The notes beneath the pieces were generated by a model. The model was not told the origin of the DNA. It did no database searches and saw only the letters and a list, made by a program, of their open reading frames with translations. 32,468 nt of DNA from Magnetococcales bacterium (GTDB lineage: Bacteria; Pseudomonadota; Magnetococcia; Magnetococcales; Magnetaquicoccaceae). Position 1 is the stretch's first letter; each line of letters opens with the position of its first letter. The stretch covers positions 9,641 through 42,108 of the forward strand of contig JADGCE010000004.1 of the NCBI GenBank assembly GCA_015229095.1, written 5' to 3'. Positions 1-32,468 of this stretch are shown one piece after another. The position numbers and the translations under genes were made by a program.

Positions 1-2
1 TG

Positions 3-374
3 CTGTTTGTGATGGTGCCTCTGGCGATTGATCTTTGGCAACCCCGCCGCATTTTTCTGATTGTTTTGCTGGAGTTGGTGCTGGGATACGGCTTTTTGGT
101 CAACTTTGACATTCTGGATCGGAAATACAGCGCGGATGGCGGCGAGGCCATCGGGGCCGCTGTGGGGCTGTTTGTACGCCCCGGTGCGACGGTGGTAGAC
201 CTGCTGCGCCGGGACAGTTCGATGGAATTTTATATGATGCGCATGCACATCCAGGGTCACTACGGCAAATCCTGGGACCAGCGGGTGGGCAGCCGCTTTT
301 TTCTCCCCAGCGGCCTGGTTCGCACCTACAGGCAGACCGAAGAGCAGCGCCTCCAGGAGACGGCAACACCGTGA
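3..374 (+). CDS. Hypothetical membrane protein, 5' partial
   Basis: The reading frame is open back to the window edge, and no ribosome binding site precedes the GTG at 9 or the ATG at 12. This is therefore probably the C-terminal part of a longer gene, although a complete 120-residue protein cannot be excluded. One hydrophobic segment lies at about residues 13-33 counted from the GTG at 9 (RIFLIVLLELVLGYGFLV). It is followed by a soluble tail with no motif I recognise. The frame ends with TGA at 372-374, and a weak hairpin follows at 404-432. I cannot assign a function. Confidence 0.55.
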   Translation: MFVMVPLAIDLWQPRRIFLIVLLELVLGYGFLVNFDILDRKYSADGGEAIGAAVGLFVRPGATVVDLLRRDSSMEFYMMRMHIQGHYGKSWDQRVGSRFFLPSGLVRTYRQTEEQRLQETATP

Positions 375-661
375 TGGCCTTGGTCAAGTCGGGTCAGAAG
401 CGACTTCAGAGTCCTTTTCCTGACTCTGGAAGGCCTGGCAAAACACAAAATGAAATCGTGCCAATCCATGAAATTGCACGTGGTAAAAATCGCACCACAA
501 AAACCGCCAGCGGACCAGGGGGATGCCTGTCTCTATGGGGGGGGTTGCCGAAAAATGGACACATTCAAAACAGTTTGTCAACAAAGTGCTCTTGCCTCCC
601 TACCGCAAACCGGAACCCCCCAGTTTTCGCTTTTTTTCAGCCGATCCAAAGTGTTGCCATG
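375..661. other. Intergenic region, no gene supported
   Basis: This stretch lies between the end of the first plus-strand gene and the 3' end of the minus-strand oxidoreductase gene. It contains short overlapping open frames in several phases, none with a convincing ribosome binding site or protein-like composition. It also holds homopolymer runs (nine G near 539 and an eight-T run near 630). Apart from the hairpin at 404-432 I see nothing functional. Confidence 0.5.
404..432 (+). terminator. Candidate weak hairpin terminator
   Basis: The arms CAGAGTC (407-413) and GACTCTG (422-428) pair perfectly across an 8-nt loop. CTT (404-406) and AAG (430-432) can extend the stem past a one-base bulge. 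It sits 30 nt after the stop of the first gene. No T-run follows, so termination is only suggested. Confidence 0.3.
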
Positions 662-1741
662 CTATCCATCGCTTGACAGTGCCGGGTAATCGGTATACCC
701 GACTGCTCCCGGAGAATAGAATGTGGAGACATCGGCCGGATTCAAGGGGGCACCGATACGGAAGCGGGCGGGCAGATCGGGATTGGCCAGGAATGGCACC
801 CCGAAGGCGACCGCATCCACCTCACCCCGGGCGATGGCCAGCGTGGCCTCCTCGGCGGTATAGCCCATGTTGCTGATGAGCACCCCCTGATAATGGGCAC
901 GGATCGGCGTCACAATATCTCCGGTCTGTTGTTGGAACAAATCCCCGCGCAGGATATGCAGGTAGGCCAGGTGATAGCCGTTGAGGCGGTCGGCAAGCCA
1001 GGTCGCCAGGCCGATGGGATCGCTGTCCCGCATGCTGTTGAAACTGTTGAGCGGCGAAATGCGCACCCCCACGCGCGCGCTGCCCCACACCTGACTGACG
1101 GCCTCAATGACCTCCAGCAGCAGCCTTGCCCGGTTTTCGAGGGAACCACCGTAGGGACCGGTACTGCGCTGGTTGGAGCCGTCGCGCAAAAACTGGTCCA
1201 GCAGATATCCATTGGCCCCATGCACCTCCACCCCATCGAACCCGGCCGCCAGGGCATTCTCCGCAGCCCGTTTGAAGGCGGCAACAATCTCCGGTATTTC
1301 GTCATCCCCCAACATGCGCGGCACCACATAGGCCTGTTTGCCCTCTGGCGTATGCACAAGATCATCGGTGATGGCGATGGGACTGGCCCCGACGGGTAGC
1401 TGGCCATTGTTCAGGAGGGGATGGCAGGCGCGACCGCCGTGCCAGAGTTGCAAAAAGATGCGACCACCCGCAGCATGGACCCGGCTGGTGGTCTGTTGCC
1501 AGCCTGCCACCTGCGCGTCGGAATAGATGCCCGGCTCATGCCAGAAGGCCGAGTGGCCCTCCTGCACCATGGTGGCTTCGGCGATCAGCAACCCCGCACT
1601 GGCGCGCTGTGCATAATGCTCAGCGATCAATGCACCCGGCAGATGCCCCTCTTCGGCACGACACCGGGTCAGGGGTGCCATCAGGATGCGATTGGGCAAG
1701 GTCAGCGGCCCCAACGGTAACGGATCAAACAAAGTGGGCAT
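662..1741 (-). CDS. nemA: Old Yellow Enzyme family alkene reductase (NemA-like)
   Basis: This is a 359-residue FMN-dependent NAD(P)H ene-reductase of the N-ethylmaleimide reductase type. The family reduces activated C=C bonds and often nitro compounds in the cytoplasm. The N-terminus (LFDPLPLGPLTLPNRI, MAPLTRCRA) and QLWHGGRA are typical. The active-site segment VEVHGANGYLLDQF supplies the Tyr proton donor region, and STGPYGGSLENRARLLLEV is the OYE family signature. Length matches E. coli NemA (365). I chose ATG 1741 because AGGTGA lies 5 nt upstream; a GTG three codons earlier (1750) is less well placed. The gene is divergent from the nucleotide operon. Substrate and exact symbol remain inferred. 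Confidence 0.9.
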   Translation of the reverse strand: MPTLFDPLPLGPLTLPNRILMAPLTRCRAEEGHLPGALIAEHYAQRASAGLLIAEATMVQEGHSAFWHEPGIYSDAQVAGWQQTTSRVHAAGGRIFLQLWHGGRACHPLLNNGQLPVGASPIAITDDLVHTPEGKQAYVVPRMLGDDEIPEIVAAFKRAAENALAAGFDGVEVHGANGYLLDQFLRDGSNQRSTGPYGGSLENRARLLLEVIEAVSQVWGSARVGVRISPLNSFNSMRDSDPIGLATWLADRLNGYHLAYLHILRGDLFQQQTGDIVTPIRAHYQGVLISNMGYTAEEATLAIARGEVDAVAFGVPFLANPDLPARFRIGAPLNPADVSTFYSPGAVGYTDYPALSSDG

Positions 1742-2049
1742 CGTGTTCACCTGTGCATGAGAGTCTTAAAGGGTTGTTTTCTGAAAAATCTGCACAGCAA
1801 TTCCAGAGAATTCCCCCCGAAATCTCAGGTTTACCATATATCACGTCCGTCGGCCAGATGGCGTTCCGCTTCCTGTCGGAGCCTCATTCCAGCCCTGCGG
1901 GGGTCGGAACGGCCACGGGCTGCAAAGCGCGCTGTGCAGGCGAATCAGCCCCGGCAGGCAGAAAATACCTTTCCTGCAGAGAAAAAACAAGGCCATAATG
2001 CCCCCCTCGGTCGTGTGGTCGTTTGCAACTCCTGATTCCAGCGGGACAC
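1742..2049. other. Divergent intergenic region
   Basis: This 308-nt gap separates the start of the minus-strand reductase from the start of the plus-strand nucleotide operon, so it should hold both promoters. I could not pick out a convincing -35/-10 pair in either direction. The frame of the downstream gene is open back to a TTG at 2023. No other coding frame looks credible. Confidence 0.45.
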
Positions 2050-3540
2050 ATGTTTGAACCCCTGTATTATAAAGACAAATTATTACTGGTCAATCCCGCA
2101 GGTGATATCGGCGTGGTCACGCTCTGGTCACCGGTCAAGACCGTTTATAAAAAATTGGCTGCTGCGGGTATTGATCTGGGGGTTCAGAGCTCTCGTGTTG
2201 CTGTACTGGGCACCTTGTACGGCAACGGTCTCCCGGAATTGCTGCACAATCTTCTCTACAATCCGCAGATACGCCATTTGCTGCTGCTCGGCAAGGATCT
2301 CTCCGGCTCTCGACGGGAGTTGCAGGGCTTTTTTGAACGGGGCCTGGAGGAGAGCCGTTATCTGGGCAGCCCTGTATACCGCATCATCGGCACCGACCGA
2401 AAAATGGATGGTTCGGTACACCCTCAGGATTTTATCCATCGCCCCCTGACTTTGACCGATTTGAGCCAATGCCGGGAGCCGGAGCTGGCCGAGGCCATCC
2501 GTTCCTATTTTGCCCTCTCCCCCCCGCAACAGCCGTGTACGCTGGCACGTCTTCAACGCCCCATCCCCCAGCCCGCCATTCAGTGGTATCCTTCCCATCC
2601 TGGCGCGCATACCATCATCCGGCACACCCCCCTGGAGGCGTGGCGGGAGTTGATCTTTCGTCTGGTCCGTTTTGGCCACCGTCAGCAGCTCCGCAAGGGG
2701 GAGCGGATCGAACTGCACAACATGAAGGTGATCATCCAGGAGCCCTTTCCGGAAACAGCCCAGCAGTTGGCCCATTGGGGCTTTTCCCTCTCCGAACTGC
2801 ATGCCTATCAAGCCAGCCTGCTGGATCCCACACCCCCGGACGAACAACCATACACCTATGGCAACCGTTTGCGGGGCTATTTTCGATCGGACCAGGGGGT
2901 GATCGACACCCTGACGGCGGCCATCGCGCATCTCCAGGAGGATGGGGAGTCCCGGCGGGCCTATATCAGCCTGTGGGACAGCAACCGGGATACTCTGCCC
3001 CTTGTCAAAGGGCATCCCTGTCTGGTATCTCTGTTTTTCCGTAAATTTTCCGAACAATTGACCCTGACGGCCACCTTTCGTACCCACAATGCCCTGGATG
3101 GCTGGTTGCGCAATGTCTATGGGTTGATGGCCGTTTTGAAGTATGTGGCCGAGGCGGTTTCCCTGCCGATGGGTTCCCTCACCCTGATCAGCCACTCCAT
3201 CAGCATTGATCCCCAGGGCTCCGGTCTCACCCGGGCCCAGGCCATTGCTGCCAGCAAACAGAGTGACCATCGGCACGACCCCCACAGTGGCCGGGAGATG
3301 CTGCGCAGCGATCCCCAGGGGGAGTTTGTCGTTACCATCGATCAGACGACTCGGGAGTTGGTGGTGCAGCATCTTTACCAGGGGCAACGTCTCACCGAAT
3401 ATCGGGCCAGCAGTGCCGAAGCCCTGGAGGCGCAATTGGCCCGCGACTGCGCCCTCTCGGAGATCAGCCATGCCCTCTATCTGGGGCGCGAAATGGCCCG
3501 CCAGGAGATGCGTTTGAAACCGGCCAAGCAGCCCCAATAG
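2050..3540 (+). CDS. Thymidylate synthase-like protein with MtrA/DUF4346-like N-terminal domain
   Basis: The 496-residue protein has two parts. The N-terminal ~150 residues (GDIGVVTLWS, VAVLGTLYGNGL, NPQIRHLLLLGKDLSGS) resemble the MtrA-like/DUF4346 domain. From about residue 265 it follows the archaeal-type ThyA pattern: YGNRLR (270-275), GHPCL with candidate nucleophile Cys324, LTATFRTHN (Arg344, His346), Asn355, and LTLISHS. The Asn of ThyA that selects dUMP is kept (Asn355), but the Asp after RSH is Asn347 and the usual Tyr after the last His is absent. It may methylate or hydroxymethylate a deoxypyrimidine monophosphate in the cytoplasm; the substrate is inferred. ATG 2050 is preferred over an upstream TTG at 2023 because the conserved part starts there. 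It is the first gene of the operon ending at 7458. Confidence 0.75.
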   Translation: MFEPLYYKDKLLLVNPAGDIGVVTLWSPVKTVYKKLAAAGIDLGVQSSRVAVLGTLYGNGLPELLHNLLYNPQIRHLLLLGKDLSGSRRELQGFFERGLEESRYLGSPVYRIIGTDRKMDGSVHPQDFIHRPLTLTDLSQCREPELAEAIRSYFALSPPQQPCTLARLQRPIPQPAIQWYPSHPGAHTIIRHTPLEAWRELIFRLVRFGHRQQLRKGERIELHNMKVIIQEPFPETAQQLAHWGFSLSELHAYQASLLDPTPPDEQPYTYGNRLRGYFRSDQGVIDTLTAAIAHLQEDGESRRAYISLWDSNRDTLPLVKGHPCLVSLFFRKFSEQLTLTATFRTHNALDGWLRNVYGLMAVLKYVAEAVSLPMGSLTLISHSISIDPQGSGLTRAQAIAASKQSDHRHDPHSGREMLRSDPQGEFVVTIDQTTRELVVQHLYQGQRLTEYRASSAEALEAQLARDCALSEISHALYLGREMARQEMRLKPAKQPQ

Positions 3541-3579
3541 ATCCATCACAATACCCTGTAAGGATGGTGCCAGGCAGCC

Positions 3580-4275
3580 ATGTTTGTTTTTTTGGATATC
3601 GGTTTTACCCTGATCGGCGGTCCCGGCGTGGGCCCGGCCAGACGTCTGGCGGAGGCACTGGCTCTGCCCGGTCATGCCAAGCCCATTCTGAGCGATCTGC
3701 TGTTTCGGAGCCCCTTTTCCCACCCGGATCAACTGGCAGAGGCGCTGCACGCCCAGTTCCACGGCCTGCCGGAACAGAGTCGTGCCGTGGTCCACGCCCT
3801 CTGGCAGGCCCAGAGCGACGAGGCCTATATCCTGCCAGGTGCAGCGGAATTGCTGGAAACATTGACGGAGGCCCGGATACCGTTCGGTTTTATCTCCAAC
3901 ATCTGGGCACCTTTCCATGCCGGTTTCACCCGCCTTTTTCCACAGGAGAGCCGGCAGCATCCCAGCTTTTTATCCTTTCAGCTGCAGATGGCAAAACCCG
4001 ATCTGGCCCTTTACCAAACCGCCCTCCGGCAGACCGGTGTTTCGCCTCGGCAGGCCATCATGATCGGTGACACCTATGGGATGGATATTGCCCCTCCGCA
4101 ACAGTTGGGCATGAAAACGGTTTGGATTTTGCATAGACCACAGCAGGAACTGGCGGATACCTTGCACATTCTGAATGGCCGCGCGCCCGCGCCGGACTTG
4201 GCGTTGGCCCATATCGGCCAGGTGCAGGTGGAACAGCTTCACACCCTTCTGACAGAGAGCAAACATGCCCAGTAG
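3580..4275 (+). CDS. HAD-superfamily hydrolase with atypical motif I
   Basis: This 231-residue Rossmann-fold HAD protein has motif I FLDIGFT (nucleophile Asp6), a helical cap at about 15-85, motif II FISN (Ser106), motif III Lys139 in AKPD, and motif IV GDTYGMD (Asp164, Asp169). The second acidic residue of DxDxT, normally the general acid/base of phosphatases, is Gly8. Catalysis may therefore be altered or may use another residue. The gene starts 39 nt after the thymidylate-synthase-like gene and overlaps the next by 11 nt, so cotranscription is expected. A role as a nucleotide or sugar-phosphate phosphatase is inferred from context only. Confidence 0.85.
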   Translation: MFVFLDIGFTLIGGPGVGPARRLAEALALPGHAKPILSDLLFRSPFSHPDQLAEALHAQFHGLPEQSRAVVHALWQAQSDEAYILPGAAELLETLTEARIPFGFISNIWAPFHAGFTRLFPQESRQHPSFLSFQLQMAKPDLALYQTALRQTGVSPRQAIMIGDTYGMDIAPPQQLGMKTVWILHRPQQELADTLHILNGRAPAPDLALAHIGQVQVEQLHTLLTESKHAQ

Positions 4276-4915
4276 TCTTGCCCTCCGTATCACCCGCATT
4301 GAAACCATTCCGGTTGCCATACTCCTGGAACGATTCCGGCAGACCCGCCTGCGGGGTTGCGGCCAACCTTTCATCTATGCCGAAGCCCAGTTGGAATTGC
4401 TGCGGGATGTCGATCCCCGCAGCCTCTATCCGGCGCAAAACTATGTGCTCCAGGCCGATCATCAGCGACTCCTTGCCCTCTACCGCGCTTTTCTGGAGCG
4501 CGGTCATGATCTGTTTGCCCTGGAAGGAGGGCTGCATTTTTGGCTCCAGAACGAGGAGACGGGAGAAGAGGAGGGCCCCATTCCCCTCACTCCGCCGGTG
4601 GTGGAGCTCTCCCTGGAAGCGGATGGCCGCACCATTCCCCTGATCAACGACGGTATGCACCGGGTCTACACCGCCCTGCGTCTCCAGCGTACCATCCATA
4701 TCATTCAGGTGCGCAACGTGCCCAGGCAGTGGCCCTACTATGCCTACCCCCTCGCCAACGGTTGGGAGGATGTGGAAGAGTTGACCGAGTTGCCAGCCGA
4801 CTATGTCAAAAAAGCCTATCGGGATCCTGACCACTACAAGGATCTGTTTCGGGATTTTAACGCCCTGTTTCCAGGCATTCAGAAGAACCGCCCAAGGGGG
4901 AGGGGATTGACATGA
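4265..4915 (+). CDS. Hypothetical protein with DGMHR motif (possibly ParB/Srx-like fold)
   Basis: I do not recognise a named family for this 216-residue soluble protein. The clearest feature is PLINDGMHRVYTAL at about 126-138. An acidic-Gly-x-His-Arg element followed by a helix is reminiscent of the ParB/sulfiredoxin-fold motif (D-G-x-H-R), but this is only a visual resemblance. No membrane segment or signal peptide is present, and the C-terminus is basic. It begins inside the HAD gene (11-nt overlap, GAGAG upstream of the ATG) and ends in an ATGA overlap with dcd, which argues for a functional link to deoxynucleotide metabolism. Confidence 0.75.
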   Translation: MPSSLALRITRIETIPVAILLERFRQTRLRGCGQPFIYAEAQLELLRDVDPRSLYPAQNYVLQADHQRLLALYRAFLERGHDLFALEGGLHFWLQNEETGEEEGPIPLTPPVVELSLEADGRTIPLINDGMHRVYTALRLQRTIHIIQVRNVPRQWPYYAYPLANGWEDVEELTELPADYVKKAYRDPDHYKDLFRDFNALFPGIQKNRPRGRGLT

Positions 4916-5511
4916 GGCTGTCGGATGAGGATGTGCTGAAAAAAATACAAAGCGGTGAAATAGAGATCGACCCCCCGCCCGCTCCAGAGGCCATCGGCTC
5001 TTTTTCCGTCGATGTACGGTTGGGCCATGTGTTTCAAACCTTTCAACCCTGCCAAATCCCCTTCCTGGATCTGGCCGCCAGTACCGGCAGCTATACCCTC
5101 TCCGAACATGTCATGAAAACCGTCCGACTGGATGATGGAGAACATTTTTTCCTGCATCCCGGCGATTTCGCCCTGGGCATGACCATGGAGCGGGTAAAAC
5201 TGGCCAGTCATATCGTGGGCTGGCTGGATGGCCGCAGCAGTCTGGCCAGGGTGGGGTTGATGGTGCATATTACCGCCCACTCGGTGGATCCCGGTTGGAA
5301 TGGCCATATCACCTTCGAGTTTTTTAACGCCGGTCGCCTGCCCCTGGCTCTCAAGCCTGGCATGCGCATCGGGGCCATCTCCTTTGAAGTGCTCTCTTCC
5401 CCCACCAGCAAACCCTATGGTGAAAAACGCGGCGCCAAATATCATGGGCAGAGTGGACCGCTGCCCAGTCGTATCATAAGGGATTCATTCGCGGAGAAGG
5501 ATCATGCTTGA
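4912..5511 (+). CDS. dcd: dCTP deaminase
   Basis: This 199-residue enzyme deaminates dCTP to dUTP, feeding dUMP and hence dTMP synthesis in the cytoplasm. It matches the E. coli Dcd pattern along its length: MRLSDEDV at the start, SVDVRLG, then WLDGRSSLARVGLMVH, DPGWNGHITFEFFN with catalytic Glu136, LALKPGMRIGAISFE and AKYHGQ near the end. Ser109 and Arg113 correspond to the substrate-binding Ser and Arg of the family. It looks monofunctional (Dcd family) rather than a plain dUTPase. The start codon overlaps the previous stop as ATGA. Sitting three genes after a thymidylate-synthase-like protein, it would supply that enzyme's substrate pathway. Confidence 0.95.
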   Translation: MRLSDEDVLKKIQSGEIEIDPPPAPEAIGSFSVDVRLGHVFQTFQPCQIPFLDLAASTGSYTLSEHVMKTVRLDDGEHFFLHPGDFALGMTMERVKLASHIVGWLDGRSSLARVGLMVHITAHSVDPGWNGHITFEFFNAGRLPLALKPGMRIGAISFEVLSSPTSKPYGEKRGAKYHGQSGPLPSRIIRDSFAEKDHA

Positions 5512-6127
5512 GAAATTCAAGAATAAACGCACACTCATGATCGCTGGTGCCGCCCTTCTGGCCATTCTCCTTCTTGTGGTCGGCTATCGGCTGTTGTTTG
5601 GCTCTTCCCGTGGAGAGGAGGAGGGGGGTGGCAAGGTGAAAGGGGCGTGGGTGCCCAATGCCATTCCCGATCTGCCTCCCCTGATCTTTGATCCTCAAAA
5701 AGATTGGGGGGCACCGGCTGTCCAATTGGCACAATTGAATGCTGCCTCCCGGGCGAGGGTCAAGGCGGGTGTGCGTATCGAAAAGGGCCGCTCTTCGTCG
5801 TTTGACGATGAATTGATCGTGATCGAACAGTTGCAGGTGGACAAGTCGGTGGCGGAATGGCCCCGTATCCGCATCGCCTTGCGCTACAATGGCGACCGTG
5901 TCATCGACGAGGCCAAGTTGGATGTTCTTTTCCTGGACAGCAAGGCCACCCTGTTGGCCCGGCGGGCCATCAATCCTTTGGTGGTCTCTGGCAGCATGTT
6001 TGGGGATAAAATGCAGCCCCTGCATCCGGGAGAACTGCGCAATGTTGTTGTGGATGCTACCCAGGCTCCTCTGGGCTGGTTGGACCGTGTCTCCGTGGAG
6101 CTGATTTATTATCGGTATGCGCCATGA
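5504..6127 (+). CDS. Hypothetical membrane-anchored protein
   Basis: This 207-residue protein begins with a basic stretch and one hydrophobic helix at about 11-32 (MIAGAALLAILLLVVGYRLL). A Gly/Glu-rich linker and a soluble domain of about 150 residues follow, probably periplasmic. There is no lipobox and no motif I know. The gene overlaps the dcd stop by 8 nt and the yceF start by 4 nt (ATGA), so it belongs to the operon. Its function is unknown. Confidence 0.8.
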   Translation: MLEKFKNKRTLMIAGAALLAILLLVVGYRLLFGSSRGEEEGGGKVKGAWVPNAIPDLPPLIFDPQKDWGAPAVQLAQLNAASRARVKAGVRIEKGRSSSFDDELIVIEQLQVDKSVAEWPRIRIALRYNGDRVIDEAKLDVLFLDSKATLLARRAINPLVVSGSMFGDKMQPLHPGELRNVVVDATQAPLGWLDRVSVELIYYRYAP

Positions 6128-6720
6128 ACCCGGAATTGGTGTTGGCCTCCACATCGCCCTACCGACGCGCTTTGCTGGACCGTTTGGGTCTCTCCTATCG
6201 GACCGCCGCCCCACAGGTCAGCGAAGAGCGGCATGCCGGAGAGTCTCCCCAGGCACTGGCCGAGCGTTTGGCCATCAGCAAGGCGCGTGCTGTGGCGACG
6301 GCGTTCCCCGATGCCTTGATTATCGGAGCGGACCAGGTGGCGGTTTTGGAGGGGGATGGGGGAGAAGTGGATATCCTGAGCAAACCGGGCCACCATGCGG
6401 GTGCGGTGGCGCAGTTGCGCCGGGTTTCCGGGCAGCGGGTGCAGTTTTTGACCGGGCTCTGCCTCTACCACAGCCCCTCCGGTCGCTGCCATGTGACGGT
6501 TACCTCCTATGGGGTTCTCTTTCGTCCCCTGAGCGAGGCGTTGATCGAAGCCTATTTGCAGCGGGACAAACCCTACGATTGTGCCTGCAGTTTTAAATCC
6601 GAGGGGCTGGGCATCATCCTGTTCGAGCGTCTGGAAGGGGAGGATCCCACCGCCTTGATCGGTCTGCCGCTGATCGCCCTGCGGCGGTTGCTGGAACAGG
6701 AAAATTTTGCTATCCTCTGA
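6124..6720 (+). CDS. yceF: Maf/YceF family nucleoside triphosphate pyrophosphatase
   Basis: This 198-residue cytoplasmic house-cleaning pyrophosphatase belongs to the Maf family, which hydrolyses non-canonical or modified NTPs to monophosphates. The substrate loop LASTSPYRRALLDRL opens the protein, and IIGADQV carries the catalytic Asp70. CSFKSEGLGIILFERL and TALIGLPLIAL are characteristic of the YceF branch, which prefers 7-methyl-GTP in E. coli, rather than the dTTP/UTP-specific YhdE branch. The ATGA overlap with the preceding gene indicates translational coupling. Its presence in an operon with dcd and a thymidylate-synthase-like protein reinforces the nucleotide-pool theme. Confidence 0.9.
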   Translation: MNPELVLASTSPYRRALLDRLGLSYRTAAPQVSEERHAGESPQALAERLAISKARAVATAFPDALIIGADQVAVLEGDGGEVDILSKPGHHAGAVAQLRRVSGQRVQFLTGLCLYHSPSGRCHVTVTSYGVLFRPLSEALIEAYLQRDKPYDCACSFKSEGLGIILFERLEGEDPTALIGLPLIALRRLLEQENFAIL

Positions 6721-6756
6721 CCGTCGACACCCCGCCCTTTTTCCGTGGGAATCCCC

Positions 6757-7458
6757 ATGTACAAACGGTCGCTTGTGCTGCTTGTGGTGGCAGCCGTTGC
6801 CCTCTTCTTTTATGCGGATCTGGACCACTATTTGACTCTGGAGGCCTTGCAGGCCAATTATCAACAGTTGGCCCTCCTGCAAGCCGATTCCCCCTGGTGG
6901 TTTGGCGGGGCCTTTTTTGTGCTCTACGTGGGGGTGACGGCCCTCTCCCTGCCCGGCACCACCCTCTTGATGTTGGCCGGTGGGGCGCTGTTTGGCCTGG
7001 GTCCGGCCACCCTCCTGATCTCCTTTGCCGCCAGTCTGGGTGCCACCCTGGCCTTTTTGCTGGCCCGCTATCTGTTGCGGGAGAGCATTCAATCCCGTTT
7101 TTCAGCACGGCTGGCCCGCATCAACCAGGGCTTGAGCCGCCATGGCGTTCTCTATCTCCTCACCCTGCGCCTGCTGCCCATTGTGCCATCGGCACTGGTC
7201 AATCTGCTCATGGGGTTGACCAACCTGCCGGCCCGCACCTTCTACTGGGTCAGCCAGGTGGGCATGCTGGCCGCCATCCTGATCTATGTGCGGGCAGGCA
7301 CCCAGTTGACCACCCTGCAACATCCCTCCGAACTGCTCTCCCTGCAACTTTTTGGTCCGCTTGTGCTGCTCTCCGGGCTGCCCTTGTTGGTCAACTATGG
7401 GTTAAAATACAGGGCTTATAAAAAGACGCTCAGCTCAACCACTGGGCGATCCGTGTAA
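6757..7458 (+). CDS. TVP38/TMEM64 (VTT domain) family membrane protein
   Basis: This 233-residue inner-membrane protein of the DedA/VTT superfamily has about six hydrophobic segments. Family features visible are SLPGTTLLMLAGGALFG, GATLAFLLARYLLRE and the RLLPIVPSALVNLLMG region with conserved Arg and Pro. Members are linked to lipid scrambling or envelope homeostasis, but the activity of this one is unknown. I chose ATG 6757, preceded by GGGAA, over GTG 6745. It lies 36 nt after yceF as the probable last gene of the operon. Its 3' end overlaps the convergent DUF4337 gene by 29 nt. Confidence 0.88.
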   Translation: MYKRSLVLLVVAAVALFFYADLDHYLTLEALQANYQQLALLQADSPWWFGGAFFVLYVGVTALSLPGTTLLMLAGGALFGLGPATLLISFAASLGATLAFLLARYLLRESIQSRFSARLARINQGLSRHGVLYLLTLRLLPIVPSALVNLLMGLTNLPARTFYWVSQVGMLAAILIYVRAGTQLTTLQHPSELLSLQLFGPLVLLSGLPLLVNYGLKYRAYKKTLSSTTGRSV

Positions 7459-8044
7459 AATGCCAGGGCAGTTCAAGAAAGCCGGCCACTCCTGAAACCA
7501 CTCCGATCAGACCAACCAGGAACGACGGAATGAGCATCCAGCGCGCGCGCATCACACCGCTGATCCCCAGCAGGGCGAGGGCAATGTTGATGCTGGCCTC
7601 GGCAACATCAAACTGATCGTCCCGGGCGTTCAGAACCGTGTATTGCTTTTCATGTCCTTCCGCTTGCTCCTTGATTTGCTCTTTCTCCGTGACCAGGGTG
7701 GCGATTTGGGTGTGCAGGGCGGCGATCTGGCTCTCCAGAGCGGCACGGAACTCTGCGGAGTGGCCTCCGCGCAACTGTTCCAGGCGCATGGACTGCAAAG
7801 TATGCTCCGCGAGGTGCTGTTTGGTGCTTTTGGCCTGGAAATAGTTCCAGGCACCCACGGCCTTGCTCTGCTCCTGGCTCATGGCCTGGGCGGTATTGCC
7901 ACCTGTGACGTTGAGCACCCCCAGCAGGGTGGCCAACAGGGTCACTGCGATGGAGACGCCCCAATTGAAACGTGCATCCGGGTCATGTTCGGGGGCACAG
8001 GCCGGTGCGGAGGGGGCGGCATCGGAAGAATCGGCGGGGCTCAT
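7430..8044 (-). CDS. DUF4337-like membrane protein (copy 1)
   Basis: This 204-residue protein has an acidic, Pro/Ala-rich start, a hydrophobic segment at about 28-48 and the motif AWNYFQAKSTK. A predicted coiled-coil region of about 50 residues follows (ALESQIAALHTQIATLVTEKE), then two closely spaced membrane helices near the C-terminus. This arrangement matches DUF4337 proteins, whose function is unknown. AAGGAG lies 6 nt before the ATG. It is the third gene of a minus-strand run (DUF4337, DmeF-like exporter, DUF4337), 36 nt after the exporter, and is a divergent paralogue of the gene at 9113-9712. A role assisting the exporter is inferred from position only. Confidence 0.8.
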   Translation of the reverse strand: MSPADSSDAAPSAPACAPEHDPDARFNWGVSIAVTLLATLLGVLNVTGGNTAQAMSQEQSKAVGAWNYFQAKSTKQHLAEHTLQSMRLEQLRGGHSAEFRAALESQIAALHTQIATLVTEKEQIKEQAEGHEKQYTVLNARDDQFDVAEASINIALALLGISGVMRARWMLIPSFLVGLIGVVSGVAGFLELPWHFTRIAQWLS

Positions 8045-8080
8045 GGCGAACTCCTTGGGGTGTTTGATCGGTGGTTGTCG

Positions 8081-9067
8081 TCAATCACAGGTATTGCAGT
8101 GGTTGACCTCCACCGAGAGATGATCCAGGCCGGCAATACCGCGCAACAGCCCTTTGTAATAGGCAGCATCCTGGAGCTGGTGGACGACCAGGGAGACGAT
8201 GCAGGCGTGGCTGCTGGGACCGACACGCCAAACGTGCAGATCCCCGATTTCGCAGTCGGCATGGGTGGTCAGGCAGGCTCGGATTTTTTCCCGTATCGGC
8301 GAGGTCTCTTCGGCATCCAGCAGGGTTTTGGCACTCTCCCGGATCAATCCCACGCTCCAGACAGCGATGACGGCAGACCCCACAATGCCCATGAGGGGAT
8401 CCATCCATACCCAACCCAGACTCTTGCCGCAGAAAAGGGCGACAATGGCGGTCACCGAGGTCAGGGCGTCGGCCAGCACGTGCAAATAGGCCCCCTTGAG
8501 ATTATGGTCCTGGTGATGCGGCGCACTCTCATGGTCGTGATGGTCGTGATGGTCGTGATGGTCGTGATGGTCATGGTGGTCGTGATGGTCGTGATGGCCA
8601 TGATGGTCATGGGCACCCCCCAATATCCAGGCACTGAGCAGATTGACCAGCAACCCCAACACCGCCACCGTCAGAGCCGTTCCAAACTCTACCGGTATGG
8701 GAGAGAGCAGGCGTTGGCTGGATTCGATGGCCATGAGAAGGGCGACAATACTCAGGGCGATGGCGCTGGCGAAACCTCCCAGGGGACCGGCCTTGCCGAC
8801 CCCAAAGGTGAAGCGGGGATTGTGGGCATTGCGGCGGGCAAAGAGATAGGCAAAGGCGGTCAGACCCAGGGCAGCGGCGTGGGTGCCCATGTGCCAACCG
8901 TCGGCGGTGAGGGCCATGGAGCCGGTCGCGTAGCCCACCAGCAGCTCCACAACCATGGTGACCAGGGTCAGGCCGATCACCCAGTGGGTGCGCCGCTCAG
9001 CGATCTGCGGCAGGTGCAATCCAAAGTGATGTTCGTGCTGCCAAAGGGCGATATCGTGGTTGGGCAC
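8081..9067 (-). CDS. dmeF: Cation diffusion facilitator, DmeF-type divalent metal exporter
   Basis: This 328-residue inner-membrane CDF transporter would export divalent metals (Co2+/Ni2+ in characterised DmeF proteins) by proton antiport. DmeF-like features are the N-terminal WQHEH, then ERRTHWVIGLT, ADGWHMGTHAAALG (Asp56, His59 and His63 region), RFTFGVGKAGPLGGFASA and the second metal-site helix HVLADALTS (His196, Asp200). Residues 153-188 form a cytosolic loop of HDH repeats encoded by a 9-bp tandem repeat. The C-terminal domain contains DLHVWRVG. The start is GTG 9067, with GGAG 8 nt upstream. It is flanked by two DUF4337 genes on the same strand. Confidence 0.9.
   Translation of the reverse strand: MPNHDIALWQHEHHFGLHLPQIAERRTHWVIGLTLVTMVVELLVGYATGSMALTADGWHMGTHAAALGLTAFAYLFARRNAHNPRFTFGVGKAGPLGGFASAIALSIVALLMAIESSQRLLSPIPVEFGTALTVAVLGLLVNLLSAWILGGAHDHHGHHDHHDHHDHHDHHDHHDHHDHESAPHHQDHNLKGAYLHVLADALTSVTAIVALFCGKSLGWVWMDPLMGIVGSAVIAVWSVGLIRESAKTLLDAEETSPIREKIRACLTTHADCEIGDLHVWRVGPSSHACIVSLVVHQLQDAAYYKGLLRGIAGLDHLSVEVNHCNTCD
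8531..8611 (-). repeat. 9-bp tandem repeat encoding the His/Asp-rich loop of DmeF
   Basis: Nine consecutive 9-bp units occur here, most reading ATGGTCGTG on the plus strand with single-base variants in units 5, 6, 8 and 9. In the minus-strand gene they encode repeated HDH/DHH at residues 153-179 of the exporter. Unit length is a multiple of three, so copy-number changes would keep the frame and vary the number of metal-binding histidines. Confidence 0.95.
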
Positions 9068-9112
9068 CCGCAGAACTCCCGAAGAATAAAAGGATGATGT
9101 GTAACGGCCACC

Positions 9113-9712
9113 CTACAGGTGAATCAGGGTGGGGGCAAGCCAACCCAACAGACCGAAGGCAACCCCTACCAGGCCCAGGGCACCTGCACCATAGGCGAGG
9201 ATGGTCATGCTGGTGACGACAGAGGCGGAGGCCAGCACGATGGCGATTTGCACGGCGGCCGCTCCATACTCAAACATGTGATAGGCGGCAAAAGATCGGG
9301 CGCGGTGATCTTCTGCCGTCTTGGCCCTGGCGGCCAGCTCCTTGCGTCCTTCCCCTTTTTCCGGTTCGCTGTCATACCGCTTGGCCTTGGCGCGCCAATC
9401 GTCGATCCGTTTTTTCCAGACCTCGTTGGCGGGTTGCCCGACGGGCGTCATGGCCTCCATCATTTCGGCAGCGGTCTCCATGGTGGTCATGCGGATGGAT
9501 TTTGCTTGAAAAAAGGCCCATAAATTGGAGGCTTCAATGTTGGACGACACGTAGGCGCTCTGGGAACTGTTGACGCCGGTCTCGATCAAGGCCAACAGAC
9601 AGGCCAGGATGCTGATCATGATGGCGACATATTTCTTGCCGCCCCCTTCATGTCCTTCGTGACCGCCATGGGCGGCCTCGTGGATCTGCTCGTGGGTTTC
9701 CAGAATTTCCAT
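9113..9712 (-). CDS. DUF4337-like membrane protein (copy 2)
   Basis: This 199-residue protein starts MEILETHEQIHE and has a His/Gly-rich stretch (HGGHEGHEGGGKK). A membrane helix at about 27-46 is followed by NLWAFFQAKSIRMTTME, a charged helical region, and two C-terminal hydrophobic segments. The FQAKS motif and layout mark it as a DUF4337 relative of the gene at 7430-8044. I chose ATG 9712 because CAAGGA lies about 8 nt upstream; the frame stays open further upstream but without protein-like sequence. It is the first gene of a three-gene minus-strand set with the DmeF-like exporter 45 nt downstream. The His-rich N-terminus could bind metal, which would fit the context. Confidence 0.8.
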   Translation of the reverse strand: MEILETHEQIHEAAHGGHEGHEGGGKKYVAIMISILACLLALIETGVNSSQSAYVSSNIEASNLWAFFQAKSIRMTTMETAAEMMEAMTPVGQPANEVWKKRIDDWRAKAKRYDSEPEKGEGRKELAARAKTAEDHRARSFAAYHMFEYGAAAVQIAIVLASASVVTSMTILAYGAGALGLVGVAFGLLGWLAPTLIHL

Positions 9713-9887
9713 TTTGTCTATTCCTTGAGTGTAGCCATGGGAACAAAGGCCCGCCGTTGCCCGCGCATTCAACACCATTTGCGGAATCGGTGTCAATGCC
9801 CGCAGAATCACGAGGATCTTTTGTCGGGTGGTGCAGTCTGTCAACCGGTTGGTCGGGCCGGAAACGCAATCCAGACACGCACCGCTG

Positions 9888-10946
9888 TCAGGGCACCCGG
9901 ATCGGTGCCCGTCGGCTTCCCCATCCCCCTGGTGGACCATCAAAGCGTCCTGCACAGGCCGTGTGACAGTGTTGACACTGCCCTTTATCATCCAGATTCC
10001 AGCCGTTGACCGTATATCCCGACCGTTCAATGACCATTTGCCCACAGCCATGGCAATGGGTTATCCCCCCCGCCCGGTCCACGACATTGCCCGTATAGGC
10101 ATAGCGGACACCATTGGCCAACGCAATGTGGCGGGCCCGTTGCACGGTTGCTGTGGGTGTCGGGGGCTTGTCCAGCATTTTCCACGCGGGATGAAAAGCG
10201 GAAAAATGGATCGGCACCTCCGGCCCCAACCGTTCCACCACCCAGTTTGTCAGGGCCTCCAACTCGGCCTGGGAGTCATTTTCTCCCGGAATCAGCAAAG
10301 TGGTCAACTCCACCCAGACCGAGCGCTCTTTTTTGAGATATTCCAGCAGTTCCAAAACAGGTTGCAGGTGTCCCCCGGTCAGGCGGTAATAAAAGTCTTC
10401 CGAGAAAGATTTGAGGTCGATGTTGGCCGCATCCATCTGGCCAAACAGGAGGGCAGCCGGTTCGAGATGGATATAACCGGCTGTGACCGCAACGGATTGG
10501 ATGCCCACGGCCCGACAGGCGTGCGCCACATCCACCGCATATTCCAAAAAAATGACGGGATCGTTGTAGGTGTAGGCCACGCTGCGACAGCCGCTCCGCA
10601 CGGCCGCTGCGGCAATCGCCTCCGGGCTGGCATATTCGGCAATTTTCTCCATTTGTCGCGCCTTGCTGATGTCCCAGTTTTGACAAAACGTGCAGGCCAG
10701 ATTGCAGCCCGCCGTGCCGAATGACAGAATCGGTGTGCCTGGCAAAAAATGGTTCAGCGGCTTTTTTTCCACCGGATCCACACAAAAACCACTGGAGCGA
10801 CCATAGGTGGTCAGGCGCATTTTTCCCCCCTCATGGGCTCGGACAAAACAGAAGCCCCGCTGCCCCTCCCCCAATTGACAGTGGCGCGGACAGAGGTCGC
10901 ACTGGATACGACCGCCCTCCAGGGCATGCCAAAAGCCTGTTTCCAT
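9888..10946 (-). CDS. amrS: AmmeMemoRadiSam system radical SAM enzyme (PflA-like)
   Basis: This 352-residue radical SAM protein has its [4Fe-4S] motif as CNLACTFC (Cys81, Cys85, Cys88). It is preceded by an N-terminal Cys cluster, CDLCPRHC, and the typical DPVEKKPLNHF. Other family features are SVAYTYNDPVIFLEYA, NIDLKSFSEDFYYRL and PIHFSAFHPAWKM. The C-terminus adds a CxxC pair of zinc-ribbon type (CHGCG, CQHCH). These match the radical SAM member of the AMMECR1-Memo-radical SAM trio, whose reaction is not settled. No AMMECR1 or Memo gene is in this window. ATG 10946 has AGGAGG about 9 nt upstream. The gene is divergent from the diiron protein gene at 11118. Confidence 0.85.
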   Translation of the reverse strand: METGFWHALEGGRIQCDLCPRHCQLGEGQRGFCFVRAHEGGKMRLTTYGRSSGFCVDPVEKKPLNHFLPGTPILSFGTAGCNLACTFCQNWDISKARQMEKIAEYASPEAIAAAAVRSGCRSVAYTYNDPVIFLEYAVDVAHACRAVGIQSVAVTAGYIHLEPAALLFGQMDAANIDLKSFSEDFYYRLTGGHLQPVLELLEYLKKERSVWVELTTLLIPGENDSQAELEALTNWVVERLGPEVPIHFSAFHPAWKMLDKPPTPTATVQRARHIALANGVRYAYTGNVVDRAGGITHCHGCGQMVIERSGYTVNGWNLDDKGQCQHCHTACAGRFDGPPGGWGSRRAPIRVP

Positions 10947-11117
10947 CTTTTTATCCTCCTGTAATTGTTTGTTAAAAGCGCATAAGAACCCCGGATGATC
11001 AGCAGATATTGAATTCCTGGCCAATCTGTGTCTTAATGGTCCACATCTGAATTGTGGTCCAGTATTCACGTGGGACACACAGTTTTTTGTCCATGACATT
11101 GATATGGGGAGGAGTTC

Positions 11118-11600
11118 ATGCAAGCTGCCATTCAATTTTTCAAGGATGCACTGCATCACGAAGTGAGAGCTGCCGCTTTCTACAACAAGGCCGCCGAGAT
11201 CACGCGGGATGATGAGTCTCGCATGCTCTACATCAAATTGGCCGGGATGGAGGAGGGGCATACATCCAGTTTGGTCGAAAAGGTCAAAACCGCCCCCTGT
11301 GGCAAGGCCTTCGATGTGGATGCGTTCGTCCGGGAGTTGGAGAACGAGGCGGCGGATGCCATCTCCCCAGAGCATCTCAGCCTGATTGAAACGGGCAGCA
11401 TGCGCCAGGTGCTGGAGTTGGCCATCCAGTTTGAAAACCAGGCTTGCCAGGACTACGAAAATCTGGCCCGGGAAGCGACCGATTTTTCGGTCAAGTCCTA
11501 CTGCCAGGAGGCTGTCAAGGAGGAACGGGGCCATATCCGGGAATTGTCCAACCTGCTGAACTCCCTGAGCATGTCCGAAGAGGACCGCCCCGGCCTGTAG
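11118..11600 (+). CDS. Ferritin-like/rubrerythrin-type diiron protein
   Basis: This 160-residue four-helix-bundle protein has two half-sites of the ferritin-like diiron centre. Glu15 and the E45-x-x-H48 element come in the first half. A Glu in QFENQAC and a second ExxH (EERGH) come in the second. No C-terminal rubredoxin domain (CxxC pairs) is present, so it is an erythrin-like rather than full rubrerythrin protein. The family handles peroxide or iron. GAGGAG sits just before the ATG. A perfect 14-bp hairpin follows the stop. It is transcribed away from the radical SAM gene, so coordinated redox roles are possible but unproven. Confidence 0.87.
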   Translation: MQAAIQFFKDALHHEVRAAAFYNKAAEITRDDESRMLYIKLAGMEEGHTSSLVEKVKTAPCGKAFDVDAFVRELENEAADAISPEHLSLIETGSMRQVLELAIQFENQACQDYENLAREATDFSVKSYCQEAVKEERGHIRELSNLLNSLSMSEEDRPGL

Positions 11601-11621
11601 GGGGATGCCTGCCAAGACACG

Positions 11622-11657
11622 CCCTCTTTCCCTGCCCCATTGTGCAGGGAAAGAGGG
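11622..11657. terminator. Strong hairpin, probable bidirectional terminator
   Basis: A perfect 14-bp inverted repeat (CCCTCTTTCCCTGC / GCAGGGAAAGAGGG) with an 8-nt loop lies 22 nt after the diiron gene stop and 22 nt before the convergent exonuclease stop. No long T-run follows on either side, but its position between convergent genes suggests a shared terminator. Confidence 0.7.
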
Positions 11658-11679
11658 GAGTGTGGACAAGGGCGGGATC

Positions 11680-12306
11680 CTATGGGGTCGGTTCGGGCAA
11701 CAGCCCCTGTTGCTGCATGGCCAGATAGATCTCCCGACTGACCCAGGCGTCTGTGGCCGCATAGGAAATTTGAAACGGCTTCAGCTCTTTGTTGTCCCAG
11801 TTGGAGCATTGTGCCCGTTTGGAGATGCGAAATCCCAAAAAGTGGGCCGACAGGCTGCGCAGTCCGTAGCTTTCGATACCGACCCGGCGCGTGACCTCGC
11901 TCAGATCCAGCAGTTGTTGCGGCCGGAAGGAGAAGACGGATTGCAGATTTTGCGCGTCATGGGCTAACCCCACCCCCACCTTTAAAATCTGCCGATCGCT
12001 CAGCAAATCCACCAGAGCTTCATAGTCGGAGAGTCGTGGCAACTGGAAAATGTTGACATAGTCCGTGCCGGCCATTTGAATCAACGAGGGACGATAGCTG
12101 ACCCCCTTTTTGAAGGCGGGTCTGGTCTCCACGTCAAAACCGATGACGTGCTCGTTCTGCAATTGCATCACCGCATCCGCTACCCGCACGTCCGAATCGA
12201 TCAGATTGATTTTTCCCTCCCATTTACGGATGGGCAGGTCGTTGATTTCAGATTTGGACAGCTTGCCGGTGGGTTCTGGTTGTTGTTTGGACGACGGTCC
12301 CATCAT
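11680..12306 (-). CDS. 3'-5' exonuclease, RNase D-like DEDDy domain
   Basis: This 208-residue protein is a stand-alone DEDDy exonuclease domain acting on RNA or DNA 3' ends. Exo I is GFDVETRP (Asp58, Glu60), Exo II is GLAHDAQNL (Asp117), and Exo III is YAATDAW (Tyr182, Asp186). Full-length RNase D has HRDC domains after this, and they are missing here, so I do not call it rnd. ATG 12306 is chosen because AGAGGG precedes it by only a few bases; ATG 12303 is equally possible. The frame is open 21 codons further upstream. It is convergent with the diiron gene. Confidence 0.87.
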   Translation of the reverse strand: MMGPSSKQQPEPTGKLSKSEINDLPIRKWEGKINLIDSDVRVADAVMQLQNEHVIGFDVETRPAFKKGVSYRPSLIQMAGTDYVNIFQLPRLSDYEALVDLLSDRQILKVGVGLAHDAQNLQSVFSFRPQQLLDLSEVTRRVGIESYGLRSLSAHFLGFRISKRAQCSNWDNKELKPFQISYAATDAWVSREIYLAMQQQGLLPEPTP

Positions 12307-12389
12307 AGACCCTCTGACAAAATACATGACCCCGAAACTGTAGATATCACAAAATTCCCTGTTCGGCAATTCCCGGTGAGGGTAACCCT

Positions 12390-13136
12390 CTATTTTACCT
12401 CGGCTCGGTTTTCCGGCGGGAGCCGACCGGCCAGCAGCAACCGGTTGAAGAGAATATTGGGGGAGATCCAGAAGAGTTGGTCGTCAAAACCTTGCTCCCT
12501 GTCAGTGTGGTAGGGGGCATGGACAAAACGGGCATCTCCATTGCTGTTCTCCTGCTCAGAGGGGCTGCGGGGAGGAGGGTTGGTCACCCCCAGCGCACTG
12601 AGGGCTCCCAGGCCATTGGCTCCGTGAGAGAGAAAAACGGCTGGGGTGTGATCGATGCCGTTGACTACCTGAATGGTTCCCGTGCTTGCCAGGGTGAAGG
12701 CGGGCCAGGGGGCTTTGCTGTCATCGGTAAACGGTTTCGAGACGGCGTAGGTAAAGCGGTTGTGCCAGGCGTCCTCCTCTCCCACGCCCAAGGTAAGCCA
12801 GGGAATGGTGCCCTGCCAGAGCGAGGCGGTTGGGTTGCCCGCGCACCCTGCGCCCTGTCGGTCTTCCCGGCCATCGCGGTCGATGTCGGGACAGGGGAGA
12901 TGACCATGCACCAGGGCAAATCCCAACAGAGCCTCATGCAGGCGTTCGAGTTGCTCCTTGGTCTCCCGTCGTTGGCTGTTTTCCCATTGGGTGGAGAGGG
13001 GCAGCAGCACCCCTCCCAGCAACAGGCTGAGGATAAGCATGACCATAGTCATCTCGATCAGAGTAAAACCGGCTGCAACAGACAGCTGGTGCCGTCGCAG
13101 GGGCAACAGACGGCCTGAGCGGTGGTGTGCATCCAT
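12390..13136 (-). CDS. Type IV pilin-like / type II secretion pseudopilin
   Basis: This 248-residue protein carries a class III signal: a basic leader of 23 residues, then GFTLIEMTMVML, with cleavage expected after Gly23 and the canonical Glu at +5 (Glu28). The N-terminal helix continues to about residue 45. The globular part contains GHLPCPDIDRDGRED and a second Cys (QGAGC), which could form a disulfide or hold a cation, then WHNRFTYAVSKPF. It would be processed by a prepilin peptidase and assembled in the inner membrane. No other pilin or secretion gene adjoins it, though the pil cluster lies at 25-31 kb. AGGGA lies 8 nt before the ATG. Confidence 0.8.
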   Translation of the reverse strand: MDAHHRSGRLLPLRRHQLSVAAGFTLIEMTMVMLILSLLLGGVLLPLSTQWENSQRRETKEQLERLHEALLGFALVHGHLPCPDIDRDGREDRQGAGCAGNPTASLWQGTIPWLTLGVGEEDAWHNRFTYAVSKPFTDDSKAPWPAFTLASTGTIQVVNGIDHTPAVFLSHGANGLGALSALGVTNPPPRSPSEQENSNGDARFVHAPYHTDREQGFDDQLFWISPNILFNRLLLAGRLPPENRAEVK

Positions 13137-13346
13137 GGGTGTATCCCTGTTGCAAGAGGGGCGTGGCTGTTGACGGGAGATCGCGTGAACAGTCGCGACC
13201 AGCCCCCCACGATAGGGAGAAGCGGGGCAGGATTCAAGGAAGGATTGCTCCCTTCCGATACAGTGTGGTATAGGTGGCTGCGGAGGAGGGGCATGGGTTG
13301 CCCCCCGTTCCTGCCCACAGCACACGGTTTTTCCACAGAGGCCAGC

Positions 13347-14261
13347 ATGGAAAACAGTCCATCGCATCCGGTCGACCTGCTGCCGGCTGCCGAACTCACC
13401 GTTCAAACCCTCCTGAATCGCTATCTGGCGGAAATTTCCAGTAAAAAGTCGCCTGTCGCCCAGGCGCAGGAGGGCCGCATGGCCCTCTATCTGAGCGCCC
13501 GTTTGGGCCCTTTGCCGCTCTCGGAGTTGACCCCCCTGGTGCTGACGCAATTTCGGGAGTCCCGCCTGCAAGAGGCCTCTGCCAGCACGGTGTCGCGTGA
13601 TTTTTCCTTCCTTTCCCAAGTGATGGAAAGTGCCATCCATCTCTGGGGTATCTCTTTGGCAGGTAATCCTCTGCATGTGGTGGCCCCCCCCGTGGATATA
13701 CGGGGACGGGGTCGCCAACTGCAACCTGGGGAACGGTTGCGCCTGATTGCTGCCTGTGCGCGCCACAGCAACCCCATGCTGGGCTGGGTGGTGCGCATTA
13801 TTTTGTCCACGGGGATGCGCAAGGCGGAGGTGTTGCACCTGCAGCGCAGCCATCTGGACCTCAAGGCCCGACTGCTCCATCTGCCCAAAGTGGGGGCCAC
13901 CGGGGTGGCCCGGGTGGTTCCCCTCGGCCAGGAGGCCGGCAAAGCCTGCAAAGAGGCCTTGCAGCACGCTCTGGCGAGCCTGGATACCCCGCTCCTGTTT
14001 TTTGGCGAACCCGGCAAATTTGGTCAACGACGTCCCTATGCCATCGACCGGGTACTCCGGCAGGCCATGAACCGGGCGCGATTGAAACCCTACAGTTGCG
14101 AGGAGTTGCGGGATGATGCCATCCTGCGCATGCGGGAAGCGGGATTGACGGAACAGGAGGTGGTGGCCATCACTGGTCTGCGCACCCTGCGTATCGATCG
14201 GCGTGCGCCGCATTTGCAAGGGGAGGTGCTCCTGCGCCGCCTGGATGAGCTGGGATTGTAG
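13347..14261 (+). CDS. Tyrosine recombinase-like protein with degenerate active site
   Basis: This 304-residue protein has an N-terminal SAM-like DNA-binding domain (about 15-110) and a C-terminal tyrosine-recombinase fold. The first Arg is present (STGMRKAEVLHL, Arg158), as are a candidate Lys181 and the second Arg (Arg255 in EELR). The usual HxxR His is Glu252, the GH/GW position is Leu278, and the Tyr nucleophile position aligns with Ala287. The alignment is ungapped across that segment, so these losses look genuine rather than frameshift artefacts. It is probably a DNA-binding protein without recombinase activity. ATG 13347 has AGAGG upstream; the longer frame to 13122 lacks homology. miaA starts 3 nt after its stop. 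Confidence 0.8.
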   Translation: MENSPSHPVDLLPAAELTVQTLLNRYLAEISSKKSPVAQAQEGRMALYLSARLGPLPLSELTPLVLTQFRESRLQEASASTVSRDFSFLSQVMESAIHLWGISLAGNPLHVVAPPVDIRGRGRQLQPGERLRLIAACARHSNPMLGWVVRIILSTGMRKAEVLHLQRSHLDLKARLLHLPKVGATGVARVVPLGQEAGKACKEALQHALASLDTPLLFFGEPGKFGQRRPYAIDRVLRQAMNRARLKPYSCEELRDDAILRMREAGLTEQEVVAITGLRTLRIDRRAPHLQGEVLLRRLDELGL

Positions 14262-14264
14262 GGG

Positions 14265-15209
14265 ATGGATGCGCCCCATGGCCCCATCCCTCTGCTGGTG
14301 ATTTTGGGTCCGACAGCGTCGGGCAAAACCCGCTTGGCTGTTGCCTTGTCCCAAACCATCCTGCAGCAGCGTCAACGGGGGTGCGAAATCATTTCCGCCG
14401 ACTCCAGGCAGGTGTTTCGCGGCATGGATATTGGCACCGGCAAAGATTTGGCGGAATATGGCGACCTGCCTTACCACTTGATCGATCTGTGTGATCCGGG
14501 TGTCGAGTTCAGCGTCTATGCGTTTCAACAGCAGTGCTACCAGGCCATGACCGCCATCCATGCCCGTGGCCATTTGCCCGTGCTGGTGGGGGGGAGCGGG
14601 TTGTATCTGGATGCCATTGTGCGGGGGTATGCCCTGTTGCCTGCGGCGATCAACCCGGCCCTGCGCCAAACGATGGCAGAGTGGACAGAGGAGAGGCTGG
14701 AGGCCCATTTGCGCCACCTGCGTCCCCAACTGCACAACCGTACCGACCTGGTGAGTCGGGAACGCCTGTTGCGGGCCATTGAAATTGCGGAACAGGAGGC
14801 CAACTCTCCTGCGTCACTGCCCGCTCCTCCTTTAAATCTGCTCATTTTTGGGATACGCTGGCCCCGCGCCGTGTTGCGGCAGCGCATTACCCACCGTTTG
14901 CAACAGCGATTGGAGAGCGGATTGCTGGCCGAGGTGGAGGGATTGCTGGCAGGAGGCCTCTCTTCCCGGCAGTTGGCGGCTTATGGCCTGGAATATCGGT
15001 TTTCTTGTGAATATCTGGCAGGTCAATGGAGCCGGGATGAATTTTTCCAGGGGTTGAACCGAGCCATTCATCAGTTTGCCAAACGCCAGGATACCTGGTT
15101 CCGGCGCATGGAACGCCAGGGTGTGGCCATTCGCTGGCTGGATGCGGAAGCGGATCCTTTGGCAGAGGCTGAACAGATTCTTCTGGCGCGGGGTTTTCCA
15201 GAGGAATAG
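14265..15209 (+). CDS. miaA: tRNA dimethylallyltransferase
   Basis: This 314-residue enzyme transfers dimethylallyl from DMAPP to N6 of A37 in tRNAs reading UNN codons. The Walker A loop is GPTASGKT. SADSRQVFRGMDIGTGK, LPYHLIDLCDP and GGSGLYLDAI are the family signatures, and FAKRQDTWFRR lies near the C-terminus. Length is typical (about 300-315). The gene starts 3 nt after the recombinase-like gene stop, with TAGGGG as the only nearby Shine-Dalgarno-like sequence, so translational coupling is likely. It is somewhat divergent from E. coli MiaA in the central region but has all key motifs. Confidence 0.95.
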   Translation: MDAPHGPIPLLVILGPTASGKTRLAVALSQTILQQRQRGCEIISADSRQVFRGMDIGTGKDLAEYGDLPYHLIDLCDPGVEFSVYAFQQQCYQAMTAIHARGHLPVLVGGSGLYLDAIVRGYALLPAAINPALRQTMAEWTEERLEAHLRHLRPQLHNRTDLVSRERLLRAIEIAEQEANSPASLPAPPLNLLIFGIRWPRAVLRQRITHRLQQRLESGLLAEVEGLLAGGLSSRQLAAYGLEYRFSCEYLAGQWSRDEFFQGLNRAIHQFAKRQDTWFRRMERQGVAIRWLDAEADPLAEAEQILLARGFPEE

Positions 15210-15237
15210 GGGGGAATACGACGGAGGGAGAGTGTCG

Positions 15238-15648
15238 ATGGAAGAACAACCCCTTTATGATGTGCGCATCTTTTGTTGTGTCAACAGCCGGGATGCTGAC
15301 CATCCTCGTGGTTCTTGCAGCCGCCAGGGTGCCATCGACTTGCACGGTTATTTGGCAGCACGGCTGCAGCACTGGCCGGAGTTGGTGGGCCGTGTCCGGG
15401 TCAACGCTTCGGGTTGCCTGAACCGCTGTGAGTGGGGACCGGTGTTGGTGATCCACCCCCCAGGCGTTTGGTACCGTTATCGGACTCAAGCCGATTTGGA
15501 TGAGATCATCCAGAGCCATTTGGCGGGTGGTGCGGTGGTGCAGCGGTTGCTGTTGAGTGCGGCGACTGCTGCTTCCGGCGACAAGGGGCGGCGATCGGGG
15601 AGCAGAACGGGGGCGATGTCGCAGCGCGGGAGATCCAGGCAGCGTTGA
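15238..15648 (+). CDS. [2Fe-2S] thioredoxin-like ferredoxin
   Basis: This 136-residue protein has the thioredoxin-like ferredoxin pattern: VRIFCCVNSRD with Cys13/Cys14, then Cys27 (PRGSC), and GCLNRC (Cys60, Cys64) with VRVNASGC just before. It ends the conserved part at WYRYRTQADLDEIIQSHL. Such proteins carry one [2Fe-2S] cluster and transfer electrons; the partner is unknown. A basic, low-complexity tail of about 35 residues follows. ATG 15238 is preceded by GGAGGGAG, a strong ribosome binding site, which overrules the longer open frame into miaA. It lies 28 nt after miaA, so probably in the same transcript. Confidence 0.85.
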   Translation: MEEQPLYDVRIFCCVNSRDADHPRGSCSRQGAIDLHGYLAARLQHWPELVGRVRVNASGCLNRCEWGPVLVIHPPGVWYRYRTQADLDEIIQSHLAGGAVVQRLLLSAATAASGDKGRRSGSRTGAMSQRGRSRQR

Positions 15649-15725
15649 CCGGGTGCGCAGGGTAACCGAGAGATTCACCACTGTGACCGTTGCCAGGATG
15701 ATGAGACCTGCATCAGGATTTTTGC

Positions 15726-15753
15726 TTGTTACCGCTTTTTTTGTTGTTATACT
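15726..15753 (+). promoter_or_regulatory. Candidate sigma70 promoter for the carbonic anhydrase gene
   Basis: TTGTTA (15726-15731) and TATACT (15748-15753) are separated by 16 bp. They lie about 95 nt before the carbonic anhydrase start in a locally T-rich stretch. The match is 4/6 and 5/6 to consensus. Confidence 0.4.
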
Positions 15754-15848
15754 CGGCGGAGGAGCCGTCGTCTGCGGAAGAGACGGAAATTTTTGTGTCT
15801 GCGGGCGTGCAGCGTTTTCAATTCAAAGTTTCAATGGGATACGATACC

Positions 15849-16556
15849 ATGAAAAACCAATCTCTTACCCGGCGCACTGTGTTGACCGGCATGGCCGTCG
15901 GCCTGAGCGCTTTTGTGTTGCCAAGGTTGCCTTGGGCCAGCGCGGCCGCCGATGCCCCCCGTGTTACCCCGGAACAGGCTCTGCAATGGTTGCGAGAGGG
16001 GCACGCCCGCTTTTTGGCTGGTAAATCGGAACGTCCCAATCTGACGCCACAACGTATCGCAGAGACCTTTGTGGGCGGTCAACATCCGTTTGCCACCCTC
16101 ATCTCCTGCTCGGATTCCCGCGTTCCTGTGGAGCATCTTTTCGACCGGGGGATCGGCGATCTGTTTGTGATTCGAGTGGCAGGCAATGTGGCAGATGTGG
16201 ATGAGATCGGTACCGCCGAGTATGGAGCCGGCCATCTGCACACCCCGGTCATTCTGGTGTTGGGCCACAGCAAATGCGGGGCGGTGACGGCGGTGGTCAA
16301 AGGGGATAGCGTCGGGGGCAGCATTCCCAAGCTGGTGGACAACATTATTCCGGCTGCCGAGCGGGCCAAAGCGAAGGGATTGAGCGGAGATGCGTTGGTT
16401 GCGGAGGCCATCCGGGAGAATGTGCAGCAGTCCATTCGGGATCTGCTGGCCCATAGCGAAGAGTTGCGCCATCTGGAGCATGCGGGCAAGTTGAAACTGG
16501 TGGGGGCGGTTTATCATATCGAAGATGGTTCTCTGGAGTGGTTGGAGCGCACTTGA
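15849..16556 (+). CDS. Beta-carbonic anhydrase with Tat signal peptide
   Basis: This 235-residue zinc enzyme interconverts CO2 and bicarbonate. The beta-class metal site is visible: Cys87, Asp89 and Arg91 in ISCSDSRVP, and His140 and Cys143 in LGHSKCG. The N-terminus LTRRTVLTGMAVGLSAFVLP is a twin-arginine signal, with ASA/AAA cleavage near residues 30-35, so the mature enzyme should be periplasmic. ATG 15849 gives a clean signal peptide; ATG 15837 is possible. A candidate promoter lies about 95 nt upstream. The next gene (metal transporter) begins 69 nt downstream. Confidence 0.92.
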   Translation: MKNQSLTRRTVLTGMAVGLSAFVLPRLPWASAAADAPRVTPEQALQWLREGHARFLAGKSERPNLTPQRIAETFVGGQHPFATLISCSDSRVPVEHLFDRGIGDLFVIRVAGNVADVDEIGTAEYGAGHLHTPVILVLGHSKCGAVTAVVKGDSVGGSIPKLVDNIIPAAERAKAKGLSGDALVAEAIRENVQQSIRDLLAHSEELRHLEHAGKLKLVGAVYHIEDGSLEWLERT

Positions 16557-16625
16557 CCCCCTCCAGGGGATGGGATGTTGCCTCGCGGCGGCGACAGGGC
16601 AGGCTGTGTTTGTTTGTGAAGGGTG

Positions 16626-17837
16626 ATGGACGTGTCAGAATTGGAGAGCAGTAGAAAAGAGACCCGCTATATTCAGGCCAGACGGGTCACTCAGGTTGGC
16701 ACCGCAGGGGATACCCTGTTGACCATCGGCAAAATTTCTGCCGGCTTGTTGACCCAGTCGTCGGCGCTGCTGGCGGAGGGATTGCACTCGGGTGCCGACT
16801 TGCTGTTCGATGTGGTGGTGTTGCTGGGCATGAAGATCGCCAAGCGCAAGCCGGATGAGAGCCACCCCTACGGCCATGGCAAATTTGAGGGATTGTTCAC
16901 CCTTTTCCTCTCTGCCCTGTTGTTGCTGGTGGCGGTGGGTGTGGTGTGGGATGCGATACACCGCATGGGAGCGGGGGATCTGCACGCCCCGGATGCCTGG
17001 GCGTTTTGGGTGGCTCTGCTCTCCATCGTCACCAAGGAGGGGTTGTTTCAGTACACCGTGCGGGTGGGGCGCCGGTTGAAGTCCAACATTATCATGGCCA
17101 ACGCTTGGCATCATCGGGCGGATTCCATCTCCTCCTTTGCAGCCATGCTGGGTATTGGCGGGGCCCTGTTGGGATATCCGATTCTGGACCCTGTGGCGGC
17201 CATTGTTGTGGCGTTCTTTGTCAGCAAGGTGGGCTTTGAGATCGGTTGGGATGCCATCAAGGAGTTGACAGATGCCTCCGATGCCGTGGATGAAGAGATT
17301 CGGCAGCGCATCAATCATCTGATCAACGAGATACCCGATGTCCTCTCAGCCCATTTTGTCACAGCCCGGCAATTGGGGCCGGATATTGTCGTCGATGTGC
17401 ATGTGGTGGTGCCACTCTGTCTCTCCGCCTCCGAAGGTCACCAGGTGGCCGAACAGGTCAAATATACCTTGCTGAAACAGGTGGACGCGATCACGGAAGT
17501 GGTGGTTCATGTGGATACGGAGGATGACATGGAGCGGACCATCCCCATGCAGCCCAGCCGAGAGGTGTTGCTGGATTGGGTGTTTCGGGAAATTCCCGAA
17601 GGTCGCGCTGTGGTGGGTGTGGTCCGCCTGCAGCCCAACTATACCAGCCGGGGCATTTACCTGGATCTGGTTCTGGAGGCGGACGAATCCTATTCGTTCG
17701 AAGCTGTGCACGAGGAGGCGCAGCAGCTGTGTGGTCGTTTGTTGAACGGAGGAAAAGGGATCCTGGAGGTGCGCACCAGCCTGGCATCGGCAGAACAGCA
17801 GCACGGTACGCTCGCTGCGTGCAAGGTCTCCGCTTGA
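16626..17837 (+). CDS. Cation diffusion facilitator family transporter (FieF-like, extended C-terminus)
   Basis: This 403-residue inner-membrane metal/proton antiporter has the CDF signature HPYGHGKFEGL. Two metal-site half-motifs are visible: HSGADLLFD in helix 2 and HHRADSISS in helix 5, each with a His/Asp four residues apart. The cytoplasmic domain (from about 210) resembles the usual CDF dimerisation domain (VDVHVVV, VVVHVDTEDD). It then continues for about 100 residues beyond typical FieF length (300). Substrate is probably Fe, Zn or Mn but is not determinable here. ATG 16626 follows AAGGGTG closely; GTG 16632 is an alternative start with better spacing. Confidence 0.88.
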   Translation: MDVSELESSRKETRYIQARRVTQVGTAGDTLLTIGKISAGLLTQSSALLAEGLHSGADLLFDVVVLLGMKIAKRKPDESHPYGHGKFEGLFTLFLSALLLLVAVGVVWDAIHRMGAGDLHAPDAWAFWVALLSIVTKEGLFQYTVRVGRRLKSNIIMANAWHHRADSISSFAAMLGIGGALLGYPILDPVAAIVVAFFVSKVGFEIGWDAIKELTDASDAVDEEIRQRINHLINEIPDVLSAHFVTARQLGPDIVVDVHVVVPLCLSASEGHQVAEQVKYTLLKQVDAITEVVVHVDTEDDMERTIPMQPSREVLLDWVFREIPEGRAVVGVVRLQPNYTSRGIYLDLVLEADESYSFEAVHEEAQQLCGRLLNGGKGILEVRTSLASAEQQHGTLAACKVSA

Positions 17838-17890
17838 CGGAGTGCGTGTTGCAGGGGTGACCTCCCCCCACCCGCCGCCGGGAGGAGGAG

Positions 17891-18271
17891 TTACCTTTTG
17901 TTGCCGGACTTTTTCTTCGTCTTCCGATTATTGGAATGTGCAGGGGCAGGACGGGCGACGGCGGGGGCTGTCACCATTGCGGGAGGGGGGGGTGCCTCTT
18001 GCGTGCCGCAAAGCCTTTCGATGACGGCTTGCACCAGAGGGCGGCTGACATTGCGTGCGAGCAAGGCACTCTGAATCGTTTCCGGAGCTGTACCCAGACG
18101 CTGCTGCGCCATGACAAACTCCGCGACGATGATAACGGCCCCGACCACGTCCGTGTCGATGCCATACTCGACCAGGGCGCTTTGCACCTGAGCCGGGGAG
18201 GCTCCCTGTTGCAACCGCGAGGTGACAAACTCGGCGAGCATGGCCACGTTCTCTTCTCTTTTTGTCAGCAT
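17891..18271 (-). CDS. Small two-repeat helical protein with basic tail, unknown function
   Basis: This 126-residue protein is of no family I recognise. Residues 13-49 and 50-86 are an internal duplication: both begin AEFV, keep QSAL near the middle and finish with V-x-A-V-I, with about 14 identical positions of 37. Each unit looks like a small helical bundle. A Pro/Ala-rich linker and a Lys/Arg-rich tail (NNRKTKKKSGNKR) follow, suggesting nucleic-acid or membrane-surface contact. AGGAGGG lies about 6 nt before ATG 18271. It is convergent with the CDF gene and has no evident operon partner. Confidence 0.75.
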   Translation of the reverse strand: MLTKREENVAMLAEFVTSRLQQGASPAQVQSALVEYGIDTDVVGAVIIVAEFVMAQQRLGTAPETIQSALLARNVSRPLVQAVIERLCGTQEAPPPPAMVTAPAVARPAPAHSNNRKTKKKSGNKR

Positions 18272-18435
18272 GATCGACCCTCCTGCAAGAATAATCCACC
18301 CAACGATGGCATGTTTGTAACCGCGCACTGGCCAACACTCCGACCGTGCTCTCTTTTCGCACAAAAACCCGTCCGTGGCAAGGGTTGAGCCTCCCCCTCT
18401 CCTGTGTATAAAAAAACCAGGGAGATGCAGAGGCT

Positions 18436-20079
18436 TCAGTTCTTGACAGTGTCGTTTGAGAGGTGGAGAAGCAACTGGTTCAGGTCCGTTTTGCCATTGG
18501 CATTCAGGGGCAGTTGGGAAAGACGTCGGATCTGCCGGGGCACCATGTAATAGGGCAGGCGTTTGGTACACTCAGTCAGGATCTCGGCATCGGCCAGGGA
18601 GGAAGCGCAGACGAACCCCACCACGCTGGTGACGTTGCCTCCGCCCGGGGGCCAACCGAGGACGGCCACCTGCTCTGTTCCGGCAACCTGACGCAGCACC
18701 TGTTCGATCTCCGCCAATTCCACCCGGTAACCTCGGATTTTTAACTGCCTGTCCAGTCGATCCACGTAGGAAAATCCCACCCCGGCCCTCCAGATGGCCA
18801 GATCTCCGGTTTTGTACCAGCGCTGCCGTTGCCCATCCGCCTCTGGCAGTTCCAGATAGCACCGCTCTGTTTCTGCGGCATTTTTCCAGTAACCGGGGGT
18901 GATTTGCGAGCCGCTGAGACAGAGCTCTCCTTTGATATTCTCAACGTTTTCATGTAACTGGCCATGAACCAGCAGTGCGGCGCGTTGACCGGCATAGGGG
19001 GTGCCGATTGGGACAACACCACGGTCGCAGTCGGCTTCGGAACGGCCAGTCTGCCATACGTAGCCGGTGATACAAATGGTGCCTTCGGTGGGGCCGTAGC
19101 TGTTTTCAATGCGGCTGTGGGGCGCGGCGGCTTGCCACCATTGGACCGCTTCCATGGTAAGCTGCTCCCCACCAAAGATGGACCAGCGCAATGAGGGGAA
19201 AAACCCCGGTTTGAGCAGGTACATGCGTTTCATGAAATGGATGACGGCGGGGACGGACTCCCAAAAAGTCAGGCCATGCTCCCTGATGAATTGAGCAGGG
19301 GCCATGCGGCTTTTTTGGGGGATGCAGTACAGGCAAGCCCCGGCCGCCCAGCAGACAAACTGATCATGCACCGAGGCGTCAAAGGTCAGGTCACTGTGCT
19401 GGGAAAAACGATCTTCCGGGGTGGGCTGATACCGTTCCAGCATCTGGCTGACAAAGGCATTGACATTGCCGGGGGAGACCATGACCCCTTTGGGCACGCC
19501 CGTGCTGCCGGAGGTGAAGAGCAGATAGGCGATGGGTGTCTGCGGTTGTTTGGGAGATTGCAGAGTGGGGGGGAGAGAAAAGATCTCATCACGCAAGAGG
19601 AAACGATGGCGGGAGAGGGTTTGGGTCCAGGGTGGCGCCGTTTCATGATCGGGGAGCAGGACCAGCAGGTTGCGTTGCACGGCCCGCAGCAGATCTTCAG
19701 CCAGGGGTTCACAGTGGCTGTCCAGGATCAGGAGATCCACCTCCGCCAAGTCGGCCATACGCAGGTTGCGCGCAACAGGAAAGGTGGGATTCAACGGGAC
19801 GTAACCCTTGCCCGCGTACAAAATGGCCAACAGTGCCCCGTAGGCGGTCAGGGAACGGTAGGCAAAAACGGCAGCAACCGGGTTGGCCGGATGAGGGTCC
19901 AGCCGTTCGATGGTGGAGGCGATTTGCAAGGCATAGTTTTTTAATTCAGAATAATTATAAAGTTTTTCATCCACAAACAGGGCAGGGCGGGAACCCTGTT
20001 GGCAGGCACTCCGGTGAAACCACTGAGCGATGTTGTCCTCTGAATGGGTGGAGATGGCAGGAGCGTTCTGGGTGTTCAT
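18436..20079 (-). CDS. Amino-acid adenylating AMP-dependent ligase (DltA-like)
   Basis: This 547-residue ANL-superfamily enzyme activates a carboxylate as acyl-AMP and loads it on a carrier protein. The core motifs are A3 LLFTSGSTGVPKG (187-199), A4 FDAS (233-236; its Asp is typical of amino-acid substrates), A5 NSYGPTE (327-332), A7 YKTGD (422-426), A8 RLDRQLKIRGYRVEL, and catalytic Lys530 in PLNANGK. There is no fused carrier or condensation domain. With the MBOAT gene (36 nt upstream) and the carrier gene it mirrors DltA-DltB-DltC, which D-alanylates teichoic acid in Gram-positives. The amino acid and acceptor here are unknown. ATG 20079 has only a distant GGGAG. Confidence 0.85.
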   Translation of the reverse strand: MNTQNAPAISTHSEDNIAQWFHRSACQQGSRPALFVDEKLYNYSELKNYALQIASTIERLDPHPANPVAAVFAYRSLTAYGALLAILYAGKGYVPLNPTFPVARNLRMADLAEVDLLILDSHCEPLAEDLLRAVQRNLLVLLPDHETAPPWTQTLSRHRFLLRDEIFSLPPTLQSPKQPQTPIAYLLFTSGSTGVPKGVMVSPGNVNAFVSQMLERYQPTPEDRFSQHSDLTFDASVHDQFVCWAAGACLYCIPQKSRMAPAQFIREHGLTFWESVPAVIHFMKRMYLLKPGFFPSLRWSIFGGEQLTMEAVQWWQAAAPHSRIENSYGPTEGTICITGYVWQTGRSEADCDRGVVPIGTPYAGQRAALLVHGQLHENVENIKGELCLSGSQITPGYWKNAAETERCYLELPEADGQRQRWYKTGDLAIWRAGVGFSYVDRLDRQLKIRGYRVELAEIEQVLRQVAGTEQVAVLGWPPGGGNVTSVVGFVCASSLADAEILTECTKRLPYYMVPRQIRRLSQLPLNANGKTDLNQLLLHLSNDTVKN

Positions 20080-20115
20080 GGAGCGATTGCAGTCTCCCTT
20101 GTGCGTTCTGACGAT

Positions 20116-21642
20116 TCAAAGAGAGACGCCAAACAGGGCGAAGAAAAAGGTGGTATCCTGCATGAAGGAGGAACCGGGATGATCCCAAATGCGCAGGATG
20201 GAAAAAAAGAGCCAGACGCCGGCGATTTTACGGAGCGTCAGCAGGATGGTCAACACCGGGGAGGTGGTTGTCCGGGCTTTGCCCCGCTGATTTTTTTCGC
20301 GCAGCATGCTGACAAAAATGCCGAATCCCAGCACGAAAGAGTAAAAAAAGTAGGAAGAAAACTTTGTAAATGGGGCCAATGCCCCGTAGCCTATAAATGA
20401 ATCAAAGTTTTGCAATACGTGGTAATAGATGTTGCCCAGGAAGGCCGACATCATGGTGGCGGCAAAGATGCGCAGGGTGTGGTTTTTCTTGAAGAATGAC
20501 AGGTAGGTGGGATAGAAGAAAAATTCCACCAGAAGTTCTTTGAAATAATAGTAGTAACGGTTCCAGAAATCCACCAGGGAGGTGGCCAGCAGGGGTTTAT
20601 AGGTGTTGCGAAACACATGAAAACCGCAAAGACGCAGGGAACCGACAATCATATGTCCAACGATGGCCAGCTGCATGGTTTCATAAATCATGTCAACAAT
20701 CAGACTGGCCCAAACAACTTTCATGGCAGGCAGGGAGGCGCTGAGCCCGACCAGCGCATCCATGTGGTAGAGTTTCAGATAAAGGGGCTGCCCTCTGCTG
20801 CCAAAGAAGGCGGTATCCAGCAGATACAGGACAACGTGCCAGAGAGAGGCCAGCAGAAGCAGTTTCAGGCCGGCCAACTGGGATTTTGCCAAATCGAGCC
20901 GACTGTCGGCCTGTTTTTGGAGCAGATAGTCCAGCCCCTTCCCGTAGGGCACCTGGGTGGAACCCAGGTAGGGGAGGCAATAGATCAGGTGGTCCACGAA
21001 GCGGCTCTGTTTGATGGAACCGCGTCGGCCCGAATAGAGCATGAAGCCGATGCGCCAGATCAGAAAAGAGAAAAAAACCAGACAAACAGAGAGGTTATCG
21101 GCAACAGCCCAGGCGGGCAGATCCCGGAAACCGGATGGCAGAAAGACCAGGGCCAGGATGCAGCTCCACAGCAGCAGGTGGAGAAACATTTGTGGACTGT
21201 TGCGGACCACTCTGGGCAGGCTGGAGAATGCGCGGGCGACACGGAAAAAAAGGTAGAGCACGCCCACAATGATGCCGGCATCCACGGCCATCCACAGTGG
21301 TTCCGTGACCTCCAATCCTACCAGCTTTGTGTGCAAAAACAGGCTGCCTGCGCCGAGGCCCACAATCCACAGGCGATGGGCAGGAAAGATCTGTGCCAGG
21401 ATCATCACGGGCAGCAGGGGGAGATAGCGGGGAATGCTCAGGATCAGGGCGACCACCATCCACAGCAGCACATTGCCTTTCCATGTGGTTGAAAACTCAA
21501 GTATGCGTGTGTTTTCGTGAAATTGAGAAACTCGTTGGTACAAAGAGGGCGTTGTTCTCGCGGCTCCTTCCTGACGGATGGGCAGCGACCGCACCAGTTC
21601 GGCCGGACGGGAGAGTTGGCTCGTCATGGTGTTCATGGTCAA
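20116..21642 (-). CDS. MBOAT-family membrane O-acyltransferase (DltB-like)
   Basis: This 508-residue polytopic inner-membrane protein has about ten or more hydrophobic segments. The MBOAT signature is DFWNRYYYYFKELL (358-371), followed by FFFYPTY, and the candidate catalytic His408 lies in NIYYHVLQN. The family passes an acyl group from a thioester to an acceptor; DltB does so across the membrane from the carrier protein. The gene lies between carrier and ligase genes on the same strand. The start is uncertain: TTG 21642 has AGGAG about 9 nt upstream, while ATG 21636 and ATG 21627 are further from it. The N-terminal 45 residues are polar. Confidence 0.85.
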   Translation of the reverse strand: MTMNTMTSQLSRPAELVRSLPIRQEGAARTTPSLYQRVSQFHENTRILEFSTTWKGNVLLWMVVALILSIPRYLPLLPVMILAQIFPAHRLWIVGLGAGSLFLHTKLVGLEVTEPLWMAVDAGIIVGVLYLFFRVARAFSSLPRVVRNSPQMFLHLLLWSCILALVFLPSGFRDLPAWAVADNLSVCLVFFSFLIWRIGFMLYSGRRGSIKQSRFVDHLIYCLPYLGSTQVPYGKGLDYLLQKQADSRLDLAKSQLAGLKLLLLASLWHVVLYLLDTAFFGSRGQPLYLKLYHMDALVGLSASLPAMKVVWASLIVDMIYETMQLAIVGHMIVGSLRLCGFHVFRNTYKPLLATSLVDFWNRYYYYFKELLVEFFFYPTYLSFFKKNHTLRIFAATMMSAFLGNIYYHVLQNFDSFIGYGALAPFTKFSSYFFYSFVLGFGIFVSMLREKNQRGKARTTTSPVLTILLTLRKIAGVWLFFSILRIWDHPGSSFMQDTTFFFALFGVSL

Positions 21643-21741
21643 CGCGTTGTTCTCCTGTTCCCTTGAATCCAGAGAGAGCGAAATGTCCTGTGTGATGCGC
21701 GGCGAAAAGAGAGCCGGCAGGAGCCCGTGCCCGCGCGATGT

Positions 21742-21996
21742 CTATGATGCGCGTTTTTCTATCAGTTCCAGTATTTTCTGGATGGACTCAATCTCGAGGG
21801 GATCGATGCCCGTTTCGGAAAAATCCATTTTGAACTCTGATTCCAGAAAATCAATGATCTCCAGTGTGGCCAAGGAGTCGATCAGTCCGGACTTGACCAA
21901 TCCATCCCCGTCACCGATGCGGTCCACAGGGAGGTCGGGGCGGGCGATGGTTCTCAGAAACTGGATGAGTTTCTGTCTGTTGGCTTGGGTATTCAT
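21742..21996 (-). CDS. Acyl/aminoacyl carrier protein (DltC-like)
   Basis: This 84-residue acidic carrier protein has the phosphopantetheine attachment Ser41 in GLIDSLATLEIIDFLE. Length and fold match ACP/DltC (about 80). It is the first gene of the minus-strand carrier-MBOAT-ligase trio, 99 nt before the MBOAT start. It would present the activated amino acid as a thioester to the MBOAT protein. The Shine-Dalgarno is weak. A good promoter candidate lies about 190 nt upstream at 22188-22216. Confidence 0.9.
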   Translation of the reverse strand: MNTQANRQKLIQFLRTIARPDLPVDRIGDGDGLVKSGLIDSLATLEIIDFLESEFKMDFSETGIDPLEIESIQKILELIEKRAS

Positions 21997-22368
21997 GGAG
22001 TTCTTTTTCTCAATAGCATGAAGGAGGCACTTTGTCTATGCCGTTTCTTGCGCGCGCAGCCAGCCCTCTTTTTCGTGGACAGGGCGCGCGCCGCCACAGT
22101 GGGGTGTATCCCACGTGTATTCAACCGTTGTCTTTTGGCGGGAATTCCGGAATCGTTGCCGGATGCACCACAAGCCACAGGGTTCCGATTGTAACGGAAT
22201 TTTTGTTTAAACGCAAGCATTTTCTGTTCTTCGTGCTCTTTTTGGGTGTGTAAAATACGACCCGGAGCTCTGATATCCGATAAACTATTAAAAATTTATT
22301 GCTGGGCAGGGGATACGATCGCTATGGATTGCAGGGGTTCGGCGCATGCATGGGAGGTACAGTCGTCA
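21997..22368. other. Intergenic leader of the dlt-like operon
   Basis: This 372-nt gap lies between the carrier gene start and the 3' end of the TolC-family gene, both on the minus strand. It contains the promoter candidate at 22188-22216 and an AT-rich patch at about 22270-22300. The implied leader of about 185 nt is long, but I see no riboswitch or coding frame in it. Confidence 0.45.
22188..22216 (-). promoter_or_regulatory. Candidate sigma70 promoter for the dlt-like operon
   Basis: On the minus strand TTGCGT (22216-22211) and TACAAT (22193-22188) are separated by exactly 17 bp of AT-rich sequence. The -10 matches consensus at 5/6 and the -35 at 3/6. Transcription would start near 22181. 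Confidence 0.5.
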
Positions 22369-23940
22369 TTATGGGGAGGGGTCATCCTTGGGGTCGGCGA
22401 CATAGGCTTGCACAGACAAGGGTCGTTCATCCATCCACTCGACAACGCGAAGGGGCTTCCAGAGAGGCCTTTCGCTCTCTGTAACGCGGAGAGGTTCCCA
22501 GGGAGGTGTTTCATTCTCTGTCGGCATCGGCATCGGGGGGGTGGCCATGTCGGGCAGGGGGAACTGCGGTGGCTGGGGTGTGGCCATGTCGGGCAGGGCA
22601 AGCTGTAACTGGGCCAGCAACTTTCCCTGACTGAATGCCAGCCGGTAATTTTCTATCCCGCTCTGATAGTGTGCATCCATCAGGTTGTTGCGGGCAGCGG
22701 AGAGCTCACTTTCTGAATCCAGCAGATCCAACAGGGTGCGTTTGCCCAGTTGATACTGCTCCAAATAGGCCTCCTGTACCGTTTGTGCCTCTGCCGCCTG
22801 GGCTTTGTAGGTTTGCAGCAGGGCGTGTACCGTCTCCCAGAGTCGGTAGGCATTGGCCAACTGCTCGGTGACATCCAGGCGGCTCTTGGCCAAGGCGTTC
22901 TCTGCCTGCTGCGTCACAAAATGGGCTTCCCGCTGTGTGTGGGTATCCCGATAACCGGAAAAAAGGTTGACAGTCACCTCCAACATGGCACTCTGCACCG
23001 CCTGTTCTCCCGCGACGCCCCCCTGATCCTTGCCGTCGGAGGCGGTCAAAACCAGGTTGGCTGACGGGCTGTAGGCCCCCCTGTGGGATTGTTCTCTGGC
23101 CTTTTCCTCCATGACCCCCTCCTGGGCCGCCAGAATGGCGGGATGGGTGGCCAAGGCCGTCGCCAATAATACCTCATAGGGTGCGACCGGTGTCGACATG
23201 GGCAGCGGTTCGGTCAAGCCCTGGGCCTCCATGCCGAACACAGAGTAAAACAGAGCCTCGGCCCGCTGCTGGTTGCCCCTGGCCTGGGTCATGGCCGCCT
23301 CGGCCCGCTTGCCGCGAGAGCGGGCCTGGCTGACCTCCAGCAAACTGCCTACAGAGGCCTCGAAACGTTGCTCAGCCAGACGCAACAACCGATTGTGGGT
23401 CGCCAGGCTCTTTTCGCTCTGGCGGAATTGGGCCCGGTACTTCAACACGGTCAGATAGGACTCCACGCCCCGCATGGCCAAACTTTCCGCTGCTTCCAGG
23501 GTTTTCCATGCGGAACGCCGGGCACCGGCCTCGGTGCTGGTCACCTGATGGGAGGTACGCAACCCGTCAAATACATTTTGGTTCAAGCTGATGCTGCGAT
23601 CCTGCCGGTCCATCCAGAGATAATCGGTGTTGGAGGGGCGGGCGGCGGTGTTGCGGGTGCCCTCCCTGCCCGCAGCAACGCGCAGATTGATGGTGGGCAA
23701 AAAACCGGCATAGGCCTGTCCCACCCGCTCCCGGGCCGCCGCCACACCCAGTCGGGCTGTTTGCACCTCCGGGCGGTTGGCCAGGGAGTAAGAGATCGCC
23801 TCGGCCAACTCCAGGGCAGTGCCGTGCTTCGGAAAAACGCCGAACCCCAGGAGCATCCCCCAAACAGGCAGCCAAGAGTGCCAGAACCGCCCGCACGACC
23901 ATGGGAAATATACCGGTTCTTGCCGATCAGGCGCGGTCAT
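22369..23940 (-). CDS. TolC-family outer-membrane efflux/secretion channel
   Basis: This 523-residue protein has a hydrophobic N-terminal signal region ending near GTA-LELAEA (about residue 43). Two repeated TolC halves follow: LELAEAISYSLANRPEVQTARLG with GQAYAGFLPTINL, and YEVLLATALATHPAILAAQ with SPSANLVLTASDG. YQLGKRTLLDLLDSESEL is typical of type I secretion outer-membrane partners. From about residue 445 there is a Pro-rich tail with duplicated 13-residue units, beyond normal TolC length. The ATG overlaps the aroB stop (ATGA), so translation is coupled. No periplasmic adaptor or inner-membrane pump gene is adjacent, so the exported substrate is unknown. Confidence 0.9.
   Translation of the reverse strand: MTAPDRQEPVYFPWSCGRFWHSWLPVWGMLLGFGVFPKHGTALELAEAISYSLANRPEVQTARLGVAAARERVGQAYAGFLPTINLRVAAGREGTRNTAARPSNTDYLWMDRQDRSISLNQNVFDGLRTSHQVTSTEAGARRSAWKTLEAAESLAMRGVESYLTVLKYRAQFRQSEKSLATHNRLLRLAEQRFEASVGSLLEVSQARSRGKRAEAAMTQARGNQQRAEALFYSVFGMEAQGLTEPLPMSTPVAPYEVLLATALATHPAILAAQEGVMEEKAREQSHRGAYSPSANLVLTASDGKDQGGVAGEQAVQSAMLEVTVNLFSGYRDTHTQREAHFVTQQAENALAKSRLDVTEQLANAYRLWETVHALLQTYKAQAAEAQTVQEAYLEQYQLGKRTLLDLLDSESELSAARNNLMDAHYQSGIENYRLAFSQGKLLAQLQLALPDMATPQPPQFPLPDMATPPMPMPTENETPPWEPLRVTESERPLWKPLRVVEWMDERPLSVQAYVADPKDDPSP
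22542..22599 (-). repeat. Direct repeat in the TolC-family C-terminal tail
   Basis: The 19-bp sequence GTGGCCATGTCGGGCAGGG occurs at 22542-22560 and again at 22581-22599, a 39-bp period. It encodes LPDMAT twice in the Pro-rich tail. A second, less exact 39-bp-spaced pair near 22444 and 22483 encodes WEPLRV and WKPLRV. Confidence 0.85.
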
Positions 23941-25061
23941 ACCGGTTTGCCAGTCGCCTGCAGATGCTGTTGAATGGTTTGCCGAACAGATTCCAGGGGG
24001 ATGTCGCGGCGGATGACCGCCTGACCAATGGCCTGCACCAAAACCAAACGCAGGGCACCATCCAACACCTTTTTGTCCCGGCCCATGGCTTCCAGATAGG
24101 CATCGACCGGAAAAGCGGGTGCCTGGAGGGGCAGACCACAGCGGGCGAGCAATTGCCGAATGCGGGCGACCGCCTCCGCCCCACAGAGACCCAGACGGTG
24201 GGAGAGATCCGCCGCCATGACCATCCCCATGGCCACTGCCTCTCCGTGCAACAACTGCCCATAACCGCTCAGGGTTTCTATGGCGTGGCCAAAGGTGTGT
24301 CCCAGGTTGAGCAGAGCGCGATGGCCCCCCTCCGACTCCCGTTCATCGGCGGCCACCACCGCTGCCTTGATGGTACAGCAGGTACGGATGGTCTCGATCA
24401 ACAGCTCCTGTTGCAGGAGCAACAGCCCATCCAGATCCCGCTCCAGACGCTGAAAAAAGGTCTCATCCCAGATAATGCCATATTTGATCACCTCTGCCAG
24501 ACCCGCCAACCGTTCGCGCACCGGCAGGGTGGTGAGGGTCTGGACATCGATCAACACCTGTCTGGGCTGGTAAAAGGCGCCGATCAAATTTTTGCCCAGA
24601 GCATGGTTGATGCCCGTTTTGCCCCCCACCGACGCATCCACCTGGGCGAGGAGGGTGGTGGGAATCTGCACAAAGTTGACCCCCCGCAAAAAGGTGGCGG
24701 CGGCAAAGCCGGTCATATCCCCCACCACGCCCCCCCCCAGGGCCAGCAGGGTGGCCGATCGCTCGAAATGGTTTTGAATCAGGGCATCGAAGAGGGTCTG
24801 CAGATGGGGCCAGGTTTTATACGCCTCCCCGTCCGGCAACAGGATGGCCAGGGTTGCAAAGCCCTGCTGCTGCAGTGCCTCTTCCACCTGTTCCAGATAG
24901 AGGGGGGCCACGGTGGTGTTGCTGACGATGGCCACCTGCCTGCCCGGAAGTAGCGGTTGCAGATAGGCACCGAGTTGCGGGAGCAGACGACTGCCGATCA
25001 CGATCGGGTAGGATCGCGAGCCGAGATCAACCGTCAGGGTTTCTGACAAGGTATGGGACAT
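23937..25061 (-). CDS. aroB: 3-dehydroquinate synthase
   Basis: This 374-residue cytoplasmic enzyme converts DAHP to 3-dehydroquinate, the second step of the shikimate pathway, using NAD+ and a divalent metal. Visible motifs are LALGGGVVGDMTGFAAATF for NAD binding and IPTTLLAQVDASVGGKTGIN. KNLIGAFYQP, GLAEVIKYG and the metal-binding NLGHTFGHAIE and LHGEAVAMGM follow. The start lies 57 nt after the pilQ stop and its stop overlaps the TolC-family start by ATGA. In many proteobacteria aroK lies between pilQ and aroB; it is absent here. Confidence 0.97.
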   Translation of the reverse strand: MSHTLSETLTVDLGSRSYPIVIGSRLLPQLGAYLQPLLPGRQVAIVSNTTVAPLYLEQVEEALQQQGFATLAILLPDGEAYKTWPHLQTLFDALIQNHFERSATLLALGGGVVGDMTGFAAATFLRGVNFVQIPTTLLAQVDASVGGKTGINHALGKNLIGAFYQPRQVLIDVQTLTTLPVRERLAGLAEVIKYGIIWDETFFQRLERDLDGLLLLQQELLIETIRTCCTIKAAVVAADERESEGGHRALLNLGHTFGHAIETLSGYGQLLHGEAVAMGMVMAADLSHRLGLCGAEAVARIRQLLARCGLPLQAPAFPVDAYLEAMGRDKKVLDGALRLVLVQAIGQAVIRRDIPLESVRQTIQQHLQATGKPV

Positions 25062-25118
25062 GAAACACTCAACCCTTTGGAGGAAAAACCACAGGCTACC
25101 GCCTGTTCCCCCGGCACG

Positions 25119-27800
25119 TCAAGAGGGGCTGATGATGCGCGGAGTGATAAACACCAGCAATTCCGTCTGCCTGTTGGAGGTGGACTTGTTTTTGAACAGC
25201 CAGCCCAGGAGCGGAATCTCTTTCAACTCCGGAATGCCGCGCTGGGCGTCACTCTGGTTGTTCTGAAAAATGCCTCCCAGGACGATGGTCTGCCCATCTT
25301 TGACCAGGGCCTGGGTCTCCACTTCGCGGGTGTTGAGGGCTGGCAGGACTGTGGCGGAATCTGTAATAGAGTTGTTTTTTGCCGAAACCTCCAGGGTAAT
25401 ATAGCCGTTGGCTGTCACATGGGGGGTCACCTTGAGACTCAAGGCAGCATCGATATACTGGTAGGTGGTTCCGCCACTCTCCGACTCTGTGGGGTAAGGT
25501 TGGCGGATCCCTTGGCTGATGCTGGCTTCCTTGTTGTTGGTAGTCAGTACCCGTGGACTGGAGATGGTTCTGGCCTTGCCGTTCACCTCCAAGGCACCCA
25601 ATTCGATATCCAGATCCAGCAGGGGCGAAAGGGAACCCAGGTGGATCCCCAGATTGCTCGTCACCCCCGTGGGCAGCTGGCCACCGACATTGTAGGTGGG
25701 GCCCCCGCCCGTCATCATCGGGCGGCGGGCCGTGGTGCGGGTGACATTCTGCTGGACGGCGTAGGCATTGCTCGCTGAATTGGACAGGCCCAACGGGGCA
25801 TCCACCGAACCCTTGTAATTCAAACCCCAGTTGATCCCCAGTCCCATGCTGCTGTCACGTCCCACCTCGACGATACGTGCCTCAATTAAAACCTGTGGAA
25901 TGGGTTTGTCCAGCTTGGCCACCATTTCCCGGATTTTTGCCAGGTTGGCTGCCATATCCTTGACAATCAGGGTATTGGTTCTTTGATCCACAGAAACACT
26001 GCCGCTGGCGGAGAGCATGCGGGGATTGCGACCGGCCTCCCGGTTACTCTGCGGGGAGCTGCCCGAACTGGCGGCGGTGGTGGGGCGGGTCGCGGTTGCA
26101 CCGCCACTGGTCGCGCCACCGCTGGCCGCCGCACGCTGATCTGTCTCCATGAGCAGATCCCGGATCTCTGAGGCCTTGGCAAAACTGACCGGTATCAACT
26201 CGGTGACAATCGGTTCCAGTTTTTGCTTGCTTTCGTGGGCCAGCAACTGCGCATCCGCAATCCCTTGCAATTCCGCATGGGGCGCCACACGCAGCACATT
26301 GCCCTGCAACACCTTGCCCAAACCCTTGGTTTCCAGAATCAGATCCAGTGCCTGGTCCCAGGGTACTTCCAGCAGCCGCATGGTCACCGTGCCCCTGACC
26401 GCATCGGACACCAGCAGGTTGAGATGGTTGATATCCGCCAGCAACCGCAAGGCATTGTGAATATCAATCCCCTTGAAATCCATGGAAACCTTGGCGCCGG
26501 AATAGACCGGCGGGGCTTTGTTGTCCCCTGTGTCAGAAGGTTTTACCTGTACCAGGATGGTTTTGCCTTGCTGGATGATTTCGTGCTGGTCTTCCATTGC
26601 GCTGAAGGCGATCGCCACCTGGGTATCGGCGCCCTCTTCGTATGTGTCAATGGTCTGGATGGGACCGCCAAAACTCTGCACATCCTGGCGTTGTCCCCCT
26701 GTGCCGTCGTGAGAGAGGGATTCTGCCAGTCGGGTCTCTTTCAGCGTGACACGCAACCGCTGCCCTTCGCGATGGGTATCCAGCAGGATATCGTCCCGGT
26801 TGGTCTGCAGCGTGACGACTCCCGTCCTGCCCGCCTGGTTGAACTCAACCGCCTCCACCTGTGGTATAGTTGTCAGGGGTAACGTGCCGGGATGTGTGGA
26901 GGTCAAAGAGATGACCGGCAGCCCCTCATCCCGATCGATCCGAAAGCCGATTGCCGGGTCATTCAAGGCCACCACCAACCGGGTTTTTTGCGGTTCGGCG
27001 GCCAGGTGTACCGCCTTGATCTCCCCGGAGGAGAGTTCCAGATCCTGACTGGAAGCCGGCCCGCTCACACCGATAAAATCAAAGATCAATTGCGGCGGCT
27101 GATGCAGTCGGAAGCTTTTCGGGTCGGGGACGGGCCCCACCCCGGAGAGGCGGATGCGGGTACCGCTGGTCGTGTTTGTGATATGAAAAGCGTCAAGATG
27201 TCGCCCACCGGGAACCGGTCGCCCCTGTTGCGGGGCAGCCTCCTCTGCGGCGGCTGAAGGGTGCTGTACACTGCCCAGGATGGTAAGATCGAGACCATCC
27301 GGGCGCTCCTGCACGCGATAGGCGCGTTGCCCCTGCAGGAACACCTCCAGCCGACTGCCCTGTTCGCCCTCTGCCATGGGGAAGAGGCCCGATACGCCGG
27401 GCAGGTCCACTATTTTGGGCTGCACGGCAGGTTCCAGGCGAGCCGACGGGAAAGTCAGCAAAAGACGGGGGGGAGTATCCAGTCCGAACACCTGGTAAGG
27501 CAGCCTGCCATTGCTGTTCAGGACGATGCGCACCCCTTGGGTGCTCTCTACCGCATCGATGCGGGAGATGAAGGTGGCATCTGTGGTTGCCCCGGTAGAT
27601 TCCAGGGGTTGGGTGGATGCCGCCGCAGGGCGGTCAACCGCTTCTTGTACACTCTGGGTGGCCGGTTGTGTCTCGGCAGGGAATGGGCCAGAGGCGCTGG
27701 TACGCAGGCAACCGAGCAGGCCGAATGAACTGCTCAACAGCAGGCTGCCTGTCAGGGTGGCGGTGGCCAATCGTCTAGTGTTTCGTTTGTATGGACGCAT
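25119..27800 (-). CDS. pilQ: Type IV pilus outer-membrane secretin
   Basis: This 893-residue secretin forms the outer-membrane pore for the pilus fibre. The N-terminal signal region ends in LLGC (Cys31), which fits a lipobox. Two AMIN domains (about 75-290) for peptidoglycan binding follow. A secretin/TonB short N-domain comes next (VSMDFKGIDIHNALRLLADINHL), then an N1 domain interrupted by a Ser/Gly/Ala-rich loop. The secretin core contains VLIEARIVEVGRDSSMGLGINWG and ends IVLGGIFQNNQ and ELLVFITPRII. ATG 27800 is chosen by the signal peptide; it overlaps the pilP end by 26 nt. Confidence 0.96.
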   Translation of the reverse strand: MRPYKRNTRRLATATLTGSLLLSSSFGLLGCLRTSASGPFPAETQPATQSVQEAVDRPAAASTQPLESTGATTDATFISRIDAVESTQGVRIVLNSNGRLPYQVFGLDTPPRLLLTFPSARLEPAVQPKIVDLPGVSGLFPMAEGEQGSRLEVFLQGQRAYRVQERPDGLDLTILGSVQHPSAAAEEAAPQQGRPVPGGRHLDAFHITNTTSGTRIRLSGVGPVPDPKSFRLHQPPQLIFDFIGVSGPASSQDLELSSGEIKAVHLAAEPQKTRLVVALNDPAIGFRIDRDEGLPVISLTSTHPGTLPLTTIPQVEAVEFNQAGRTGVVTLQTNRDDILLDTHREGQRLRVTLKETRLAESLSHDGTGGQRQDVQSFGGPIQTIDTYEEGADTQVAIAFSAMEDQHEIIQQGKTILVQVKPSDTGDNKAPPVYSGAKVSMDFKGIDIHNALRLLADINHLNLLVSDAVRGTVTMRLLEVPWDQALDLILETKGLGKVLQGNVLRVAPHAELQGIADAQLLAHESKQKLEPIVTELIPVSFAKASEIRDLLMETDQRAAASGGATSGGATATRPTTAASSGSSPQSNREAGRNPRMLSASGSVSVDQRTNTLIVKDMAANLAKIREMVAKLDKPIPQVLIEARIVEVGRDSSMGLGINWGLNYKGSVDAPLGLSNSASNAYAVQQNVTRTTARRPMMTGGGPTYNVGGQLPTGVTSNLGIHLGSLSPLLDLDIELGALEVNGKARTISSPRVLTTNNKEASISQGIRQPYPTESESGGTTYQYIDAALSLKVTPHVTANGYITLEVSAKNNSITDSATVLPALNTREVETQALVKDGQTIVLGGIFQNNQSDAQRGIPELKEIPLLGWLFKNKSTSNRQTELLVFITPRIISPS

Positions 27801-28308
27801 TTTCCCGTCTCTTTTCGTCAGGAGTGTGCAAGTGTAATGTCGTGCGTTGCGTGGCGTGGGGATCGCGCAGCTTGGGTGCGGGCTCCTCGATGGTGATCTC
27901 CCCATCGCGAATTTCAATGATTTTTCCTTCATTGACGCCGAGATAACTGCCCACCTGGATCAGATGACCGATACCTTCCGGATCTTCAACCATGGCGACC
28001 GACTGGCCAGTTGATTCGGAACCCTTCTGGCGGTTTGCGTTTAAAACGATGGCGACCAGTTTTAGGCTGTCTATTTGAAAAGATTCTAAAAATTCTTTTT
28101 CACGTTTTTTGGCAGGCACCTTGGAATTGGTCGCTTCTTCCAAGGCAACGGCCACAGCAGGGGGTTGAAACGGATCCCGCCGTCCTTCCGCACGATAGTC
28201 GAAAGGGGGAAGTTCGGTCGACTGGGCTCCTGGTGCAGGGGTTTGGGCCAACACAGTGCTGCTGCTGCCTGCCAGTGCGGCGAGCATGATCCAAGCAGGG
28301 ATTTTCAT
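27775..28308 (-). CDS. pilP: Type IV pilus assembly protein PilP
   Basis: This 177-residue periplasmic protein links the inner-membrane PilNO complex to the PilQ secretin. The signal peptide is MKIPAWIMLAALAGSSSTVLA with a probable signal peptidase I site. There is no lipobox Cys, although PilP is a lipoprotein in well-studied species. GRRDPFQPP and the beta-domain AMVEDPEGIGHLIQVGSYLG with VNEGKIIEI are family signatures. AGGA precedes the ATG by about 6 nt. It starts in an ATGA overlap with pilO and ends inside pilQ. Confidence 0.94.
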   Translation of the reverse strand: MKIPAWIMLAALAGSSSTVLAQTPAPGAQSTELPPFDYRAEGRRDPFQPPAVAVALEEATNSKVPAKKREKEFLESFQIDSLKLVAIVLNANRQKGSESTGQSVAMVEDPEGIGHLIQVGSYLGVNEGKIIEIRDGEITIEEPAPKLRDPHATQRTTLHLHTPDEKRRENASIQTKH

Positions 28309-28922
28309 TTTTTTCCTGCTCCTTTGGCCTCTTGCCCCTTTTGTGCCAGGGCCTGCTGGTTGAGAAAACGGTAGGTGGCGGCACGAGCCTTGGTCTGTAG
28401 AATATTGCCTTTTTCCTTGTTGGTTTCCACGATCAGGTCCGCAAAGGTGACGATGCGGGGCATTTGGGCAACCTGATGGATGAACAGGGCGGTGGCGTGA
28501 AAGGATCCACGTACCTCAATACCGACGGGCACCTCGGCGTACAGTTCCCGACTGATTTCAGCACCCGGCGCGAACGAGACAAATTCCAAACCTTGTTCGT
28601 GCCCGGCATTGGAAATATCGGTGAGCAGATTGGGGATCTCCTTTTCCGACGGCAATTTTTGCGCCAACCTCTCTTCTTCCGCTTTGAGTACGGCCAGCTC
28701 CTCCCGTTTTTTGGGCAGTTGCGCCAGCAGACGTCGTTTGGATGCCAACTGCTCGGTTTGCTGTTGAATGTCAGCGCGCAACTGCTCCATTTGCGCGTGG
28801 CGATCGCGCCACACGAACCACCCATACCCCACGACGAGTATGAATATGAGCCCAGCACTGATGCCGATTCTGTACAGCGGTTTCAACCGCAGAATCACAA
28901 GAGGATCAAATCCAAGTTCCAT
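28305..28922 (-). CDS. pilO: Type IV pilus inner-membrane protein PilO
   Basis: This 205-residue protein has one N-terminal membrane helix (about 17-38), a coiled coil (about 45-90) and a periplasmic ferredoxin-like domain containing GLEFVSFAPG and VEVRGSFHATALFIHQVAQMP. It dimerises with PilN in the alignment subcomplex. ATG 28922 is chosen because it lies 4 nt after the pilN stop and starts the typical MELGFDPL sequence. The frame is open upstream but there it runs antiparallel to no conserved sequence. Confidence 0.93.
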   Translation of the reverse strand: MELGFDPLVILRLKPLYRIGISAGLIFILVVGYGWFVWRDRHAQMEQLRADIQQQTEQLASKRRLLAQLPKKREELAVLKAEEERLAQKLPSEKEIPNLLTDISNAGHEQGLEFVSFAPGAEISRELYAEVPVGIEVRGSFHATALFIHQVAQMPRIVTFADLIVETNKEKGNILQTKARAATYRFLNQQALAQKGQEAKGAGKK

Positions 28923-28926
28923 GATC

Positions 28927-29550
28927 TTATTTTCCCAAAGCGGATACCGTCTGTGCGCCACCCTGGGGGATGGAGGCTGTGGCTGTCGATGGTTTGGGTG
29001 TTGAAAACTTTAAATGAAGTGAAAAGTTGTGTGCTTTGCCCTGTATTGTTTTGGATGCCGGGGAGCGTGACAATTCAATGCTGGATAATTCGATATCTGA
29101 CAAATAAGGAGATTTTGCCAGTTTTCTCATGAAATCGGCAACGACGGCGCTGGAGGTGGCAGAGCCGGTCAAAGTCATCTGGTTTCTTTTCGTTTCGATC
29201 TTGGTCAGCCAGACTTGGTCGGGAATGGTTGTGGTCAACTCAGCCAGCACACGGATGGTGATGCTTTGTTCCTGGCTGAGCTGGTGAATCAATTTCAAAC
29301 GGGCCTCCGCCAACGCCTTTCTGTCATTGATCTCCTTGACCTCTCCCAGTTGTTCATCCAATGCCGCGATCATGTTGCTGTTGGAGGCTTTGGTGGCTGT
29401 TTGCTGCTGAATCTCACCCAGGATCAGCTGATCGACGCCGAACAGGAGCACGCAACCTGCCACGACCGTGCCCAGCCAAGTGAACAGGATGCGTTTAAGA
29501 GCGCGGAGTCGTTGTGCGGGGCGGTAGGGGAGCAGGTTGATGCGAATCAT
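28927..29550 (-). CDS. pilN: Type IV pilus inner-membrane protein PilN
   Basis: This 207-residue protein begins MIRINLLPYR, the short cytoplasmic peptide that docks into PilM. One membrane helix (about 22-43), a coiled coil and a periplasmic domain with VLAELTTTIPDQVWLTKIE follow. It pairs with PilO. The start overlaps the pilM stop as ATGA. Confidence 0.96.
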   Translation of the reverse strand: MIRINLLPYRPAQRLRALKRILFTWLGTVVAGCVLLFGVDQLILGEIQQQTATKASNSNMIAALDEQLGEVKEINDRKALAEARLKLIHQLSQEQSITIRVLAELTTTIPDQVWLTKIETKRNQMTLTGSATSSAVVADFMRKLAKSPYLSDIELSSIELSRSPASKTIQGKAHNFSLHLKFSTPKPSTATASIPQGGAQTVSALGK

Positions 29551-30740
29551 GGCATATCTCCCCGCAGAGCCAACCCCAGGGCCACCATGAAACGGGGTGC
29601 CATCTGTTGAATCAACGATGCCGATCCGCTTCCTGGCTTGCCACGGCTGCGTGGATGTGTCAGATTGGCGAAGGTGGCTGTCTGAACCGGCAGTTCCAAC
29701 TGTTCGCTGATAAAGGGAGCCGCATTGGCCAACAGGGCGCCACCACCGGAGAGGCAGACAGCGGTAATCGGTTGTTCCTGTGTGCCTGTTTTGTGAAAAC
29801 TGATGGCTTGGCGAATCTGTTGCACCACCTGCTCCAGAAAGGGGTTGATGGCTTCGTTACGCAGATCCGTGGATGCGGAATGGCGCGGGTTCTCTTGTTC
29901 TGGCATAATGAGCCGCTGTTCCGCTGCCGCCCAGCTCAGATCGTAGCGCGACTGGATCTCCTGGATCAGTTGACGGCAGCCCAGGGCATGGTCGCGAATA
30001 TAGCCGGGCAACCCCTGGGAGGTGACCATGGCAATGTTCAGAAAAGTGGCGCCAAGATTGACCAGAACGACGGTCTCCATCGGTTGGTCATGGGTGCGTG
30101 CGGAGGCCTTCGGCAGGGTGGTTTTTCTCTCCGCTGGTTGTTGCAAAGATACCGTTTTTTCCAAGGGCCCGACGAAAGCGGTGTATGCATTGACCAGGCA
30201 AAACAGGTCCAGATCGCAGACCTGCGGCTGCAAACCTGCTTGACGAATGACCTCGGTGTGGTTATGAATAACCTCCTTCTTGCAGGCTGTTAAAAGGACT
30301 TCCATGCTCTCCTCCTGCTGGCTCAGGATCTGGAAATCCAGGTGCACATCGTCGATATCGAAGGGGATATACTCTTCGGCTTCCAGGGCGATCTGCTCCT
30401 CCAGATCCAGTTCCGTCATGCGGGTCATTTGGATCTTTTTGGTGATGACGGATGTGCCGCTCAGAGAGATGGCGGTCTGTTGGGTGGTGATGCCGCTGCT
30501 GGCCAGAACCTCCTTGATGGCCTGAGTGACCAGCTCCGGTTGTTTGATGTGACCGTCGATGACGGCGTCCGGGGCGAGAGGCTGCATGCCACAGTGCAAC
30601 AGTTGCCACTGTTTGCCCGAGCGTTTGATTTCTGCCACTTTAATGGCGGATGAGCCGATATCCAGGCCGACCACAGGGCGGTGTCGTGCCGGTGATGCTG
30701 CCGGGCGGTTGGCGTGGAACAGACGGGACAAAGAAAACAT
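29547..30740 (-). CDS. pilM: Type IV pilus assembly ATPase-like protein PilM
   Basis: This 397-residue cytoplasmic actin/FtsA-like protein couples the pilus motor to PilN. The nucleotide-binding elements VVGLDIGSSAIKVAEIK, VVLVNLGATFLNIA and VCLSGGGALLANA are present. EEYIPFDIDDVHLDFQIL is typical PilM. A polar insertion of about 30 residues (SLQQPAERKTTLPKASARTH) interrupts the region before the second motif. ATG 30740 begins MFSLSRLF, as is usual, although its ribosome binding site is weak. It is the first gene of the pilMNOPQ-aroB-tolC run. Confidence 0.95.
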   Translation of the reverse strand: MFSLSRLFHANRPAASPARHRPVVGLDIGSSAIKVAEIKRSGKQWQLLHCGMQPLAPDAVIDGHIKQPELVTQAIKEVLASSGITTQQTAISLSGTSVITKKIQMTRMTELDLEEQIALEAEEYIPFDIDDVHLDFQILSQQEESMEVLLTACKKEVIHNHTEVIRQAGLQPQVCDLDLFCLVNAYTAFVGPLEKTVSLQQPAERKTTLPKASARTHDQPMETVVLVNLGATFLNIAMVTSQGLPGYIRDHALGCRQLIQEIQSRYDLSWAAAEQRLIMPEQENPRHSASTDLRNEAINPFLEQVVQQIRQAISFHKTGTQEQPITAVCLSGGGALLANAAPFISEQLELPVQTATFANLTHPRSRGKPGSGSASLIQQMAPRFMVALGLALRGDMP

Positions 30741-30883
30741 AGGGGTCTCAATCTCAGGAAACAGGTCGCTCTTGTGGTGGCAGACTGTTGCGCGCTGCTC
30801 AGCCAACCGGAATGCTGGACAGCCGTGGCGGCACTTTCTGTCAAACCGGGCAGCGTTGGTCCAACCTTTTTGGTGCGTTTATG

Positions 30884-30889
30884 TATAAT
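30884..30889 (+). promoter_or_regulatory. Perfect -10-like TATAAT upstream of mrcA
   Basis: TATAAT lies just before the ATG at 30892, but no -35 hexamer is seen at 16-18 bp. If used, transcription would start near 30896. The ATG at 30892 would then be outside the message, and ATG 31006, which has GGGAG upstream, would be the start. Confidence 0.3.
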
Positions 30890-30891
30890 CC

Positions 30892-32468
30892 ATGGATAAC
30901 AATCCAGAAATAAAGCCCTCCCGCCCGTCCAGACCGCGCACAACCACCACTGGGAGGGGCGCACCGCGTCGTTCTCCCCCTGCGCGTCGCCGGGAGATCG
31001 AACAGATGACAATCTCCGGCGGGGGATGGCGGTGGCTACGCTACATTGCCCTCTTCATCCTGCTGGCGGGTATTGGCGGTGCGGGTGTGGTGTGGGCGGC
31101 CTATTTCCATTTTTCCAAGGGGTTGCCCGCTCTGAACGGGTTGGCCGACTACCGACCCAGTTTGGTGACGCGGGTTTATGCCCGGGACTACCAATTGTTG
31201 GGTGAATTTTTTTTCCAACGCCGCCAATTTGTCCAAATGCGTGACGTGCCGAGGTCACTGGTCAACGCTTTTTTGGCGATCGAGGATGCCAAATACTTCC
31301 AGCACCCCGGTATTGACTTGTTAGGCATTTTCCGTGCCGCAATTGCCAACCTGCGCGCGGGTCGGGTGGTGCAGGGAGCATCCACCATTACCCAGCAGAT
31401 TGCCAAGACCTTTTTGCTCTCCTCCGTCAAGAGCATCGACAGGAAGATCAAGGAAATTATCCTTGCCCTGCGCATTGAGCGGGAATTTACCAAGGAGGAG
31501 ATTCTGGAGTTGTATGTCAACCAGATCTATTTGGGAGCGGGTGCATACGGGGTGGGGGCGGCGGCCCGCATCTATTTTGACCGGGATGTTTCGGAGTTGA
31601 CTTTGGGCCAGATGGCCATGCTGGCCGGATTGCCCAAGGCCCCCAACCACTACAGCCCATGGCGTTATCCAGATAATGCGCAAAAACGGCAGCGTTTGGT
31701 GCTGAACCGCATGGCAGAGGTAGGGTTTATCACCCAGGCAGAGGCGGATGCCGCCGCCGCCGAACCGTTGGGGTTGGCACGACCCCAGGAGCCGTTGGAG
31801 AGCGTGGCCCCCCACTATCTGGAGCATGTGCGGCGCATGATTCTGGGGGATTGGGGGGAAGGGCAACTGTACAAGGGGGGGTTGGATGTGTACACCCCTT
31901 TGGATCCGGTTTTGCAACGCCATGCCCAGGATGCGGTACGCCAGGGGTTGGTGGAGTATGATCGGCGCCATGGCTATCGAGGGGTGGTGGAGCACCTGGA
32001 CAAGGCAACCTCGCCTGAGACGCAGCGTACCTGGTTGGCTTCCAAACAGGTCACCGAATTTTCTTCCGTCTCCGACTATGTCATAGGCTTGGTGATCGGA
32101 GTGGAGAGCCGTCGCGCCCGGGTTTTGCTGGCGGACAAGCGCACGGTGGAGCTGCCATTGGAAGGCATGTTGTGGGCGCGCAAGCGCCTGGACGAACAAA
32201 AACGTCCAGGTAAACTGGTGGGAGCACCCATCAAAGCGGTCCAGGATCTGTTGGGGGTGGGGGATGTCATTCTGCTGGACCCTCCGGATGACAAGCGGAA
32301 GATCTATCATCTGGCGCAGGAACCAGAAGCGGAGTCCGCCCTGGTCAGTCTGGACCCCCACACCGGGCAGGTGTTGGCCATGGTGGGTGGTTACGATTTT
32401 GACCGCAGTGAATTCAACAGGGCCACCCAGGGGCAACGGCAGCCGGGCTCCTCTTTCAAGCCGTTTAT
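30892..32468 (+). CDS. mrcA: Penicillin-binding protein 1A, 3' partial
   Basis: The first 525 codons of a bifunctional peptidoglycan synthase are present; the window ends inside the gene. From ATG 30892 a basic, Pro-rich cytoplasmic tail of about 45 residues precedes a membrane helix (YIALFILLAGIGGAGVVW). The GT51 glycosyltransferase domain follows, with its catalytic Glu in AIEDAKYFQHPGID, then QGASTITQQIAK and KEEILELYVNQIYLG. A linker/OB-like region comes next. The transpeptidase domain starts at LVSLDPHTGQVLAMVGGYDF and reaches GSSFKPF, whose Ser-x-x-Lys contains the acylated Ser. ATG 31006 is a serious alternative start. The gene is divergent from pilM, a common arrangement in proteobacteria. 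Confidence 0.95.
   Translation, partial: MDNNPEIKPSRPSRPRTTTTGRGAPRRSPPARRREIEQMTISGGGWRWLRYIALFILLAGIGGAGVVWAAYFHFSKGLPALNGLADYRPSLVTRVYARDYQLLGEFFFQRRQFVQMRDVPRSLVNAFLAIEDAKYFQHPGIDLLGIFRAAIANLRAGRVVQGASTITQQIAKTFLLSSVKSIDRKIKEIILALRIEREFTKEEILELYVNQIYLGAGAYGVGAAARIYFDRDVSELTLGQMAMLAGLPKAPNHYSPWRYPDNAQKRQRLVLNRMAEVGFITQAEADAAAAEPLGLARPQEPLESVAPHYLEHVRRMILGDWGEGQLYKGGLDVYTPLDPVLQRHAQDAVRQGLVEYDRRHGYRGVVEHLDKATSPETQRTWLASKQVTEFSSVSDYVIGLVIGVESRRARVLLADKRTVELPLEGMLWARKRLDEQKRPGKLVGAPIKAVQDLLGVGDVILLDPPDDKRKIYHLAQEPEAESALVSLDPHTGQVLAMVGGYDFDRSEFNRATQGQRQPGSSFKPF

Follow-up and report, generated by a model that had tools for sequence, protein, structure and literature searches.

A catalytically dead tyrosine recombinase kept as a chromosomal gene in Magnetococcales, probably as a DNA-binding regulator

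What might an integrase do once its active site is gone, and is such a gene a passing relic or a settled part of the chromosome? The question is raised by one gene in the window, that is, the whole stretch of 32,468 nucleotides analysed here, which comes from a Magnetococcales assembly of 2.6 Mb and 75% completeness (locus label G000:C186). The gene lies at 13347..14261 on the plus strand and encodes a catalytically dead tyrosine recombinase of 304 amino acids. As the preliminary description had stated, the frame is full-length and intact, with 304 codons from the ATG at 13347 to the TAG at 14261. An alternative, longer start exists at a GTG (13122); most orthologues in genus g1 begin with Met-Glu at the place equivalent to the ATG, which is therefore the likely start. 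A 781-codon antisense frame (12390-14735, minus strand) runs through the gene into the neighbouring pseudopilin gene, and we took it as a by-product of high G+C content. Those of its close relatives that bear names are Magnetococcales MAGs.

Fold and active site

By descent, the protein belongs to the tyrosine recombinase/phage integrase superfamily, as indicated by matches to Pfam PF00589 (Phage_integrase, residues 127-277 of 304, E 9.4e-13) and PHROG phrog_1 (integrase, residues 15-256, E 1e-30) and by Foldseek matches to lambda Int, Tn1549 Int and XerA. Alignment, Pfam and the AlphaFold model place a core-binding domain at approximately residues 14-112 and a degenerate catalytic domain at approximately residues 127-304. 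XerC or XerD identity was rejected, the NCBIfam equivalog scores being 26 bits against a cut-off of 335 for XerC and 20 against 330 for XerD; a canonical XerD is encoded elsewhere in the same genome (G000:C48). The predicted model, of modest confidence (mean pLDDT 76, pTM 0.56, from 11 sequences), contains the helices of both domains. The structure prediction that had been proposed as a check recovers lambda Int and XerA, and it also matches MrpR/YopR and SroF. Global TM-scores were low, at about 0.4, plausibly owing to a flexible linker between the two domains, and isolated catalytic domains reached TMt values of 0.65-0.67.

To assign residues, we aligned the window protein with 28 dead homologues and with intact integrases. 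Arg158 (13818..13820, plus strand, as for all residues given here) retains the first catalytic Arg position. The Lys position of the beta-hairpin (beta2-beta3) is occupied by Gly183 (13893..13895), where intact relatives mostly read TKN, and the HDLR motif is replaced by EELR (residues 252-255, 14100..14111), with Glu252 at the HxxR His and Arg255 at its Arg. Further downstream, Leu278 (14178..14180) stands at the third-box His/Trp position and Ala287 (14205..14207) at that of the nucleophilic Tyr, with no Tyr beyond residue 249. The substitutions of His by Glu252, of His/Trp by Leu278 and of Tyr by Ala287, previously proposed from an ungapped motif match, thus fall at the same positions in an alignment with intact integrases. 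Of the active set (R, K, H, R, H/W, Y), the window protein retains two of six residues, Arg158 and Arg255.

These losses extend to the entire clade. Lys, His, His/Trp and Tyr are absent from all 29 full-length homologues, and the Lys position never carries Lys. Because all 29, each from a different genome, have the same losses, chance or sequencing error is ruled out. The observation is therefore real and stronger than first stated, as the catalytic Lys is lost too and the losses are clade-wide. The claim that both arginines are kept stood in part: both are present in the window protein and Arg255 is invariant (29/29), but position 158 is Arg in only 16 of the 29. It is kept in g1, family f13 and part of family f8, is replaced by Ser, Thr, Asn, Gly or His in genus g2, and is Lys in three f8 members. 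Glu161 is invariant in a 22-row alignment. The positive net charge has been kept, and many Arg and Lys residues are conserved.

A shifted Tyr or His completing the active site had been named as the finding that would overturn this reading. Column counts across the dead clade revealed no conserved His at all and, within the catalytic domain, no conserved Tyr either, the sole near-universal Tyr being Tyr26 in the core-binding domain; therefore, no shifted residue completes the active site. The nearest intact relatives, from the same order and from viral contigs, read HDLRH...GH...RYTH. The termini differ as well. At the N-terminus, most intact relatives are extended by about 60 residues that follow one conserved pattern (GTW...RR.G.P...F..K.DA..WA...E), and in the alignment the dead clade is devoid of this region, the usual site of the arm-binding region. 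In the dead integrases of f8 and f13, the recombinase fold is followed by a C-terminal tail that is basic and rich in Gly (RR..G.FG or similar), for instance at the C-terminal ends of L036:7986-9023 and L044:7177-8187 (families f8 and f13); the tail is missing in f1.

A single dead clade under purifying selection

Full-length members were found in 29 of the 48 genomes of the class, a further genome (G017) having a fragment. They represent four Magnetococcales lineages, namely the genera g1 and g2, both of family f1, and the families f8 and f13. Among 399 sampled genomes of the phylum, no dead form occurred outside Magnetococcales: all matches scoring at least 398 bits, the level of dead full-length members, came from the order of the window. 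All seven viral-contig relatives examined were catalytically intact, and close intact integrases were few and scattered across the genomes.

In a tree from which five catalytic-site columns (158, 252, 256, 278 and 287) had been left out, the 29 dead sequences form a single clade with a support of 100/100, nested among intact prophage-type integrases, and g1, g2, f8 and f13 each form one clade within it. Several independent losses are unneeded, since the dead sequences constitute one clade. Constraining family f1 as a unit was not rejected (p-AU 0.246), and vertical descent is therefore compatible with the data. For 12 pairs of dead integrases, dN/dS ranged from 0.04 to 0.20, indicating purifying selection; together with the 29 intact frames, these low values rule out a recent pseudogene or an assembly error.

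Gene neighbourhoods and upstream DNA

The gene order in the window is a ferritin-like gene, an exonuclease gene (reverse), a pseudopilin gene (reverse), the dead integrase and miaA, and it is much alike in other g1 genomes. The pseudopilin-like gene (12390..13091, minus strand; prepilin N-terminal motif, GspG/GspH-like) stands head-to-head with the dead integrase. Defining close pseudopilin orthologues by a score of at least 220 bits, we found 11 genomes that have one, of which four belong to g1 and seven to f13, and every one of these shows the head-to-head arrangement. The pseudopilin gene does not adjoin the dead integrase in g2, in f8, or in G003 and G006; the latter two retain the dead integrase and miaA and have no pseudopilin gene. 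Genome G004 has none of the dead integrase, the pseudopilin gene, the second miaA and the exonuclease gene.

On the other side, the miaA gene (14265..15209, plus strand) has its start codon 3 nt past the stop of the dead integrase. It is a second, divergent paralogue, here termed miaA2, scoring 181 bits to TIGR00174, as compared to 323 bits for the canonical copy at G000:C164. An extra miaA copy is present in part of the order, mostly alongside the dead integrase. The dead integrase lies upstream of miaA2 in all six g1 members, in f8 and in one g2 genome (G011). In f8 and G011, pyrG, kdsA and a gcvT-like gene come next, and in f8 a small frame separates the two genes. The two genes are not neighbours in f13 or in most of g2; f13 has a miaA2-pyrG-kdsA group elsewhere, with no dead integrase beside it. 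Because the adjacency is confined to g1, f8 and one g2 genome, the coupling to miaA that had been proposed is real but limited to certain lineages: it holds in all six g1 genomes and more loosely in f8 and G011, fails in f13 and most of g2, and concerns the extra paralogue rather than the housekeeping copy. Among relatives at least 85% complete in our sample, the dead integrase is always accompanied by a second miaA, and four genomes (G023, G028, G030 and G032) have miaA2 without the dead integrase.

Most g2 dead integrases lie near a TetR-family gene. In this genus the dead integrase follows the TetR-family regulator and often lies tail-to-tail with a CheV-like gene that combines CheW and receiver domains, as in L053:6432-7043 and 7985-8914. 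Since the lineages keep differing subsets of neighbours, these look like pieces of one ancestral gene arrangement, of which different parts were retained in each lineage. The dead integrase is a chromosomal gene in stable neighbourhoods common to several families, and the pseudopilin gene is a partner at least as strong as miaA2. No lineage has a conserved active integrase beside it. The domestication suggested by the preliminary description finds good support in the single dead clade, the strong purifying selection and the stable chromosomal neighbourhoods between families.

The intergenic DNA contains a putative sigma-70-type promoter, TTGCTC-N18-TATAGG (13245..13274, plus strand), detected by alignment and pattern listing. 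Each of the six g1 members has a promoter-like pair TTG...-N18-TA.... in a similar place, 84-126 bp ahead of the start. Just upstream of this pair sits a conserved 33-bp element, CCACGATAGGGAGAA..GG..GATTCAAGG (13207..13239, plus strand), a candidate operator or upstream element that is common to four of the six g1 members and whose core pattern occurs once in its own genome. No convincing palindromic operator emerged: when 12 upstream regions were searched for inverted repeats of recombinase-type geometry, the matches were no better than in shuffled sequences, except for the dRS3-like repeats of G002. Between the pseudopilin gene and the dead integrase, G002 has two inverted-repeat pairs of dRS3-like ATTCCCGC...GCGGGAAT units (L031:6054-6126 and 6187-6259).

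Possible function and known systems

DNA binding by the dead integrase is likely, being plausible from the conserved Arg and Lys residues, the modelled tyrosine-recombinase fold and the precedent of MrpR, the SPbeta master repressor. We regard it as reasonably probable that the protein is vertically inherited and domesticated and binds specific DNA sequences, probably so as to regulate transcription as MrpR does. According to this model, the gene descends from a prophage-type integrase. As alignment and tree show, the N-terminal arm-binding region disappeared, as did the catalytic Lys, His, His/Trp and Tyr, once, in an ancestor common to at least three families of Magnetococcales (f1, f8 and f13), and purifying selection has since maintained the gene on the chromosome. 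The two-domain clamp, with its predicted fold, the invariant HxxR Arg and many basic residues have been preserved. The protein most probably continues to clamp a specific DNA site but leaves it uncut. Binding near a promoter could then regulate transcription, with its own promoter and the head-to-head pseudopilin gene, and miaA2 through the operon, as the first candidate targets. A more specific version, in which a phage-type integrase became a permanent transcription factor controlling the pseudopilin gene and, by way of the operon, the second tRNA-isopentenylating enzyme encoded by miaA2, anciently, across several families of one order and with no prophage context, is a possibility that we put forward tentatively. 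Because no neighbour is universal, the pseudopilin gene and miaA2 each lying apart from the dead integrase in some lineages, the regulatory target may also lie away from both.

Retention of the fold and of its basic residues would also suit a non-catalytic partner or architectural protein, one that, for example, bends DNA or joins an intact Xer protein or integrase in a mixed tetramer and thereby modulates recombination, and intact XerD-type proteins are indeed encoded in the same genomes. We nevertheless consider this rather unlikely, as no conserved active integrase adjoins the gene in any lineage and close intact integrases are few and scattered. A role in tRNA modification or translation, with the protein as a partner of MiaA2 or an RNA binder and the pseudopilin gene incidental, would account for the tight linkage to miaA2 in all g1 members, f8 and G011 and for the second miaA in every sufficiently complete dead-integrase genome of the relatives sample. 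It appears quite improbable given that miaA2 is located elsewhere in f13, beside pyrG-kdsA, and in most of g2, that four genomes carry it without the dead integrase, and that the fold is of the DNA-binding kind.

The two remaining explanations concern the state of the gene. Outside the clade, the protein is closest to prophage and phage integrases, as expected if the gene were left over from a prophage or other integrated element and decaying, with a frame still open by chance; the 29 intact frames, the low dN/dS, the neighbourhoods conserved between families and the single ancient loss event make this highly improbable. We find it equally hard to credit that the enzyme is still an active recombinase whose nucleophile is displaced or supplied in trans: both Arg255 and Glu161 are invariant, with Arg158 persisting in g1, f13 and part of f8, but Lys, His, His/Trp and Tyr are lost, with neither a catalytic-domain Tyr nor a His conserved. 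Our preferred reading of a DNA-binding regulator makes this a natural case of a dead integrase outside a prophage, which goes back to a single loss, has 29 descendants in the sample and can be compared with intact sister integrases, and the dead integrase with its pseudopilin neighbour is a defined gene pair in which regulation is directly testable.

By sequence, the closest relatives are prophage and phage integrases, comprising viral contigs (IMG/VR loci L155-L161, 36-38% identity), Pseudomonas phage PAJU2 (32%) and intact Magnetococcales homologues (L018, L052 and L024; up to 43%, for L018). The viral-contig and Magnetococcales integrases keep HDLRH, GH and the Tyr of RYTH, whereas the dead clade has none of these, and the Magnetococcales ones mostly carry the extra N-terminal region that the dead clade lacks. 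A literature search on Magnetococcales integrases or on inactive integrases retrieved nothing specific. An inactivated tyrosine recombinase has been co-opted for DNA recognition in TnsF of Tn6022, a target selector (PMC10293859). TnsF differs in its domain make-up, with zinc fingers at the N-terminus, two core-binding domains and a catalytic part that is truncated, and it acts with TniQ in a transposon (PMC10293859). A TnsF-like role was rejected for the dead integrase, in which Pfam reveals no zinc finger and whose identified neighbours are not Tn7 genes. The Crypton-derived host genes (DUF3504; PMC3212892) are likewise described as domesticated tyrosine-recombinase domains, but eukaryotic and of another lineage.

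The nearest counterpart in mode of action would be MrpR (YopR) of the Bacillus subtilis prophage SPbeta, which has a tyrosine-recombinase fold, has lost recombinase function, and represses by binding a 15-bp element (PMC10516654). MrpR (PDB 8A0A) and SroF, the phage phi3T repressor (PDB 9RD5 and 9RGL), are Foldseek matches of our model, and the dead integrase shares with MrpR a tyrosine-recombinase fold, as predicted, and a degenerate active site, as aligned. A sequence-profile search matched HP1 integrase, XerA and others, and neither MrpR nor SroF; by sequence, the protein is not in the MrpR family, and we infer that it would have arrived at such a mode of action independently. MrpR lacks the first Arg, the His and the His/Trp and retains Tyr and Lys (PMC10516654). 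Whereas MrpR is prophage-borne, the dead integrase is chromosomal and has lost both Tyr and Lys, illustrating that a dead integrase can become fixed as a chromosomal gene. The authors of the MrpR study surmised that tyrosine recombinases recruited as transcription factors are perhaps more widespread than anticipated (PMC10516654).
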